Shown one piece after another: positions 1-64,000 of a DNA stretch of 64,000 nucleotides. How positions within the stretch are numbered: the first letter of the stretch is position 1; every line of letters begins with the position of its first letter. A program made the position numbers and the translations under genes. The stretch spans positions 62,001 through 126,000 of the forward strand of contig WBUL01000012.1 in the NCBI GenBank assembly GCA_008933735.1, written 5' to 3'. Source of the stretch: Anaerolineae bacterium. Lineage in GTDB: Bacteria; Chloroflexota; Anaerolineae; Aggregatilineales; J027. The notes beneath the pieces are model-generated. The model saw only the letters and a list, made by a program, of their open reading frames with translations, had not been told where the DNA came from and searched no databases.

Positions 1-638
1 TTGTGCGCGGCGAGGGTACGTGCTTTTCTGCCGGATTGGACCTGATGACGATGGGCGGAATGCCGGAAGCGTTGGGGGAAAACTGGCGCGAGCTTGGCAA
101 TGAAGCAACACGTCTGTGGCAGCGTTCGATTCAACGATTGCAGGATTCATCCCTGCCGACCATTGCGCTGATGCACAGCTATGCGATTGGCGCAGGGCTT
201 GAACTGGCATTAGGCTGCGATTTGCGTATTGCTGCCGATAATACAGTCATGAGTCTGGAAGAAACCCGCATTGGGATCATCCCGGATGCAGGCGGAACCA
301 CCCGTTTGACCCATCTCATTGGTGCAGCACGAGCCAAAGAGCTGATCTTTACAGGCCGCCGCATCGACGCGCCCACCGCGCTGCACATAGGGATTGTGAA
401 TCAGGTTGTCTCCCCCAAAGAACTCCTGGAAGCAGGTCAAAAACTGGCGGAGGAAATTATGCTGTCTGCCCCACGTGCAGTAGCGGCGGCCAAACGTGTC
501 ATCAACGGCCTCCACAATACGGCGGAGGGTTTCCATCTGGAAATGGTGGAGCAGTTTCCATTGTTCCATTCGGAGGACCTGGCTGAAGGAGTGCAGGCAC
601 GAATCGAGCGCCGTCCTCCGAACTGGAAAGGGAAATGA
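1..638 (+). CDS. Enoyl-CoA hydratase/isomerase family protein (5' partial)
   Basis: The reading frame is open from the window edge, with the first complete codon at base 3, and ends at TGA 636-638. The 211 visible residues carry crotonase-fold signatures. The segment CFSAGLDL corresponds to the family's FsAGaDl oxyanion-loop region, and ALGCDLRIAADNTVMSLEE followed by GIIPDAGGTTRLTHLIG is the second CoA/oxyanion segment. The glutamate in SLEETRIGIIPD sits where catalytic acids occur. The family hydrates or isomerises acyl-CoA thioesters in fatty-acid or amino-acid breakdown. About 40-50 N-terminal residues are missing because of the window boundary. It is convergent with ctaB. The exact substrate cannot be told. 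Confidence 0.9.
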   Translation, partial: VRGEGTCFSAGLDLMTMGGMPEALGENWRELGNEATRLWQRSIQRLQDSSLPTIALMHSYAIGAGLELALGCDLRIAADNTVMSLEETRIGIIPDAGGTTRLTHLIGAARAKELIFTGRRIDAPTALHIGIVNQVVSPKELLEAGQKLAEEIMLSAPRAVAAAKRVINGLHNTAEGFHLEMVEQFPLFHSEDLAEGVQARIERRPPNWKGK

Positions 639-677
639 CTATTTATCCTAAAGATCGAATTTTGGCGCGTCCCGCCG

Positions 678-1541
678 CTAAAACGCCATCCGGTCAATAA
701 TCATTGCCAGAAACAGCAAGGCCAGATACGAAGTCGAGTATTTGTACATGCGTTTGGAGGCCAGGGCGGTTTTTTCCTGAATTAGGTGGATGGAGCGCCA
801 CAACAGCCCACCGCCCAGAAGCAGTGCAGACACCAGGTAAAACAAACCAAGCATTGCTATCGAAACTGGTACAAGGGTCAGCGCAACCAGGAGCAGGGAA
901 TACAGCAAAATCTGCCTGCGGGTAGTTTCTTCACCCCGTGCGACGGGCATCATGGGTACATCCGCCCGTGTGTAATCCGCATTCACCAGCAGCGCCAGCG
1001 CCCAGCTATGCGGCGGTGTCCAGTAGAAAATAATGGAAAACAGCAGCCATGCTTCGACGGCCAGACTTCCATGCACTGCTGCCCATCCAACCAGCACCGG
1101 AACCGCACCCGCACCGCCGCCGATAACAATATTGACAACCGTGTTACGCTTCAGGAGCATTGTATACAGGAAAATATAGTAGACTGACCCAGCCAGTGCC
1201 AGGCTTGCCGCCAACCAGTTCACAAAAGTTCCTAACAGGGCAGTCGATAACAAAATCAGCATCACGCCATAGGCCAGCCCCGCTAAAGGCGAAATCCTTC
1301 CGGCAGCAATAGGGCGCTTTTTAGTACGAGACATCTTTTTATCCATGTCCCGGTCATAATACTGGTTGACCGCACTCGACCCACCCGACGCCAGCGCTCC
1401 GCCGAAGATCGTTGCGACCAGGATACCTACATCCGGCACGCCGTTCGCCGCGATAATCATAGCAGTCACCGTCGTAAAAACCAGCAGAATCGCAATGCGC
1501 GGCTTTGCCAGCGCCACATAATCCCGTAGTACGCTTTTCAT
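678..1541 (-). CDS. ctaB: Protoheme IX farnesyltransferase (heme O synthase)
   Basis: CtaB is a membrane prenyltransferase that adds a farnesyl group to protoheme to make heme O, the precursor of heme A for cytochrome oxidases. The 287-residue product has about nine hydrophobic segments. The first aspartate-rich motif of UbiA-type enzymes is visible at residues 59-67 (N59, D63, D67), followed by the basic stretch SRTKKRP. A second acidic site, NADYTRADVP, occurs past mid-protein. I chose the ATG at 1541 because it overlaps the ctaA stop as ATGA and begins the conserved MKSVLRDYVALAKPR. A longer frame to 1604 would run well into ctaA. It is the last gene of a copC-ctaA-ctaB operon. Confidence 0.95.
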   Translation of the reverse strand: MKSVLRDYVALAKPRIAILLVFTTVTAMIIAANGVPDVGILVATIFGGALASGGSSAVNQYYDRDMDKKMSRTKKRPIAAGRISPLAGLAYGVMLILLSTALLGTFVNWLAASLALAGSVYYIFLYTMLLKRNTVVNIVIGGGAGAVPVLVGWAAVHGSLAVEAWLLFSIIFYWTPPHSWALALLVNADYTRADVPMMPVARGEETTRRQILLYSLLLVALTLVPVSIAMLGLFYLVSALLLGGGLLWRSIHLIQEKTALASKRMYKYSTSYLALLFLAMIIDRMAF

Positions 1542-2440
1542 CCCTGCTCCACTACTTGCTGTTGTTTGACCAGAACGACATTTAACGCCACCGCTGCCGC
1601 CCACATTAATCCGGCGGTCGTGACGTGTAAAGCACTCAACGAGGCATGGAAATCCGACAGGATATACAGCGCTCCCAACGCCACCTGCAATCCGTAGAGC
1701 GCAAGCAGGACTACCGCCCCTGTGAAACTAACCTGATCGTAGGAACGGTCAACCTGCCAGACCAACGATAGTAAGGTGATGCCCAGCAGCAAAACACTGC
1801 CCCGGTGAATGAGGTTTATTATAGCGGCTTCTGAGGCGGTGTCACGACACAAAGGCCACGTTGGACACACTTTCGACGACTCACTGCCGACCACCAGCGC
1901 TCCAGTCATCAACACCATAAAAATCATCAGGGTTGCGCCCTGTACCGCCGTTGAAAATTTGTCACTGTAAAATATATGCGTATGGGGCTGGTACAGAAGC
2001 GCCGTGATGGAGGCAACCAGGCAGCTTAACATGATCACCGCGAATCCGAGATGTACCAGAGGCAGCGTCGATGGTTCATGAAGCAGCATGGTTCCCGCAC
2101 CCAACACGCTCTGGATGCCAAGCAGACCTAATCCCAGATAAAGGGGTGTGGTTACGTCCTTGCGGTCACGAATAAAGCGGCGTGCAGCATAACATGCCCC
2201 GAAAATCGACAGTACAGTAAAAAGCGTGTTCAGGCGATGTGCCCAGTCGATCCAGGCGAGTTCGTTACTGCCAGAAGGCCAGGGACTTCCATCGCAAAGC
2301 GGCCAGGTTCCGCCACAGCCCGATTCTGCATCCGTCACGCGCACCACTGCTCCAAGGATAATCAACAGCAGAACCAGAGCGGCGGTCAGGCCAGCCAGCC
2401 AGAAATAGAGCCGTTCGCCCCTGGAAAGCTGATTGATCAC
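1538..2440 (-). CDS. ctaA: Heme A synthase (CtaA/COX15 family)
   Basis: CtaA oxidises the C8 methyl of heme O to a formyl group, giving heme A for aa3-type oxidases. The 300-residue protein has about eight membrane segments. Histidines that would ligate the hemes lie in DWAHRLN, LVHLGF, LIHRGS and LHVTTAG. Two cysteines in the first extracytoplasmic loop (C42 and C49 in CGGTWPLC) form the pair typical of Bacillus-type CtaA, and a second pair occurs in VCPTWPLC. The GTG start at 2440 overlaps the copC stop (GTGA), and the stop overlaps ctaB, so translation is probably coupled along the operon. Confidence 0.95.
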   Translation of the reverse strand: MINQLSRGERLYFWLAGLTAALVLLLIILGAVVRVTDAESGCGGTWPLCDGSPWPSGSNELAWIDWAHRLNTLFTVLSIFGACYAARRFIRDRKDVTTPLYLGLGLLGIQSVLGAGTMLLHEPSTLPLVHLGFAVIMLSCLVASITALLYQPHTHIFYSDKFSTAVQGATLMIFMVLMTGALVVGSESSKVCPTWPLCRDTASEAAIINLIHRGSVLLLGITLLSLVWQVDRSYDQVSFTGAVVLLALYGLQVALGALYILSDFHASLSALHVTTAGLMWAAAVALNVVLVKQQQVVEQG

Positions 2441-2925
2441 AGCGTGCCCTGTCGCTTCTGACGCAGGACAAACAGCATAAAGGCGAAACTAAAAATCGCC
2501 ATGATCGCCACCAATGGGAGAATGATTAAATACCGGTTGATCCTTTTGTCCGGGCCATCGTAAACAAAGCTGTAGGTACCACTGAAACTGTGACCATCCA
2601 GGGAGGTTACCATCCATGTGACATTATAAGTCGCACGTCGAATCCCCGTTTTTACCTTCCCGACAACCACATTCGGCTGTGGATATTCAATTGACAGCTC
2701 ATAGACTTCGTCGCAGTCCTCGCACTGCGGCAGCAGGGTAATGCGTGCATCTTTGACCTCTTCTGTAAAAACCAGCCGCACCTGATCCAGCTCCTGCTCG
2801 ACGGTTGATCCTGGAGCAGGAGATGCATCGGATAACTCCGCGTGAGCCAGAACCAGGGAAGGCACGCTTACTATCGCGGCAAGCACGATGAACAAAAACA
2901 GATAGGAATGACTCAACAGACACAC
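2437..2925 (-). CDS. CopC-domain copper-binding protein, membrane anchored
   Basis: This 162-residue protein has a signal peptide ending near VLAHA. The mature domain therefore starts with histidine 28, the usual N-terminal copper ligand of CopC (HAEL..SxPAPGS). The second hallmark, WMVTSLDGHSFSGTYSF, supplies a further histidine. A single C-terminal membrane segment (about residues 132-155) anchors it, unlike soluble CopC. Two cysteines in QCEDCDEV are an unusual extra. Its place in front of ctaA and ctaB suggests a role in copper supply to the oxidase rather than simple resistance. That is inference. The start is GTG at 2925; a downstream TTG is possible. Confidence 0.85.
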   Translation of the reverse strand: MCLLSHSYLFLFIVLAAIVSVPSLVLAHAELSDASPAPGSTVEQELDQVRLVFTEEVKDARITLLPQCEDCDEVYELSIEYPQPNVVVGKVKTGIRRATYNVTWMVTSLDGHSFSGTYSFVYDGPDKRINRYLIILPLVAIMAIFSFAFMLFVLRQKRQGTL

Positions 2926-2976
2926 TCACCCAAATATCGCGTCCCCAATGATAACAAAGGGTCAAAGACTGCGAAA

Positions 2977-2997
2977 GGCTGCCTGAGACAGGCAGCC
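2977..2997. promoter_or_regulatory. Perfect 9-bp hairpin upstream of copC
   Basis: GGCTGCCTG and its exact complement CAGGCAGCC are separated by three bases (AGA). The hairpin lies in the 196-bp gap between the divergent copC and polX genes, about 50 bases upstream of the copC start. On the minus strand it is followed by TTTCG, a poor U-tract. It ends no gene, so it may be an attenuator or leader hairpin of the copC-ctaA-ctaB mRNA, or a repressor operator. No other motif was recognised in this gap apart from the polX -10 box. Confidence 0.5.
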
Positions 2998-3105
2998 AAC
3001 ACTAAAACCTCGGAATGGGAACCAATAAACCACAAACCTTATCCTTAAACTTAGCGCTTTACGAAGCGTGTGCCCAAAAGTGTGAACATCTGTTCCTTGT
3101 AATAT

Positions 3106-3113
3106 GCTATAAT
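3106..3113 (+). promoter_or_regulatory. Extended -10 promoter of polX (leaderless)
   Basis: GC followed by a perfect TATAAT (3108-3113) and an upstream T gives TGCTATAAT. The polX ATG begins eight bases after the hexamer, so transcription would start at or next to the A of the start codon. No Shine-Dalgarno sequence is present. No convincing -35 box lies at 17 bp, in keeping with an extended -10 promoter. Confidence 0.55.
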
Positions 3114-3121
3114 TTCGTCTT

Positions 3122-4846
3122 ATGAGAAACCGCGATGTTGCCAGAATTTTTGAAGATGTTGCCGATATGCTCCAGATTAAAGGTGAGAATATTCACCGGG
3201 TGCTGGCCTATCGGAACGCCGCCCAGGTTATCGCCGAACTGCCTCGTGATCTGAATGCCATCTATGCAGATGGGTTGTTGACTGAAATTCAGGGCATCGG
3301 TGAAACGTTGGCGTCTAAAATCGAGGAAATGCTCACGACAGGCAAACTTGATTTTTACGAACGCCTCTCGAAACAGGTGCCACCGTCTCTGCTTGCCGTG
3401 CTGCGAATTAACGGGGTTGGGCCGAAAAAGGCCAAGTTGTTCTGGGAACAACTTGGCATCACAACGATTGAAGCCCTGGAAAAAGCCGCCCGCGCAGGTG
3501 AGCTTCGAGAACTTCCTGGCATGGGGGCTAAAAGCGAGCAAAAAATCATCGAAGGTATCGAAGCACTGGCGCGGCAATCTGATCGCCTCCCGCTGGGTGT
3601 TGCACTGCCCATCGCACAGGAGATTTTAAAAGATTTGCTCACGCTGCCGGAAGCGCTTCAGGGAGATGTGGCTGGCAGTTTGCGCCGCTACCGCCCCACA
3701 ATTGGTGATATTGACCTGCTCATCATGTCCGAAAATGCCGAACCTATAATGGAACGTTTTGTTAAACGACCTGATGCAGCACGAATCCTTGGACATGGTC
3801 CAACCAAAAGTTCGATTGAGCTGCATAACGGGCGGCAGGTCGATGTTCGCGTTCTACCTCCTGAGCGTTATGGTACAGGGCTGGCCTATTTTACAGGCAG
3901 TCAGGCACACAACATCCGTATGCGTGAACTGGCGCTGGGCAAGGGATTAACACTCAACGAACATGCTTTTACAGCGACAGACGGCAGTGGCAGGGAAATC
4001 CTCTGCGCGACAGAAGAAGAGGTCTATGCCACGCTGGGACTTCCCTGGATTCCGCCTGAACTGCGCGAAGATAAAGGTGAAATCGAGGCTGCCCAGAACA
4101 GTATCCTTCCAAAACTGATTACACAGGCAGATATCATCAGTGATTTGCACATGCACACGACCTGGAGCGACGGGACTCGCAGCGTCCGGGAAATGGCCGA
4201 AATCGCTCGCAGCCGGGGCCTGAAGTATATCGTCATTACCGACCATTCACGCAGTCTGGGTGTAGCAAACGGGTTGAGCATTGAAAGGCTCATGGAGCAG
4301 CAGGCCATTATTCGTGCGGTTGATGCCGAGATGGGGCCGGTTTTTCGTGTGTTTCATGGAACGGAAATGGAAATCAAAGCCGATGGCACCCTGGATTATC
4401 CTGATGAGGTGCTGGCTCAGTTAGATGTGGTGATCGCCTCACTACATGTCAGTTTGCGCCAACCGCGTGAGCAGGTCACCCAGCGGCTTATCAATGCCAT
4501 CGCAAACCCGCATGTAGACATCATTGGGCATCCTACCGGACAGTTGATTCCAAACCGCGAACCTGCCGATTTAGATATGGATGCGGTATTGGAAGCCGCA
4601 CAACAGCATGACACCGCGTTGGAAATCAATGCGAACCCCGCCCGCTTAGATTTGCCTGCTCCCTATGCACGGCGGGCAGCGGAAATGGGGATTAAAATTA
4701 CCCTGAATACGGACGCACACAGCGCCGAGGACTTTGATGTGTTACCCTATGGAATCGGGACTGCCCGCCGCGCCTGGTTGACCGCCGATGCGGTGATCAA
4801 TACATGGCCTGTCGAGCGATTTTTGAAGTGGGTTAGGGATAGATAA
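3122..4846 (+). CDS. polX: DNA polymerase/3'-5' exonuclease PolX
   Basis: PolX is a family X repair polymerase that fills short gaps, as in base excision repair. The 574-residue protein begins with an 8-kDa-like helix-hairpin-helix domain (NGVGPKKAKLFW, residues 97-108). The polymerase core has GS (185-186) and the catalytic triad D196, D198 and D241, followed by the YFTGS nucleotide-binding motif (256-260). A C-terminal PHP domain starts near residue 339 with DLHMHTTWSDG (H343, H345) and ends with metal-ligand histidines such as NTDAHS; in bacterial PolX it gives 3'-5' exonuclease and phosphodiesterase activities. The gene opens a four-gene run with ligA, which suggests joint gap filling and sealing. 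Confidence 0.97.
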   Translation: MRNRDVARIFEDVADMLQIKGENIHRVLAYRNAAQVIAELPRDLNAIYADGLLTEIQGIGETLASKIEEMLTTGKLDFYERLSKQVPPSLLAVLRINGVGPKKAKLFWEQLGITTIEALEKAARAGELRELPGMGAKSEQKIIEGIEALARQSDRLPLGVALPIAQEILKDLLTLPEALQGDVAGSLRRYRPTIGDIDLLIMSENAEPIMERFVKRPDAARILGHGPTKSSIELHNGRQVDVRVLPPERYGTGLAYFTGSQAHNIRMRELALGKGLTLNEHAFTATDGSGREILCATEEEVYATLGLPWIPPELREDKGEIEAAQNSILPKLITQADIISDLHMHTTWSDGTRSVREMAEIARSRGLKYIVITDHSRSLGVANGLSIERLMEQQAIIRAVDAEMGPVFRVFHGTEMEIKADGTLDYPDEVLAQLDVVIASLHVSLRQPREQVTQRLINAIANPHVDIIGHPTGQLIPNREPADLDMDAVLEAAQQHDTALEINANPARLDLPAPYARRAAEMGIKITLNTDAHSAEDFDVLPYGIGTARRAWLTADAVINTWPVERFLKWVRDR

Positions 4847-4847
4847 C

Positions 4848-7581
<2,734 letters not shown>

Positions 7582-7613
7582 AACTTTTCACGAGCGCGAT
7601 CAAAGGAATCCTT

Positions 7614-8783
7614 TTGAAAGCTGTGCTGCATAATGATCGCTTAAAGACCATCCAGCGCCGCCACCCCTGGATTTTTTCAAAAGCCATCAAACGCTTTTCT
7701 GGCAGTCCTGGATCGGGAGATGTGGTGACTCTCGTTTCGGAGGGTGGTGATTTTCTCGCACGAGGGCTGTGGAGTCCTGAGTCCACTATCCGACTGCGGG
7801 TGCTGACGTGGGAAGATGAACTTATCGATACCGGTTTCTGGGAAAAACGGCTGAAACGGGCGATTGCATGGCGCGGGTCTGTTCCCCCGAACGAGGCGCG
7901 GCGGCTGGTTCATGCCGAAAGTGATTACCTGCCAGGGTTAGTAGTGGATCAATATGGCGGCTGGCTCGTTTTGCAGGCATTAACCGCAGGTATCGACCGT
8001 TACAAGCACGATATTGCCGAAATTCTGAATAAACTGCTGAACCCGCGCGGTATTTATGAGCGCAGTGATGTTGACGTGCGGGCGAGAGAAGGCTTGAAGG
8101 AAACAACCGGCCTTCTGCTTGGCGAGACACCGCCAGATCTTGTTGAAATTCTGGAAAACAATCACCGCTTCTGGGTGGATATTCAGCACGGGCATAAAAC
8201 GGGTTTTTACCTGGATCAGCGCGAGAATCGCCAGATTTGCGCGGATTTTGTTCAGCCAGGGATGCAGGTGATGAACCTGTTTTCGTATACGGGTGGATTT
8301 TCTGTGTATGCATATGCGGCAGGTGCTGAGACAGTTATTTCCGTTGATGCATCTCATTCCGCGCTGGAACTGGCCGATCAAAATCTGGCTCTGAATGGTT
8401 TCTCGGATACGCCTCTGCTGGCCGGAGATGTCTTTGAGGTTCTGCGTGATTACCGACGCGAAGGTCAAACCTTTGATATGATCATCCTGGATCCGCCCAA
8501 ATTTGCAAAATCGTCCCAAAATCTGGAGTCCGCCCTGCGCGGCTACAAGGACATCAATTTTCTGGCCTGGCAGCTTTTAAAACCGAACGGGATTCTGATG
8601 ACCTTTTCGTGTTCTGGGTTGGTGGAAGCAGACTTATTCCGAAAGGTCGTTTTCGGCGCCCTGGAAGATGCCGGACGAGATGCACAGGTCTTGAGGCAAC
8701 TAGAAGCTCCACCCGACCATCCGGTTGCGCTGACCTTTCCTGAAGGCGCGTATCTCAAAGGGCTGCTTTGTCGCGTGATTTAA
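7614..8783 (+). CDS. Class I rRNA large-subunit methyltransferase (RlmI-like, m5C)
   Basis: The 389-residue protein resembles RlmI/YccW, which methylates C1962 of 23S rRNA. An N-terminal PUA-like RNA-binding domain (about 1-80, HPWIFSKAI) precedes a small EEHEE region and a Rossmann methyltransferase domain. The SAM-binding motif I is NLFSYTGGFSVYA near residue 220, and motif IV is DPPKFAKS near residue 293. A later FSCSG carries the cysteine expected for m5C chemistry. The start is TTG at 7614, supported by AAAGGA six bases upstream. It follows ligA by 32 bases and probably shares its transcript. The exact target base is inferred from family membership. Confidence 0.9.
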   Translation: MKAVLHNDRLKTIQRRHPWIFSKAIKRFSGSPGSGDVVTLVSEGGDFLARGLWSPESTIRLRVLTWEDELIDTGFWEKRLKRAIAWRGSVPPNEARRLVHAESDYLPGLVVDQYGGWLVLQALTAGIDRYKHDIAEILNKLLNPRGIYERSDVDVRAREGLKETTGLLLGETPPDLVEILENNHRFWVDIQHGHKTGFYLDQRENRQICADFVQPGMQVMNLFSYTGGFSVYAYAAGAETVISVDASHSALELADQNLALNGFSDTPLLAGDVFEVLRDYRREGQTFDMIILDPPKFAKSSQNLESALRGYKDINFLAWQLLKPNGILMTFSCSGLVEADLFRKVVFGALEDAGRDAQVLRQLEAPPDHPVALTFPEGAYLKGLLCRVI

Positions 8784-8788
8784 GAATC

Positions 8789-8811
8789 AGAGGGGATACT
8801 TCTCCCCCTCT
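8789..8811. terminator. Hairpin between convergent genes
   Basis: AGAGGGG (8789-8795) pairs with CCCCTCT (8805-8811) around a nine-base loop, in the 27-bp gap between the methyltransferase gene and the convergent recombinase-like gene. The T-tract is weak on both strands (TCAAAA or GATTCTTAA), so termination efficiency is uncertain. Confidence 0.4.
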
Positions 8812-9725
8812 CAAAATCGCTCCGCCAACTGGACAATCTTGGTGCTGGTTTCACGCCAGCTAATCCGGCTCAAGCCCATTTTCTCGCGCAGTTCCTCCAT
8901 GTCAATCCCATTGAGGTACTGGCGAACTGCGCTCGTCCAGCGCAGCGTTTCAAATGAGACTTTGCCTTCTAACCCGGCAGCACGGGCGGCGTCGGTCAGA
9001 ACGTATTCGAGGTTACGCGCGGAACACTCAAACAAAAACTGCTTCGGCTGGTATTGGTCAACATATTCATCCAGCACGTCCAGCAGATATTTGTCCTCAA
9101 TGGACACACGGCGCTCTTTATAAATATCCTGCGGCTTCTGATGACGAATAAGCAGAATGGGGCGGTCGGGGTTGCGGCGGTCAAAATGCTGCTGCATCAG
9201 ATTCATACACTCGCTCTTTTTTATCCCTGTGTCCAGCAGCAGGCGCACCAGTAAATCGGGGCGGGGATCGGGACGATTCGCAAATCGCATTTGCTGGGTG
9301 TGTTCCAGCAGATCAAAAATGTCATACATAGAAAGAATCGGTTGAAGGGGCGCAGGACCGGAACGCTGTACAATAGCCAGCGCCGGGTTATCCCGAATCA
9401 CTTTTTCCTTGCTCAACCACTTAAAGAGCACTTTGAGTGTCGTTACACGACGCGCATAACTTTTGCGGCTGCACGGTTTCTCTCGCCCATGTTCCAGCCA
9501 ATCGAGAAAGCGATTCAGGTCGTGGGTGCTGATTTGCCCAATCGGGAAATCGTCCGAAAAGTATTCGCACATCAGATGAACATCCGATGTGAAATTTTTG
9601 ATCGTATTGGCGGTTTTGCCTTCTTTCCGCAAGAAATTCTGAAACGGGGCGATGGTTTGCATGAGAGGAGAATGCGCCGTCAGATAGCCAGCCTGTAGGA
9701 AGAGTGGTAGCTGTTGTGTCGCCAT
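8811..9725 (-). CDS. Tyrosine-recombinase-like protein lacking catalytic residues
   Basis: The 304-residue protein has the two-domain plan of XerC/D-type recombinases. It has an N-terminal SAM-like core-binding domain (about 20-118, with NTIKNF and SYARRVTTLKVLFKWL) and a C-terminal domain (about 128-304). Aligned by eye, the first catalytic arginine of TGLRxSE is K169 (TGIKKSE). The HxLRH box reads ETLRW at 259-263, so R262 stays while both histidines are lost. The GH motif is G284-L285. No tyrosine occurs after Y270, so the nucleophile is absent. The K203 beta-hairpin lysine may persist. It is therefore probably a DNA-binding, non-cleaving protein. SD AAAGGGG precedes the ATG. The promoter is strong and has upstream repeats. 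Confidence 0.75.
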   Translation of the reverse strand: MATQQLPLFLQAGYLTAHSPLMQTIAPFQNFLRKEGKTANTIKNFTSDVHLMCEYFSDDFPIGQISTHDLNRFLDWLEHGREKPCSRKSYARRVTTLKVLFKWLSKEKVIRDNPALAIVQRSGPAPLQPILSMYDIFDLLEHTQQMRFANRPDPRPDLLVRLLLDTGIKKSECMNLMQQHFDRRNPDRPILLIRHQKPQDIYKERRVSIEDKYLLDVLDEYVDQYQPKQFLFECSARNLEYVLTDAARAAGLEGKVSFETLRWTSAVRQYLNGIDMEELREKMGLSRISWRETSTKIVQLAERF

Positions 9726-9776
9726 CGGGTGTTACCCCTTTCACAAAACGTTTGAGGAACATTTGTTCATGGTTAA

Positions 9777-9805
9777 AAAATAGCAAATTTCTATGAGCAT
9801 GTCAA
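9777..9805 (-). promoter_or_regulatory. Sigma-70-type promoter of the recombinase-like gene
   Basis: Read on the minus strand, TTGACA (9805-9800) and TATTTT (9782-9777) are separated by exactly 17 bases. The predicted start near 9770 leaves a leader of about 45 bases to the ATG at 9725, which contains the AAAGGGG ribosome binding site. Confidence 0.75.
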
Positions 9806-9812
9806 GCAACTG

Positions 9813-9833
9813 TTTGGGATAAGTTTGGGATAA
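9813..9833. repeat. Two 11-bp-spaced TTTGGGATAA direct repeats
   Basis: TTTGGGATAA occurs at 9813-9822 and 9824-9833, one helical turn apart, immediately upstream of the -35 box of the recombinase-like gene. The phasing would place two bound proteins on the same DNA face. The same 9-mer core (TATCCCAAA on the other strand) recurs around dnaA and oriC. It also resembles a DnaA box (TTATCCACA) at seven of nine positions, so either a dedicated regulator or DnaA could bind here. Confidence 0.7.
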
Positions 9834-9851
9834 ATTTCTGTTAGTAGGAGT

Positions 9852-10304
9852 CTATTCAGAGGAAGGGTTGCAATTTTCGTCGCCGCCAACTAAGACGGAC
9901 ACCCATTCATCCTCAATTTTTTGATAACAATTACAGGTCTTCACGTTCTGTGCATCACCTTCCCAGACGAAATAATGAGTAGATGTAATGATACAGTAGG
10001 CATCCTCATCCGCTCCCCCAGAATATATATCAGGCCGCTGGAATCCTATCCCACGTGTTTCGTCGCTGTTCAGCAGGAAAATCCGCAGTTCATCATCCGG
10101 CAAATCGCTCAAACTGAAGCGGATTTCTTTTTCCACGAGCAGCGTGACAAATCCACATGGCAGGATGATCAGAAGCAGCATCCAGAGGAGTATCCCCAGA
10201 AGACACCCGCAGCGTCTTAACAGAGAACCACGGCGGACAACCATATCTATTTGAGGTCGTTCTTCCTGCTGCTGTGGGCGTTTACGGAAGGGCGATTCTT
10301 CCAC
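9852..10304 (-). CDS. Small single-pass membrane protein, unknown
   Basis: I do not recognise the family. The 150-residue product has a basic, Gln/Arg-rich cytoplasmic start, one membrane segment (about residues 32-57) rich in Leu and Ile, and an outer domain of about 90 residues. That domain has four cysteines (YCII and KTCNCYQK ... ENCNPS) that could form disulfides. It starts four bases after the WecA-like gene and is the last gene of the glgB-upp-wecA-like run. No catalytic motif is visible. Confidence 0.65.
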   Translation of the reverse strand: MEESPFRKRPQQQEERPQIDMVVRRGSLLRRCGCLLGILLWMLLLIILPCGFVTLLVEKEIRFSLSDLPDDELRIFLLNSDETRGIGFQRPDIYSGGADEDAYCIITSTHYFVWEGDAQNVKTCNCYQKIEDEWVSVLVGGDENCNPSSE

Positions 10305-10308
10305 CTGT

Positions 10309-11391
10309 TTACTCCTGTGTTTTCCGTTGAAGCCACGTCATCACGAGAAAAACAATACTGACGATGAAAAACATGACAGCCAGCGCCAGCAGCTTAAAAA
10401 GCTGGCTGTTAGTGGTCAGCGCGATAAGCCCGAAGCAGGCGCAAAACGCATAGTAACCCAGGGCGATGATCTTGGGAGACAACCCCAGGGCTTGCAGTCG
10501 AAAGTGCAAGTGCCCGCGGTCTCCGGAAAAAGGACTTTTTCCGCGTAACAGACGACTACTGGCCTGCCATCCGAGATCAACCAGCGGCAGTCCCATGACC
10601 AGCAAAATCGTTGCCATTTTCGCGCCGCCAATAATACTCAAAACGGCCAGAACATAACCTAAATAGGGGGCACCACCACCCATGAAGACTTTAGCGGGAT
10701 GAAAATTATACGGCAAAAAGCCGAGGGTCGTCCCGACCAGGGCCAACGGCAGCAAACTTACACTGACCTGATCCAATCGAAATGCGGCGTGAACAAAAAT
10801 CATCAGTGCCGCGATGCACACCACCCCCGCCGCCAATCCATCTGAGCCATCCAGGAAATTCACTGTGTTCATCATCAAGGCAATCCAGAAGATGGAAATC
10901 AGCATCACCAGTGCATCGGGTCCGGTTGACACCGAATTACCCGTCAGAGGGTTGTTAAAAGTCTCGATAATGATCAGAAAGGCCACGGCGATAGCACCAG
11001 CAAGGAACTGTCCCGCAAACTGTACATAGGAGGGGAGATCGTATTTATCGTCCAGCAACCAGATGATAAAAACCACCGTCCCGCCAAGAAGCAGGCCAAT
11101 GAAGCGGGTGATTTCTTTTGTGTCGGTGCGCTCAATGGGTAAAAACTGGGCAATAACAGCAGCAAGGGTAAAGGAAAAATAAAGCGCCAGTCCTCCCGTG
11201 CGTGCGATCCGTCCATGCCCCTGATGCCGTCCCCCCGGCACAGACACCAGCCCGTAATTCAATCCAAAACGCTGTGCGAACGGGGTCAGTAAATAAGACG
11301 AAAAAAGAGCGATGCCGAAGACCAGCGCAAAAGCCAGGTATGGCGTATCATCCTCCAAATCAGGCAGTCCCAAACTGGCGATCACCTGCAT
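10309..11391 (-). CDS. WecA/TagO/MraY-family glycosyl-phosphate transferase
   Basis: The enzyme moves a sugar-1-phosphate from a UDP-sugar to a polyprenyl phosphate, the first membrane step of cell-wall or surface-polymer synthesis. The 360-residue product has about ten membrane segments and the family's cytoplasmic motifs: [43 protein letters not shown] and [10 protein letters not shown] with its HxH. These fit WecA/TagO better than MraY. The ATG at 11391 was taken because the longer frame to 11424 overlaps upp by 65 bases; even so the start lies 32 bases inside upp. The acceptor polymer is unknown. Confidence 0.88.
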
Positions 11392-11980
11392 CGCCAAGGC
11401 CCGGGATAATAAACCCGATTTCATTCAGCCGTTCATCCAGCGCTGCCAGATGAATATCCACGTCGGGATGAGCGGATTCTAGCGCCTGTACCCCTTCCGG
11501 GGCCCCAATGAGGCCAACAAATTTGATCTGAGATGCACCCCATGTTTTTAAAATCTCAGCCGTCGCAACGGCCGATCCCCCGGTTGCCAGCATCGGATCG
11601 AGGATAAAGCAAATTTGCACCGTTGGCGCGATAGGAAGCTTATTGTAATACTGCACAGGACGAAGCGTTTTTTCGTCGCGATAAATGCCAATATGCCACA
11701 CCTGCGCTGAGGGCAGCAGTTCCAGGATACCATCCACCATTCCCAAGCCGGCACGCAATATCGGGATCAGGCCGATTTCCTGACGTAATACTTTGGCTTT
11801 GGCCTCTCCCATCGGTGTGGTGACAGTGGCATTGTTCAAATCAAGATCGGCAGTTGCTTCATAGCACAGGAGCATGGCAATTTCACGGACAAGCTGACGG
11901 AACTGGGGGTGACGGGTCTGGCTATCGCGCAGGATGGACAGCTTGTGTTGAACCAGCGGGTGTTGAGAAATATGGAGCAT
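11360..11980 (-). CDS. upp: Uracil phosphoribosyltransferase
   Basis: Upp converts uracil and PRPP to UMP in pyrimidine salvage. The 206-residue protein has the family's usual length. The PRPP-binding loop is [10 protein letters not shown] (128-137), and the N-terminal part [13 protein letters not shown] is characteristic. The C-terminal uracil-binding segment reads [26 protein letters not shown] precedes the ATG as a ribosome binding site. It lies 45 bases after glgB on the same strand and overlaps the next gene. Confidence 0.96.
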
Positions 11981-12025
11981 ATCTTTCCCTCTAATATTTA
12001 GCCGACTGATTCTACGCGCCCCCTT

Positions 12026-14215
12026 TTATTTTTGCCATTTCAAAATCACAATTCCAAGCGGCGGAATCGTGAGATTCAGACTCTGCGGGTGGGCATGCCA
12101 TGCAACCGGGTCTGTCTGTACACCGCCCAGATTTCCCACATTTCCGCCTCCATAGGTTTCGGCGTCACTGTTCAGCATTTCCTTGTAGTAGCCGGGGCGT
12201 GGAACACCAACACGATAGTTATGACGCGGAACAGGGGTAAAATTACAGGCAACCACCAGAAAATCATCCGGATTTTCGGCAAACCGCATATAAGTAAACA
12301 CACTCTGGTCAGAGTCATTTGCCTCAATCCACCGAAAACCACGGGGGTCAAAATCCAGCTCGTACAGTGCGGGTTGTTCAAGGTAGAACTGGTTCACATC
12401 TTTAACCCACTGCTGCATTTTGGCATGGGTTGCCCAATTCAGCAGATTCCAGTCCAGACTGCGGGCTTCACTCCATTCGTTCCACTGCCCAATTTCCGAA
12501 CCCATAAAATTGAGTTTTTTACCGGGATGCATATATTGATGACCGTAGAGCAGGCGCAGTGAGGCAAATTTCTGCCACCAGTCTCCGGACATTTTATTCA
12601 CCAGAGACCCTTTGCCGTGTACGACTTCATCATGAGACAGCGAAAGCACAAAATTCTCGCTGAAGGCATACATCAAGGAGAAGGTAATCTCGTGATGATG
12701 AAAACGGCGAAAAATCGGGTTGCGGCTCATGTAGGACAAAACATCATGCATCCAACCCATGTTCCACTTGAAGGTAAACCCTAACCCTCCCAGATACGTC
12801 GGGCGCGATACCATTGGCCAGGCAGTTGATTCTTCCGCAATCGTGATCACACCGGGGCATTCGCTGTGAACCACCGCGTTGAATTCTTGCAAAAAAGAAA
12901 TCGCTTCCAGATTTTCTCTGCCACCGTATTTGTTGGGTATCCACTGCCCCTCTTTGCGCGAAAAATCAAGATAGATCATTGACGAAACGGCATCGACACG
13001 CAGCCCGTCAATATGATATTTTTTAAGCCAGAACAGGGCATTGGAAAGCAGGAAATTGCGTACCTCGTTGCGTCCGTAGTTAAAAATATAAGTTCCCCAG
13101 TCGGGATGTTCGCCCTGGCGGTAGTCGGAATGTTCATAAACATGGGTGCCGTCAAAATAGCTCAGGGCATGACCATCCTTAGGAAAATGCGCGGGAACCC
13201 AGTCCAGAATCACCCCGATGCCATTACGATGGCAGAGGTCTACAAAATACATGAAGTCCACCGCCTTATCCCCATAGCGGCTGGTCGGTGCGAAATAACC
13301 GGTCACCTGATAGCCCCACGAACCATCAAAAGGATGTTCGGCAATCGGCAACAGTTCCAGGTGGGTGTAATGCATCTCTTTGGCATATGCCACTAATTCC
13401 TGCGCCAGTTCGCGGTAAGTCAGCCATTCATTATTCTCGTTGCGCCGCCACGACCCCAGATGGACTTCATAAATGGACATGGGTTTGGTCAGCGGATTGC
13501 TGTTGGCCCGCGCATCCATCCATTTTTTGTCACGCCAGCGATAACTATCAAGATTGGACACAATCGAAGCCGTTCGTGGGCGTTTTTCGGAAAAATAGCC
13601 ATACGGATCGGTTTTTTCCACATGGTAATCGCGGAAACGGGAGCGGATGTCGAATTTATAAATGTCACCCTCTTTTGCCTCTGGAATGAATAATTCCCAG
13701 ACGCCGTTGGCCCCGTGCTGTCGCATGGGATGTACCCGTGTATCCCATCCGTTAAAGCTCCCAATCACTCCCACCCGGTAAGCATTCGGTGCCCAGACCG
13801 AGAAATTAACACCTTTGACGCCGTTCGCTTCTCGTAGATGAGCGCCCATTTTTTCGTAAATGTGCAGATGGCGGCCCTCTGCAAACAGATAGAGATCATA
13901 GTCGGTAAACAGGGGTGGGAAAGCGTAGGGGTCGTGAAAAGTTTCTTTTTTGCCTTCGTGGGTTTCAGCTTTGTAATGGTACTTCAAATTCTGACCATTC
14001 AAAGTAATCTCAAAAAAACCTTCGTTATGAAGGCAGTTCATATCATGCGATTCCCCGCTGGATTCATCCACCACCGCCAAGTTTCGGGCTGTCGGACGAA
14101 ACGCACGAATAGACACCTGGTTTTCGCTCACCTGGTGCGGGCCAAGTAAATCAAAAGGTGCCCCGTGAACCGCATTGAGCAGAGAATGAATGGCGTCCGG
14201 ATGTATCTCGGCCAT
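12026..14215 (-). CDS. glgB: 1,4-alpha-glucan branching enzyme
   Basis: GlgB cuts alpha-1,4 chains and reattaches them by alpha-1,6 bonds in glycogen. The 729-residue enzyme has two N-terminal beta-sandwich regions (CBM48-like, about 1-230). The GH13 barrel follows, with the nucleophile Asp in GLRVDAVSS (about 410) and the acid Glu in IAEES (about 461). The third acidic site is in LSHDEVVHG, and an all-beta C-domain ends the protein. The length equals typical GlgB. No other glycogen gene is in the window; it heads a run with upp and a WecA-like gene, an unusual pairing. Glycogen storage is therefore likely, but other glg genes must lie elsewhere. Confidence 0.97.
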
Positions 14216-14295
14216 CGTGCCACCTTCTTAAGACAACAAATTCAAGCCAATGGTAACATGCCCACCCGGATAAACGTAATTTTAATTTGTGCGGC

Positions 14296-14330
14296 AAAAA
14301 CAAAAAGGCACGGGCGGGGCTGCCCGTGCC
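14296..14330 (-). terminator. Rho-independent terminator of the CsbD gene
   Basis: On the minus strand GGCACGGGC and GCCCGTGCC form a perfect 9-bp stem with a six-base loop (14307-14330), followed by TTTTTGTTTTTG. It lies directly after the CsbD stop and so separates it from glgB. Confidence 0.85.
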
Positions 14331-14349
14331 GTTGTCCTGTTTCAGGCGT

Positions 14350-14553
14350 TTACACCTTGAGCTGGTTCGCCCACTCATCAATCTGACGGTTGGCTTCCTC
14401 GCGGGTGTAACCGTAGCGTTCCTGAAGTTTGCCCGCCAGCTTTTCCCGCGAGCCCTGGATGTAATCCAGTTCATCGTTGGTGAGGCGTCCCCACTGCTGC
14501 TGGACGTGCCCCTTCACCTGCTTCCATTTGCCTTCAACAATGTCCCAATTCAT
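14350..14553 (-). CDS. CsbD-family general stress protein
   Basis: The 67-residue product has the CsbD pattern. It starts with MNWDIVEGKWKQVKGHVQQQWG, followed by LTNDELDYIQGSREKLAGKLQERYGYTREEANRQIDEW. CsbD proteins are small, hydrophilic and stress induced; the molecular role is unknown. The ATG at 14553 is preceded by AAGGAG at good distance, so the longer frame to 14598 is not used. It has its own terminator. Confidence 0.92.
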   Translation of the reverse strand: MNWDIVEGKWKQVKGHVQQQWGRLTNDELDYIQGSREKLAGKLQERYGYTREEANRQIDEWANQLKV

Positions 14554-14672
14554 CTCGTTTCTCCTTTTCACGCTATCTTGACGAGATGCCCCCAGCATAA
14601 GCCAGTCACTTAAGCAGAAGATTAAATTTCACTGACTATTAAGCATCACCTTCGTTCCTGCTCACCTGGCAT

Positions 14673-14885
14673 TCATTTTTGAGAACTGGTCGAGAAACCA
14701 AAAATGGTGTACACTTGATATAAGTGTAGGTTGAGGAGGAAGACACGCGGAGAAGTGTCTTCAGAAAATCTATGTTTTACATCATAGGTGCGTTCGCACC
14801 GAACACAATAGTCGGCAGTGAGTTTGCCGTAACCGACGCATGGGAACTGTCCGTCTACCTCATCGAATGTCTGGAATCCTTGCAT
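14673..14885 (-). CDS. Possible small protein, unknown (low support)
   Basis: A 70-codon frame starts at ATG 14885 with GAAGGGA a few bases upstream; a longer version begins at 14912. It contains GYGKLTADYCVRCERTYDVKHRF, where a CxxC with a later histidine hints at metal binding. It matches no family I know, and it spans two hairpin-forming sequences, so it may be chance. The 440-bp stretch 14554-14993 contains no other gene candidate. Confidence 0.25.
   Translation of the reverse strand: MQGFQTFDEVDGQFPCVGYGKLTADYCVRCERTYDVKHRFSEDTSPRVFLLNLHLYQVYTIFGFSTSSQK
14739..14762. repeat. Inverted repeat GAAGACAC/GTGTCTTC
   Basis: An 8-bp perfect inverted repeat with an eight-base spacer lies in the CsbD-GNAT gap. 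A second, shorter hairpin (GGTGC-GTTC-GCACC) follows near 14788-14801. Neither has a T-tract. Their function is unknown. Confidence 0.4.
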
Positions 14886-14993
14886 AAATTCCCTTCGCAC
14901 TTCGTCTGACATTCCTTTCTTGCAACAACTTCATACCTTCACCGGTAACGTTGATCACGCTTACCGATCTTGTGCTTTGTAAGGAGAAAGGTC

Positions 14994-15614
14994 ATGTCAG
15001 AGGTCATCATTTATAATGCCCGTCCCGAAGATGCAGAAGCCATCTGCCGAATCGGTGGTTATTTCCCGGCGGGGTCGGAAAGTCCCACCCCGGAAAACAT
15101 TCGCAATCACATCTGGCAGTTTCCAGAAGGACAACTGGTTGCACTGCTGAATCAGCGCGTGGTTGGTTTTGCCTTAACCATGCGAACAAACCACAGCCCG
15201 GATGAGCACCCACTTCCCTGGTTGGATGCGGTCGGAGATTTAGATATATCTAACCATGACCCGGATGGCCTGTGGTTGTACGGAATTGATTTTGTGGTGG
15301 ACTCTAATTACCGCCGCAAGGGAATTGGTACCAGGCTGTATCAAGCCCGCTTCAATCTGGTGAAGAAGTTGGGTCTGCGCGGGTTTTACGCCGGTGGAAT
15401 GCTGATGGGTTATCAGCACTACTGTCATCAGATGAACATCCGGCAGTATGCGGAAAAAGTCATCCGGGGGGAAATCAGTGACCCTACGGTAACGATGCAG
15501 ATGAAACGAGGGTTTCGCCCCTATCGGTTGATCGAAAACTACACCTGCTACCCCGCTGCCGGTGATGCTGCAATGCTGATCGTGTGGAAAAACCCACAGC
15601 AAATTTCTATCTGA
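14994..15614 (+). CDS. GNAT-family N-acetyltransferase
   Basis: The 206-residue protein carries the acetyl-CoA pyrophosphate loop RRKGIGTRLY inside the strand-loop-helix VVDSNYRRKGIGTRLYQARFNLVKKLG. A later GFRPYRLIENY segment is also common in GNAT enzymes. The family transfers acetyl groups to amines; the substrate is unknown. The ATG at 14994 has AAGGAG nine bases upstream, so the frame's earlier ATG at 14970 is unlikely. The central part GGMLMGYQHYCHQM and its long insert resemble uncharacterised Chloroflexota GNATs. A clear terminator follows. Confidence 0.85.
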   Translation: MSEVIIYNARPEDAEAICRIGGYFPAGSESPTPENIRNHIWQFPEGQLVALLNQRVVGFALTMRTNHSPDEHPLPWLDAVGDLDISNHDPDGLWLYGIDFVVDSNYRRKGIGTRLYQARFNLVKKLGLRGFYAGGMLMGYQHYCHQMNIRQYAEKVIRGEISDPTVTMQMKRGFRPYRLIENYTCYPAAGDAAMLIVWKNPQQISI

Positions 15615-15654
15615 TTCTCTATTGCAATCAGAAGCATATTCCGCTAATTTATAA

Positions 15655-15686
15655 ACAAGGTTCAGCCTCTCTGAGCCTTGTTTTTT
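15655..15686 (+). terminator. Rho-independent terminator after the GNAT gene
   Basis: ACAAGGTTCAG pairs with CTGAGCCTTGT (one G-T pair) around CCTCT, followed by TTTTTT at 15681-15686. It separates the GNAT gene from the C45 peptidase gene. Confidence 0.85.
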
Positions 15687-15722
15687 CGTCCGCTAAACTT
15701 ACCTGGAGAACCGTATAGAAAG

Positions 15723-16820
15723 ATGCCCCGAATCCGACTTCTGGAAGTTGGTGGAACGCCCTATCAAATGGGGTACCAGCACGGTAAAGCCTTCCAAAAG
15801 GCTATCTGCAAACTGGCAGAAGAACGCATTCGCCTGAGCTGCGATGATACTTGGACAGGTCGCACCCTCCCGCGTGAACAGGTACTGCAATTGGCAACCA
15901 TTTGCCTTGAGGAACACTACCGCTACGTGCCTGAACTTATGCAGGAACTGGAGGGCATGGCCGATGCAACCGGATTAGGGCTGGCGGAACTGATCATCGC
16001 CAACGGATTCACTGATTTTACCGATGTCATCTACAATGCTGGGGAACCACTTTCGTCTGCACCTGCCCGCGTCGGAAACGAGTGCACAACCTTTATGGTC
16101 AGCGGAGAAACCACCAGCGAAGGACTTGGTTTTCTGGGGCAGACCTGGGACATGCACGAGACGGCTACACCGCATGTCCTTTTACTGCGCGGGCATCCCA
16201 AACATGAGCCTGCCTTCCTGATGTTCACGCTGACGGGCTGTGTTGGCATGATCGGTATGAACGAAGCCGGAATCAGCATTGGGATTAACAATTTGCTTGG
16301 CGCAGATGGGCAGCCAGGAGTGACCTGGCCTTTTGTGTGCCGAAAGGTGCTAGCGCAAACCAACCTTGATGATGGCCTGAATGCGCTCCTGTCAGCGAAT
16401 CTTGCCGGGGCGCACAACTATATGCTAGCAGATAGCACCGGACGCGGCTACAGCATCGAAGCCATGAGCACCACGCTTCATATGGAGGAACTTCAGGATG
16501 GATCCATTGTTCACGCGAACTGCTGCCGTGCGGAAACGACACTGGCTGTGCAGCGCCCCCTGGATGATGACCTCCACGCGGATTCCATGAGCCGTACCAG
16601 CCGCGCTTCTCAGTTTTTGCAGCGGTGGCCTGTCACGCCGGACAGCCTGATGGAATTGACCCGTGATCGCAGTGATGGAGCCTACAGCATTTGTTCCATT
16701 TCCGAACCGCCCTATTATTCCGAGACCTGCGGCGCGGTCATTATGCGGCCTGCCACTCGTGAATTCTGGGGGGTGTGGGGACTGCCCATCGAAAATGAAT
16801 ACGAATATTTCCGGGTTTAA
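15723..16820 (+). CDS. C45-type N-terminal-nucleophile peptidase/acyltransferase
   Basis: The 365-residue product resembles the acyl-CoA:6-aminopenicillanate acyltransferase family. These enzymes cut themselves to expose an N-terminal cysteine and then hydrolyse or transfer amide bonds. The likely nucleophile is C121 in GNECTTFMV, followed by GQTWDMH, TGCVGMIGMNEAG and GVTWPFVCRKVLAQ, all typical of the family. The N-terminal GGTPYQMGYQHGKAF is the conserved propeptide opening. No signal peptide is seen, so it is cytoplasmic. The ATG at 15723 was chosen because homology begins there. The natural substrate is unknown. Confidence 0.88.
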   Translation: MPRIRLLEVGGTPYQMGYQHGKAFQKAICKLAEERIRLSCDDTWTGRTLPREQVLQLATICLEEHYRYVPELMQELEGMADATGLGLAELIIANGFTDFTDVIYNAGEPLSSAPARVGNECTTFMVSGETTSEGLGFLGQTWDMHETATPHVLLLRGHPKHEPAFLMFTLTGCVGMIGMNEAGISIGINNLLGADGQPGVTWPFVCRKVLAQTNLDDGLNALLSANLAGAHNYMLADSTGRGYSIEAMSTTLHMEELQDGSIVHANCCRAETTLAVQRPLDDDLHADSMSRTSRASQFLQRWPVTPDSLMELTRDRSDGAYSICSISEPPYYSETCGAVIMRPATREFWGVWGLPIENEYEYFRV

Positions 16821-16855
16821 CGGGTGGGGAAACCCCGCCCGCCTCATTTTCCCCA

Positions 16856-16884
16856 TTGAATAAAATGAACACCTGTTCTATAAT
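16856..16884 (+). promoter_or_regulatory. Promoter of ssb
   Basis: TTGAAT (16856-16861) and TATAAT (16879-16884) are 17 bases apart, a near-consensus housekeeping promoter. Transcription would begin near 16891 and leave a leader of about 130 bases before ssb. A GC-rich hairpin (GGGTGGGG/CCCCGCCC, about 16822-16840) just upstream may end the peptidase transcript. Confidence 0.75.
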
Positions 16885-17019
16885 TATAGGATGAGATATA
16901 CGCTCTTCTATAAAGTTGTTTCCCTATTTAGATGCGAAAAATCCAATAGCGTGGTTAAATCAGTTTCACATCTTCTTGAGAGTCGAGGGTGTTTTAGCAG
17001 TTTGAAGGATTGAGGCAAC

Positions 17020-17463
17020 ATGAGCTTTTGTGAAATTGTCCTGGTTGGACATGTAGGCCGTGATGCAGAACTGTCTTACACACAGGCCGGACGCGCTGTA
17101 TGCAGTTTTAGCCTGGCTACGAATCGGGTATGGACAGATCGGAATTCCAATGAGCGTCAGGAAGAGACCACCTGGTTTCGTGTTGCAATTTGGGGACAGC
17201 AGGCTGAGGCGTTGCACCAGTATATTACGAAGGGCGCTCAGGTGCTTGTGACCGCCAACCGCGTTCAGGCAAGACCCTTTCTGGGCAACGATGGACAGCC
17301 GAGAGCATCACTTGAAGTGACGGCCAATGTTGTCCGCCTGCTTGGCGGTCGTGGCGGCGCAGGTGGGGCACCAGGATTTACCGACGCGGATTACCCCTAC
17401 AGCGGCAATGCGGGGGGGAATGATTACGGCGGTGCTCAGGACGTAGACGATATTCCTTTCTAG
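17020..17463 (+). CDS. ssb: Single-stranded DNA-binding protein
   Basis: SSB coats single-stranded DNA and recruits repair and replication partners. The 147-residue protein has an OB fold (about 1-110) beginning EIVLVGHVGRDAELSYTQAGRAVCSFSLATNRVW, then a glycine-rich tail. It ends in the acidic tip VDDIPF, through which SSB docks partner proteins. It has its own promoter and terminator. It opens a cluster of possible nucleic-acid proteins (DUF3467, translin-like, Cas4-like) on the same strand. Confidence 0.96.
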   Translation: MSFCEIVLVGHVGRDAELSYTQAGRAVCSFSLATNRVWTDRNSNERQEETTWFRVAIWGQQAEALHQYITKGAQVLVTANRVQARPFLGNDGQPRASLEVTANVVRLLGGRGGAGGAPGFTDADYPYSGNAGGNDYGGAQDVDDIPF

Positions 17464-17487
17464 GGGTTTCGCGTGCATAATGCTGAG

Positions 17488-17520
17488 ATAAGCCTCTTCA
17501 GGCAGAAGTGGCTTATTTTT
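17488..17520 (+). terminator. Rho-independent terminator after ssb
   Basis: ATAAGCC-T-CTTC pairs with GAAG-T-GGCTTAT around AGGCA, followed by TTTTT. It lies 25 bases after the ssb stop. A weak promoter for the next gene (TTGCTT, 18 bases, TATAGA at 17543-17548) may follow. Confidence 0.75.
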
Positions 17521-17558
17521 GCTTGAAACGGTAGTCTAGGTTTATAGAAAGGCTGAAA

Positions 17559-17888
17559 ATGCAGAAGGGCAACCGCATCCAGATCGAGATTCCTGCCAGT
17601 TTGCGGGCGGTCTATTCCAACTTTGCACTTATAATCCATACCAGCTCAGAATTTTTTGTGGACTTTGCTCAGATTCTTCCCGGCATCCCCAAAACACAGG
17701 TACATACGCGGGTGGTCATGTCGCCGACTCATGCCAAACTGCTGTATAAGGCACTGGGCGAGAATCTTGACCAGTACGAGGCCAAGCACGGCCCAATCGA
17801 AGTACCCCCTTCACTCGCCGACCAGCTTTTTGGCGGCCTTAAACCGCCGGAGGTTTCCCAAGAGAACAATGAGCCGAATAATGAATGA
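17559..17888 (+). CDS. DUF3467 family protein
   Basis: The 109-residue protein matches the DUF3467 pattern: a strand-rich start with IEIPASLRAVYSNFALIIHTSSEFFVDFAQILPG, then VHTRVVMSPTHAKLLYKALGENLDQYEAKHG and an acidic disordered tail. The family is widespread and its function unknown. Its end overlaps the start of the translin-like gene, so the two are probably made together. GAAAGG precedes the ATG. Confidence 0.85.
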   Translation: MQKGNRIQIEIPASLRAVYSNFALIIHTSSEFFVDFAQILPGIPKTQVHTRVVMSPTHAKLLYKALGENLDQYEAKHGPIEVPPSLADQLFGGLKPPEVSQENNEPNNE

Positions 17889-18519
17889 ACTTGATCGTAT
17901 TGGCGACCATATCGTCGCTTATTTTGAAATCAAAAACGAAGTGCGGGAAAACGCACTGAACACCGCCCGCCAACTGACCCGCCAGTGTGCCAATACCATC
18001 CGGGCGATTCACCGCATGGAGTGGGATGAGGCCAAGACGATGCTGGAGGAAACCCGTACTATCGCCCATTCACTTCGCCAACTGCTTCAGAATCATCACG
18101 ACCTGTATCATACGGGCTACACCCAAGATGCTTTAAAAGAATATGTAGAAGCCCAGTTGATGTACGCATTTGTGCGGGGCGAGACGATTCCGACACCAGA
18201 GACCCTGGATGTGATTCCAAGCACCTATATCAACGGCATGGCAGAGGCCGCCACCGAACTTCGGCGGCACATCCTCGACCTGATCCGGCAAAGTAAGATG
18301 GAGGATGCCGAACGCCTGCTTGATACGATGGATACGGTATACACAATTTTGATCACGATGGACTTTTCTGACGCCATTACCGGTGGGCTGCGCCGCCGAA
18401 CCGACGTGGTTCGCAGCGTGGCGCAAAACACCCGCGCTGATGTGACGATGAGTCTGCGCCAGCAGCGTCTGGAAAATGCGATTGAATTACTGCTGCAAAA
18501 ATTAACGGAACAAAAGTGA
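17881..18519 (+). CDS. Translin/TRAX-family protein
   Basis: The 212-residue, all-helical product resembles translin and its archaeal relatives, which form octamers that bind, and in TRAX cut, single-stranded RNA or DNA. Recognisable blocks are FEIKNEVRENALNTARQLTR, IRAIHRMEW, HHDLYHTGYTQDALKEYVEAQLMYAFVRG, PSTYINGMAEAATELRRHILDLI and FSDAITGGLRRRTDVVRSVAQNTRADVT. E87 and E90 in EYVEA correspond to acidic residues linked to catalysis in TRAX, so a nuclease is possible. The start is ATG 17881 or 17869, inside the end of DUF3467. Its stop overlaps the GTG of the next gene. Bacterial members are often called haloacid dehalogenase by mistake. Confidence 0.85.
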   Translation: MNELDRIGDHIVAYFEIKNEVRENALNTARQLTRQCANTIRAIHRMEWDEAKTMLEETRTIAHSLRQLLQNHHDLYHTGYTQDALKEYVEAQLMYAFVRGETIPTPETLDVIPSTYINGMAEAATELRRHILDLIRQSKMEDAERLLDTMDTVYTILITMDFSDAITGGLRRRTDVVRSVAQNTRADVTMSLRQQRLENAIELLLQKLTEQK

Positions 18520-19235
18520 GCAAAAAATCCCCGCCCCCGCTGATTACTGCCAGCGAAATTGCACGGCACATTTACTGTGCCCGTGCATTGTTTTATGACC
18601 GCCGCAATCCTGATATACACAATCCTAATCTGGTAGGGCAGTTGTGGCGCTGGCTCATACAACCCTGGCGGACGGGGATCTTGGTGCTGTCGCTGGTGGT
18701 GATGTTTGCCGTCACCCAGCGCATCGGCATCACCCTGATTGCCGGGTTAGTCAGTATTTTTTTGTCAGTTCTGCTGCGCTACATCTACCACCGGACGCGC
18801 CAACCTGATAAAGACATTAGCTTTCAGGGGATCAAAGCACATCGCAACCACAAGACCCTGGTAGCAAAGGAATTTGGACTGGTCGGCAGGCCGGATTATC
18901 TGCTGGAGGTAGAGGGTTATAAGATTCCCGTTCTAGCCAAGGATATGCCAGGACCGGAGACACCCTACGAAGCTCACATCATGGAATTGGTTGCGTTTGG
19001 GATGATCGTCGCAGAAAACGAGCCGCGTCATCCGCTCTACGGCGTGATCCGTTATGCCGACGGGCGTACATTTGAGGTTGATTTTGATGAAGACGCAGTT
19101 GAAGTTTTGTCGGGCATCATGGATGAGATTGAAGCCAACCGCCAGCGGGACGACGTGCCCCGCAGCCACGACGAACGACGGCGCTGTTATGCCTGCCGCT
19201 ACCGGAAAAAATGTGATCAGAGTTTGTTCAGGTAA
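18516..19235 (+). CDS. Membrane-embedded Cas4-like PD-(D/E)XK protein
   Basis: The 239-residue protein has the Cas4/RecB-nuclease outline. An N-terminal helix ends in YC (C21), and three C-terminal cysteines (C224, C227, C233 in CYACRYRKKC) would complete a 4Fe-4S site. Between them lies GRPDYLLEVEGYKIPVLAKD, aligned with the nuclease GxxD...ExK core. The aspartate and lysine persist, but the glutamate position reads leucine (VLAK for VEVK), so cleavage activity may be lost. A two-helix membrane hairpin (about 52-92) is inserted after the first motif, which ordinary Cas4 lacks. The GTG start overlaps the translin-like stop. No CRISPR genes are nearby. Confidence 0.7.
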   Translation: MSKKSPPPLITASEIARHIYCARALFYDRRNPDIHNPNLVGQLWRWLIQPWRTGILVLSLVVMFAVTQRIGITLIAGLVSIFLSVLLRYIYHRTRQPDKDISFQGIKAHRNHKTLVAKEFGLVGRPDYLLEVEGYKIPVLAKDMPGPETPYEAHIMELVAFGMIVAENEPRHPLYGVIRYADGRTFEVDFDEDAVEVLSGIMDEIEANRQRDDVPRSHDERRRCYACRYRKKCDQSLFR

Positions 19236-19253
19236 TGTCACCTTCTATTTCTC

Positions 19254-19262
19254 TGCTACAAT
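19254..19262 (+). promoter_or_regulatory. Possible extended -10 promoter of the FHA/wHTH gene
   Basis: TGCTACAAT (hexamer 19257-19262) lies in the 65-bp gap after the Cas4-like gene. A start near 19269 would give a leader of about 32 bases that contains GGAGTGAG before the ATG. No -35 box fits. Confidence 0.4.
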
Positions 19263-19300
19263 AATGCGTATTAAGACACAAATGGAGTGAGTAGCCAATC

Positions 19301-19954
19301 ATGCCTACAGCACCCTGTCTGCATGTGAAAGAGGGCGAACGCGCCGGAACCCAGATTAATCTGGATACCTTTCCTTTTACGATTGGACGCGCCCGCGAAT
19401 GTCATTTTGTTATTGATTCGCCGGATGTGTCCCGCCTGCATGTTGAATTTGACTTTGATCATCAGCAGGTGTATATCACCGATATGGGCAGCACCAACGG
19501 CACGTATTTAAACAACCAGCCACTTGAACCACGCAAACAAACCAAACTGCGGGCGGGCGATGAAATTAACGTCGGGAATGTGCTGATTTTCATTTTTGAC
19601 GACCCGGCGACCACCGCGCAAATTTCTGAGGTCAAACTCCCTGTGCCCGGTTTGCGCCTGGACGACTCAGCAGCCCAGGTCTATCTTGATGGTGAACGGC
19701 TTGACCCGCCTCTCAGTCCCAGCCAGTTCACGCTGCTGTCCCTGCTGGTCAACAATGAGGATGCGGTTGTAACCCGTGATGACATTCGCAAATATGTGTG
19801 GGGACTGGATTATGAAGTTAATGACCAGACGATTGATGCGCTGGTCAGCCGCCTGAGGAAGCGTTTAATCGACATGGACCCGGAACACGACTATATCATC
19901 ACCCGGCGGGGGTTTGGCTTAATGTTCCGTAACAAGCGCGTGGGTGGCAAGTAA
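19301..19954 (+). CDS. FHA domain fused to OmpR/PhoB-type winged helix
   Basis: The 217-residue protein joins two domains. The N-terminal FHA domain (about 8-100) has the phosphothreonine-binding residues G29-R30, S44-R45-x-H47 and N66-G67-T68. The C-terminal winged helix (about 120-213) has PSQFTLLSLLVNNEDAVVTRDDIRKYVW, IDALVSRLRKRL and ITRRGFGLMF, the DNA-recognition layout of OmpR-type response regulators. It is thus a transcription factor probably governed by Ser/Thr phosphorylation instead of a receiver domain. A Hanks-type kinase occurs at 53989 in this window. The target genes are unknown. Confidence 0.88.
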   Translation: MPTAPCLHVKEGERAGTQINLDTFPFTIGRARECHFVIDSPDVSRLHVEFDFDHQQVYITDMGSTNGTYLNNQPLEPRKQTKLRAGDEINVGNVLIFIFDDPATTAQISEVKLPVPGLRLDDSAAQVYLDGERLDPPLSPSQFTLLSLLVNNEDAVVTRDDIRKYVWGLDYEVNDQTIDALVSRLRKRLIDMDPEHDYIITRRGFGLMFRNKRVGGK

Positions 19955-20023
19955 GTTGAGCGTTGTTTGTTGATAGGGATGGCGTCATGCAAGACCACCT
20001 CAGAAAATCTATCATGAAAACGT

Positions 20024-20121
20024 AATGGTTGAAGTTCCCCCCTTCAACCGATTGGGTTGCTCCCCCCGAAAGTTAAGAGATGGCATTTGTTTCCCCCAGA
20101 TGCCACTCTTGCTTTTTTTTT
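20024..20121 (+). terminator. Hairpin plus Rho-independent terminator
   Basis: GGTTGAAG and CTTCAACC (about 20027-20049) form one 8-bp hairpin. Then AAGAGATGGCATTTG pairs, with one bulge, with CAGATGCCACTCTT (20075-20110) and is followed by GC and nine Ts (20113-20121). This ends the FHA/wHTH transcript. Three runs of five to six Cs lie in the loops and spacer, which is curious but unexplained. Confidence 0.75.
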
Positions 20122-20168
20122 GCCAGAATTGTGTAGAATTGCAGCGATCATAGTTTAATGATGGTGCA

Positions 20169-22070
20169 ATGTCTTTACTCACGGCAAACAACCTCAGCAA
20201 ATCTTTTGGCGCTGACGAAATCTTTGATGATGTTTCCGTCAGCATTCCGCAGGGCGCAAAAATCGCACTGGTTGGCCCCAATGGAGCGGGGAAAACAACC
20301 CTGATTAATGTGCTCGTCGGTCTGGAATCCCCTTCCGAAGGGACGATTCAAATTGCCAGGGGCACACGGGTAGGCTATCTGCCACAGCGTCCTGAACTCA
20401 AAGGCGAGCAGACCGTACACGATGAGATGCTGTCCGCTTTTGAGGAACTGCGCCAGAAGGAAGCCGAACTCACGGCACTGGCGGGCCAGCTTGTTGATTC
20501 AGATGAAGAACTTCTGGAGCGCTATGGGCGCCAACAGAGGGCGTTTGAAGAAGCTGGTGGTTATACCTACGAAACCAGAATTGACCAGGTCTTGCAAGGG
20601 CTCGGTTTTTCGAAAGAAAATTACAAACAGCCTTTGAATCAGCTTTCCGGAGGGCAAATGACCCGTGCGCTGCTGGCACGGCTGCTGCTGGAAAAACCGG
20701 ATTTGCTGGTGCTGGATGAACCCACGAATCATCTGGATATTAGCGCCATTGAATGGCTGGAAGGGTTTCTGAATGCCTTCCAGGGCGCGATTTTGATGGT
20801 GTCGCATGACCGCTATTTCATGGATAAGGTGGTCAACGTCATCTGGGAACTCGATTGGGGTGGGTTGGAGGAATATCGGGGCAACTACAGCCACTACTTG
20901 CAGCAGCGTGAGGAGCGCTACGAACGTCGGTTGAAGGAATACGAAGCACAGCAGGCGTTCATCGCCAAAGAACAGGACTACATTCAACGCAACATTGCCG
21001 GGCAGAACACCAGCCAGGCGAAAGGCCGTCTGCGCCGGCTGGAGCGTTTGATGCGCGGCACAGATCGCCGGGGACGCGAGTCTGAAAATACATGGCTGAA
21101 GAAAAGACCACCTAAACGCCGCACCTTCAAAATCAACTTGCAGGCCAACACTCGCACCGGAGATAAGGTGCTTATGACGGAAAATCTGGCTGTTGGCTAT
21201 GATCAGGTACTTTTTACAGTTCCGGATTTTACCCTGTATCGGGGTGAAGTCGCGGCGATAATCGGGCCGAACGGAGCAGGCAAAACAACCTTTCTGAAAA
21301 CGATCCTGGGGAAGTTACCCCCCCTGGGCGGTGAAGTTATGTGGGGAGCCCAGGTCAAAATCGGTTACTTCGCGCAGGCACACGAGGACTTAAGGCCGGA
21401 ACATACGCTTCTGGATGAAATTTTGTCTATGAAAGCGATGCCGATCAGTGAGGCTCGGAATTATCTGGCAGCATATTTATTTTCTGGAGACGATGTGTTC
21501 CGCAAAGTGAGCACATTATCCGGAGGAGAGCGTGGGCGGCTGGCGCTGGCAAAACTGGCACTCTCTGAAGCGAACGTCCTGCTGCTCGATGAACCCACCA
21601 ATCATCTGGACATCCCCTCTCAGGAAATGCTGCAAGATGTATTAGCCAACTTCGCAGGCACGATTTTGATGGTCAGCCATGATCGCTACCTCATTGATGC
21701 ACTGGCATCGCAACTCTGGTACGCCGAGGCAGGAGCAGTCACCATTTTTGAAGGGACATACGCGGAATATATCACGCGACGGGCTCAGGAACAGGCAGAG
21801 AAAAAAGCAGAAGTCAGCAAAATCAGGCAACCCAAATCGGAGAATCATCGGGTGCGGGGTTTGACCCCATATCAGCGCGAAAAACGGGTACAGGAACTGG
21901 AAATACTGATTCATGTCTTACAGGATGAAGTTGCAGTATTGTTCCAGGCGATTGAATCGGCTAGCACCGCTGGGAACGTCGGCGAGGTTTCGCGCTTGAG
22001 TCTGGAATATAATGACAAAGAAGCCCGCCTGAACGCCGTTCTGGAAGAATGGGCGGAGCTGGCGGAGTAA
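20169..22070 (+). CDS. ABC-F family ATP-binding protein
   Basis: The 633-residue protein has two ABC ATPase cassettes and no membrane part, the ABC-F plan of translation factors that act at the ribosomal E site. The first cassette has GPNGAGKTT near 36-44 and LSGGQ with LLVLDEPTNHLD. The second has GPNGAGKTT near 373-381 and LSGGERGRLALAKL with LLLDEPTNHLD. The linker between them (about 240-320) is charged and helical, and a C-terminal coiled coil (about 560-633) resembles the Uup/YdiF types. Whether it helps general translation or antibiotic resistance cannot be told. Confidence 0.92.
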   Translation: MSLLTANNLSKSFGADEIFDDVSVSIPQGAKIALVGPNGAGKTTLINVLVGLESPSEGTIQIARGTRVGYLPQRPELKGEQTVHDEMLSAFEELRQKEAELTALAGQLVDSDEELLERYGRQQRAFEEAGGYTYETRIDQVLQGLGFSKENYKQPLNQLSGGQMTRALLARLLLEKPDLLVLDEPTNHLDISAIEWLEGFLNAFQGAILMVSHDRYFMDKVVNVIWELDWGGLEEYRGNYSHYLQQREERYERRLKEYEAQQAFIAKEQDYIQRNIAGQNTSQAKGRLRRLERLMRGTDRRGRESENTWLKKRPPKRRTFKINLQANTRTGDKVLMTENLAVGYDQVLFTVPDFTLYRGEVAAIIGPNGAGKTTFLKTILGKLPPLGGEVMWGAQVKIGYFAQAHEDLRPEHTLLDEILSMKAMPISEARNYLAAYLFSGDDVFRKVSTLSGGERGRLALAKLALSEANVLLLDEPTNHLDIPSQEMLQDVLANFAGTILMVSHDRYLIDALASQLWYAEAGAVTIFEGTYAEYITRRAQEQAEKKAEVSKIRQPKSENHRVRGLTPYQREKRVQELEILIHVLQDEVAVLFQAIESASTAGNVGEVSRLSLEYNDKEARLNAVLEEWAELAE

Positions 22071-22087
22071 GCAGAACCATGTCCGGT

Positions 22088-23848
22088 TCAAATCAAATTC
22101 GGCTGTTCAGCGTGGATTTTGCCCTCGCTCTTGAATAAATAAGCCGCGTGATAAAGCTCCTGGGCGCTCTGAGTGGTGGCCTCGGAACGACTACCCAGCA
22201 AATCCGACAATTCTTGTATCCGTTCTTCGTGATTAAGGCGATCAACCGTAGTAATCGTGCGGTTGCCTTTCACCCCTTTGGTGACTCGGAAGTGGGTATC
22301 GGCAAAACTGGCAATTTGTGCCAGATGAGTCACACAGAATACCTGATGAGAAGCCGTTAAGCCCCACAGCTTTTGCCCGACCGTTTCACCCACTCGTGCC
22401 CCGATTCCCTGGTCAATCTCATCAAAAATCAGGGTTGGGGTTTCATCGGCGGCAGAAAGCACAGTTTTTAAGGCCAGCATGATCCGCGCCGTTTCGCCGC
22501 CGGATGCAACCTTGACAAGCGGTTGAATTGGCTCACCAAGATTGGCGGACATCAAAAATTCGACATGATCGATTCCGGTGGAGTCAAAAGCCAGTCGTTC
22601 ATCGTTCACATAGCAGCCCTGAGGATCTTCTTCCTGGGTAACCGATACCTCAAACCGCGCATTTTCCATGCGGAGCTGAACCAGCTCCCGGACAATCTGC
22701 TGTGAGAGTTTTTCGCTCGCCTTCTGCCGCGTCAGACTAAGATTTTTTGCCAGATCCCCAATTGAATGCAGCAGTTTGTCCTCTTCCTGGTACAGTTCGG
22801 CCAGACGTTCTTCACCCATTTCAATATCGTTTAGTTCTTTACGAGCACGTTCAGCATATTCGAGGATGACTTTCACCGAGTCGCCATACTTACGTTTGAG
22901 GCGGTAAATGATTTCAAGACGCTCTTCAATATGATCCAACCGGTTTGGAGAGACTTCAATTTTGTCTTTATAGCGCCGCAGCGACACTGCCAGTTCTTCC
23001 GCCTGGGCGACCAGACTTTCCGCAAGTGCGTATTCTTCTGCCAGGGTACTATCCAGAGCGGCCAATTTTTCCAGAGCTTTTGCCGCAAGGTTCAACGCAT
23101 CCAGCCCAGAGCGCCCCATCATATCTTCGCCTTCCAGAGCCTCGTATGCATCCTCGCTCAAGTTTGCCAGTTTTTCCGCATTCGCTAACAGGTTGCGTTC
23201 CTCGCGGAGTGCTTCTTCTTCACCTTCAACCAACCGGGCTGTTTCAATTTCCTGAATCTGATACTTCAAAAACTCGATACGCTGTTCTCGCTGGCGTTCA
23301 TCCTGCTGCAAAGAAGAAATGGTTTGCTGGATGCCGTGTAGCTGGCGCACCAGACGGGCAAGCTCCTCACGCTGGCTTTCGCAGTTGGCGTAACGATCAA
23401 GCAGGAAAATGTGCGCTTTAGGGCGCAGCAAAGACAGATGTTCGGTTTGCCCATGAATGTCCACCAGTACGCTGCCTACTTCGCGGTATACGGATTGTTT
23501 ACAGGTCAGGCCATTGATTTTAGACGATGACCGCCCGTTGGCCCGTACCTCTCGATCCAATACCAGGGCTTCACTCAGGTCAATATTCATGTCGTTGGCT
23601 TCCAGAATGGCCCGTACCTGAGAGCGAATACTCTGTGGCAGGTGGAAAACCAACTCCACACTGGCACGCTCAGCACCAGAACGGATAAAGGTCGTTTCGG
23701 AACGCCCGCCCAGTGCAAAATCCACCGCGTCAATCAGGATCGATTTACCTGCGCCAGTTTCTCCGGTGATCAGGTTAAACCCCCTGGAAAATTCCAGCGA
23801 GAGTTCGTCGATCAGAGCAAAATCAGCAATGTGGAGTGCTTTTAACAT
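22088..23848 (-). CDS. recN: DNA repair protein RecN
   Basis: RecN is an SMC-like ATPase that acts early in double-strand break repair. The 586-residue protein has an N-terminal Walker A, GETGAGKSILIDAV (about 30-43), long coiled coils (about 160-400), and a C-terminal half with signature VASGGETARIMLALKTVL and Walker B TLIFDEIDQGIG. The closing VTHLAQIASFADTHFRV is characteristic. It is convergent with the ABC-F gene. Its ATG is five bases from the stop of the upstream membrane-protein gene, so both are probably in one transcript with nadK. Confidence 0.96.
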   Translation of the reverse strand: MLKALHIADFALIDELSLEFSRGFNLITGETGAGKSILIDAVDFALGGRSETTFIRSGAERASVELVFHLPQSIRSQVRAILEANDMNIDLSEALVLDREVRANGRSSSKINGLTCKQSVYREVGSVLVDIHGQTEHLSLLRPKAHIFLLDRYANCESQREELARLVRQLHGIQQTISSLQQDERQREQRIEFLKYQIQEIETARLVEGEEEALREERNLLANAEKLANLSEDAYEALEGEDMMGRSGLDALNLAAKALEKLAALDSTLAEEYALAESLVAQAEELAVSLRRYKDKIEVSPNRLDHIEERLEIIYRLKRKYGDSVKVILEYAERARKELNDIEMGEERLAELYQEEDKLLHSIGDLAKNLSLTRQKASEKLSQQIVRELVQLRMENARFEVSVTQEEDPQGCYVNDERLAFDSTGIDHVEFLMSANLGEPIQPLVKVASGGETARIMLALKTVLSAADETPTLIFDEIDQGIGARVGETVGQKLWGLTASHQVFCVTHLAQIASFADTHFRVTKGVKGNRTITTVDRLNHEERIQELSDLLGSRSEATTQSAQELYHAAYLFKSEGKIHAEQPNLI

Positions 23849-23852
23849 TGTT

Positions 23853-24401
23853 CTAAATCCTCAACCCCAACTGAAACCGCGATACCGCGACACTGATGGC
23901 AACAAAGGCGTAAATTCCAAGACTGATAAAGTTCAGCCGGGCGAAACCAATGAACCACGCCAATAACAGCACTAATACTGACAGCGCCATCGCCGCTCCT
24001 ACTACCTGTCCAGTATAACGCCCGCGCTTTCGGCGCGATACGCGAGCTACCATTTCACTGACCACCCCGCCTGCGGGGGCCGAAATCAGCAGGGCAAGGA
24101 ACAGAAATAGTTGAGCAATAAAAAATCCAGCAAACAGGCTCACTACAAAGGCTGTGATCCCGGTAATCAGGTAATCTCCGGGGGTGGCATTAAAGAAAAG
24201 ATTCTGGTGTTCGCGGGCGGTATCCTTACTGATATAGCCTACCGCTGTTCGCACGGCACACTTCGAGCAAATGGGCACCCCATTACGATGGTCACGCAAA
24301 CCCTCACTACCAGGGCAGCCCCGCCGATCACAATAAATTTTGCCGTCCTGTTCGTAGAATTCGCGTTTACTACCTTCAAAAACAAGCGGTTTTTGTTCCA
24401 T
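23853..24401 (-). CDS. Membrane protein with N-terminal zinc-finger-like motif
   Basis: The 182-residue protein is not recognised. Its first 60 residues hold four cysteines (C24, C29, C45, C48) in an IYCDRRGC ... ICSKC pattern that could bind zinc. About four membrane segments follow (about 77-100, 103-118, 138-156, 160-178). It lies between nadK (12 bases) and recN (five bases), so co-transcription is likely. A family of similar proteins, B-box-like finger plus membrane helices, exists in Chloroflexota as far as I recall; no function is known. Confidence 0.65.
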   Translation of the reverse strand: MEQKPLVFEGSKREFYEQDGKIYCDRRGCPGSEGLRDHRNGVPICSKCAVRTAVGYISKDTAREHQNLFFNATPGDYLITGITAFVVSLFAGFFIAQLFLFLALLISAPAGGVVSEMVARVSRRKRGRYTGQVVGAAMALSVLVLLLAWFIGFARLNFISLGIYAFVAISVAVSRFQLGLRI

Positions 24402-24412
24402 GCCTTTTCTTT

Positions 24413-25276
24413 CTATCTGCCGGGTGGGTGTTTGGGCAAAAAGCGCGGTTCCATCCTGTCCATCAGCGAGCGGAAAAAGTAATTGCGACCCTGTAACCGG
24501 ATAAAGTGACTGCGTTTTTCACTGGCGCGGACTTCTACCGAGTCGCCCCCGTTCAATTCAACAACTGTCTGACCATCGATGGTCACCACCGTATCCCATT
24601 CGTTTTGCGGTGAAACCACAATCTTGACGGTTGCCCCCTGAGCCAGAATCACCGGACGTTCCATGCTAAAGTGTGGCGCAACAGGCACCAGCAAAATGTT
24701 ATCCAGTTCGGGCGGCAAAATCGGCCCGCCAGCAGCCAGCGCATACGCGGTGGAACCCGTCGCAGTTGCAATGATCACCCCATCCGCATTGTAAGAAGTC
24801 GCCCACTCGTCATTGATATACGCATCCAGTCGTGTGGCGTTGGCAATCGCGCCTCGCCCAACAACCACATCATTCAAGGCGTCTTCGTGCAGGATACACT
24901 CGCCGTTTTTCCACACCGACCCTGTAATCATCAGCCGGCTCTCAATCCAGTAGTGACCAGCCAGAATTCGGTTTAATGATTCTTCCCACTGCGGCGGCTG
25001 CGCTTCGGTCAAAAATCCCAGGTAGCCAATATTTAACCCAAACACAGGGACCTGAAACGGCGCACACAACCGGGCAGCACGCAAAATCGCCCCATCACCA
25101 CCGATCACTACTACAAAATCGGACTCCTTTAACGAATCCGGCTGGATCAGTCCGGAGGTGTCTGTCCAGGCGCTCAAACCCCGTGCTTCGACCGTGCGGG
25201 CAACTTCTTCCATAACTGCCTGACTTTCCGGGCGGCGGGGATGCGCCAGAATACCAACCCTTCGCATGTCCTTCAC
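24413..25276 (-). CDS. nadK: NAD kinase
   Basis: NadK phosphorylates NAD to NADP. The 287-residue protein has the catalytic GGDG motif in VVVIGGDGAILRAARL, then NIGYLGFLTE and the NAD-contact segment LNDVVVGRG. The glycine-rich TGSTAYALAAGGPILPPELDNILLVPVAPH completes the fold. A GTG at 25276 lies eight bases after a perfect TATAAT, implying leaderless translation. An ATG at 25267 is the alternative. It opens a nadK-membrane protein-recN run; an NADP supply link to repair is not evident. Confidence 0.95.
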   Translation of the reverse strand: MKDMRRVGILAHPRRPESQAVMEEVARTVEARGLSAWTDTSGLIQPDSLKESDFVVVIGGDGAILRAARLCAPFQVPVFGLNIGYLGFLTEAQPPQWEESLNRILAGHYWIESRLMITGSVWKNGECILHEDALNDVVVGRGAIANATRLDAYINDEWATSYNADGVIIATATGSTAYALAAGGPILPPELDNILLVPVAPHFSMERPVILAQGATVKIVVSPQNEWDTVVTIDGQTVVELNGGDSVEVRASEKRSHFIRLQGRNYFFRSLMDRMEPRFLPKHPPGR

Positions 25277-25284
25277 TACCTGAG

Positions 25285-25292
25285 ATTATAGC
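25285..25292 (-). promoter_or_regulatory. Extended -10 promoter of nadK (leaderless)
   Basis: On the minus strand TGCTATAAT ends at 25285, and the GTG start at 25276 follows after eight bases. The 13-mer CGACTGCTATAAT here is repeated exactly at the TolB-like gene near 41479-41491. Confidence 0.55.
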
Positions 25293-25316
25293 AGTCGGCA
25301 ACCAAGAACAAAAGTT

Positions 25317-25706
25317 CTAGTTTTCAATGAGCGCAACGCATTCGATTTCGACCAATGCCCCTTTGGGTAGATCAAGACCGCCAAAAGTTGCCCGTGCCGG
25401 TGGATTTTCTGTGAAAAAGGTCGCGTAAATGGCGTTCAGGGCAGCAAAATCTTCGATCCGGTGCAGCAGAACCGTGGTTTTCACCACATTTTTCAAGCCG
25501 GAACCGCCCGCTTCCAGGATCGCCTTGATGTTATTCAAGGCCTGTTTCGCCTGTCCTTCAACCGTCGTGTCGGCAAATTCTCCGGTGTCCGGAAGGATTC
25601 CGATCTGGCCGGACACAAAGATGAAGCTTCCCTGTGCGACAATCGCCTGCGAATAGGGCCCAATCGCCTTTGGCCCTTTTTCTGTATGCACAACCTGACG
25701 TGACAT
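25317..25706 (-). CDS. ridA: RidA family reactive-intermediate deaminase
   Basis: RidA hydrolyses reactive enamines and imines released by PLP enzymes. The 129-residue protein has the family's usual length and motifs: KAIGPYSQAIVAQGSFIFVSGQIG, NNIKAILEAGGSGLKNVVKTTVLL, and the active-site segment PPARATFGGLDLPKGALVEIECVAL with its arginine and glutamate. The start is one of two adjacent methionines. It stands alone, before the nadK promoter. Confidence 0.94.
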   Translation of the reverse strand: MSRQVVHTEKGPKAIGPYSQAIVAQGSFIFVSGQIGILPDTGEFADTTVEGQAKQALNNIKAILEAGGSGLKNVVKTTVLLHRIEDFAALNAIYATFFTENPPARATFGGLDLPKGALVEIECVALIEN

Positions 25707-25780
25707 CAACTTTCCCTTTTTGAAGTTCCTCTTGTGATGTTAAGCCATTCCTGAAACCGACACAAGAACCGGATTGATCG

Positions 25781-25807
25781 AAAAAGGGGTCTCTGCGACC
25801 CCCTTTT
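25781..25807 (-). terminator. Terminator of the fasciclin genes
   Basis: AAAAGGGGTC and GACCCCCTTTT pair around TCTGC (25782-25807). On the minus strand the stem is followed by a T-rich tail, 20 bases past the stop of the downstream fasciclin gene. Confidence 0.75.
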
Positions 25808-25826
25808 ATAAGCGATGATAATCGGG

Positions 25827-26879
25827 TTAGCTGCTTTCGCCGCCGCTCGTTTCCGGTACCAGAACTCCATTAATCACATGAATCACCCCGTTGGAAGCTT
25901 GAATGTCAGTGGTCAGCACTTGAATGCCATTAACCAGAACATTACCGCCTTCATCCGTTGTGATCTGGAGAGATTGGCCTTCCAAAAGTGTTGCGGTAGA
26001 CTGCCCGTTCATGCCCGCCACATCCGCCGCCAGATGCTGTCCATCCAGAACGTGATACAGCAGGAGATCGGTCAATCTCTGCTGATCAGCGATGATCATC
26101 GTGAATTCGTCAGCGCCAATAATGTCCATGAGCTCGGCAAACGCCGCGTCTGTCGGTGCAAATACGGTCAGGCTGGCGCTCTCGTCGGAAAGAGTCTGCA
26201 CCACCGCCGGGTCTGCCGCAAAAATCGCCGCCAGCAGATAGGTAAATTCAGGGGCTTCCGTATTGGCCGCCGATTGCAGCACGGTATCTGCAATGGTGCC
26301 GGGTGCAACTATTTCCGGTACGGGGGTTCCCTGCGGCTCGGCAGGAACTTCGGCAGTGGCCTCACCTGCGACTTCCGGTAAAACCAGCACGGCATTAATA
26401 CCGTGAATGACTCCATTTGCAGCCTCTATATCCGCCGTAGTCACTTCTGCCCCGTTGACAAACACTGTGTCTTCCTCGACGGTGATGCTCAGCACTTCTC
26501 CTTGAAGGGTCGTGACGGTTTGCCCGTTTAGCGCTGTGAGATCGGCAGCCAGCAGTTTGCCTTCGACCACATGATACAGCAGCAGGTTGGTCAAGGCTTC
26601 AGAATCGGCAAGTACCGCATTGAGCGCTTCTTCACCCAGCGCCGTAAAGGCCGCATCGGTAGGCGCGAATACGGTATATTCGGCCTCCGGATTGGACAAA
26701 GTCTCCAGTACGGACGTACCAGCCGCCTGTACCGCCGCCAACAGAGTCGTGAACTCCGGCGTTTCCCCTTCAGCAGACGCAGTTACGATATCAGCGATTG
26801 TCTCTGTTGTCTCTTCCTGGGCAAATCCCGGCGCAACCGCCGCGAATATCAGCGCCAGCAGTATGAGTAACTTACGCAA
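25827..26879 (-). CDS. Secreted protein with two fasciclin (FAS1) domains
   Basis: FAS1 domains mediate adhesion outside the cell. The product of about 350 residues has a signal peptide (MRKLLILLALIFAAVAPGFAQ). Two FAS1 domains follow, each with the H1 box (TVFAPTDAAFTAL and TVFAPTDAAFAEL) and the closing NGVIHGINAVLVLP or NGVIHVINGVLVP, joined by a Glu/Pro-rich linker. The TTG at 26879 is preferred because AAGGAG lies upstream; the frame extends to 26918, but that part overlaps a promoter-like TACAAT. It is a tandem paralogue of the next gene. No anchor is seen, so it may be released or held by other proteins. Confidence 0.9.
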   Translation of the reverse strand: MRKLLILLALIFAAVAPGFAQEETTETIADIVTASAEGETPEFTTLLAAVQAAGTSVLETLSNPEAEYTVFAPTDAAFTALGEEALNAVLADSEALTNLLLYHVVEGKLLAADLTALNGQTVTTLQGEVLSITVEEDTVFVNGAEVTTADIEAANGVIHGINAVLVLPEVAGEATAEVPAEPQGTPVPEIVAPGTIADTVLQSAANTEAPEFTYLLAAIFAADPAVVQTLSDESASLTVFAPTDAAFAELMDIIGADEFTMIIADQQRLTDLLLYHVLDGQHLAADVAGMNGQSTATLLEGQSLQITTDEGGNVLVNGIQVLTTDIQASNGVIHVINGVLVPETSGGESS

Positions 26880-26918
26880 GATTAGATCTCCTTCCCAAAT
26901 TCCCCTAGATTGTATCAA

Positions 26919-27950
26919 CTATTCTGCTTCTGGCAGCGTAATCACCGCTTCAATCACATGAATGACCCCGTTAGCGGCTTCAATATCAGTTGTAACGATC
27001 TGAGCGCCATTCACATAGTAATTCCCTTCCTCATCTTTTGTGATGAGCAGCGTGTTGCCAGTCAGCAGCGTTTGCGCGACGAGGGCATCAACGTTTTCTT
27101 CACTTTCAAAGGCGGCGGTAATGTCTGCGACCAGCACCTTGCCATTGACCACATGATAAAGAAGGGTATCGGTGAGTTTACCTTCGTCATCTAACAGGGC
27201 TTGAAATGCCTCATCTCCCAGAGATTCCTTGAGCGCATTGAACGCCTCATCAGTGGGAGCAAAAACAGTAAGCTGCGCGTTCGGGTCAGACAATTGTTCC
27301 AGAACATCTGGACTTGCGGCCTGGACTGCGGTCAGCAGCATGGTAAACTCCGGTTCATCCCCCTGTGCAGACGCCGTGACTACATCAGCAATGGTGTTGC
27401 CTGCTGCTGGTGCTTCTTCGGTAGCCTCCGCAACTGGTTCGGCGGGCGGCATCAGCACCGTGTCAATCGCATGAATGACCCCATTAGACGCAGCAATATC
27501 AGGGGTAACCACTTCAGCGCTATTAACAAGTACTTTGTCCTCATCTATCCGTAGCTCAATCGGTGTTCCTTGCAGCGTAGTGACCGCTTCGCCGTCCATA
27601 TCAGCGATATCAGCAGAGCCAACCGCACCTTCCATCACGTGGTACAAGAGGATGCTGGTGAGGAGTTCCTGGTTTTCAAGGATGGCATTCAGTTCATCTT
27701 CGCCCACTGCGTTAAACGCATCATCCGTTGGAGCAAAAACCGTAATATCGGCTTCTGTGTCGGACAATTTTTCTAAAACCGATGGGTCTGCGGCCTGGAC
27801 TGCGGCCAGCAGGATTGTAAATTGGCCTTCATCGGCTGCTGCTGTAATGACTTCGGCAATTGTGCCGGGCTCATCTTCCTGGGCAAATCCGGGGACTGCC
27901 GCCCCAAGCAGCAGCACCAGAATGACCCCAACCATAGCTAGTCTATGCAT
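26919..27950 (-). CDS. Secreted protein with two fasciclin (FAS1) domains
   Basis: The 343-residue protein has a signal peptide ending near PGFAQ and two FAS1 domains. The H1 boxes are TVFAPTDDAFNAVGED and TVFAPTDEAFNALKES, and the H2-type ends NGVIHAIDTVLMP and NGVIHVIEAVITLP. A short Ala/Glu/Pro linker separates the domains. With the neighbouring gene it gives four FAS1 domains in tandem, clearly a local duplication. GGAGAT precedes the ATG. The pair could act in aggregation or filament contact; that is inference. Confidence 0.9.
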   Translation of the reverse strand: MHRLAMVGVILVLLLGAAVPGFAQEDEPGTIAEVITAAADEGQFTILLAAVQAADPSVLEKLSDTEADITVFAPTDDAFNAVGEDELNAILENQELLTSILLYHVMEGAVGSADIADMDGEAVTTLQGTPIELRIDEDKVLVNSAEVVTPDIAASNGVIHAIDTVLMPPAEPVAEATEEAPAAGNTIADVVTASAQGDEPEFTMLLTAVQAASPDVLEQLSDPNAQLTVFAPTDEAFNALKESLGDEAFQALLDDEGKLTDTLLYHVVNGKVLVADITAAFESEENVDALVAQTLLTGNTLLITKDEEGNYYVNGAQIVTTDIEAANGVIHVIEAVITLPEAE

Positions 27951-27997
27951 CTTATCTCCAATCGCACATCACAAAGAGCTAATTTTAACCGTAGCTT

Positions 27998-29158
27998 TCA
28001 GCGCGTGGTAGCGTAAATTACGCCCCGGAAATCTACAGCACCAGGCAACAGGTTTCTGGCAGCCTCCTGATCCTCTTTTAGTACAGATAACAGGAAAGCC
28101 GTGGTGAAGTGGTTCGTCAGGTCATGGGCACGGGTCATATCCCACACATCGTCGGAACAGCTATCAAATAACCCAAAGCTGATTTCCAGTTCAGAACATT
28201 CATCTACAAAGATGTAATGGTCGGCATATTCCAGGGTAATCAGTGTTTTGTCCGTGCTGCCGATATATTCATACATCGGGTAAGCATCTTCTTCCGGCAC
28301 GGTCGCGCTGTCTAAAGAACCCACAATAATCAGCGTGGGGAGGGTCACTTCTGCCAATCCTGCTTCCTGAAATAAATGTCCGCCTGCCGGTGCAAGCAAA
28401 ACGAGCGCATCCACGCGGGAATCTGTTGTAGGGGGCCAGAGACCTTCCGGAACACGCTCCAGCCCACGTGCAGACGCGATGTCCTCAGCACGCTCCATGA
28501 GTTGGCATAGTTCCAAATTGCCCTCACAGACGGTTTCCGAGGTATTAAGTCTTGCGCCGCCTACCGAAAGTGCAGTGTAGCCGCCGAAGGAATGACCGGA
28601 AACCGCGATTTTATCGGTCTCAATGACGCCTTCCAACACGCCCCCAGGGCTACTCAGGGTCCCCGCGAAGTCTATCGCTCGTGAAATGTCATAGGGACGC
28701 ACAGCAAAATTTTCAATGATGGTTTCTTCTGACCCTTCCCCCAGCATGACATCAAACACCGTGCTGCCGGGGTGATCGGGGGCGATGACTACAAACCCGT
28801 GAGAAGCGAGATGCTCCGTGAAAAAAATACTCTGGAAGCGCAGCCCGCCCAACCCGTGCGAAAAAATCACCAGTGGATAGGGGCCGTTGTCTACATCTGG
28901 AAGTGCATCTTGTAAGGCACGCCCTTCCACCCGTGCCAGCCTTTCTACATAGATAATAGCCTCCGCCTGTTCATCCGGATTCAGAGCAGGGTACCACACG
29001 GTCAATTTCAGCGGACGAATGTCATCTTCGATGGTAAAATCGCGGGCGCCCACCGGAAACAGCCCCCGTATCGCGTAAGGTGGAGCATCAGGGCGCTGAG
29101 CAAAAGCGGCCAGAGGAATGGAAATGAAAACAATAACGATACTAGCCCATACTTTCAT
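27998..29158 (-). CDS. Secreted alpha/beta hydrolase (PAF-acetylhydrolase-like)
   Basis: The 386-residue product has a signal peptide (MKVWASIVIVFISIPLAAFAQ) and an alpha/beta-hydrolase fold. The oxyanion segment is VIFSHGLGG, the nucleophile S190 lies in SGHSFGG, and a late ADHYIF gives the likely histidine. The layout resembles the platelet-activating-factor acetylhydrolase II / dienelactone-hydrolase-related lipases. The ATG at 29158 follows AAGGA; a longer frame to 29206 would remove the signal peptide from the N-terminus. Its substrate, perhaps an ester or lipid, is unknown. It is divergent from recD2 across 78 bp. Confidence 0.87.
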   Translation of the reverse strand: MKVWASIVIVFISIPLAAFAQRPDAPPYAIRGLFPVGARDFTIEDDIRPLKLTVWYPALNPDEQAEAIIYVERLARVEGRALQDALPDVDNGPYPLVIFSHGLGGLRFQSIFFTEHLASHGFVVIAPDHPGSTVFDVMLGEGSEETIIENFAVRPYDISRAIDFAGTLSSPGGVLEGVIETDKIAVSGHSFGGYTALSVGGARLNTSETVCEGNLELCQLMERAEDIASARGLERVPEGLWPPTTDSRVDALVLLAPAGGHLFQEAGLAEVTLPTLIIVGSLDSATVPEEDAYPMYEYIGSTDKTLITLEYADHYIFVDECSELEISFGLFDSCSDDVWDMTRAHDLTNHFTTAFLLSVLKEDQEAARNLLPGAVDFRGVIYATTR

Positions 29159-29236
29159 ATTATAATTTCCTTGTGGCGTATTACTAAGCCTAACGCTGAT
29201 GCCCAAAAACCGTCAAAAAATCCACAAAGAGTGGCT

Positions 29237-31441
29237 ATGAGTGAACAAATCGAAGGCGTGGTCGAAAAAATCATTTATTACAACGACGATAACGGCTACT
29301 GCGTGATGGTCATTGTACCGGACAGCCTGCAACTGGGTCACGAGGATAATGAGATTACGGTCGTTGGTAATATGCCGGAAATCCTGCCGGGCGAAAATGT
29401 GACAGTCAAAGGGGTCTGGGTTAATAACCCAACCTATGGCCGCCAGTTAAAAGTTGAATTCATAAACCGCACCCTGCCTGTGACGGTTGAAGGAATCCGG
29501 CGGTATCTGGCAAGCGGCCTTATCAAACATGTGGGGCGTAAAACTGCCGAAAGAATCGTGGACTACTTTGGCGAAGAAACACTGGACATTCTCAACCATA
29601 ATCCCAGCCGTCTTTACGAAATCGAAGATATCCCCGAATATCGTATCGCCTCCATCATCAATACCTGGACGGAACAGCGCGAAATTGGCGAAATGATGAT
29701 GTTCCTCCAGCAGTACGGAATTGGGACGCGGCTGGCGCAGAAAATCTACCGTTATTATAAAGACCAGGATGTAAGTCCACTGCAAGTTATCCAGCAAGAC
29801 CCTTATCAACTGACCTATGATATTCAGGGCATCGGGTTCAAGATCGCGGACAAAATCGCGCTAAATGTCGGGATCCATTACCAGGACATCAAACGGCTAA
29901 AGGCAGGGATTGTATATGTGACGAACGAATCAATTTCAGAGGGTCATGTCTACATTCCTAAAACAATGATGCTGGAAAAAGCTGAGGAACTGCTGCAAGT
30001 CGAAGACTCAGCCCTGCTGGACAATGCCCTGCTGATGCTCATCTCCGAAGGATATATCTGCACGGACACCTTGCCCGCCCCAGCAGGGGAGGAGTGGCAG
30101 TTGCAGGCGATTTACATTCCCGCGCTGTACCACAGCGAAGTCGGGGCCGCGCGATGCGTCAAGCAGATGGTTACATATCCCGAAACCCGCCTCAAAAAAT
30201 TCAGGAAAATGTCGGAAAAGGAATGGCTCGAATTTCTGGAGCGGATCAGCAAAGACATTTCCCTCACTGACCAGCAGCAAAATGCGATCCAGATTGCCCT
30301 GAAAAACAAGCTCAGTATATTAACAGGTGGCCCCGGTACGGGTAAAACCACTACCCTGAAAACCCTGATTGCTGCCCTGGATGCCAAAGACTATCACTAT
30401 GCCCTGGCCTCACCCACCGGACGCGCGGCCAAGCGTCTTTCCGAAGCAACCCTGCGTCCGGCCAGCACGATTCACCGTCTGCTGGGGTTTGGGATTAACG
30501 GTTTTTCGGACGAAGGCTACCAGCTTGATGTGGATTTCGTGGTTATCGATGAAGTCTCCATGCTGGATATAGTCCTTTTTTATGCCTTGATTCGCGCCAT
30601 CAAACCGGACACGCACCTCCTTCTGGTCGGTGATGTTGACCAACTTCCAAGTGTAGGACCGGGCGACGTGCTGCGCGACCTGATTCGCAGTAATATCTGT
30701 CCGGTCACCCGCTTGAATGCCATTTTCCGGCAGCAGGGTGGCAGCCTGATTATCCAGAACGCCCACTACATTAACCGGGGCGAAATGCCGGTCATGGATA
30801 ACCGGGGGGACGATTTTTTCATGTTCCGCGAATCCGACCCGCAGTTGGCCTCTGATCTGCTGGTTGATATTGTCAAAAACCGCGTGCCATCAAAATTTGG
30901 CTATGACCCGATTGACCAGATTCAAGTGCTTTCACCCATGTACCGCACGCCGATTGGTGTTGACGCGCTCAACAAATCGCTGCAAAGTGTTCTCAACCCG
31001 CCTGGACGCCCTGCGGAACAACTGCTTAACGGACAGCTTTTCCGCGTGGGGGATAAGGTCATGCAGACGCGCAACAACTACGAAAAAGATGTGTTTAACG
31101 GGGATATTGGGCGCGTTCACAGCATCGACAAAGAAGAAAAACTCCTGACCATCGCAATGGACAACCGGTTGGTCGAGTATGATTGGGAAGATGCGGATCA
31201 GCTCACCTTAGCGTATGCATGTTCGGTGCATCGTTCGCAGGGCAGCGAATACCCGGCAGTGGTAATACCCGTCCTCACCCAGCATTACATCATGCTTCAG
31301 CGCAACTTACTCTATACCGCCATCACCCGCGCTAAACAACTTGTGGTGCTGGTGGGAACCGAAAGAGCCATTGCGATTGCGGTAAGGAACAATAAAGTAG
31401 CGCAGCGCTGGAGTGGTTTGGACTGGCGCTTACAACGATAG
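29237..31441 (+). CDS. recD2: SF1B helicase RecD2
   Basis: RecD2 is a 5'-3' DNA helicase of genome maintenance found without RecBC. The 734-residue protein starts with an OB-like segment (about 1-75) and a helix-hairpin-helix region (about 80-230), as usual for RecD2. The motor follows: Walker A LTGGPGTGKTTTLKTL (about 361-376), Walker B VVIDEVSMLD, LLVGDVDQLPSVGPGDVL, and the last motif LTLAYACSVHRSQGSEYP with AITRAKQLVVLVG. The frame extends to 29171, but MSEQIEGVVEKIIYYNDDNGYCV is the family start. Confidence 0.95.
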   Translation: MSEQIEGVVEKIIYYNDDNGYCVMVIVPDSLQLGHEDNEITVVGNMPEILPGENVTVKGVWVNNPTYGRQLKVEFINRTLPVTVEGIRRYLASGLIKHVGRKTAERIVDYFGEETLDILNHNPSRLYEIEDIPEYRIASIINTWTEQREIGEMMMFLQQYGIGTRLAQKIYRYYKDQDVSPLQVIQQDPYQLTYDIQGIGFKIADKIALNVGIHYQDIKRLKAGIVYVTNESISEGHVYIPKTMMLEKAEELLQVEDSALLDNALLMLISEGYICTDTLPAPAGEEWQLQAIYIPALYHSEVGAARCVKQMVTYPETRLKKFRKMSEKEWLEFLERISKDISLTDQQQNAIQIALKNKLSILTGGPGTGKTTTLKTLIAALDAKDYHYALASPTGRAAKRLSEATLRPASTIHRLLGFGINGFSDEGYQLDVDFVVIDEVSMLDIVLFYALIRAIKPDTHLLLVGDVDQLPSVGPGDVLRDLIRSNICPVTRLNAIFRQQGGSLIIQNAHYINRGEMPVMDNRGDDFFMFRESDPQLASDLLVDIVKNRVPSKFGYDPIDQIQVLSPMYRTPIGVDALNKSLQSVLNPPGRPAEQLLNGQLFRVGDKVMQTRNNYEKDVFNGDIGRVHSIDKEEKLLTIAMDNRLVEYDWEDADQLTLAYACSVHRSQGSEYPAVVIPVLTQHYIMLQRNLLYTAITRAKQLVVLVGTERAIAIAVRNNKVAQRWSGLDWRLQR

Positions 31442-31450
31442 GAAGACCCG

Positions 31451-32248
31451 ATGGCAGATAATATACTGTGGGCAAGCGTCTATGTGCCGCTTACGGACAA
31501 AAGCAAGATCACATCCGCACTGGAGAAACTTTACGAGGCGGAGGGATATACACCTTACGATCCCTTCCCCGGCGGCACAGGCACCCCCACCGGGATTACT
31601 GCCACCAGCCGCCTGTTTGTCGGGGCGGCGGAAAATGGCTGGACGCGGATCCTTGGTCACATCGAATCGCATATTTTGAACCGTCTAGCGGAAAGTCTGG
31701 GAGTTACTCTGCTTTCCATCTGGATTTCGGAAAATGAAAGTCGTGTAGAAGCCGTTGGCAGCCAAACCCTGATTGAATTCCTGAAAGATGGAAAAACGCC
31801 TGACGATTTAAATCGTGCTGAAAAAATCACACCGGTCAATACGGGTGATACGATGCAGGGTGAACTTGGCGATCTGGCGAAACAGTACGGTGTGAAGAGC
31901 AAACATGTTGAAAAACTATTCCAGAAAACCACGCGAGGCATCTTCGAGAAACTGGATAAACAGACAGAGGGTGAAGCCAGCAAAGCACAATCCGAGGCGA
32001 TGAACGTGCTCAAAGGGCAGTTTTCATGGGACAGTGCCCCGGCACAGCGTGTGCAGGCCGCTATGACGTGCCTGAACGTCCCCCAAAACTGGCATGAACC
32101 ATCGTTTAAGGACTTAGCGGCGGCATACCCTATCGCCAGACTGCTTGACCTCAACGAGGATGCGCTTTTATTGCCGGGGGATGAAGACCTGCTGGATAAA
32201 GTCAGCTTTCCCCTGGACTATACCCCCATTTATTATGCGAAACTATAG
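31451..32248 (+). CDS. Uncharacterised protein
   Basis: I do not recognise this 265-residue soluble protein. It starts with a compact domain (about 1-110, MADNILWASVYVPLTDKSKITSALEKLYEAEGYTPYDPFPGG) that has strand-like stretches. A charged helical part follows (about 115-190, with the helix-turn-helix-like LGDLAKQYGVKSKHVEKLFQKTTRGIFEKL), and then an acidic end. No catalytic motif is seen. It follows recD2 by nine bases with GGAAGA as binding site, so it is probably co-expressed. Its stop overlaps that of the convergent FHA gene by six bases. Confidence 0.7.
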   Translation: MADNILWASVYVPLTDKSKITSALEKLYEAEGYTPYDPFPGGTGTPTGITATSRLFVGAAENGWTRILGHIESHILNRLAESLGVTLLSIWISENESRVEAVGSQTLIEFLKDGKTPDDLNRAEKITPVNTGDTMQGELGDLAKQYGVKSKHVEKLFQKTTRGIFEKLDKQTEGEASKAQSEAMNVLKGQFSWDSAPAQRVQAAMTCLNVPQNWHEPSFKDLAAAYPIARLLDLNEDALLLPGDEDLLDKVSFPLDYTPIYYAKL

Positions 32249-32938
32249 ACGGCGTACTTCCCGTTTAAAAATGAAAATCGTCGTCAGACGCGCAAACCGA
32301 ATTTCATCCCCATCATGAATCACCCGTACTTCATGGGGATGGACTTTTTCGCCATTGATATAGGTGTGATTGGAACTGCCTTTGTCCACGATAGTCAGGG
32401 TTTGGCTGGCTCGTTGTATCGCCGCGTGAATCCGGGAAACCCCTAATGACTCAGCGTTATAAGGTGTCAAATCAATATCCGGCTGGGTTGCTGATCCTGG
32501 CACAGAACGACCAATTAATACCGGAACGTCCCCAATAGACACATTAATTGGTTTTTGCGCGTGTCCCCGCACCATAATCAGCAGCTTGGACATCGCCCCA
32601 AAAGTCGCATGGTCTGGTTCTTCACTTTCCAGGATGCGGGTCGAAAGCGACACGCCCAACAACTGCCCACATGAATAACAATACTTTTCGCTCGCGGGGT
32701 TATCCTTGCCGCACAGGGGACAGGTCTGAACTTCATCCTGTGAGGGTTGCGGGGGGGCAGGTTCTTGATTTCGCTGCTCCCAGGCGCGAATCATCTGAAA
32801 AAGCTGCTGACGTTCCTCGATGGGCAAATCTGGCTGAATTCGGGCCAGCAGATGAAGCGCCTGTTTGGGTTCGGTGCCTTTTTCGCGCTGGTCAACATAT
32901 TCGGCTAATAAGTTATGCACAAGTTCCTGGTTAGGCAT
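32243..32938 (-). CDS. FHA domain protein with zinc ribbon
   Basis: The 231-residue protein begins with a helical part (about 1-70). A zinc ribbon follows, with four cysteines in CPLCGKDNPASEKYCYSCG (about 74-92), and then an FHA domain (about 125-225). FHA landmarks are VLIGRSV, ESLGVSRIHAAI, KGSSNHTYINGEKV and an R-x-x-H arrangement, though NGT of the usual SxNGT reads NHT. FHA domains bind phosphothreonine, so it is a candidate reader of the window's Hanks kinase. The start at 32938 follows AGGTGAGGGT. Confidence 0.87.
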   Translation of the reverse strand: MPNQELVHNLLAEYVDQREKGTEPKQALHLLARIQPDLPIEERQQLFQMIRAWEQRNQEPAPPQPSQDEVQTCPLCGKDNPASEKYCYSCGQLLGVSLSTRILESEEPDHATFGAMSKLLIMVRGHAQKPINVSIGDVPVLIGRSVPGSATQPDIDLTPYNAESLGVSRIHAAIQRASQTLTIVDKGSSNHTYINGEKVHPHEVRVIHDGDEIRFARLTTIFIFKREVRRL

Positions 32939-32958
32939 ACCCTCACCTTTTTTCATCT

Positions 32959-32987
32959 ATTTTGTGCTACAGGCGGCATCTGGTCAA
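32959..32987 (-). promoter_or_regulatory. Promoter of the FHA/zinc-ribbon gene
   Basis: On the minus strand TTGACC (32987-32982) and CAAAAT (32964-32959) are 17 bases apart. The start near 32952 gives a very short leader carrying AAAAGGTGAGGG before the ATG at 32938. Confidence 0.55.
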
Positions 32988-33070
32988 GCAAATCTTGAGG
33001 ATTTTCCCTATATGCAGTCCCTGAAATCACCATTAAACTTTCGAGGTCGGTTTTTTAAGGAAAGGCGAAA

Positions 33071-35365
33071 ATGACGGTTCAACTGTGGCCCGATAAAGAA
33101 GCACAGCAGATTTTGAAATTTCACGGTGCAGACGCGGATAAAATGATCATCGTGGAAACAGGTTTTGGCCCATCTGGTAAGCCCCATTTTGGGACGTTCG
33201 GTGAGGTCGTGCGTACCAACTATGTCATGCTGGCTATGAATGAATTGGGGTACAAGACGAAACTGATCGCCTATTCTGATGATCTGGACGGTCTGCGGAA
33301 GATTCCTGAGGGATTCCCTGGCTGGCTCAAGGATTATATCGGGCATCCGGTATCACGAATTCCTGACCCATTTGAAGAATATGAATCCTTTTCTGCACGC
33401 ATGAATGCGCTGCTCGTCAAAATGCTGGACGAGCTCCAACTGGAATATGAACTGCGTATCTCATCGGTGTGTTATCCGGCGGGGACGTTCAATGAGCAGA
33501 TTAAGATGGTCATCCAGAATTATGAAGCCGTGCAGGACATTATTTTCCCCTACCTGCGGGACGAAACAAAAGAACATTGGTTTCCCTTTTTCCCGCTCTG
33601 TGAAAACTGCGGGAGTATCAGCCATACCCGAGTTACAGCGGTAGACAAAGAAAATCTGATTCTGGCCTACGTCTGTGACCGTGAATTTGGCGGCGTCATA
33701 GGCTGCGGACATACCGGGAAGGTACACGCACTGAACGGGAATGGGAAATTACAATGGAAAGTTGACTGGCCGGCACGCTGGCACGCCTTTGGGGTGCATT
33801 ATGAAATGTTTGGCAAAGACCTGATCGAATCGGCTGAGGTTGGGGACAGAATCGTGCAGCGCATCTTTAAGGGTAAACCTCCCGTCCACATGTTTTACGA
33901 GATGTTTTTGGACGACAAGGGCCGGAAAATCTCCAAATCTAAAGGCACCGGCATGACCGCAGAAGAATGGCAGCGCTATGGCACACACGATTCGCTGATG
34001 CTGTTGATGATGGACAAACCCCGCGAGGCGACCAAACTTTATCCAGGGATAATTCCCCGCTATGTGGATACCGCCATGAAAGCGGCAGATGCTTATTTCA
34101 GCGGAGATGAAAAGCAGGCCCGCGAGGCCCGAACGTATAAATTTATCCGTTTGGGGCGCATTCCACTTGAGCCGCCTGTCACGGTCGATTTTACAACCCT
34201 GGTGAATCTGGTAGGCAACGTTGGGTTGGAAAATCCGGTCATTGTGGAAGATTATTTGCGGCGATCCAGGCTGGTTGAAGGTAGCCTTAGTGACAACCAG
34301 CGCCGAGATTTGCACGACCTCATCCTCAAAGCCCGCCGCTACTATGATGAGCAGATGGTGCTGGAGCTGGCAGAACCGGAATTTGATGGTGAAGACGGCT
34401 TTTTACTGGGGCAGTTGGTCGCCAAACTGGAAGCCCAGGAATGGGAGGCGGACGCGCTGCACAACGAACTCTTCCAGATTGCCAAAAATCACAATGTAGA
34501 CCCGAAAAAGTTCTTTCGGGCGCTGTATTTTGCGCTGATCAAACAGGAGCGCGGCCCGCGTGGAGGCGCTTTCATCAAACTGCTGGGGCAGGAAAAAGCA
34601 ATCGAACTGATCCGCCAGCGTATCGCCGAGTCGGTCAGGCCTAAAGAACCGTTGCAAGAAGAAACAGTACCATCGGGTACGCTGCTCCCGGTGACGATTG
34701 CCGAAGAAGTTAAACAGCGCTACCCGGATATGGTCTTGGGCGCGGCGGTCATTGAAGGTGTGACCATGCAGGATGATCGTTCTGAGGATTTGGAGGGGGC
34801 GATTGCCAGCGCGACACAGTCCGTACAGGGAATCGATATTCAGGTGGCGATTTCGCAGGGCGCGATTGATGCTTATCGTCAGCTTTTCGCCACGTTTGGC
34901 GCGAACCCGAATGCCACCCCACCCAGCCCGCAGAATATTTTACGCATCGCTGTAAACGATAACCGCCTGCCGAATGTGAATAATGTCGTGGATGCCGTGA
35001 ATCTGACCGTGCTGGAAACAGGGCTTTCGGCTGCCGTATATGATATGCAGAACCTGGACTTACCCTTGACTCTACGATTTGCTCAAAAAGGTGACAAGCA
35101 TTTGCCGCTGGGAGGGCGCCAGGTCGAGTCGGTTGAGCCGGGTGAACTTGTTTACGCAGACGCCAGTGAGGTCATTTGCCGGGCGCTTAACCACCGTGAC
35201 TCGGATAAAACCAAAATCACAACGAAGACACAGACGGTTTTGTTAATTGTGGATGGCAGCCCCAGCATCTCAGCCGTCACGGTGCTGGAAACGCTGCAAC
35301 AGCAAGTACGGCGGATCATTCAGTATGCAGGGGGAACCGTCAAAGCGCAGGGGCTGCTGTTCTAG
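33071..35365 (+). CDS. lysK: Class I lysyl-tRNA synthetase fused to a B3/B4 domain
   Basis: LysK charges tRNA-Lys with the class I Rossmann fold found in archaea and scattered bacteria. The 764-residue protein has the HIGH-like GPSGKPHFGTF (33-43) and the KMSKS-like KISKSKG (about 286-292), and a helical anticodon-binding part to about 525. The last 220 residues are extra. They match the B3/B4 domain of PheRS beta: YRQLFATFGANP, SPQNILRIAVNDNRLPNVNNVVDAVNLTVLETG, AVYDMQNLDLPLTLRFAQKGDKHLPLGG and PGELVYADASEVICRALNHRDS. B3/B4 domains edit mischarged tRNA or bind tRNA, so an editing or tRNA-holding role is possible. SD AAGGAAAGG precedes the ATG. No second LysRS is in the window. Confidence 0.93.
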   Translation: MTVQLWPDKEAQQILKFHGADADKMIIVETGFGPSGKPHFGTFGEVVRTNYVMLAMNELGYKTKLIAYSDDLDGLRKIPEGFPGWLKDYIGHPVSRIPDPFEEYESFSARMNALLVKMLDELQLEYELRISSVCYPAGTFNEQIKMVIQNYEAVQDIIFPYLRDETKEHWFPFFPLCENCGSISHTRVTAVDKENLILAYVCDREFGGVIGCGHTGKVHALNGNGKLQWKVDWPARWHAFGVHYEMFGKDLIESAEVGDRIVQRIFKGKPPVHMFYEMFLDDKGRKISKSKGTGMTAEEWQRYGTHDSLMLLMMDKPREATKLYPGIIPRYVDTAMKAADAYFSGDEKQAREARTYKFIRLGRIPLEPPVTVDFTTLVNLVGNVGLENPVIVEDYLRRSRLVEGSLSDNQRRDLHDLILKARRYYDEQMVLELAEPEFDGEDGFLLGQLVAKLEAQEWEADALHNELFQIAKNHNVDPKKFFRALYFALIKQERGPRGGAFIKLLGQEKAIELIRQRIAESVRPKEPLQEETVPSGTLLPVTIAEEVKQRYPDMVLGAAVIEGVTMQDDRSEDLEGAIASATQSVQGIDIQVAISQGAIDAYRQLFATFGANPNATPPSPQNILRIAVNDNRLPNVNNVVDAVNLTVLETGLSAAVYDMQNLDLPLTLRFAQKGDKHLPLGGRQVESVEPGELVYADASEVICRALNHRDSDKTKITTKTQTVLLIVDGSPSISAVTVLETLQQQVRRIIQYAGGTVKAQGLLF

Positions 35366-35387
35366 CAAACACAGGGGACATCAACAA

Positions 35388-35418
35388 AACGGCTGGCGTA
35401 TGTGCCAGCCGTTGTTTT
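35388..35418. terminator. Bidirectional terminator between lysK and spoVS
   Basis: AACGGCTGGC and GCCAGCCGTT form a perfect 10-bp stem with loop GTATGT. TTTT follows on the plus strand after one G, and GTTTTGTTG follows on the minus strand, so it can end both convergent genes. Confidence 0.85.
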
Positions 35419-35722
35419 AGCGTGGTTCAACAATCAGACGCAGCGCTGTTCGTTCATTCCCATCAATTTCAATGTCATTGAAGTAAGGAATGGTCACAAT
35501 GTCAAAGCCATCTTCCTTCAAGTAGCCTCGTGCAATCGCTACAGCCTTGATCGCCTGGTTTACCGCTCCCGCACCAATCGACTGGACTTCAGCGCGTCCA
35601 TGTTCGCGGATAACACCCGCAATTGCCCCCGCCACGGCCGTTGACCGCGAGTTCGCAGATACTTTGATCATTTCGACAGAGAGGACAGTCTCTTGTAGGT
35701 CTGAGTGTGTTGTAGCTTCCAT
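35417..35722 (-). CDS. SpoVS-like protein (Alba superfamily)
   Basis: The 101-residue product matches SpoVS over its whole length: MIKVSANSRSTAVAGAIAGVIREHGRAEVQSIGAGAVNQAIKAVAIARGYL and a closing NDIEIDGNERTALRLIVEPR. SpoVS of Bacillus affects septation and spore coat assembly. The fold is related to the Alba nucleic-acid-binding proteins. Related genes occur in many non-sporulating bacteria, so a general nucleic-acid or cell-division role is likelier here. A 17-residue N-terminal extension is odd. It is divergent from dnaA across a long AT-rich gap. Confidence 0.92.
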   Translation of the reverse strand: MEATTHSDLQETVLSVEMIKVSANSRSTAVAGAIAGVIREHGRAEVQSIGAGAVNQAIKAVAIARGYLKEDGFDIVTIPYFNDIEIDGNERTALRLIVEPR

Positions 35723-36335
35723 CTTGTTCTCCTAGAAAATTTGGCTCCATTTTTGCTCCCTCTGCGAAATGGGTAGTGCGTAGAGGGGATTGCCCTAATT
35801 ATAGATGTAAGTAAGCGGAAAGTTTTGTGAATAATTAATGAATTTTTCTTTATAAATTAATGCTGTTCTGCGACTGATTCCAAATTTTGCATTAGCCCAC
35901 TTTTTAAAGTTGAAAATATATCCCAAAGCAACATAATTATAGAATCGGTACGAACCACCATAAGTGGGAGCACGTTGGAGCAAATATCCCCATATCTGGG
36001 GGGCATATCCCAAATTCATTTTTGCGGCCAAACCTTAAAAAATTGGAATCTTAAAACATTAGAGTCTTTAAGGTTTAAAGCCCTCAAAGCGTTGAGCGAA
36101 TCCCTTCCCGCTGTTAAAATAAACGCACTTAGATAGCGGTGACGCACAGTCTCCTAAACGGCCCCTATAAAAGGCAACGTTAATAAAATATCAGGTTTAG
36201 ACCTATCTTTTCTCCCGACGCACCGCTTCCTAAGCACTAGAACAACAAGCTCGAACAATCCGATAGAGGACAGCAGAATTTCCGAGGTTAGGGAAGGAAA
36301 TTGACCCAACCTTAAAAAACTGTAGAGAATAAACC
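35723..36335. other. 613-bp AT-rich intergenic region upstream of dnaA
   Basis: This gap between spoVS and dnaA holds no convincing gene. It contains a copy of CCCCATATCTGGGGGGCA (35988-36005) also found in oriC, one TATCCCAAA (36006-36014), and AACCTTAAAAAA twice (36031-36042 and 36308-36319) with an inverted TTTAAGGTTT (36067-36076). A likely dnaA promoter lies at 36092-36120. A 78-codon frame on the minus strand (35795-36031) looks accidental. The region may be part of a bipartite origin or a dnaA control region. Confidence 0.7.
36092..36120 (+). promoter_or_regulatory. Likely dnaA promoter
   Basis: TTGAGC (36092-36097) and TAAAAT (36115-36120) are 17 bases apart. A start near 36127 gives a leader of about 210 bases before dnaA, which leaves room for control elements. 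The promoter sits between the two AACCTTAAAAAA repeats. Confidence 0.5.
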
Positions 36336-37721
36336 ATGAATTTGCGTGACATCTGGCTGGCAGTTTTAGGAGAATTACAACTACAACTCCACCCAGCTAT
36401 CTACCGTACCTGGGTAGATGGAGCGCGATTGGTTTCTCTGGGGAATGGTGAGGCAGTGGTCAGTGTGGAGAATGATTATATCCGCGACTGGCTGCAACAG
36501 CGCCTCTACACAACGCTTCAGCGGTCTCTGTCTCGAATCATCCGGCAGGCGGTAGAAATTCAGTTTGTGGTGGAGCCGGAAGAGGAAGAGCTATTTGTCA
36601 ACTATGGCCCCCTGCTCTCATCCCCAACTGAACCCACACCACCACAGACACCAACCAGCCTGACCGTCGCACCCGTTGAAAAGTCGCCCGTTTTTTTTGC
36701 ACAGGGAGAAACAACAAACCCGGATTATCAATTCGACAACTTTGTGGTAGGGCAGAGTAATCAACTTGCCAGCGCGGCGGCAGAAGCGGTCGTCACAACC
36801 GCAAGCCGTATGTACAATCCGCTTTATATTTACGGCGGCGTCGGGCTGGGAAAAACCCATCTGCTTCATGCAATCGGTAATGATCTGGAAGCGGCGGGGA
36901 AAACGGTGTTGTGTGTCAGTGCGGAAACATTTACGAATGATCTGGTTCGGGCGATCCGTACCCGCCAGACCGAAGCCTTTCGTGAATTTTACCGCAGCGT
37001 GGATGTGCTGCTGGTTGATGATGTGCAGTTTATAGCGGGCAAGGACAGTACCCAGGAAGAGTTTTTCCATACTTTTAATGCCCTGTACAACCGCAACTGC
37101 CAGATTGTTTTAACGGGTAACTGCAAGCCTGCTGAGATTGACGGCCTGCAAGAACGACTCCGTTCCCGCTTTGAAGGTGGACTGGCAGTTGAATTATGCT
37201 CGCCGGACTATGAAACGCGCCTGCGAATTGTCCTTCAGAAAGCAGAAGCCCAGGAGATGGATCTGCCTGACGAGGTGGCCGACCTGCTGGCGAACCGGGT
37301 ACGAAGCAGCATCCGGGAGTTAGAAGGGGCCCTGAATCGGGTGCTGGCTCAGTCTGCCCTGATGCGTCATACCCCGTCCCGTGAGCTTGCCGATACCCTT
37401 CTCCGAGATGGGACATCCCCCCAATCTCGCATTGAACTTCAGGATATTTTTGAAGTCACCGCCAACTTTCATCAGTTAGCCCTGGATGATTTGCTGGGAA
37501 AACATCGCAACAAAGAGGTCTCCACGGCTCGCCATGTTGCCATTTACCTTGCCCGCGAAGAAATTCAAGCCACGCTGCCGGAAATAGGGCGTGCTCTCGG
37601 CGGGCGAACCCACAGTACAATCCTCAATGGATATAACAAGGTGGCGGAACGCCTTGCTAAAGACCCGGTTTTTCGCCAGGATATTTCTGACCTCCGTAAG
37701 CAGCTCTACGCCCGCAAGTAA
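36336..37721 (+). CDS. dnaA: Chromosomal replication initiator DnaA
   Basis: DnaA binds DnaA boxes at oriC, opens the DNA and loads the helicase. The 461-residue protein has domain I (about 1-85), a variable Pro/Thr-rich linker (about 85-125), and an AAA+ domain III with Walker A GGVGLGKTHLLHAIG (about 168-182) and Walker B DVLLVDDVQFI. Domain IV carries the box-recognition helix, seen as RHVAIYLAREE and ALGGRTHSTILNGYNKV. The last residues LRKQLYARK end 70 bases before the first DnaA box. The order dnaA then oriC marks the origin. Confidence 0.97.
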   Translation: MNLRDIWLAVLGELQLQLHPAIYRTWVDGARLVSLGNGEAVVSVENDYIRDWLQQRLYTTLQRSLSRIIRQAVEIQFVVEPEEEELFVNYGPLLSSPTEPTPPQTPTSLTVAPVEKSPVFFAQGETTNPDYQFDNFVVGQSNQLASAAAEAVVTTASRMYNPLYIYGGVGLGKTHLLHAIGNDLEAAGKTVLCVSAETFTNDLVRAIRTRQTEAFREFYRSVDVLLVDDVQFIAGKDSTQEEFFHTFNALYNRNCQIVLTGNCKPAEIDGLQERLRSRFEGGLAVELCSPDYETRLRIVLQKAEAQEMDLPDEVADLLANRVRSSIRELEGALNRVLAQSALMRHTPSRELADTLLRDGTSPQSRIELQDIFEVTANFHQLALDDLLGKHRNKEVSTARHVAIYLAREEIQATLPEIGRALGGRTHSTILNGYNKVAERLAKDPVFRQDISDLRKQLYARK

Positions 37722-37882
37722 CAGCAGGTCTCCATATCATTACAAGCTGGCACTCGTCTCACTTCAGATCTTCCTGCCACCATAATGCAGTTATCGACAG
37801 AGTTATCGACATTCCCAAATATTTAACATTCGCCCAAATTTGGGATAAAATCCGTATATATCGGGTTAGAGAAGCGTTTTAT

Positions 37883-37898
37883 CCCCCATATCTGGGGG
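37883..37898. repeat. Inverted repeat CCCCCA-TATC-TGGGGG in oriC
   Basis: Six-base arms flank TATC. The 18-mer CCCCATATCTGGGGGGCA here is identical to 35988-36005 upstream of dnaA, so the two copies bracket the dnaA gene. Confidence 0.7.
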
Positions 37899-38079
37899 GC
37901 AGAGAAAATCCTGATTTTTTATCCCAAAAAGTTATGAACAGGTTATCGACAGTCTATGTTCATAACTGTACAAAATTGTCCCCATAACGGCGTGTCAATG
38001 TTCATAACTGTCGATTGTGTCGATAACTCGGCAAGTTATCGACAGAGTTATCGACAGGGGATGTCGATAACTTTTCCGT

Positions 38080-38117
38080 AGATATGGGGGTAGAAATTGG
38101 TTTGTACCCCCATATCT
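38080..38117. repeat. Perfect 11-bp inverted repeat AGATATGGGGG/CCCCCATATCT
   Basis: AGATATGGGGG (38080-38090) and CCCCCATATCT (38107-38117) are exact complements separated by 16 bases, next to the last cluster of DnaA boxes. With the copies at 35988 and 37883, the motif occurs four times around dnaA. It may bind an origin or partition protein, or form a hairpin. Confidence 0.7.
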
Positions 38118-38238
38118 ATGGTTTTGAGCTTTCCTGAGCCATCCTTTTTAAAGTTATGAACATCCCCTACTAAAGACTACTAAAAAACTAAATTGCTCTA
38201 AAAATTAAAGTTGGGTAGGATAGGCACAGGCGTTAAGA

Positions 38239-39504
38239 ATGGGCGGTAGTAGTATGGCAACACAAATACTCTCAGATAAAGTTGAGAAACTTAATCGGTT
38301 AGTGGAAGTGAGCGTCGTCATCAATTCGACGCTGGAACTTGAACCTCTCCTGCGGTTTATCATGGACGCGGCAGCAGAAATCACCGGAGCGCAGGTGGCC
38401 TCGATTCTGCTTGTTGATACTAAGACCCAAGAACTGTATTTTATGGCCTTCGCCAGTGATAGCGACTCGGAGCACGCCAAACGGCTTAAACGCATTCCCG
38501 TGCCGTTGACAAAGAGTATTGCGGGAGCAATCGTACAGGAAAACAGGGCCATCATGATCAATGATGTCACCACTGATCCCCGCCATTACCGTGTCACAGA
38601 TGACAAAAGCGGTTTTTTGACCCATTCCCTGTTGGGGGTGCCGATGCGGATAAAAGAACGGGTGGTTGGTGTACTGGAAGCCGTCAACAAACTGCAAGGG
38701 AACTGGTCGGAGGACGATCAGCATTATCTCGAAATTCTTGCGTCTCAGGCAGCGGTTGCAATAGAAAACGCCAGTCTGGTTGCCAAATTACGAAGTGCCT
38801 ATCAAGACCTGAGCCAGATCGACAAAATTAAAAATGATTTCATCTCCATTGCCTCTCATGAACTACGAACCCCGTTAGGTGTTATTCTGGGGTATGCCTC
38901 TTTCCTGAAAGACGAATCTCAGGGTGAAGCCAGTGAACATGCAGAAGCGGTTCTCAGCAGCGCCATGAAAATGCGCCAGATCATTGAAGATATGGTCAAT
39001 CTGCGCTATCTGAAGGTCGGTGAGGGTGAACTCGATTCTGAAGAATCACTGGTTTCTGAAATCATGATAGGTGCTCTGCATGAAGTGCAGTCAACGGCCA
39101 AAGCCAAAGACTTGGCGCTGCAATATCGTCTGCCTACGAATGATGCGAAAATAAAAGTTGATCGTCACAAAATTGGCATGGCAATGACCAATATCCTGAA
39201 CAACGCCATCAAATTTTCGCCGCCCAACAGCCAGATTATGATGGGGTACGAGATGCGGGATCATGAAATCTGGATTTATGTGACCGATAAGGGGGCAGGG
39301 ATTCCGCCGGAACACCTCGAAAGGATTTTTGAGACCTTCTTCCAGGTGGAAGATCATATGACCCGTAAACACGGCGGGATGGGACTGGGATTGTCCATTG
39401 CGAAGGCGGTGGTTGATGCTCATCGGGGGCGTATCTGGGCGGTCAGCGCTGGCGAAAATCAGGGTTCAACCTTTTACATCAGCCTGCCTTTAATGAAAGG
39501 GTAA
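38239..39504 (+). CDS. GAF-domain sensor histidine kinase
   Basis: The 421-residue soluble protein has an N-terminal GAF sensor domain (about 20-185), a HisKA dimer domain with the phospho-accepting histidine in DFISIASHELRTPLG (about 200-214), and a HATPase domain with NAIKFSPPNSQI (N box), DKGAGIPPEHLERIF (G1) and GMGLGLSIAKAVVDAH (G2). No membrane segment or receiver is seen, and no response regulator is adjacent. It could read a small molecule or redox state. The ATG at 38239 or 38254 may start it. It begins right after oriC and overlaps the convergent holB by 31 bases. Confidence 0.92.
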   Translation: MGGSSMATQILSDKVEKLNRLVEVSVVINSTLELEPLLRFIMDAAAEITGAQVASILLVDTKTQELYFMAFASDSDSEHAKRLKRIPVPLTKSIAGAIVQENRAIMINDVTTDPRHYRVTDDKSGFLTHSLLGVPMRIKERVVGVLEAVNKLQGNWSEDDQHYLEILASQAAVAIENASLVAKLRSAYQDLSQIDKIKNDFISIASHELRTPLGVILGYASFLKDESQGEASEHAEAVLSSAMKMRQIIEDMVNLRYLKVGEGELDSEESLVSEIMIGALHEVQSTAKAKDLALQYRLPTNDAKIKVDRHKIGMAMTNILNNAIKFSPPNSQIMMGYEMRDHEIWIYVTDKGAGIPPEHLERIFETFFQVEDHMTRKHGGMGLGLSIAKAVVDAHRGRIWAVSAGENQGSTFYISLPLMKG

Positions 39505-40484
39505 TCCAGCAGCATCGTCTCAACGGCCAGACGTGTATTCACATTGCGGGCAATATAGTTCATAGTGCGCCGGGTGGCTGTGAGTGCCCTCTGGAAGGTT
39601 TCGGGCGGAAATTTTGTTTTGAGTTCCGCCATAAATGACTGACGATCAATATTGCTCATCCACGCTGAGTTTCCATTCACCAGCAGAAACATATCCCGCC
39701 AATAGGCCTGCCACAAATGCAGGACTTCGTAGAGCTTGTCTTTGTCTTTAGCGAGCGCTTCGGCCTGCTCAAAACGGACACGCCGTGGGCTGGAGATCAG
39801 CGCTTCCAGCAAATCAATTGACTCTTCTCTCAGTGCAAGGGTGCTGTCATCCTGCACGGCCCGAATTGCCCACCCGATGCGTCCCCCGGAGAGATGTGCC
39901 AGTAAATCCGCCTGTTCGGCGGAAGCATCCCAGAATTTTTCGAGCGCATCTTTCACCATGTCAATTTTTAGGGGCTTTAAGGGCAGTGGCTGGCAGCGTG
40001 AGCGAATGGTCGGGAGAAGCAAACTGGCATCGTTTGCTGTAAGAATCAATTTTACGCTTGCCGGGGGTTCTTCCAGTGTTTTGAGCAGGGCATTCTGGGC
40101 AGCGGCATTCGCTTCATGAAAACGGCGCAAAATAGCAACCCGGTAGCGAGCTTCATAGGGACGCAGGGCCAGGATGTGCTGCATTTCACGTATCTGGTCG
40201 ATTTTCATCGTTCCGCCCACCCGATCGGCTTCGATCAGGGTGATGTCAGGATGTCCGCCCTTCTCAATCAGTGTGCAGGCGCGGCAGACACCACACGGGC
40301 GATCCTTCTCGGCGGTACAGTTAAACGCCATCGCCATTGCCCTTGCAAAGGTCGTTTTGCCAATCGACACTGGCCCGGTGAGCAGGTATGCATGGCGGGT
40401 GCGCCCCCCATTAAAAGCGGTGGTGAGCAGATCAACTGCCCAATCGTGCCCAAGAATCGGCCACTTATCTGCGCTGTACTGCAC
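39474..40484 (-). CDS. holB: DNA polymerase III subunit delta'
   Basis: HolB is part of the clamp loader. The 336-residue protein starts LGHDWAVDLLTTAFNGGRTRHAYLLTGPVSIGKTTFARA. It also has a zinc-binding CxxC set (CGVCRAC), the sensor segment AAAQNALLKTLEEPPASVKLILTANDASLLLPTIRSRCQ, and a C-terminal helical collar. The Walker A reads GPVSIGKTT, degenerate in the way often seen in delta'. It overlaps the TolB-like gene by 20 bases at its start and is probably expressed from the same promoter. Confidence 0.93.
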   Translation of the reverse strand: MQYSADKWPILGHDWAVDLLTTAFNGGRTRHAYLLTGPVSIGKTTFARAMAMAFNCTAEKDRPCGVCRACTLIEKGGHPDITLIEADRVGGTMKIDQIREMQHILALRPYEARYRVAILRRFHEANAAAQNALLKTLEEPPASVKLILTANDASLLLPTIRSRCQPLPLKPLKIDMVKDALEKFWDASAEQADLLAHLSGGRIGWAIRAVQDDSTLALREESIDLLEALISSPRRVRFEQAEALAKDKDKLYEVLHLWQAYWRDMFLLVNGNSAWMSNIDRQSFMAELKTKFPPETFQRALTATRRTMNYIARNVNTRLAVETMLLDYPFIKGRLM

Positions 40485-41454
40485 GGACTTTCCTCCACAA
40501 CCCTGCTGACAAGATTAAACCGAATCCGCTCCCTACGCCATAGATAAAACGCCATTCCAGATCAACAATTGGCGACCAAGCTGGATACCAGATATTGTTA
40601 TCGATCTCCGTTACACGGCGCAATTCCGTACCATCTGACCGGACTCTGTAGAGATACGCAGTAGCGCTGTAGCGGGCGATGAATGCGATCCATTCCCCGT
40701 CCGGTGACCAGGTCGGGAAAATCAAATCGGCCTGATGGTCTAACGGGGTCGGGAGGTGCTGCCCATTTTCTGGTTGGGAAATATCCAGCGTATAAAGCGT
40801 CGAATTGATCTCGCGCAGATTCACTGAAAAGAGCAGATGCTGGCCGTCAGGATGCCAGCGCGGAACATAGAGCTTGCTGTTAGGGGCAGGCACCAGGTGG
40901 TATTCACTGCCATCGGACGCCATCAGGTAAATGCGTGGGTCAAACCGAAAAGGATGGGTCACAAAGGTGATCCATTGACCATCCGGCGAATATGCGGGCA
41001 GCGCTGCACCGTTGTCGGCCTCCGTGAGGCGGATAGGCGGAGCGCTGCCATCCGCCGGAATTCTAAATAACTGCCAGTTGCCATCGTGCTGGCTTTCATA
41101 CACGATCCATGCGCTGTCTGGCGACCAGGTAGGGGAACTGCTGCCGGTGTCGTTATTGGTTAGGCGCTCGATGTTTTTGCCTTCCGGATTCATGCGATAT
41201 ATATCCATCCCCTGCCCTTGAAGGTAGGAGGCAAAGGCGATCCATTTTCCGTCCGGCGACCAGGCATGAGAGCCTTCTTCATGATAACCAGTGGTCAACT
41301 GCTGTAAATGACTGCCATCAGGACGAACTTTATATAGATTGCTGTCATGAGCAAAACTAATCCAGGGAGGCTGTGGATCGCGCCGTCGCGCCTGTGTGAC
41401 CAGCAGGGTATTGACCAGCAGCAGCCCACCCAGAATCAGAAGAATAAAGCGCAT
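40465..41454 (-). CDS. Membrane-anchored TolB-like beta-propeller protein
   Basis: The 329-residue protein has an N-terminal signal or anchor helix (about 3-20), then six TolB/WD40-like (PD40) repeats with the recurring pattern YSPDGQWITF or WSPDGEWIAF and DGSxxxxLT. A second hydrophobic stretch near residues 304-322 and a basic tail may span the membrane. Such propellers bind proteins or peptides outside the cytoplasm. The partner is unknown. Its ATG lies 25 bases after an extended -10 box. Confidence 0.82.
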   Translation of the reverse strand: MRFILLILGGLLLVNTLLVTQARRRDPQPPWISFAHDSNLYKVRPDGSHLQQLTTGYHEEGSHAWSPDGKWIAFASYLQGQGMDIYRMNPEGKNIERLTNNDTGSSSPTWSPDSAWIVYESQHDGNWQLFRIPADGSAPPIRLTEADNGAALPAYSPDGQWITFVTHPFRFDPRIYLMASDGSEYHLVPAPNSKLYVPRWHPDGQHLLFSVNLREINSTLYTLDISQPENGQHLPTPLDHQADLIFPTWSPDGEWIAFIARYSATAYLYRVRSDGTELRRVTEIDNNIWYPAWSPIVDLEWRFIYGVGSGFGLILSAGLWRKVRAVQRR

Positions 41455-41478
41455 AGCATTTTTTCCGGTTCAATGGTT

Positions 41479-41487
41479 ATTATAGCA
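41479..41487 (-). promoter_or_regulatory. Extended -10 promoter of the TolB-like/holB transcript
   Basis: On the minus strand TGCTATAAT (hexamer 41484-41479) has no obvious -35 partner. The surrounding 13-mer CGACTGCTATAAT is identical to that at nadK. Confidence 0.45.
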
Positions 41488-41520
41488 GTCGCAAGGGTTT
41501 TGATTGTTTAAGGACAGCAA

Positions 41521-42729
41521 ATGACACGCCGACTGTATTACGAGGATGCCTATATTACCCAATTTGAATCCAGCATCACCGAAAAATTTGTCACCGAAGG
41601 TCGTCCTGCCCTAAGTCTGGCATCGACCTGTTTTTATCCGACTGGCGGCGGTCAGCCCAACGATTTGGGAAGGCTGAATGGGATTCCGGTGCTGGATGTG
41701 CTGGCTGAGGGTGACAAGGTCTGGCACATCGTCGAAAGAATACCGGATGCAGACCTGGTAAGAGGCGAAATCGACTGGCCGCGGCGCTTTGACCTGATGC
41801 GCCAGCACACCGGCCAGCACATCTTAAGTCGCGCATTTGAGATTGTACTGGATGCCAACACAGTCGGGTTCCACCTTACAGATAACACACTAACGATTGA
41901 TCTTGATAAAGCTGATATTCCGTTGAGTGATCTTGACTCGGTTGAAGATCTGAGCAATCAGGTCATCGCGGAAAACCGAGTGGTGCGGGCCTGGTTTCCT
42001 TCTGCGGAAGAACTGGCCGGGCTAACGCTGCGGAAAGTGCCGGAAAAAGTCATGGACAAGGTACGGGTAGTACAAATCCAGGATTTTGATGTGTGTGCCT
42101 GTGGGGGGACTCATGTCCGTGCAGCGGGCGAGATCGGGCAAATCAAAATCATCCGGTTTGAAAAGCGGCGTGGGGGTACACGCTTAGAGTTCATGTGCGG
42201 CCAGCGCAGTCTGGAGGATTACCGTCAGAAAAATCACCTGCTGCTGCAACTCGCGGCGGATCTAACGGTTGGTTACTGGGAAGTCCCGGATGCTTTCAAG
42301 CGGTTGCAAGAGGACAACAAAACCCTGACCAGGGAGCTTCGGCAGGCAAAATCCCAGCTTCTTAAAATGGAAGCGGAGGCGAGGTGGCAGGCTGCCAGAG
42401 AATCCGGCGGTGAACGGATGGTCATTGCAGACCTGATGGACAATCGTGAGGTGGCGGAATTGCAGGGGATCGTGGGGCAGTTGATCCAGAAACCTAAAAC
42501 TATTGTACTGATGGCTGTTCCAGGGGAGAAAGCGCATGTCATTTTCGGTGCCTCAGAAGATGCCGGGTATGATGTGCGGCCGCTGCTTAAGGCAGCGCTG
42601 GAAACGCTGGGCACGGATCGTGGCGGGGGGCGCGAGACTCTGGCCCAGGGCGGAGGATTCCCCGCGACTCGTGAGCAGTTGGAAAGTGTTCTGGCTTACG
42701 CGAAAGCACGGGCCTTAAGAGGTGAATAA
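41521..42729 (+). CDS. Alanyl-tRNA editing protein (AlaX type with DHHA1 domain)
   Basis: AlaX proteins remove serine or glycine wrongly attached to tRNA-Ala. The 402-residue product has an N-terminal AlaRS-like domain (FYPTGGGQPNDLG). The editing site has HxxxH in RQHTGQHILS (about 98-107) and CxGTH in CACGGTH (about 198-204). A coiled linker (about 255-295) and a C-terminal DHHA1 domain (GGRETLAQGGGFPATREQLES) follow. This is the long AlaX form. AAGGACAGCAA precedes the ATG. It opens a packed run of genes through acpS. Confidence 0.92.
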   Translation: MTRRLYYEDAYITQFESSITEKFVTEGRPALSLASTCFYPTGGGQPNDLGRLNGIPVLDVLAEGDKVWHIVERIPDADLVRGEIDWPRRFDLMRQHTGQHILSRAFEIVLDANTVGFHLTDNTLTIDLDKADIPLSDLDSVEDLSNQVIAENRVVRAWFPSAEELAGLTLRKVPEKVMDKVRVVQIQDFDVCACGGTHVRAAGEIGQIKIIRFEKRRGGTRLEFMCGQRSLEDYRQKNHLLLQLAADLTVGYWEVPDAFKRLQEDNKTLTRELRQAKSQLLKMEAEARWQAARESGGERMVIADLMDNREVAELQGIVGQLIQKPKTIVLMAVPGEKAHVIFGASEDAGYDVRPLLKAALETLGTDRGGGRETLAQGGGFPATREQLESVLAYAKARALRGE

Positions 42730-42764
42730 ATTTTCACATCACACGGTGATAACTCTGTGATACA

Positions 42765-43814
42765 ATGCCCTCGGATGAGTCGGATTTATTTCATGAGGCC
42801 TGTGTGCGCCGTTGGCTGACATTCGCGCTGGGACTGGGAATCAGCGCCTTTTTTGTGTGGATTGGGCTGAGAAACCTTGACCACGATTTACTTATAGACA
42901 CCATCAGGTCTATCGATGTGGGGTGGTTGTTCGTTGCCGCCGCTGTCTATTTTATCGCCACCTATATCCTGGCATGGCGTTGGTACTATCTGCTGCGCCC
43001 GGTCAAGGTAGTGCATCCCAACCGCCTCTTCCCGATTGTGGTTATCGGGTACATGGGCAACAACATTTATCCGGCACGCATCGGTGAATTGGTACGGGCT
43101 TACATCCTGAAGCGCAAGGAGCAGGTGAATTATGCCCCTTGTCTGGCGACGATTCTGGTGGAGCGCGTCTTTGATGGACTGGTGCTGCTGACCTTTATTT
43201 TAACGGCGCTGTTGTTTGTGGATTTCGATGAACCTGCCCTGAACACCGTGATTTATGTGACTGTCCCTTTGTTTCTGGGAGCACTGATGGTATTTTCGGT
43301 GCTGGCACTGCGCCCCGATAGGACCCGAAGTGTATATACAAAGGTGATTACAAGAGTCATTTCATCGCCAGGAATACAGGAAAAAGTGCTGCATCTGGCC
43401 GGACATTTTATGACGGGTTTGGAGACACTTCGCACCCCGCGCCTCCTGCTGCTGACGTGGATTTCATCTATTGCAAGCTGGACTGTCGAGGCCAGTACTT
43501 ATTGGATTGTGCTCCATGCTTTTGATTTTTCCGTGACTTTCTGGGTGCTCATGCTGGCGATGGGGTTTGCTAATCTGACCACCATTATTCCCTCCGCGCC
43601 GGGGTATGTCGGATCGTTTCATCTCGCTGTCGGTGTTACCCTGACCGCGTTTGGGGTTGCGAAAGAGGACGCGGGCGCCTACGCAGTTGTCATGCACCTT
43701 GTATTATGGCTGCCCGTCACACTGATAGGCTTCCTCTATTTTATCCGAATGGGTATGAAGTGGAGTGACTTCGGCAAGGCGACACAATACGTAGAAAGCG
43801 AGGCTGCCGCGTAA
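42765..43814 (+). CDS. Flippase-like integral membrane protein (LPG synthase TM/AglD family)
   Basis: The 349-residue protein has about eight membrane segments and the pattern of the lysylphosphatidylglycerol synthase membrane domain: YFIATYILAWRWYYLL, YMGNNIYPARIGELVRAYILKRK, TILVERVFDGLVLLTF and IIPSAPGYVGSFHLAVG. Family members are linked to flipping lipid-linked substrates or to glycolipid synthesis. No soluble transferase domain is fused. The start is uncertain: ATG 42765 overlaps a TACAAT box, while GTG 42804 follows GAGG and gives MRRWLTFALGLG. It lies next to a FAD enzyme and a UDP-sugar dehydrogenase, which fits envelope glycan work. Confidence 0.85.
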   Translation: MPSDESDLFHEACVRRWLTFALGLGISAFFVWIGLRNLDHDLLIDTIRSIDVGWLFVAAAVYFIATYILAWRWYYLLRPVKVVHPNRLFPIVVIGYMGNNIYPARIGELVRAYILKRKEQVNYAPCLATILVERVFDGLVLLTFILTALLFVDFDEPALNTVIYVTVPLFLGALMVFSVLALRPDRTRSVYTKVITRVISSPGIQEKVLHLAGHFMTGLETLRTPRLLLLTWISSIASWTVEASTYWIVLHAFDFSVTFWVLMLAMGFANLTTIIPSAPGYVGSFHLAVGVTLTAFGVAKEDAGAYAVVMHLVLWLPVTLIGFLYFIRMGMKWSDFGKATQYVESEAAA

Positions 43815-45130
43815 TGGCAGAAATCGGGATCATCGGCGCGGGCGCGGCAGGGCTGGCGGCTGCATGGGAACTGGCGCTGAATGGACATCAGGTTACTATT
43901 TTTGAATCTGAGCCGCAGGTCGGTGGGCTGGCGGCTGGTTTCAGGGATGAAGCCTGGGAATGGACACTGGAAAAGTTTTATCATCACTGGTTTCAATCGG
44001 ACAAAGACCTGCTGCAACTGGCAGATGAACTTGGTGTCAGACACAAAATTCTTTTCCCCCGTCCCAAAACGTCGCTGTGGTTCAACGGCAATTTCTACCA
44101 GATAGACGGCGCAATCAGCGCTCTGAAAACCCGTTACCTCACCTGGCCCGAAAAACTCCGATTTGGCCTGGTGATGCTCTACCTGCGCCTGAGTAAGCAG
44201 TGGCGCTGGATGGAAAAATATACGGCAGATGCATGGCTGCGTCGTTATTTTGGGCGAAGGTTGTATGAAAAAATGTGGCGTCCGCTGCTCATTGGCAAGT
44301 TTGGCGTGCTGTACAACGAAGCGAATATGGCATGGATGTGGGCGCGGCTATACAGCCGTACTTCCCGTCTGGGTACCTACGAGCGTGGTTTTCAGGCATT
44401 CTTAGAGGATTTCGCGGCGGTGCTGATGGCAAAAGGAGTTCAGTTCCGCTTCGGGACACCTGTGACATGTGTGGAACGGCAGGCAGACGGTAAAATCCGG
44501 CTGGAAAGTCAAACTGGAACCGCAGTCTTTGATGCTGTGATCAGCACCGTCTCCCCACGGCTGCTTCTGAAAATGATCCCGACTCTTCAAGGTGACTATG
44601 CCCGCAAAGTGAACAGCCTGAGGAGTATGGGCGCGGTGGTGGTGATTCTGGCACTCAAGCATAAACTGATGACAGATGGTACTTACTGGCTGAGCCTGCC
44701 TGCTGATACGCCGGACAAGACACAAAATGAATTTCCGTTTCTGGCGTTGGTTGAACACACCAATTATATGGACCGGAGACACTTCGGTGGTGACTGTCTG
44801 GTGTATCTCGGAGATTATGTGTCACCTGATCATGGTTATTTCCAGATGAGCGAGGAAGACCTCAAGAATCTGTTCACGGCACCGCTGCATAAGATTAACC
44901 CAAATTTTTCTCCTGATTGGATCCGAAAATGGTGGGTGTTCCGCGCCCCGTATGCCCAACCCCTCCCGACGGTAAATCATGCTCAGAATATTCCTGATCT
45001 GCGAACACCATTACCAGGTATTTACTGGGCAAGCATGAGTCAGGTTTACCCCTGGGACAGAGGCACAAACTATGCGGTTGAAATTGGACGGCGTGTCGCC
45101 CGCCTGGCAATGGAAGATATGCACATATGA
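43814..45130 (+). CDS. FAD-dependent oxidoreductase (amine oxidase/protoporphyrinogen oxidase-like)
   Basis: The 438-residue protein begins with the dinucleotide-binding motif IGIIGAGAAGLAAAWELALNGHQVTIFESEPQVGGLAAGF. The glycines and the glutamate bind FAD. The middle part (WRPLLIGKFGVLYNEANMAWMWARLYSRT) and the end (GIYWASMSQVYPWDRGTNYAVEIGRRVA) match a group of uncharacterised FAD proteins found with glycan genes. The reaction is unknown. Its ATG overlaps the previous stop (TAATG) and its end overlaps the lipoprotein start (ATGA). Confidence 0.87.
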   Translation: MAEIGIIGAGAAGLAAAWELALNGHQVTIFESEPQVGGLAAGFRDEAWEWTLEKFYHHWFQSDKDLLQLADELGVRHKILFPRPKTSLWFNGNFYQIDGAISALKTRYLTWPEKLRFGLVMLYLRLSKQWRWMEKYTADAWLRRYFGRRLYEKMWRPLLIGKFGVLYNEANMAWMWARLYSRTSRLGTYERGFQAFLEDFAAVLMAKGVQFRFGTPVTCVERQADGKIRLESQTGTAVFDAVISTVSPRLLLKMIPTLQGDYARKVNSLRSMGAVVVILALKHKLMTDGTYWLSLPADTPDKTQNEFPFLALVEHTNYMDRRHFGGDCLVYLGDYVSPDHGYFQMSEEDLKNLFTAPLHKINPNFSPDWIRKWWVFRAPYAQPLPTVNHAQNIPDLRTPLPGIYWASMSQVYPWDRGTNYAVEIGRRVARLAMEDMHI

Positions 45131-45906
45131 GAATCGGTCAACTAGTCTTCCTATTGTTCTTGGTTCTTCTGGCGGCTTGTGCTGAGGAATCCTCGCCAGA
45201 ACCGAAAACAGATGTCACGCTTGAACCTTCACAGATTGCCGCGAATCTGTTTGCGACACTAACACCGTCACCTGTGCCATCCGAGGTGACTGCCGAACTC
45301 ACCCTCGAACCGACTCCAGAAGCCACGGAGGTCGTCGTTGAGCCTGTTGAAACGGCAGAAACAGTCGATGTATCGCCCCATGCTGCGCCGACATCCAACG
45401 CGGCAGAAATAAAAGCCCTTCAGGACAACCAGGATTTATTTATTACCATGCGGCTCGACGGAGAATGTTTTGCCGCCAACGATTTTATATCATTTACGCT
45501 TGAGGTCTTGAATGTTTCGCAAAATTCAATTTATTTTTATAAGAACGGTCTATGGATGTTAAGCATTAATAACAGCCCGCTGGGGCCACGCCTGGCGATC
45601 CAGGAGCCGCAGCTTCGAGAGGATTTTGTTGAGTTAGACCCTAATGGAAACTACATTCAGGAAGAAGATGACCTGGGTCTGTGGGTTCAGGGTCTTGGGC
45701 CAGACTCCGGTATTCCGGTGACCCCAACAGGTTTCGGGCTTCCTGCTGGTGAATATTGGGTAACGTTTGTTTATACGAATGACAAGGACGGTTTGAACGA
45801 GCAGCCGGATGGAACGTTTTTGATTGACCGTGCCGCATGGCGTGGGACAACGGTGGCCTCGGAAAAGCGCTTCCGCGTCGTTGAAGATGTATCAGAATGT
45901 CTATGA
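45127..45906 (+). CDS. Lipoprotein, unknown domain
   Basis: The 259-residue product has a type II signal peptide with the lipobox LLAAC (C18). A Glu/Pro/Thr-rich linker (about 20-95) follows, then a beta-rich domain (about 95-255) beginning [38 protein letters not shown]. The domain looks like an immunoglobulin-like fold with a [12 protein letters not shown] strand. No family is recognised. It is encoded between the FAD enzyme and the UDP-sugar dehydrogenase, with overlaps at both ends. Confidence 0.8.
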
Positions 45907-45917
45907 GGATTAAACCA

Positions 45918-47240
45918 ATGCGAAATATCTGTGTAATTGGCGTCGGCTACGTGGGGCTGGTCACGGGCACAGCATTTGCCGATCTGGGCAACCGAGTCCG
46001 TGCCCTGGACATCAATGAGGAACGTATTGCGAACTTGAAAAAAGCGATTTTGCCCATATACGAGCCGGGGCTGGGCGAACTGGTTGAACGCAATATGAAA
46101 GCTGGACGCCTGCAATTTACGACCTCCTATCAAGAAGCGCTGGAGGACGCGGAATTTGCCTTTATCTGTGTTGGGACGCCCGAAGGGGTGGATGGCGAGG
46201 CAGATTTGCAGTATGTCCGTGCTGCCGCCGAAGAGATTGCCCGGTTGATGAAAAAGCCATTAATTATCATCAATAAATCTACTGTGCCCGTCGGTACAGG
46301 GGATTGGGTCGCCAATATTGTGCGGGAAAATCAGAAAGAGCCGATACCTTTTGCGGTGGTGAGCTGCCCTGAATTTCTGCGTGAAGGATCCGCCGTGAGC
46401 GACTTTTTTAACCCTGATCGCACCGTCCTGGGTTCAATGGATTTGGAGGCAGCGGATCGGGTGGCTCAACTGCATCTTCCTCTCCGTGCCCCAATTGTGG
46501 TCACGGATTTACGTACTGCCGAAATGATCAAATATGCGTCTAACGCCTTCCTCGCCACCAAAATCAGCTTCATCAACGAAATTTCCAATATCTGCGAAAC
46601 ACTGGGCGCGGACGTGAAGGAAGTTGCCACTGGCATGGGCTATGATAAGCGAATTGGCCCACATTTTCTGGAAGCCGGAGTTGGTTACGGTGGGTCATGT
46701 TTCCCCAAAGATGTGAAAGCTCTGGCATATATGGCGCAGGTTCACGGGACACATCCGCAACTGCTGCAAGCGGTGATGGATATTAATGATTATCAGCGCC
46801 GCCATGTCGTGCGGAAGCTGGAAGAAATCTGGGGTGGATCGGTCAGCGGGAAAACGATTGGGCTGTTGGGGCTGGCCTTCAAACAAAATACGGATGATAT
46901 GCGCGAAGCCCCGTCCATTACGGTTGGCGATTATCTGAACGGACGCGGCGCAAAAGTACGCGGTTATGACCCTGTGGCGATGAAAAATGCTGGCAAAATT
47001 ATGCCTTACGTAGAGATGGTTGACGACCCGTATCTGCTGGCAAAAGATGTGGATGCCCTCATTGTGCTGACCCCCTGGAACGAATTCAAGCAGTTGGATA
47101 TGCGGAAAATCAAAGAGCTCATGAAAGAACCCATCCTGATTGATGGACGCAATTTGTACGAACCCGACCTGATGCAGAATATCGGCTTTACGTATCGGGG
47201 CATCGGGCGGGGTTATGACGGTACTAAGACGAATGGGTAG
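45918..47240 (+). CDS. UDP-glucose/GDP-mannose dehydrogenase family protein
   Basis: The enzyme oxidises a nucleotide sugar at C6 twice to a uronic acid, using NAD. The 440-residue protein starts [27 protein letters not shown] (NAD fold). The catalytic cysteine lies in [13 protein letters not shown] (about residue 260), and the C-terminal domain includes [22 protein letters not shown]. It is most like UDP-glucose 6-dehydrogenase (Ugd), but GDP-mannose cannot be ruled out. GAGGA precedes ATG 45918; the frame extends to 45897 into the lipoprotein gene. UDP-glucuronate would feed envelope or exopolysaccharide synthesis. Confidence 0.93.
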
Positions 47241-48525
47241 CGGTCACGAAGTTACACGTCACGTTCTCGAAAACGGCCTGGTGGTGCTGTTGAAGGAGGT
47301 TCACAGTGCCCCCTTGATCAGCTTCTGGGTGTTTTACCGGGTCGGCAGTCGAAACGAGCAGACCGGGCAAACCGGTGTTTCTCACTGGGTCGAGCACATG
47401 ATGTTCAAAGGCACTCCGCGCTACCCGGCGGGGGTGCTTGACCGCGAAATTGACCGCAACGGTGGTATCTGGAACGCGCAGACATCCTTTGATTACACGG
47501 CGTACTACGAAACGCTTCCGGCAGACCGGATTGACTTAGCCATTGAAGCCGAAGCTGATCGTATGGTGAACGCCCTTTTTGACCCGGAAGAAACCGAATC
47601 CGAGCGCACAGTGATTATCTCAGAACGACAGGGATCAGAAAACAGCCCTATGTTCTGGCTGAACGAAGAGGTTCAGGGGATGGCCTTCCGGGTTCATCCA
47701 TACCACCACACCATTATCGGTGATATGGCTGATCTGGAAACCATGACCCGTGATGATCTTTACCATCACTACCGCCGCTATTATGCCCCGAACAATGCTA
47801 TTGTGGTTGTCGTCGGGGCGTTTGCCAGTGCCGAGATGCTGGAAAAAGTGAAAGCTGTGTACGGCGGCATTCATCCCGGTGATGCCCCGCCGCCAGTAGT
47901 ACGCAAAGAACCTCCTCAGATGGGGGAACGCCGCGTGAATGTCGAGCGCCCTGGCAGCACCGCCTTTATTGAGGTCATGTATCGCGCTCCGGCGGTTTCC
48001 AATCCGGACTGGTTCGCTTTTGCTGCCCTGGATAGTATTCTAGGCGGACCAAGTGGGCCCGGCGGTGGCAATATCGACAATAAGACCTCGCGCCTGTACC
48101 GGGGGGTGGTTGAAACGGGAATCGCCGCCAGTGCATCGGGTCACCTTTATATGACCAGCGACCCTTTCGGTTATACCATCACGCTCGCGGTTAATGATGA
48201 TCGTACACTGGAAGAAGCCGAAGCGGCTCTGGATGCAGTGTTGGATGGTCTCAAAACCAATCCAATTACCCAGAAGGAACTGGATAAAGCCAAAAAGCAG
48301 GCCAAAGCCGCATTTGCCTATGCCACAGAGGGGGTAACAGGGCAGGCCTACTGGCTGGGTTATGCCGAAATGCTGGACAGCTACACCCTGTTTACTGATT
48401 TTGTCAGCCGTCTGGAAGCCGTGACTCTGGAACAGGTGCAGCAGGTGGCGGAGCAGTATCTCAGGCCGTCACAGCGTACACTTGGCCGTTTTATCCCACA
48501 GATGGAGAACGAAGCACATGCCTAA
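47233..48525 (+). CDS. M16 family zinc peptidase, catalytic member
   Basis: The 430-residue protein has the inverted zinc motif HxxEH at H51-E54-H55 ([13 protein letters not shown]) and a downstream glutamate in [18 protein letters not shown] as third ligand. It has two related domains of the M16B type. It pairs with the next gene, an inactive homologue, as in mitochondrial processing peptidase and bacterial M16B heterodimers. The ATG at 47233 overlaps the dehydrogenase stop. No signal peptide is seen, so it is cytoplasmic. Confidence 0.93.
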
Positions 48526-49804
48526 CTCGATACCCGGCTCAGACGACATCGCACGGCATGTTTTGCCCAACGGCATTGTGGTGCTGGTACGCGAAAATTT
48601 TGACGCACAGTCCGTTGTGGTGACTGGCTCATTAGCAGGAGGCGCGATTTTTGAAAATCCGGTGCAAGCGGGGATTGCCTCCCTGACTGCCGAAGCAACC
48701 CTCTACGGCACGCAAAATCGCAGCTACGACAGCCTTCATGAAACGCTGGAAAGTGCGGGCATGAGTCTTGAGGTGAGCGCCGGACGTTATTTGACCTCAT
48801 TCGACGGCAAGGCGCTGGCAGAGGATTTGCCGATCCTGCTGGACTTGATGGGTGATGTACTGCGAAACCCTGTGTTCCCTGCGGAACACGTCAATGTGAT
48901 TAAGGCGCAGGCCATCACGGGTTTGAAGTACAACTTGCAGAACACCCGCTACATGGCGAACCGAGCCTTTTACGAATTGACCTATCCGGTTGATCATATC
49001 CAGCATCGTGGTTCAACAGGGACATTGGAGACACTGAGCGGGTTAACCCGTGAGGATTTAGCCGCGTACCATGAACAGCAGTACGGCCCCGGTGCGATGA
49101 TCCTGGCGGTTGTGGGCGCGGTTAAAACGGAAATCGTGCTGGCAGAAGTTGAGAAGACGCTGGGCGAGTGGAAAAATGATCGGCAAAACACAGATTTTTC
49201 GCAGCCAGACGTGCAAAAACTGAATGAAATTCAGTACCGGGCAGTCACCTTGCCTGGGAAAACCCAGAGCGACATTGTGCTGGGCGTGCCGGGGCCTTCG
49301 CGTTACATGGAAGATTACGTACCTGCCAGCGTAACCAATCATGTACTGGGAGTGTTTGGGATGTTCGGACGCCTGGGAAAATCCGTTCGTGAGGAACAGG
49401 GTTTAGCCTATTACTGCTACAGCAGCATTGAAGGAGGCATTCATCAGGGCCCCTGGCGGGTGATTGCTGGTGTGAATCCGAACAATGTGAAGCAGGCGGT
49501 AGACAGCATTCGCGTAGAAATCGAACGGATGATTAACGAACCCATCAGTTCGGAAGACTTAGCGGATAGCAAGGCTAATCTGACCGGACGGCTGCCGCTG
49601 CGCCTGGAAAGCAACGAGGGCGTGGCTGCGAATCTCTTGGCGCTGGAACGATATCATCTTGGATTGGATTATCTGCGCCAGTACAACGATATGATTAATG
49701 CGCTGACCGTTGAGCAGCTCCAGGCTGCCATGCAGCATTACTGGACAGCAGACGCCTTTTCGCTGGCAGTGGCTGGCCCGGAACTGAACGGCGCGGCCTA
49801 TTGA
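48518..49804 (+). CDS. M16 family peptidase-like protein, inactive partner
   Basis: The 428-residue protein has the M16 fold but lacks HxxEH: the corresponding region reads GIASLTAEATLYGT. The C-terminal R/Y-type segment is present (VREEQGLAYYCYSSIEGG), which in M16B pairs contributes to substrate binding in the active partner's chamber. It therefore probably forms a heterodimer with the preceding product. Its ATG lies inside the end of that gene. Confidence 0.9.
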   Translation: MPNSIPGSDDIARHVLPNGIVVLVRENFDAQSVVVTGSLAGGAIFENPVQAGIASLTAEATLYGTQNRSYDSLHETLESAGMSLEVSAGRYLTSFDGKALAEDLPILLDLMGDVLRNPVFPAEHVNVIKAQAITGLKYNLQNTRYMANRAFYELTYPVDHIQHRGSTGTLETLSGLTREDLAAYHEQQYGPGAMILAVVGAVKTEIVLAEVEKTLGEWKNDRQNTDFSQPDVQKLNEIQYRAVTLPGKTQSDIVLGVPGPSRYMEDYVPASVTNHVLGVFGMFGRLGKSVREEQGLAYYCYSSIEGGIHQGPWRVIAGVNPNNVKQAVDSIRVEIERMINEPISSEDLADSKANLTGRLPLRLESNEGVAANLLALERYHLGLDYLRQYNDMINALTVEQLQAAMQHYWTADAFSLAVAGPELNGAAY

Positions 49805-49806
49805 CC

Positions 49807-50172
49807 ATGACTCTTCGGGTCGGTGTGGATATGATTGAGGTTGCCCGCATTGAACGGGCAGCCTTGCGGCACGGCGAGCGTTTTTTCAAGCGTTTTTTCA
49901 CCGAGAAGGAACGTGAACTCTGCCAGAATCAGCCAAGACGGCTGGCCGCGCGGTTAGCGGCGAAGGAAGCCGTTGCCAAAGCCTTTGGGACGGGGATTGG
50001 CGAGATTCGCTGGAGAGAAATTGAAGTGCTGCATGATGAACGTGGGCGCCCGATCTTACAATTTCACGGCGATGCAGCGGTGCTTGCAGCAAAAATGGGG
50101 CTGCTCACCTGGGAAGTTTCCCTCAGCCACACGCAGGACAATGCGATTGCGTTTGTGGTTGCACTGGGCTGA
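49807..50172 (+). CDS. acpS: Holo-[acyl-carrier-protein] synthase
   Basis: AcpS transfers the phosphopantetheine arm of CoA to acyl carrier protein. The 121-residue protein has the standard length and motifs: VGVDMIEVARIERA with the Mg-binding Asp, FTEKERELC, and RLAAKEAVAKAFGTGIG with the second acidic site. It ends VSLSHTQDNAIAFVVA. The ATG at 49807 follows a TTG three codons earlier. It ends the run that began with AlaX. Confidence 0.95.
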   Translation: MTLRVGVDMIEVARIERAALRHGERFFKRFFTEKERELCQNQPRRLAARLAAKEAVAKAFGTGIGEIRWREIEVLHDERGRPILQFHGDAAVLAAKMGLLTWEVSLSHTQDNAIAFVVALG

Positions 50173-50173
50173 T

Positions 50174-50632
50174 TTATTCTTCTGGGTGGGGGCCCCGCAG
50201 TGCAAACAGCAGTACCCCTAATGATGCCACCAGAAATCCTACCACCATCCCGACGGCCTGATAAACTCCCAGCACGGGAATTTTCTCCGGCCCTTCAGGC
50301 GGATTCGACCCATAGCCAAGCAAATCTGCCAGTCCCGCCGCCAGCGCCAGCAGCAGTCCGGTTAAGCTCAACCGGATCGCAATCCGTTGTGCCAGGTTCG
50401 TCCCGGTAGAGGGATAAAAGCCGATTTTTACAAACAGCATTGCGCCAATAATAATCAGCGTCATGCCGAGAATGATGATCATGATTTGCAGTACCCCAAT
50501 ACCGGATTTGGGTTCTAAGCCAGTAATGCCGGGGTACAGGCCGATCAGACACAGCACAATCCCCAGGGTGCTGATGAGAATGCCCAGTTGGACAAGCTGC
50601 TGATTGATGTACTGCTGCTGGTTCTGGTTCAT
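50174..50632 (-). CDS. Small four-helix membrane protein, unknown
   Basis: The 152-residue product has about four membrane segments (about 14-35, 46-68, 84-103, 123-147) and a Gln/Asn-rich start (MNQNQQQYINQQLVQLG). No family is recognised. Its ATG overlaps the dipeptidase stop, so it is the last gene of the M42-DsbA-VOC-dipeptidase run. Confidence 0.7.
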   Translation of the reverse strand: MNQNQQQYINQQLVQLGILISTLGIVLCLIGLYPGITGLEPKSGIGVLQIMIIILGMTLIIIGAMLFVKIGFYPSTGTNLAQRIAIRLSLTGLLLALAAGLADLLGYGSNPPEGPEKIPVLGVYQAVGMVVGFLVASLGVLLFALRGPHPEE

Positions 50633-51714
50633 GCGGGCAGGCTTTCTCGCAGTTTCCGCAAAAAATTGCCACAGCAGATACGGTCGATACTGTCTGATGA
50701 ATAACCGTGCTGCGCCAGCCAGCCGCGAATTTTCCAGAGGTCAATGTGTGAGTCAAACGGCACGGGAATGCTTTCCCAGCCGAAAAAACCGTCCCAGTCT
50801 GTACCGATTCCTACATGATTGGCGTTGCCTGCCAATTGACATACATGGTCTATCATGTCCAGCATAGTTTTTACGGTCACATCAGTTTTCGGCTCCCGGC
50901 CTGACTTCCAGCCCTTTTTCATGAACTGGTTAAATGGGACGATACCCATTACCCCATCACGTTCGATCAGACGCCGTATCATGTCATCGGACAGATGGCG
51001 GTAGCCATCCACAAAGTGACGCGGGTTGCTGTGGCTGGCAACGACGGCTCCGTCATAACTGTCAAGCGCTTCAAAAAACGCCTGTTCCGCCAGATGGGAA
51101 AGATCCAGCAGCATCCGAAAATCCGCCATAACCTCCAGCAGTTCACGCCCCAGCGAAGTCAGCCGACCTGGTTCGTCGGTTCCGTAAGCGTAGCGGGTTT
51201 TGTTCCAGGCAGGCCCGATGATTCGCAAACCGCGTGCGTACCATTCTTCAAGTTGTTTTGGCTCCAGGATGGGGTCTGCCCCTTCCATGAGTACCACAAA
51301 CCCGATGACATGATCGTTCAGGGTTTTGCCATCCTGCCATGTTGCCAGCACGGCATCCAGATCTTTCTGCGTGTAGATCAAGCGGACGCGCGGCTCTTCA
51401 TCCGCGAGGCGATGATAATAATCCATCTGAAGCATCCCCTGACGGTAGGCGTCTTGCGCGTCGTAATAATAGACAGCTTCGCAGGCGGGCTGACCGGGTG
51501 GGCTGACCCAGAGCGTGCTGAACACCACCCCCACCCGTCCTAACATTAAATCCGGCATTCCGACAGTGGCAACACCGATGTTGTCATAGGGGTGACCGGG
51601 GAATTTGCGTTCGAGGCGCTGCTTTTCCCAGCTAGACTTGCGGAAATCACGCCCCAGCGCGATTTTGTTGAGTGCAATGTCCAGGTGAGCATCAAGGATA
51701 ATAGACGGGTTCAT
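50629..51714 (-). CDS. M19 membrane-dipeptidase family protein
   Basis: M19 enzymes are zinc dipeptidases. The 361-residue protein has the metal ligands in LDAHLDIALN near the start, the bridging glutamate in VVLMEGADPI, histidines in LDLSHLAEQAF and VVASHSNPRH, and GIGTDWDGFFG. No signal peptide is visible, so unlike the mammalian enzyme it is probably cytoplasmic. It overlaps its neighbours by four bases on each side, giving a coupled operon. Confidence 0.92.
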   Translation of the reverse strand: MNPSIILDAHLDIALNKIALGRDFRKSSWEKQRLERKFPGHPYDNIGVATVGMPDLMLGRVGVVFSTLWVSPPGQPACEAVYYYDAQDAYRQGMLQMDYYHRLADEEPRVRLIYTQKDLDAVLATWQDGKTLNDHVIGFVVLMEGADPILEPKQLEEWYARGLRIIGPAWNKTRYAYGTDEPGRLTSLGRELLEVMADFRMLLDLSHLAEQAFFEALDSYDGAVVASHSNPRHFVDGYRHLSDDMIRRLIERDGVMGIVPFNQFMKKGWKSGREPKTDVTVKTMLDMIDHVCQLAGNANHVGIGTDWDGFFGWESIPVPFDSHIDLWKIRGWLAQHGYSSDSIDRICCGNFLRKLRESLPA

Positions 51715-52076
51715 GCGATTTCCAGAAATTCCAGCTTATTGCCAAAGGGGTCGTAGCCGAAAAATCGCTTCCAGCCGGGAATCTCTGGTGCTGGGTCAAT
51801 CCTGGCTCCGGCTTCCTGCAATTTACGGCGCAGGGCCTCGGCATTCTTGACCCGCAGCGCGACATGCCAATTGGTGCCTGGAGGCGTATCGTTTTCCCTG
51901 GGGCTGATGTGCAAATCGCAGTTTCCTGTCCGAAACCACACCCCACCCCGATCCTGCAAAGACCGGGGTTTGGGGATTTCATCCAGCCCCAGCAGTCCAA
52001 TATAAAATGCCCTGGCATCAGGTTCGCAGCCAGGGGGCGCGGTGAGCTGGATATGATGCACACCCGAAATAAACAT
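51711..52076 (-). CDS. VOC family (glyoxalase/dioxygenase superfamily) protein
   Basis: The 121-residue product has the two-module betaalphabetabetabeta VOC fold. Module one begins VHHIQLTAPPGCEPDARAFYIGLLGLDEIPKP, with GVWFRTGNCDLHISP. Module two has WHVALRVKNAEALRRKLQEAGARI and ends FGYDPFGNKLEFLEIA. Likely metal ligands are H7/H8, H63 and E118. It resembles uncharacterised glyoxalase-like proteins. The reaction is unknown. Confidence 0.88.
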   Translation of the reverse strand: MFISGVHHIQLTAPPGCEPDARAFYIGLLGLDEIPKPRSLQDRGGVWFRTGNCDLHISPRENDTPPGTNWHVALRVKNAEALRRKLQEAGARIDPAPEIPGWKRFFGYDPFGNKLEFLEIA

Positions 52077-52786
52077 CAGCCGCCGGATCCGAGTTGGCTG
52101 ATTTTGGCCTGGACAACGGACACCACTTCGCCCGGGTTCTCCAGTTTCTGCCCATCCACGTAGACACTGGGCGTGCCTGTCAGGCCAAGGCTTCTGAATT
52201 CGCCCTGTGAACGGCGGAGTAAATCTTCACTGCTGTCACTATCGTAACAGGCCTTAAGATCATCTGCGTCCAGGTCAATTTCCTCTGCTGCTTTTTCAAG
52301 CCGGAAGTCATTGATGCTGTAACGAGAACGCCAGTAAAAGACGATGTCATTCATTTCCCAGAATTTTCCCTGCTGGCCTGCACACAGCGCCGCCCTTGCC
52401 CCATCTTCCGCGTAATCGCCGCCAATACTGATGACAGGCTTAAAGATGATCTGGACGTGTCCATCTGCTACGGAATCCAGCAGACTTTTGATCTGGCTTT
52501 CGTGCAGAGTCTCGCAGTGAGGGCAGGCAAAACTGGAAAAATCTTCGACAACAATGGGAGCATCAGCGCGTCCCAGGCGAGGATAACCCTCGCTGGTAAA
52601 ACCTTGTTCCAGGCCCGTATAAGCGGCGGAAACTCCTTCTGGGAGGGACACCTGTCGCCCAAGATAGGTTGTTGCGCCTACCGCTGCAATGACTCCGACC
52701 AGGACAATTGCACCGATAATCAGCATTTGCTGACGGGATCGGGTGCGGGATTTCTGACGAATTTGTTCTCGTCTTTTCTTTGTCAT
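52076..52786 (-). CDS. DsbA-family thiol-disulfide oxidoreductase, membrane anchored
   Basis: The 236-residue protein has a basic start, one membrane segment (about 21-43) and a thioredoxin-fold domain outside. The active site is CPHC in DFSSFACPHCETLHES (about 89-92), and the cis-proline loop is LTGTPSVYVDGQKL. The closest group is the DsbA/Com1-like (thioredoxin_4) oxidoreductases, which form or isomerise disulfides in exported proteins. Two more cysteines (LCAGQQ and KACYDS) are present. It lies 17 bases after the M42 peptidase gene. Confidence 0.9.
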   Translation of the reverse strand: MTKKRREQIRQKSRTRSRQQMLIIGAIVLVGVIAAVGATTYLGRQVSLPEGVSAAYTGLEQGFTSEGYPRLGRADAPIVVEDFSSFACPHCETLHESQIKSLLDSVADGHVQIIFKPVISIGGDYAEDGARAALCAGQQGKFWEMNDIVFYWRSRYSINDFRLEKAAEEIDLDADDLKACYDSDSSEDLLRRSQGEFRSLGLTGTPSVYVDGQKLENPGEVVSVVQAKISQLGSGG

Positions 52787-52802
52787 GCGTGCTTTTCCTT
52801 TC

Positions 52803-53861
52803 TTACTCTACTTCCAGCAAATATCTGACGATCAGGTGGATGGTGTGAATCAAGCTGTCTTGATGAGTACGTTCATAAGCGTGGGAGGCATCCACCCCCG
52901 GCCCAATCAGACCGACTCTCGCCTGTCCACCAGCTCGCCAATAGGCACTACCATCGGATCCATAAAAGGGATAAATATCTATTTTCGCCGGAATATGGTA
53001 TTTTTCGGCAATCCGGCGCAGTTTGTTATTCATCAAATAATGATACGGCCCGGAACTATCCTTAACGCAGATGGTTGTGGAAAATTCATCCGAAGTCTGC
53101 CCCTCACCCAATGCAGCCATATCAACTGTTAGCAGTTCCGCTAGATTGTCGGGAAAACCACCTGCACCACCATGCCCCACTTCTTCGTAGGTAGTGATCA
53201 GAAAAACCGTATCCTGCGCTGGTTTCTGCCGCATTGTTTTCAGGGTTAGCAACGCCCCAAAGATACATGCCACACCGGATTTGTTATCCAGATGACGAGA
53301 GCGAATGAAACCCGTATCAGTGACCTCAACACGCGGATCAAGGAATACAAAATTGCCTACCTCGATCCCTAGAGCACGTGTCTCTTCCGCACTGGAGGTT
53401 CTGGCATCCAGCCGAACTTCCATAAGTTCTTCAACTCGCTTAATCTCCGGGAGCTGGTTATTCACATGGGTGCTGGGGTTGTTTGGCAGCAGTGTGCCCC
53501 GGTAATGGCGATTATCATATGTCTGCACGGTTACGCCTTCAAATTCAATGGCATTCCACATGAATTTGCCTAACTGGGTGGTTCGGAGGCGGCCTGTTTT
53601 TTTGATTTCTTTGACCATCAGTCCCAGTGTATCAATGTGCGCGGTTACACCGCGAGACTCGTCGCTTTTTTCACCCGGCCAGATGGCCATGAGTGCCCCT
53701 TTAGGAGTCACCGAAAGATGCAGGCCAGGGATTTCCAGTGCTTCAAAAGCCCTTTTTACATAGTTAATGGCATCAATGGAATAACCTGTTGGGCTGGGAA
53801 TAGACAATAAGTCTACCAAGAAATCAGTGATCGGATCAAGCTGAATTGGTAAATCAGTCAA
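52803..53861 (-). CDS. M42 family peptidase, NAGGN-type
   Basis: The 352-residue co-catalytic zinc peptidase has the ligands in TAHIDTLGLMVKEIK, RSRHLDNKSGVA, TTYEEVGHGGAGG and a late SDGSAYWRAG...GVDASHAYERTH. The order and spacing match the group of M42 proteins named after the osmoprotectant N-acetylglutaminylglutamine amide (NAGGN) system: SIPSPTGYS, GRLRTTQLGK, YRGTLLPNNPSTHVN, LGIEVGNFVFLDP, FIRSRHLDNKSG. The NAGGN synthesis genes are not here, so the substrate is uncertain. It heads a five-gene run and is divergent from the TPR kinase gene. Confidence 0.88.
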   Translation of the reverse strand: MTDLPIQLDPITDFLVDLLSIPSPTGYSIDAINYVKRAFEALEIPGLHLSVTPKGALMAIWPGEKSDESRGVTAHIDTLGLMVKEIKKTGRLRTTQLGKFMWNAIEFEGVTVQTYDNRHYRGTLLPNNPSTHVNNQLPEIKRVEELMEVRLDARTSSAEETRALGIEVGNFVFLDPRVEVTDTGFIRSRHLDNKSGVACIFGALLTLKTMRQKPAQDTVFLITTYEEVGHGGAGGFPDNLAELLTVDMAALGEGQTSDEFSTTICVKDSSGPYHYLMNNKLRRIAEKYHIPAKIDIYPFYGSDGSAYWRAGGQARVGLIGPGVDASHAYERTHQDSLIHTIHLIVRYLLEVE

Positions 53862-53988
53862 ATCTGCGATTACCTTCCGACAATATAGCCCGCAAGTATA
53901 ACCTAAATTTTGGGGCTTGTTCAGGACTATTCGTCTATGGTTTTATGGTGAAAAAACCGTTAACATCAGGGGGTAACGGAAGAGGCAG

Positions 53989-56900
53989 ATGACAGTACCA
54001 CCACAACTGGGGCGGGTACGTCCCATGATGACACCAGATGAAGAAAAAGCGCTTCTTCGGCGCCGGTGTAAATACGACCGTACTGATCCGTTTGCCACCG
54101 ATTTCGATTCGACAATTCGCCATCTGGGGCGGTTGGCGCTTCGCCGCAACATACCCGAAGATTACGCCGAGCTGGCTGATCTGTGTGCAGCCCGCTCCTT
54201 TTCAGGACAGACACTTCACCTCAGCTATGTAGAAAAAACGCTCCTGGCCTTCCAGCGGCTGTCTGCTCATGAGGATGTGCGAGCCCCCCTGGAAAATTAC
54301 CTGTGCTGGTTGGCAGAAACCGCCCGGCGTTTTTCCACGCGGGGAAACCTGGCAACGGCGCTGTGGGCGGTGGCGCAGGCAAATTTACCCGCGATTGAAA
54401 AATCACTTCTTCAGCAGTGGCTTGATCTTCTGAAGATGGACTCACAACCGCCGCCAGCCTCAGTGGAGCAAATTTCTTACGAGCGCACGGTGGATACTCA
54501 TTTGGATATGGAGACGCGGGCGGGTATGCTCTCAGAAGTGCTGGAATCTCGCTGGCAGGATACCGCCGACGCGCATGTCGAGGAACTGGAAAATCTGGAA
54601 GCCCGCGACCGGGCGGTAGAAGATTTGCTCGCCCCTGCCAGCCAAATTCACCTTGTCCATGATGATACCGATTATCAGCCTGGCGATTCCATCGGTGGGC
54701 GTTATGAGGTCAAGCACGTGTTTAAGGGAGGCATGGGCATTGTGTATATGTGCTATGACCATGTACAACATAACCCGGTGGCCCTCAAAACCTTCCAGAA
54801 CCGCTTTCTGAACAACGAACGTGCAATCGCCCGGTTTTCTCAGGAGGCATTGGCCTGGATTCGCCTGGAAAAAAATCCGTATATTGTTCAGGCGCTCAAG
54901 GTTCAAAAATTCGGTCATCGTCCGCATATCATTCTGGAAAGCATTATCGGGCCGGAAGGTCTGGGGGCGGATTTACGGTCGTGGATTGAACACCGTCGCA
55001 TAGACCTGGAAACGGCGCTGCGGTTTGCCCTCCACATCTGTCTGGGGATGCAGCACGCTGTCCGCCAGATGCCCGACCTGGTGCACCGGGATTTAAAGCC
55101 GGCTAATATCCTTGTGCGGCATGATGGGGTTGCCAAAGTCACTGATTTTGGCCTGGTACGGTCGATCCAGCTTGAGGAAAACCATGAGCATGAGCCAAAT
55201 GACCCGCACCTGACTCGTACTGGGGCAATGATTGGCACTGCGGCTTATATGTCGCCGGAGCAGTCCAGTACCCATGATGTGGACATGCGAAGCGATATTT
55301 ACGCTTTTGGATGTATTCTGTACGAAATGCTGACTTATCAGCCCGTTTTTAATGCCAAATCCCGGCAGGAGTGGGTCCGGGCACATCAAACAAGCATTGC
55401 CAGATTTCCGAGAGGGGCGGTTGTGCCGCAGGTTGTGCGGCGGCTGGTGCTGGACTGTCTCGCCAAAGACCCGAATCGTCGCCCGGAAAACTGGGATGAA
55501 TTGGTTGAAAAACTCACAGAGTTGTACCGTGATTTAGTTGGTAAAGAACCCCTGGTCGAAAGAGCAAAGGTTGAAGTAGAAGATCTCCTGAACAAGGCCT
55601 ACAGCCTGACCGAGATAGGTTATGCTGAGGAGGCTGTGCAAGCCTATGAACGTGCCCTTCTGTTGGAGCCACGTAATGGACTTATCTGGGCTCAGAAGGC
55701 GCGAACCCTGCGCTTACTGGAGCGCTACGACGAAGCGCTGCATGACATCGGTAAGGCGCTGGAACTCGACTCAAAACTGGGTACCGCATGGCGCGTGCGA
55801 GGTCATATTCTGGAAAAGCAGAATAAACGGGAAAGTGCGCTTGCCTCTTATGAAACGGCGGCTCAGTTAATCCCGGATGATTTTTTTGTATGGTACGAGC
55901 AGGCCAACGTGCTGGCGACCCTGGGGCGGCATCAGGAAGCCTTAGTGATGCTGGATAAGGCCCAAAACGCCGACCCTCGCCAGGAATTGATCTGGGCGAA
56001 GCGTGGGCAGATATTACGCACGCTCAACCGTCATCTGGAAGCTCTGAATGCTTACAACCGTGCCCTTGAACTAAGCAGTTCCTATGCTTGGGCGTGGAGC
56101 GGCAAGGGATTGTGTTTGAAGGCGCTGCGGCGTTTTGAGGAAGCCTTAGAAGCCTTCCAGCAGGCCAGCCGCTTGCAGCCGGATGAAGTCTGGCACTGGT
56201 ATAATCAGTCTGAAATGCTGGTTGAACTGGGGCGCTACATCGACGCGCTGCCCATCGCGGCACAGGCGGCACGCGCTAGGCCGACTCATGCCTATTCATG
56301 GGCAAAGTTGGCGCAAGTTTACCGGCATCTGGAACGCTATGACGAAGCGCTGCAAGCCTATAATTACTCGATCTCTTTAAATGAAAAATATGCCTGGGCG
56401 ATTAATGGACGTGGGATCGTCCTGGAACGCCTGGGGCGTTATGACGAAGCGGTTGCAGATTACCGTCGCGCCGCCGAACTTACGCCGGGAGATGTGTGGC
56501 ATTGGTATAACCAGGGCAATTTACTGGCAATCCAGAATCGTTTTTCGGAAGCAATCGCCGCGTTGGAAAAAGCCACGCAGGTGGATTCTCAGCACGCCCG
56601 GTCTTGGGCCCGGCTCGGCAATATTTATCGCCTGGATGAGCAGCCCAATATTGCGCTCGTTTACGTGGAAAAAGCCCTGAAGCTTGACCCGTACTATAGC
56701 TGGGCATGGAATGAGCATGGCATGATCCTGAAGAAGCTGAATCGGGCGGCTGAAGCAGCAGAATCGTTTGGTCGGGCGGCGCAGCATGAATCGGCCAATC
56801 CGCTGTATTGGTACAACCAGGCGGAAATGCTCATCAGTATGCAGCAAATTCAGGAGGCGTTGCCGCTGCTGGATCAGGCTTTAAAGGCGGATGCACGATA

Positions 56901-57882
56901 CTTCCGGGCATGGGCAAAACAGGGTCAGATTTTGCGACGGTTGAATCGGTTTGAGGAAGCCCTCGCTTCGTACAGCCGGGCCGTCGAACTCGAACCAGGC
57001 TACGGTTGGGCATGGAACGGGCGTGGGCTGTCGTTGATGAAATTAGAACGCTATGAAGAAGCCTGCGATTCCTTTCAGCGTGCGGTTGAAACGATGCGCG
57101 AAGATGTCTGGGTCTGGCATAATCTGGCTGACTCTCTCATAAGCCTTGGACACTGTGAGGAGGCGTTGGAGGCACTCGACCGGGCGCTGGCACTGGACAG
57201 AGATCACCTGGAAGGTTGGGCAAAACGGGGTCATGTGCTGAGACATCTTGAGCGGTTTCAGGAAAGCCTGGCCGCTTACGACCACGCCTTAGAACTAAAT
57301 CCGGACTACGCCTGGGCATGGAATGGGCGTGGTTTAACGCTGGAAGCATTGGACCAGCATGAAGATGCCCTGACCAGTTTCCAGCACGCGGCGGCTGAAG
57401 AACCCGAAAACGCATTGTACTGGACTAATCAAATTGATCCTCTGCTGGCGCTGGGTCGCCGTGAGGATGCTCTGAAAATCATCGACCATGTAATTTATGA
57501 AATAAATGCCAAAAACGAAGTTGCATGGGCAAAAAAGGGGCACATCCTGGGTCGGCTGGGGCAAAGTCAGGAAGCGCTGGGCCCCTTGCAGCAGGCGCTT
57601 GACCTTGTGCCAGAATACGGGTGGGCATGGAACGAACTGGGACAAATCTATGCTGATTTGCAGCATTGGCAGGCGGCTCTAACCTGCTATGAAAAAGCAG
57701 CCACATTTGCGCCAGAGAATGCATCCTTCTGGTATAATCGTGGGACAGCACTGGTACAGCTACAACACTTTGAAGAGGCGGTCGTGATGTTTGTTCGTGC
57801 TCTGGAAGTTGACCCAACGCACCAATCATCGCAGAATAAGCTTTCGGAAATTCGTCTTCTCCTGGAAAAACAATCGCGCTAA
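53989..57882 (+). CDS. Ser/Thr protein kinase with about 22 TPRs in triplet super-repeats
   Basis: The 1297-residue soluble protein has three parts. Residues 1-230 are helical and unrecognised. Residues about 233-510 are a Hanks-type kinase with a glycine loop (FKGGMGIVY), the lysine in VALKTF, catalytic HRDLKPAN (about 365-372), DFG near 386 and YMSPEQS. The rest (about 525-1290) is an unbroken array of 34-residue TPRs. They follow a three-type cycle: a WAKxGxxLRxL type, a WAWNGRGLxL type and a WYNQxxxLxxLGR type, repeated about seven times (period 102 residues or 306 bp). No membrane segment is present. The next gene is an FHA protein. GAAGAGGCAG precedes the ATG. Confidence 0.93.
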   Translation: MTVPPQLGRVRPMMTPDEEKALLRRRCKYDRTDPFATDFDSTIRHLGRLALRRNIPEDYAELADLCAARSFSGQTLHLSYVEKTLLAFQRLSAHEDVRAPLENYLCWLAETARRFSTRGNLATALWAVAQANLPAIEKSLLQQWLDLLKMDSQPPPASVEQISYERTVDTHLDMETRAGMLSEVLESRWQDTADAHVEELENLEARDRAVEDLLAPASQIHLVHDDTDYQPGDSIGGRYEVKHVFKGGMGIVYMCYDHVQHNPVALKTFQNRFLNNERAIARFSQEALAWIRLEKNPYIVQALKVQKFGHRPHIILESIIGPEGLGADLRSWIEHRRIDLETALRFALHICLGMQHAVRQMPDLVHRDLKPANILVRHDGVAKVTDFGLVRSIQLEENHEHEPNDPHLTRTGAMIGTAAYMSPEQSSTHDVDMRSDIYAFGCILYEMLTYQPVFNAKSRQEWVRAHQTSIARFPRGAVVPQVVRRLVLDCLAKDPNRRPENWDELVEKLTELYRDLVGKEPLVERAKVEVEDLLNKAYSLTEIGYAEEAVQAYERALLLEPRNGLIWAQKARTLRLLERYDEALHDIGKALELDSKLGTAWRVRGHILEKQNKRESALASYETAAQLIPDDFFVWYEQANVLATLGRHQEALVMLDKAQNADPRQELIWAKRGQILRTLNRHLEALNAYNRALELSSSYAWAWSGKGLCLKALRRFEEALEAFQQASRLQPDEVWHWYNQSEMLVELGRYIDALPIAAQAARARPTHAYSWAKLAQVYRHLERYDEALQAYNYSISLNEKYAWAINGRGIVLERLGRYDEAVADYRRAAELTPGDVWHWYNQGNLLAIQNRFSEAIAALEKATQVDSQHARSWARLGNIYRLDEQPNIALVYVEKALKLDPYYSWAWNEHGMILKKLNRAAEAAESFGRAAQHESANPLYWYNQAEMLISMQQIQEALPLLDQALKADARYFRAWAKQGQILRRLNRFEEALASYSRAVELEPGYGWAWNGRGLSLMKLERYEEACDSFQRAVETMREDVWVWHNLADSLISLGHCEEALEALDRALALDRDHLEGWAKRGHVLRHLERFQESLAAYDHALELNPDYAWAWNGRGLTLEALDQHEDALTSFQHAAAEEPENALYWTNQIDPLLALGRREDALKIIDHVIYEINAKNEVAWAKKGHILGRLGQSQEALGPLQQALDLVPEYGWAWNELGQIYADLQHWQAALTCYEKAATFAPENASFWYNRGTALVQLQHFEEAVVMFVRALEVDPTHQSSQNKLSEIRLLLEKQSR

Positions 57883-57891
57883 GGGATAGTG

Positions 57892-58263
57892 ATGGGTAGA
57901 CCTGCTCGTGTTTCCATTACGATGATGAGTGGTCCGCGGGATGGAGAAATCGCACATTTTGACATTGCTGCTGATGAACACGAAAAAGAGATTACCTTTG
58001 GGCGGCGCGAAAACTGCGACATCTCACTGAGTTATGATAGTCAGGTATCACGGCTTCATGCACGCATCCTTTTTGATGGTGAGAACTTCTGGTTAGAAGA
58101 TTTGGGCAGCCGCAACGGCACTTTCATTGGAGAGAAGCCCGTCGAAGAAAAGGTCGAAATCCTACCGGGCACACTTTTCAAGCTGGGACGCACCTGGATG
58201 CAGCTTGACCCCTTGCTCCCGGATGAAACACAGGCGGTTGACCCCGTAAGTGAAGACGAGTAG
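57892..58263 (+). CDS. FHA domain protein
   Basis: The 123-residue protein is almost entirely an FHA domain. It has TFGRRENCDISLSYDSQVSRLHARILFDG, with the phosphothreonine-contact residues R, S, R and H, and LEDLGSRNGTFIGEKPVEEKV. A short acidic C-terminus follows. It starts ten bases after the kinase stop, so it is probably a phospho-reader or substrate of that kinase. GTG at 57889 is an alternative start. Its stop overlaps the next gene. Confidence 0.92.
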   Translation: MGRPARVSITMMSGPRDGEIAHFDIAADEHEKEITFGRRENCDISLSYDSQVSRLHARILFDGENFWLEDLGSRNGTFIGEKPVEEKVEILPGTLFKLGRTWMQLDPLLPDETQAVDPVSEDE

Positions 58264-59860
58264 CTGCGCTGCGCTGCTGATCCTGCTGTTGGCGGCAGTC
58301 AATCGTGTCTGGCTGATTCAAACGGATAAAGTGGCCTTCAGTTCGGATGAAGCCGTTGTTGGGCTGATGGCCCGCCACATCACTGAGGGCAAACCAATCC
58401 CCACGTTTTACTACGGGCAGCACTACATGGGCAGCCTTGACGCTGTTCTGGTCGCTATCGGGTTTGAAGTGCTGGGTGAATCGGTGCGCTCGATACGCTA
58501 CGTTCAGCTTGTTTTATATCTGCTGGTCGTTTGGACAGGCTATCTGCTGGCGTACGAAGTGTCCCGTCGGCGTTCAGTTGCTCTGGTAACGGCGCTCCTG
58601 TTGGCCGTTCCGTCGATGCTGGGTACAACCTACACCACCTTAACCCTGGGAGGATATAACGAAATCCTGCTGCTGGGAAATCTGGCGCTGCTCCTTGGCT
58701 GGCAGGTCACGGTTGGAAAATCAGAAACTCCCTGGCGCTGGTTTGCACTGGGATTTTTCCTGGGCGTGGGCTGGTGGGTAAATGGAACAATTATTACCCC
58801 GCTGGTCATTGTTGGTTTGATGGGGTTACGCTGTTTTTCTTCCTCAAAATGGCGGCTGTATGGACTGGCGGGGGCAGGTTTTTTTATTGGCGGAGGGCTC
58901 TGGTGGCTGTATAACTTTCGCCATGACTGGCAGGCTCTGGAATTTCTGTTTTCTGATCAGCTTCCCCCGGATACAGAACCGCTGAGTCTTCCTGCCAAGT
59001 TGATTGCCTTTTTATTCATCGGTCTGCCAGGCTTGTACGGATTTCGGTTTCCCTGGGCAGCTTCCTATTATGTGAGCTTGCTCTCTTTGCTTGCGGCGCT
59101 GGTGTATCTGCTGTTAGTGAGTCATAGGGTGACCAATGTGTATGCTCACCTGCGATATGGGAAAATAAACAAGACTGCTCCGTCTGATTCCCAAGTAATT
59201 ACCCCTGCGAGGTGGGTCTGGTTGTCCTTTTTTGTGTTGGGGGCGATTTTTATGCTGTCCACCTTTCAGGATGCCACCGGACGCTATCTGCTGCCTATCT
59301 GGCTTCCGGCAATGATCGGCGTGGCGATGAGTCTCATGCAGCTAAAGCATTGGGCATTCAGGGCGGGGCTGCTGGCGCTCCTGGTGACTTTTCATCTCGG
59401 TACCACCTTCACGACCGCCAAAAGCGAGGTCGGCATCGAGCCGCAGTTGGCGTCTGGTTTACAGGCGGATGCCCGATATGATGCAGAGCTGTTAGCTTTT
59501 TTAGAAGAAGAAGGTTATGAGTATGGATATGCAAGTTACTGGGTATCCTATCGGCTGATGTTTCGCACAGGGGAGCAGGTCATTTTTGATACCAGCCTGC
59601 CGTATGATGAGAAAGGCTACCGGGCTCACAACAACCGCTATCTGCCCTATGTAGAACGGGTCAGGCAGGCCGCTCGCGTGGTATGGATAACCCAGAATTT
59701 CCCGGCACTGGATAATCGGATTGCCGCTGTGCTGGCAGAAAACAATGTAACTTATCAGACCCGCGACTTTGGGCCTTACCGTGTGTATTATAATTTTTCG
59801 GAACGGGTCGCCCCGGCGGACTTTCATCTGAATAGCCAGAAACCGCTGGACGAAACTTAA
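58250..59860 (+). CDS. Polytopic membrane glycosyltransferase (GT39/ArnT-like)
   Basis: The 536-residue protein has about ten to twelve membrane segments. An early acidic loop, FSSDEAVVGLMARHITEGKPIPTFYYGQHYMGSLD, has the DE or E-type residues and the YYGQ that GT-C mannosyltransferases use to bind a polyprenyl-linked sugar. The C-terminal 130 residues are soluble and outside. It may move a sugar from a lipid carrier to a protein or lipid. The GTG start at 58250 overlaps the FHA gene; an annotated start downstream is possible. The acceptor is unknown. Confidence 0.8.
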   Translation: MKTSSCAALLILLLAAVNRVWLIQTDKVAFSSDEAVVGLMARHITEGKPIPTFYYGQHYMGSLDAVLVAIGFEVLGESVRSIRYVQLVLYLLVVWTGYLLAYEVSRRRSVALVTALLLAVPSMLGTTYTTLTLGGYNEILLLGNLALLLGWQVTVGKSETPWRWFALGFFLGVGWWVNGTIITPLVIVGLMGLRCFSSSKWRLYGLAGAGFFIGGGLWWLYNFRHDWQALEFLFSDQLPPDTEPLSLPAKLIAFLFIGLPGLYGFRFPWAASYYVSLLSLLAALVYLLLVSHRVTNVYAHLRYGKINKTAPSDSQVITPARWVWLSFFVLGAIFMLSTFQDATGRYLLPIWLPAMIGVAMSLMQLKHWAFRAGLLALLVTFHLGTTFTTAKSEVGIEPQLASGLQADARYDAELLAFLEEEGYEYGYASYWVSYRLMFRTGEQVIFDTSLPYDEKGYRAHNNRYLPYVERVRQAARVVWITQNFPALDNRIAAVLAENNVTYQTRDFGPYRVYYNFSERVAPADFHLNSQKPLDET

Positions 59861-59880
59861 GTTTTAAGGAGAAAATTGCT

Positions 59881-60699
59881 GTGCGTTTGAATCAAGACCT
59901 TTTGCCACTCAAAGATTACCATAAAGCTAAAAAGCTCATGTGGGATCCGATGGATATTGATTTGACCCAGGACAAGGCCGATTGGCAGGCTCTGACGGGG
60001 CGAGAAAAAGATTTAGTGATTCATGCGCTGGGGTTGTTTCTGGGCGGTGAAGCTTTTGTTACACACGATCTCGCGCCGTTGTTGGTGGCCCTGCGACACA
60101 ACGGCGGCAGCATCGAGGAAGAAATGTTCATCACGACCCAGCTTTTTGAGGAGAGCAAACACGTCGAATTTTTCGACCGGGTTCTGAACGAAGTTCTACA
60201 GCTTGAGCCTGATCTGGAACAGCTCGCCGGAGCGAATTACCGGAGGCTGTTCGAAACCGAACTTTCCACCGCGCTTGGACGGTTGTTAACCGATCACTCG
60301 AAAGAAGCACAGGTTGAGGCGGTTTGTACCTATCATATGATTATCGAGGGGGTGCTGGCGGAGACCGGTTATTACGGTATTTTCACCGCGCTCAAAAAAC
60401 GGAATCTCATGCCGGGGCTGATTCGTGGACTGGAGTTGGTGCAGCGCGATGAGGCCCGACACGTGGCATTTGGGATACACCTGCTTTCGAGGCTGGTCAA
60501 AGAAAACCCTGCTTTCTGGGGTGTGATGGAAGCACGAATCAATACCCTCTTGATTCTGGCGCAGGGCGTTTTTATTGAACTGCTTGAATCCTTCTTGCCG
60601 GACATTCCCTTTGATCTGAAAATCGAGGATTTTGTTGAATATGCAGGCAAGCAATATATGGCACGGATGAGTGTATTGGAACGGGCAAAAAGTGGATAA
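59881..60699 (+). CDS. R2-like ligand-binding oxidase (R2lox)
   Basis: R2lox proteins share the ribonucleotide reductase R2 fold but hold a Mn/Fe site and a fatty-acid-like ligand. They make a Val-Tyr ether crosslink on activation. The 272-residue protein has all the landmarks in the expected spacing: E57, E91 with H94, E156, and E191 with H194 as metal ligands, and V60 and Y151 as the crosslink pair. The lack of an R2 radical tyrosine environment and of an nrdA neighbour agrees. The start is GTG with AAGGAG upstream. The reaction is unknown for the whole family. Confidence 0.9.
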   Translation: MRLNQDLLPLKDYHKAKKLMWDPMDIDLTQDKADWQALTGREKDLVIHALGLFLGGEAFVTHDLAPLLVALRHNGGSIEEEMFITTQLFEESKHVEFFDRVLNEVLQLEPDLEQLAGANYRRLFETELSTALGRLLTDHSKEAQVEAVCTYHMIIEGVLAETGYYGIFTALKKRNLMPGLIRGLELVQRDEARHVAFGIHLLSRLVKENPAFWGVMEARINTLLILAQGVFIELLESFLPDIPFDLKIEDFVEYAGKQYMARMSVLERAKSG

Positions 60700-60702
60700 C
60701 CT

Positions 60703-63036
60703 ATGAGGGGCACCAACAAGGGATTGAAGCCCCTTGTTCAATTGATTATCTTGCTGTGTTTGCTGGGCAGTTCTGTTTCTGCACGGGTGCAAATTGGTGA
60801 TCCTGACCTTCCTGTCAACACTCCCCTTACTGCCCGCCCACGGCTGCTTCTCAACCGTGCTTATCTTGACCAGATGCTCAGGCCGCGCATGGAAGATGAA
60901 ACCCGTGCATGGCAGGTTTTTCAGAGTTATGTGGACAGCCGCCAGCCAGAGAATGAATTTGAGACCTATCCTGCCCAGACTATGCGCTCGCTGGCAATCG
61001 CTTATCAGGTAACAGGCGATGTCCAGTATGCCGACCGTGCTAAAATTCCCCTGTTTTTAATGGTTGCTGGACTTGAATCTCACCCGGCGATGGTCTCCGA
61101 CGAAACATGGGATGAAGACTTTGTGGAATGGGTGACAGGTGTGGCGATAGGTTACGACTGGCTGTACGATACGCTTCGCTTAGATGATAGAACCGCGCTG
61201 GTTAATGTCCTGCTGCGTGCGGTGGACATTCTTAACGACCCCACTCGTGATGAGGGCCGAGTGTACATCCAGTCTGAGGACGGCACCTACCGTTTTTCTG
61301 CTTACGATCATTATGGTCCGCGTATCGTGTGGGCACAGACGGCGGTTGGGATTGCGCTCCTGGGAGACACAGAACTTGCGGTTAGCCAGATCGACTACGC
61401 ACGCACGTTGTTTAACGGCTGGATTGTCCCTGCTCTGGATGACTTGCACGGTGGCGCTTGGGCAGAAGGGCCAACCTATGGTTACTTAGCCACCTGGGCT
61501 GCTGTACAAACCGCCGCTGCTTTCTGGATGGCTCTGGGGGAGAACTATTTCGATAATTCGCGCTGGTGGTATGACCGGATGCCGTATGATATGTTCCTGT
61601 ATTATCCCCAAACTTACCAGCGAGAAAGCGGCACATTCTGGAATTACCCATCGATGTTTGGCGATACGATCCGCTTCAGCGAGGATGCGTTTTATGGACG
61701 CGCCCAGGATATGCTCCTGAGCACCGTTTATAGCGGTACCGAACATGCAGGTTGGATGAACTGGTTTTTAGCTCAGGAAGGAGAGTTCTCGCCCAGTCTG
61801 GCCGGAAGGATGGCAGTGGAAGAGTTTTTATGGCGCGAGGAAGATTCTTCCGGAATCCCTATTCCATGGAACTCGTGGTTTACCCTTCGTTCGGGACACT
61901 TTTTCATGCGTTCAGGCTGGTCTCTCGAAGATGGTACGCTGGACCAAAATGCCACTGTAATAGCCTTTAGCGCGGGCGACCATTTTGCGACGCATCAGTT
62001 CTTTGACCAGGGTAACATCATGCTCTGGCGGGCAGGGGAAGAACTGCTGGTCAGAAGCGGAGTACATTCCGGTGGTTTTTCGGATCACGACGCCAATTAT
62101 TATGGGCGCACTGTTGCCGGAAATACCATTCTCGTGTGTGATCTGGCTGAAAGTTTTAACCGAATACGCCCCAATGATGAGCGTGAAGTCTGGCTCAACG
62201 ACTGCGGACAGCGCACCATGTATCCGAACCCCGCCAGTGCGATTAATCCTTACTTCAGACAGGCAAATGCAGCAGTTTATGAAACAGGGGAACTTTTGCG
62301 AGTCGCTCAGGAAGGCGGAATGACCTATGCCCGCGCGAGTCTGACCGCTGCCTATAACAATGCCGATTTTACCTCTGCGGATAACCAGCCTAAGGTGCGC
62401 GAAGTTCTGCGTGAACTGGTCTATATTCGGCCTGGTATGCTTGTCATTCACGACCGGGTAACGCCTATGGAAGGGCCCTTTATTCCCTCCGTGATGTTTC
62501 ACACGCGGAGCGAACCTGTTGAAGATGGCGATTGGCTCAAAATTATCCAGGGTGATTCCGTGCTGTACTTAGCAGGGATCGCACCGCAAAATACGCACGA
62601 AATAGATACTGGCTATGTTGTTGCAGGGGAAGAAATTCCGTTTACACCAAATCCCTATGAGGACGAGGCGTATGGATTGTACAGCATCCGGTTTATGCCG
62701 ATTGAAGCCCGCGTATCTCATTTTTTCATCACCCTGCTCATTGCAGGCGATGCCAGCGCGGATACGCCTTCGGGCTGGCAGTATATCCAGGGAACCGGGG
62801 TTCGTGGGGCGGCGTGGGGAGATTGGCTGGTGATCTTTGATGATGATCCCGGTGACATTTCTCAGGCAGCATTTCAGGCAGATAGAGCTAATGTGCTGGT
62901 GACAGGCTTGCAGCCACTAGGGGCATATCGGTTGACCTTACCAGACGGCACCCGTGATGAAATAGTGGCAGATGATGCCGGAACGCTCTATATTTTCCTG
63001 GAGACGCTCGGTGAATTGCGTCTCCAACAACAGTAG
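60703..63036 (+). CDS. Secreted heparinase II/III-like protein
   Basis: The 777-residue protein has a signal peptide (about 1-27) and a helical alpha/alpha-toroid part (about 40-370, with DFVEWVTGVAIGYDWLYD and WAEGPTYGYLATWA). A beta-sandwich part (about 380-770) follows, starting GDHFATHQFFDQGNIMLWRAGEELLVRSGVHSGGFSDHDANYYGRTVAGNTILV. That layout matches polysaccharide lyases of the heparinase II/III group (PL12/PL15/PL21), which cleave uronic-acid polymers. The histidine and tyrosine in these segments are plausible catalytic residues. The substrate is unknown. It begins four bases after the R2lox stop. Confidence 0.8.
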   Translation: MRGTNKGLKPLVQLIILLCLLGSSVSARVQIGDPDLPVNTPLTARPRLLLNRAYLDQMLRPRMEDETRAWQVFQSYVDSRQPENEFETYPAQTMRSLAIAYQVTGDVQYADRAKIPLFLMVAGLESHPAMVSDETWDEDFVEWVTGVAIGYDWLYDTLRLDDRTALVNVLLRAVDILNDPTRDEGRVYIQSEDGTYRFSAYDHYGPRIVWAQTAVGIALLGDTELAVSQIDYARTLFNGWIVPALDDLHGGAWAEGPTYGYLATWAAVQTAAAFWMALGENYFDNSRWWYDRMPYDMFLYYPQTYQRESGTFWNYPSMFGDTIRFSEDAFYGRAQDMLLSTVYSGTEHAGWMNWFLAQEGEFSPSLAGRMAVEEFLWREEDSSGIPIPWNSWFTLRSGHFFMRSGWSLEDGTLDQNATVIAFSAGDHFATHQFFDQGNIMLWRAGEELLVRSGVHSGGFSDHDANYYGRTVAGNTILVCDLAESFNRIRPNDEREVWLNDCGQRTMYPNPASAINPYFRQANAAVYETGELLRVAQEGGMTYARASLTAAYNNADFTSADNQPKVREVLRELVYIRPGMLVIHDRVTPMEGPFIPSVMFHTRSEPVEDGDWLKIIQGDSVLYLAGIAPQNTHEIDTGYVVAGEEIPFTPNPYEDEAYGLYSIRFMPIEARVSHFFITLLIAGDASADTPSGWQYIQGTGVRGAAWGDWLVIFDDDPGDISQAAFQADRANVLVTGLQPLGAYRLTLPDGTRDEIVADDAGTLYIFLETLGELRLQQQ

Positions 63037-63049
63037 GAGACTCTCTCTT

Positions 63050-64000
63050 ATGCGTAAGTTAATGATAATTTCCCTGGTATTGTTCATGCCGTTTATCTTG
63101 GCTGAGCCGCTCCAGGCGGGAAATTCCCATCAGCAGGCCGATACGTCCCCTGCCGACCTTTTCCCGGAAGGAACCCTGGCATATCTTGAATTCCCATCGA
63201 CTCTGCCGTTCTTTGCAGACCTGGATTTTGCCCCCTGGGTTGGGGAGCGGATTGGCGTTGGAATTTACCTGCCAGTTGACCCTGGCAGTCCCCGTCTGCG
63301 TGACCTAATCCCAACGATGGCGCTGGTATTTCAGGTGCGGGATGAAGATGCCGCCGATGCATTTGTATCCACACTGGTTGGCGCTAACTGGCGTCATACT
63401 GAGGTTGAAGGGGGGTATCTCTGGACGGAGCAGCGCCCGGCATTCGCACGTGCTATTTTGCGCCTGGATGGTTATCTGGTGATGGGAAGTGCACGCGGTA
63501 CTGAGATGATGGCACACGGGCAAGAGGGCGGTTTAAGGAGTACGCCGGATTTTGTACGGGTTAAAAATGCCCTTTCGGGCAGTCCAACCCTATGGGGGTA
63601 CGGTGTGGTTGGTGGATTCGCCATCTATACGGGCGAGGTTTTTAGTATAGAAGTGGTAACGTGTGGAAATCCCCCTGACTTGGGGATACCGGACGCTCTG
63701 GACGAGGCTGCGTTAACGAGCATTCCGCAGGACGCATTTGCAGTGATTTCGGGAACGGATATTTCGCTGATTTTACAGCGCATGACCGGTGTACCTGAAG
63801 CGCTTTTTGATTTTCTGCGTGATCTTGACCCCGCTTTCGCGGAAATAGCTGATCTTCCGGATTCGCTGTTCCGAACGATGCTGGGTGTAGATTATGAACG
63901 CGAATTTCTGCCGCTGTTTGATGGGGGCTACGCGGGGTTCCTGACCTTCGGCTTTGGGTCGGGTTATGCCGCGCTGGGAATTCCAATTGACGGTGGTTTT
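63050..64000 (+). CDS. Exported DUF3352-like protein (3' partial)
   Basis: An open frame runs from ATG 63050, with AGGAGA 12 bases upstream, to the window end, giving 317 codons without a stop. The product starts with a signal peptide (MRKLMIISLVLFMPFILAEPLQAG). Repeated stretches such as FPEGTLAYLEFPSTLPFFADLDF and SIPQDAFAVISGTDISLILQRMTG resemble DUF3352 proteins, in which a domain with P-x-D/A-F-x-x-I motifs recurs. The function is unknown. It follows the heparinase-like gene by 13 bases and is its likely operon partner. Confidence 0.75.
   Translation, partial: MRKLMIISLVLFMPFILAEPLQAGNSHQQADTSPADLFPEGTLAYLEFPSTLPFFADLDFAPWVGERIGVGIYLPVDPGSPRLRDLIPTMALVFQVRDEDAADAFVSTLVGANWRHTEVEGGYLWTEQRPAFARAILRLDGYLVMGSARGTEMMAHGQEGGLRSTPDFVRVKNALSGSPTLWGYGVVGGFAIYTGEVFSIEVVTCGNPPDLGIPDALDEAALTSIPQDAFAVISGTDISLILQRMTGVPEALFDFLRDLDPAFAEIADLPDSLFRTMLGVDYEREFLPLFDGGYAGFLTFGFGSGYAALGIPIDGGF

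Follow-up and report, generated by a model that had tools for sequence, protein, structure and literature searches.

The fused gene and its surroundings

The 64-kb stretch of DNA analysed here (the window) belongs to a member of the Anaerolineae, and carries on its forward strand a gene of 764 codons which starts with ATG and has no internal stops. Its product begins as a class I lysyl-tRNA synthetase (LysRS) and ends in a B3/4 domain (Table 1). Comparison with Pfam identified tRNA-synt_1f (PF01921; E 2e-112, 376 bits against a cut-off of 27), Anticodon_2 (PF19269; E 2e-8) and B3_4 (PF03483; E 5e-24, 85 bits, gathering score 29.3), and with a profile of B3/4 proteins the homology extends from about residue 538 to the C-terminal end. 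The model TIGR00467 gave 260 bits, above its cut-off of 148, and NF001968 gave 444 bits, under its cut-off of 648. A preliminary description, made from the letters of this DNA, had read the gene as a class I LysRS with a C-terminal B3/B4 domain; these scores, obtained within one continuous frame, bear it out, the B3/B4 landmarks which it quoted are all present in the protein, and the PF03483 match is kept across related genomes. The HIGH-type motif reads HFGT and the KMSKS-type motif KISKS; these align with HVGS and KMSSS in the fusions of a second family described below; in the same alignment the linker has no evident similarity to the linkers of those proteins.

Table 1. Features of the fused gene in the window and of the aminotransferase genes which adjoin the fusions of the second family
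Feature	Details	Sequence	Position	Strand
Fused gene, class I LysRS + C-terminal B3/4 domain	764 aa	window	33071..35365	+
Class I LysRS catalytic core, PF01921	residues 5-358; HFGT and KISKS motifs	window	33083..34144	+
Anticodon-binding domain, PF19269	residues 419-516	window	34325..34618	+
Linker	about residues 517-537	window	34619..34681	+
B3/4 module	residues 538-764; PF03483 core residues 602-730	window	34682..35362	+
Pocket-type segment 1, NVVDAVNLTVLETGLSAAVYD	residues 638-658; includes the PheRS editing-His position (Ala655)	window	34982..35044	+
Pocket-type segment 2, ELVYADASEVICRALNHRDSDKTKIT	residues 692-717	window	35144..35221	+
Ornithine aminotransferase		L137	6345-7568	-
Ornithine aminotransferase		L185	3318-4544	+
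Ornithine aminotransferase		L186	5736-6251	-
Ornithine aminotransferase		L187	5871-7133	+

The purine-rich sequence AAGGAAAGG immediately 5' of the ATG is a plausible ribosome-binding site. No RNA regulator was found upstream of the LysRS gene, and no tRNA genes were found in the 64-kb window. Upstream, between the genes for a RecD2 helicase and an FHA protein, lies a 265-amino acid frame without a Pfam match (31451-32248, +). About 6 kb downstream of the fusion is a gene (41521-42729, +) for a protein with tRNA_SAD and DHHA1 domains, an AlaX-like candidate trans-editing protein; it is adjoined by a gene encoding a membrane region of the lysylphosphatidylglycerol synthase type (PF03706; 42765-43814, +).

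Type of B3/4 domain

A B3/B4 module is also the editing domain of the beta chain of phenylalanyl-tRNA synthetase (PheRS), and it was to this type that the domain had been likened in the preliminary description. The likeness stands as regards homology: profile-profile alignment of the fused B3/4 domains with PheT of the window and related genomes gave a probability of 95%, and both kinds share the PF03483 domain with its INNxVDxxN ... E ... YD/FD landmarks. It does not stand as regards type. In a search of the PDB with the C-terminal 236 residues the top two entries were 9mkl (E 4e-10) and 9f7e (E 4e-7), whereas PheRS beta chains were matched with E values of about 0.1 or worse. The PheRS-beta model TIGR00472 gave the fused protein 30-33 bits against a cut-off of 403, so that it has neither the architecture nor the score of PheT, and a separate PheT-sized frame with a B3/4 domain is present in the window genome. 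Unlike the PheRS module, the fused domain is without PF03483 profile positions 128-174 (the C-terminal part), matches the PheRS sequences weakly, and sits on a class I rather than a class II synthetase. It also lacks the editing histidine, Ala655 being aligned with the His of the PheT segment QPTHAFD in the profile-profile alignment. The domain and the full-length protein were modelled with AlphaFold from 2-3 input sequences, and the models, with a pLDDT of about 40, were used for Foldseek lookup only; the first two matches to the low-confidence model are described as CtdA, followed by PheRS.

By sequence, then, the nearest solved relatives of the window domain are canavanyl-tRNA(Arg) deacylases (CtdA) and not PheRS. 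CtdA is a free-standing protein, experimentally shown to be a deacylase, which strips canavanine off tRNA(Arg) and does not need ArgRS (PMC10018355). The fused domain resembles the proteins of 9f7e and 9mkl over its whole length, and the PheRS-type His is absent at the same place; CtdA-type proteins have Gly there. Since CtdA is active without this residue, its absence is no argument against activity in the fused domain. The latter differs from CtdA in being covalently joined to a class I LysRS and in forming a separate clade, outside that which holds the rhizobial B3/4 proteins. The CRRWNWRQ segment of CtdA is replaced by CRALNHRD or C(L/W)DFN(Y/H)RD in the fused domains (RRWNWRQ becoming RALNHRD or LDFNYRD), with Asp710 in place of Gln and Tyr602 in place of Trp. 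The substrate class is probably, as with CtdA (PMC10018355), that of basic amino acid analogues.

The positions conserved among the B3/4 proteins compared are all kept in the window protein (Phe609, Gly610, Asn644, Ala671, Gly691, Glu692, Asp697 and Arg709). A further set of residues (Tyr602, Glu649, Cys703, Asn707, Asp710, Lys715 and Arg748) is invariant in the fused type. Compared with the free-standing B3/4 proteins of the order, the fused domain has Tyr602 for Trp, Glu649 for Arg, Asp710 for Gln, Lys715 for Ala, Asp728 for Glu and Arg748 for Leu; Asn707 stands where these proteins have Cys, but is shared with CtdA. The pocket-type segments are among the best-conserved stretches of the domain: VNLTVLETG-SAAVYD and EVICRALNHRDSDKTKIT are nearly identical in the window protein and in its closest relative (G003, below), while the domain as a whole has 50-52% identity. 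Judged by homology with the PheRS site, these segments would line a pocket, and the residue pattern agrees with an active site which has been kept while its specificity changed.

Distribution

A full-length relative with 55% identity was found in an Anaerolineae MAG of the same family as the window (G003) by one pattern scan of 84,980 species genomes, a scan which detects close relatives only and was the sole search to reach beyond the phylum. Its two entries, L008 and L009, are the same contig and were counted once. This copy (L008, 5944-8300) lies on a contig of 2.2x coverage, and its frame is broken once, near the KMSKS motif in the LysRS part, either by a sequencing error or in reality. 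Its neighbours match those of the window, with an FHA protein upstream on the opposite strand and SpoVS and DnaA downstream. Between these two genomes the LysRS part is 67% identical and the B3/4 part 52%. Four further full-length fusions, at 31-34% identity, were recovered from 154 genomes of the order. They belong to a second family, f2, and to three of its genera (G473, G474, G482 and G483); all have intact frames of 788-811 codons, and each exceeds the cut-offs of PF01921, PF19269 and PF03483, the last with 84-91 bits across the window and f2 proteins.

The same architecture is therefore found in six genomes of two families (the window genome, G003 and the four of f2), and the open frame over about 230 B3/4 codons is kept in all six. 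The concern raised in the preliminary description, that the fusion might be an assembly join peculiar to one genome, does not apply, the window frame being continuous. Among the class I LysRS recovered from the class (396 genomes) and from the phylum (400 genomes) there were no more LysRS-B3/4 fusions; long frames (up to 1033 codons) around other class I LysRS of the phylum had no B3/4 match, and the query alignment ended there near residue 500-550. No fused relatives were found in viral contigs. The true range of the fusion may be wider than this phylum-centred sampling shows. Four other loci considered as fusions (G056/L011, G060/L012, G053/L036 and G017/L037) proved to be ordinary free-standing B3/4 genes enclosed in long open frames.

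LysRS complement of the fused genomes

None of the fused genomes contains a class II LysRS scoring over the TIGR00499 cut-off of 427.6 bits, their best scores (110-128 bits) coming from AspRS-sized frames; genomes of the same families without class I LysRS have a class II enzyme at 554-570 bits. Completeness is 99% for G473 and 98% for G483, and 81.5% for the window assembly (G000). The fusion is apparently the sole LysRS of its genomes, and as their apparently only source of Lys-tRNA(Lys) its synthetase activity would have to be intact. Free-standing B3/4 proteins exist beside the fused one in G003 (C267, L133), G473, G474, G482 and G483; none was found in the 81.5%-complete assembly of the window genome.

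The locus with and without the fusion

Within f2 the LysRS genes of G473 (fused) and G050 (unfused) occupy the same syntenic locus, at which a polyphosphate glucokinase gene overlaps the LysRS 3' end convergently and a gamma-glutamyltranspeptidase gene lies beyond. Since the plain LysRS outside f2 all lack the domain, the more economical explanation is that the fused genera gained it.

A gene for ornithine--oxo-acid aminotransferase lies directly upstream of the fusion, in the same direction, in all four f2 genomes. The G473 protein gave 502 bits with TIGR01885 (cut-off 378) and the other three are its close homologues. The aminotransferase stop is separated by 92-206 nt from the codons for YWAD, a motif at the LysRS start. 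The aminotransferase is absent from both unfused syntenic loci which could be judged (G050 and G481; a third is on a short contig), and in G483 the pair has remained intact though the next neighbours have moved. The two genes may not be co-transcribed, because a terminator-like hairpin lies between them in G474 (L187), with a similar sequence in the spacer of G473 (L137). No ornithine aminotransferase gene was found within the 64-kb window. Ornithine is the next shorter homologue of lysine, and the position of this gene next to every f2 fusion makes it the leading candidate for a substrate.

Two LysRS lineages and one B3/4 clade

The two halves of the protein have different relationships. The LysRS part of the window protein is 37-43% identical to plain LysRS from the families f15 and f48, but its identity with the f2 fusions is just 30%, while the LysRS parts of the latter are 63-70% identical to the plain LysRS of a genus (g36) of their own family. 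In a maximum-likelihood tree of LysRS the two fused groups fall in different clades, and their union in a single clade is rejected (p-AU 7.7e-6, with a log-likelihood 166 lower). The B3/4 domains of the six fusions, on the other hand, form one clade (100/99) when compared with 34 free-standing and two TyrRS-fused domains. This clade is retained (95/94) with outgroups from the Actinomycetota, Bacillota, Deinococcota, Pseudomonadota and Bacteroidota and one archaeon. Each of the two fused B3/4 groups, when placed without the other, joins the tree at roughly the same point, so that an artefact of long branches alone is less likely. No free-standing B3/4 closer to the fused type was found in 298 genomes of the class or in 72,556 plasmids.

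Read from these trees, with one B3/4 clade on two LysRS lineages, the LysRS type of B3/4 was either fused to class I LysRS on two or more occasions, from an unsampled free-standing source, or passed between LysRS genes. Both histories suggest that the pairing of LysRS with B3/4 has been selected for.

Proposed function

B3/4 proteins hydrolyse aminoacyl-tRNA esters, and the simplest expectation for a module joined to a synthetase is that it works on what the synthetase produces, which is why we propose tRNA(Lys) as the target. We think it somewhat probable that the C-terminal, CtdA-like domain is a deacylase which clears mischarged tRNA(Lys) of a lysine-like amino acid, that is, that it carries out post-transfer editing in cis. 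The class I LysRS part would charge tRNA(Lys) and would occasionally put a wrong amino acid on it. The 3' end of the bound tRNA would then swing into the B3/4 pocket, or the product would be bound again, and the ester would be hydrolysed there. The substrate would be a basic, lysine-like non-protein amino acid, with ornithine as the first candidate. From domain homology and context we infer hydrolysis, action on tRNA(Lys), transfer in cis and the substrate; hydrolysis is supported by the recruitment on two LysRS lineages, the conserved pocket-type segments and the aminotransferase adjoining all of the f2 fusions. That some lysine-like amino acid is edited seems to us an evenly balanced proposition, and ornithine in particular is a tentative choice. 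Similarly speculative is the fuller proposal of a dedicated B3/4 clade, confined to class I LysRS and recruited onto two of its lineages, which frees tRNA(Lys) of ornithine or some other diamino acid.

The need for such editing is not obvious, since class I LysRS is known for rejecting lysine analogues (PMC1475646) and, according to a passage in PMC8001834, does not charge ornithine. The domain is also dispensable for charging, as close relatives have an unfused class I LysRS.

It is possible, though we consider it unlikely, that the domain is instead a non-catalytic clamp which holds tRNA and raises the affinity or stability of the synthetase. Alanine at the position of the PheRS editing His, and the change of the RRWNWRQ segment found in active CtdA-type proteins, would agree with a loss of catalysis; but CtdA works without the His, the generic conserved B3/4 residues are all kept, and the pocket-type segments rank among the best conserved.

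The kinship with CtdA, as the nearest characterised relative, raises the question of whether the domain deacylates another tRNA, such as canavanyl-tRNA(Arg), and is attached to LysRS for expression or localisation only. The lack of a free-standing B3/4 in the incomplete window assembly would agree with such a role. We hold it to be distinctly improbable, in that the fused domains form a clade apart from the rhizobial CtdA-type proteins, the f2 genomes and G003 retain a separate free-standing B3/4, and the pairing with LysRS occurs on two LysRS lineages.

A view of the domain as a neutral passenger, or as a remnant in decay, would accord with its evolution, somewhat faster than that of the LysRS part as judged from the two genomes of the window family, and with LysRS functioning without it in sister genera. 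This reading has little probability in our estimate: the frame is open throughout the domain in all six genomes, the single break in G003 lying in the LysRS part, and the pocket-type segments are near-invariant. Lastly, an artefact of assembly or annotation, which the metagenome-type assemblies and the interrupted G003 frame might bring to mind, can be practically dismissed in view of the six genomes in two families, the retention of neighbouring genes (FHA, SpoVS and DnaA beside the window-family fusions; polyphosphate glucokinase and ornithine aminotransferase beside those of f2) and the long contigs, that of the G473 fusion being 2.7 Mb.

Comparison with other LysRS enzymes

The fused protein shares the catalytic core, anticodon domain and signature motifs of ordinary class I LysRS (LysRS1), and differs in that no other class I LysRS recovered in the phylum runs into B3/4. 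Passages in reviews describe no dedicated editing domain for LysRS1, and present editing by class II LysRS as cyclisation within the synthetic site, without a separate domain. Editing in cis by the fused domain would possibly serve the same purpose as this pre-transfer editing of ornithine, homocysteine and homoserine by the class II enzyme, namely to keep lysine-like amino acids out of proteins; here, in contrast, a separate domain of the hydrolase type is carried by an unrelated synthetase. No description of a LysRS-B3/4 fusion, or of any editing domain on a class I LysRS, was found in the open-access literature. Thus the parts are known and the combination appears to be new.

If the proposed function is correct, a post-transfer editing domain would for the first time be described from a LysRS, and that in organisms without the class II enzyme. 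The conservation of the fusion indicates that some lineages may need proofreading of tRNA(Lys) despite a class I active site which rejects analogues. The fusion would also offer a natural cis version of CtdA, with a testable question, namely which lysine-like amino acid is removed.

B3/4 domains fused to TyrRS

TyrRS, too, bears a B3/4 domain, at its N-terminus, in four genomes from three further families of the class: L124 (G102), L129 (G067), L178 (G244) and L181 (G112). These are single frames of 664-759 codons, and B3_4 together with tRNA-synt_1b was confirmed with Pfam in three of the four. Here a class I synthetase has gained the module a second time, separately from the LysRS fusions. 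Taken together, the LysRS and TyrRS fusions suggest that B3/4 is a portable editing module which class I synthetases have acquired on several occasions, beyond its occurrence in PheRS. Two of the genomes with TyrRS fusions, G102 and G067, also have an unfused class I LysRS.
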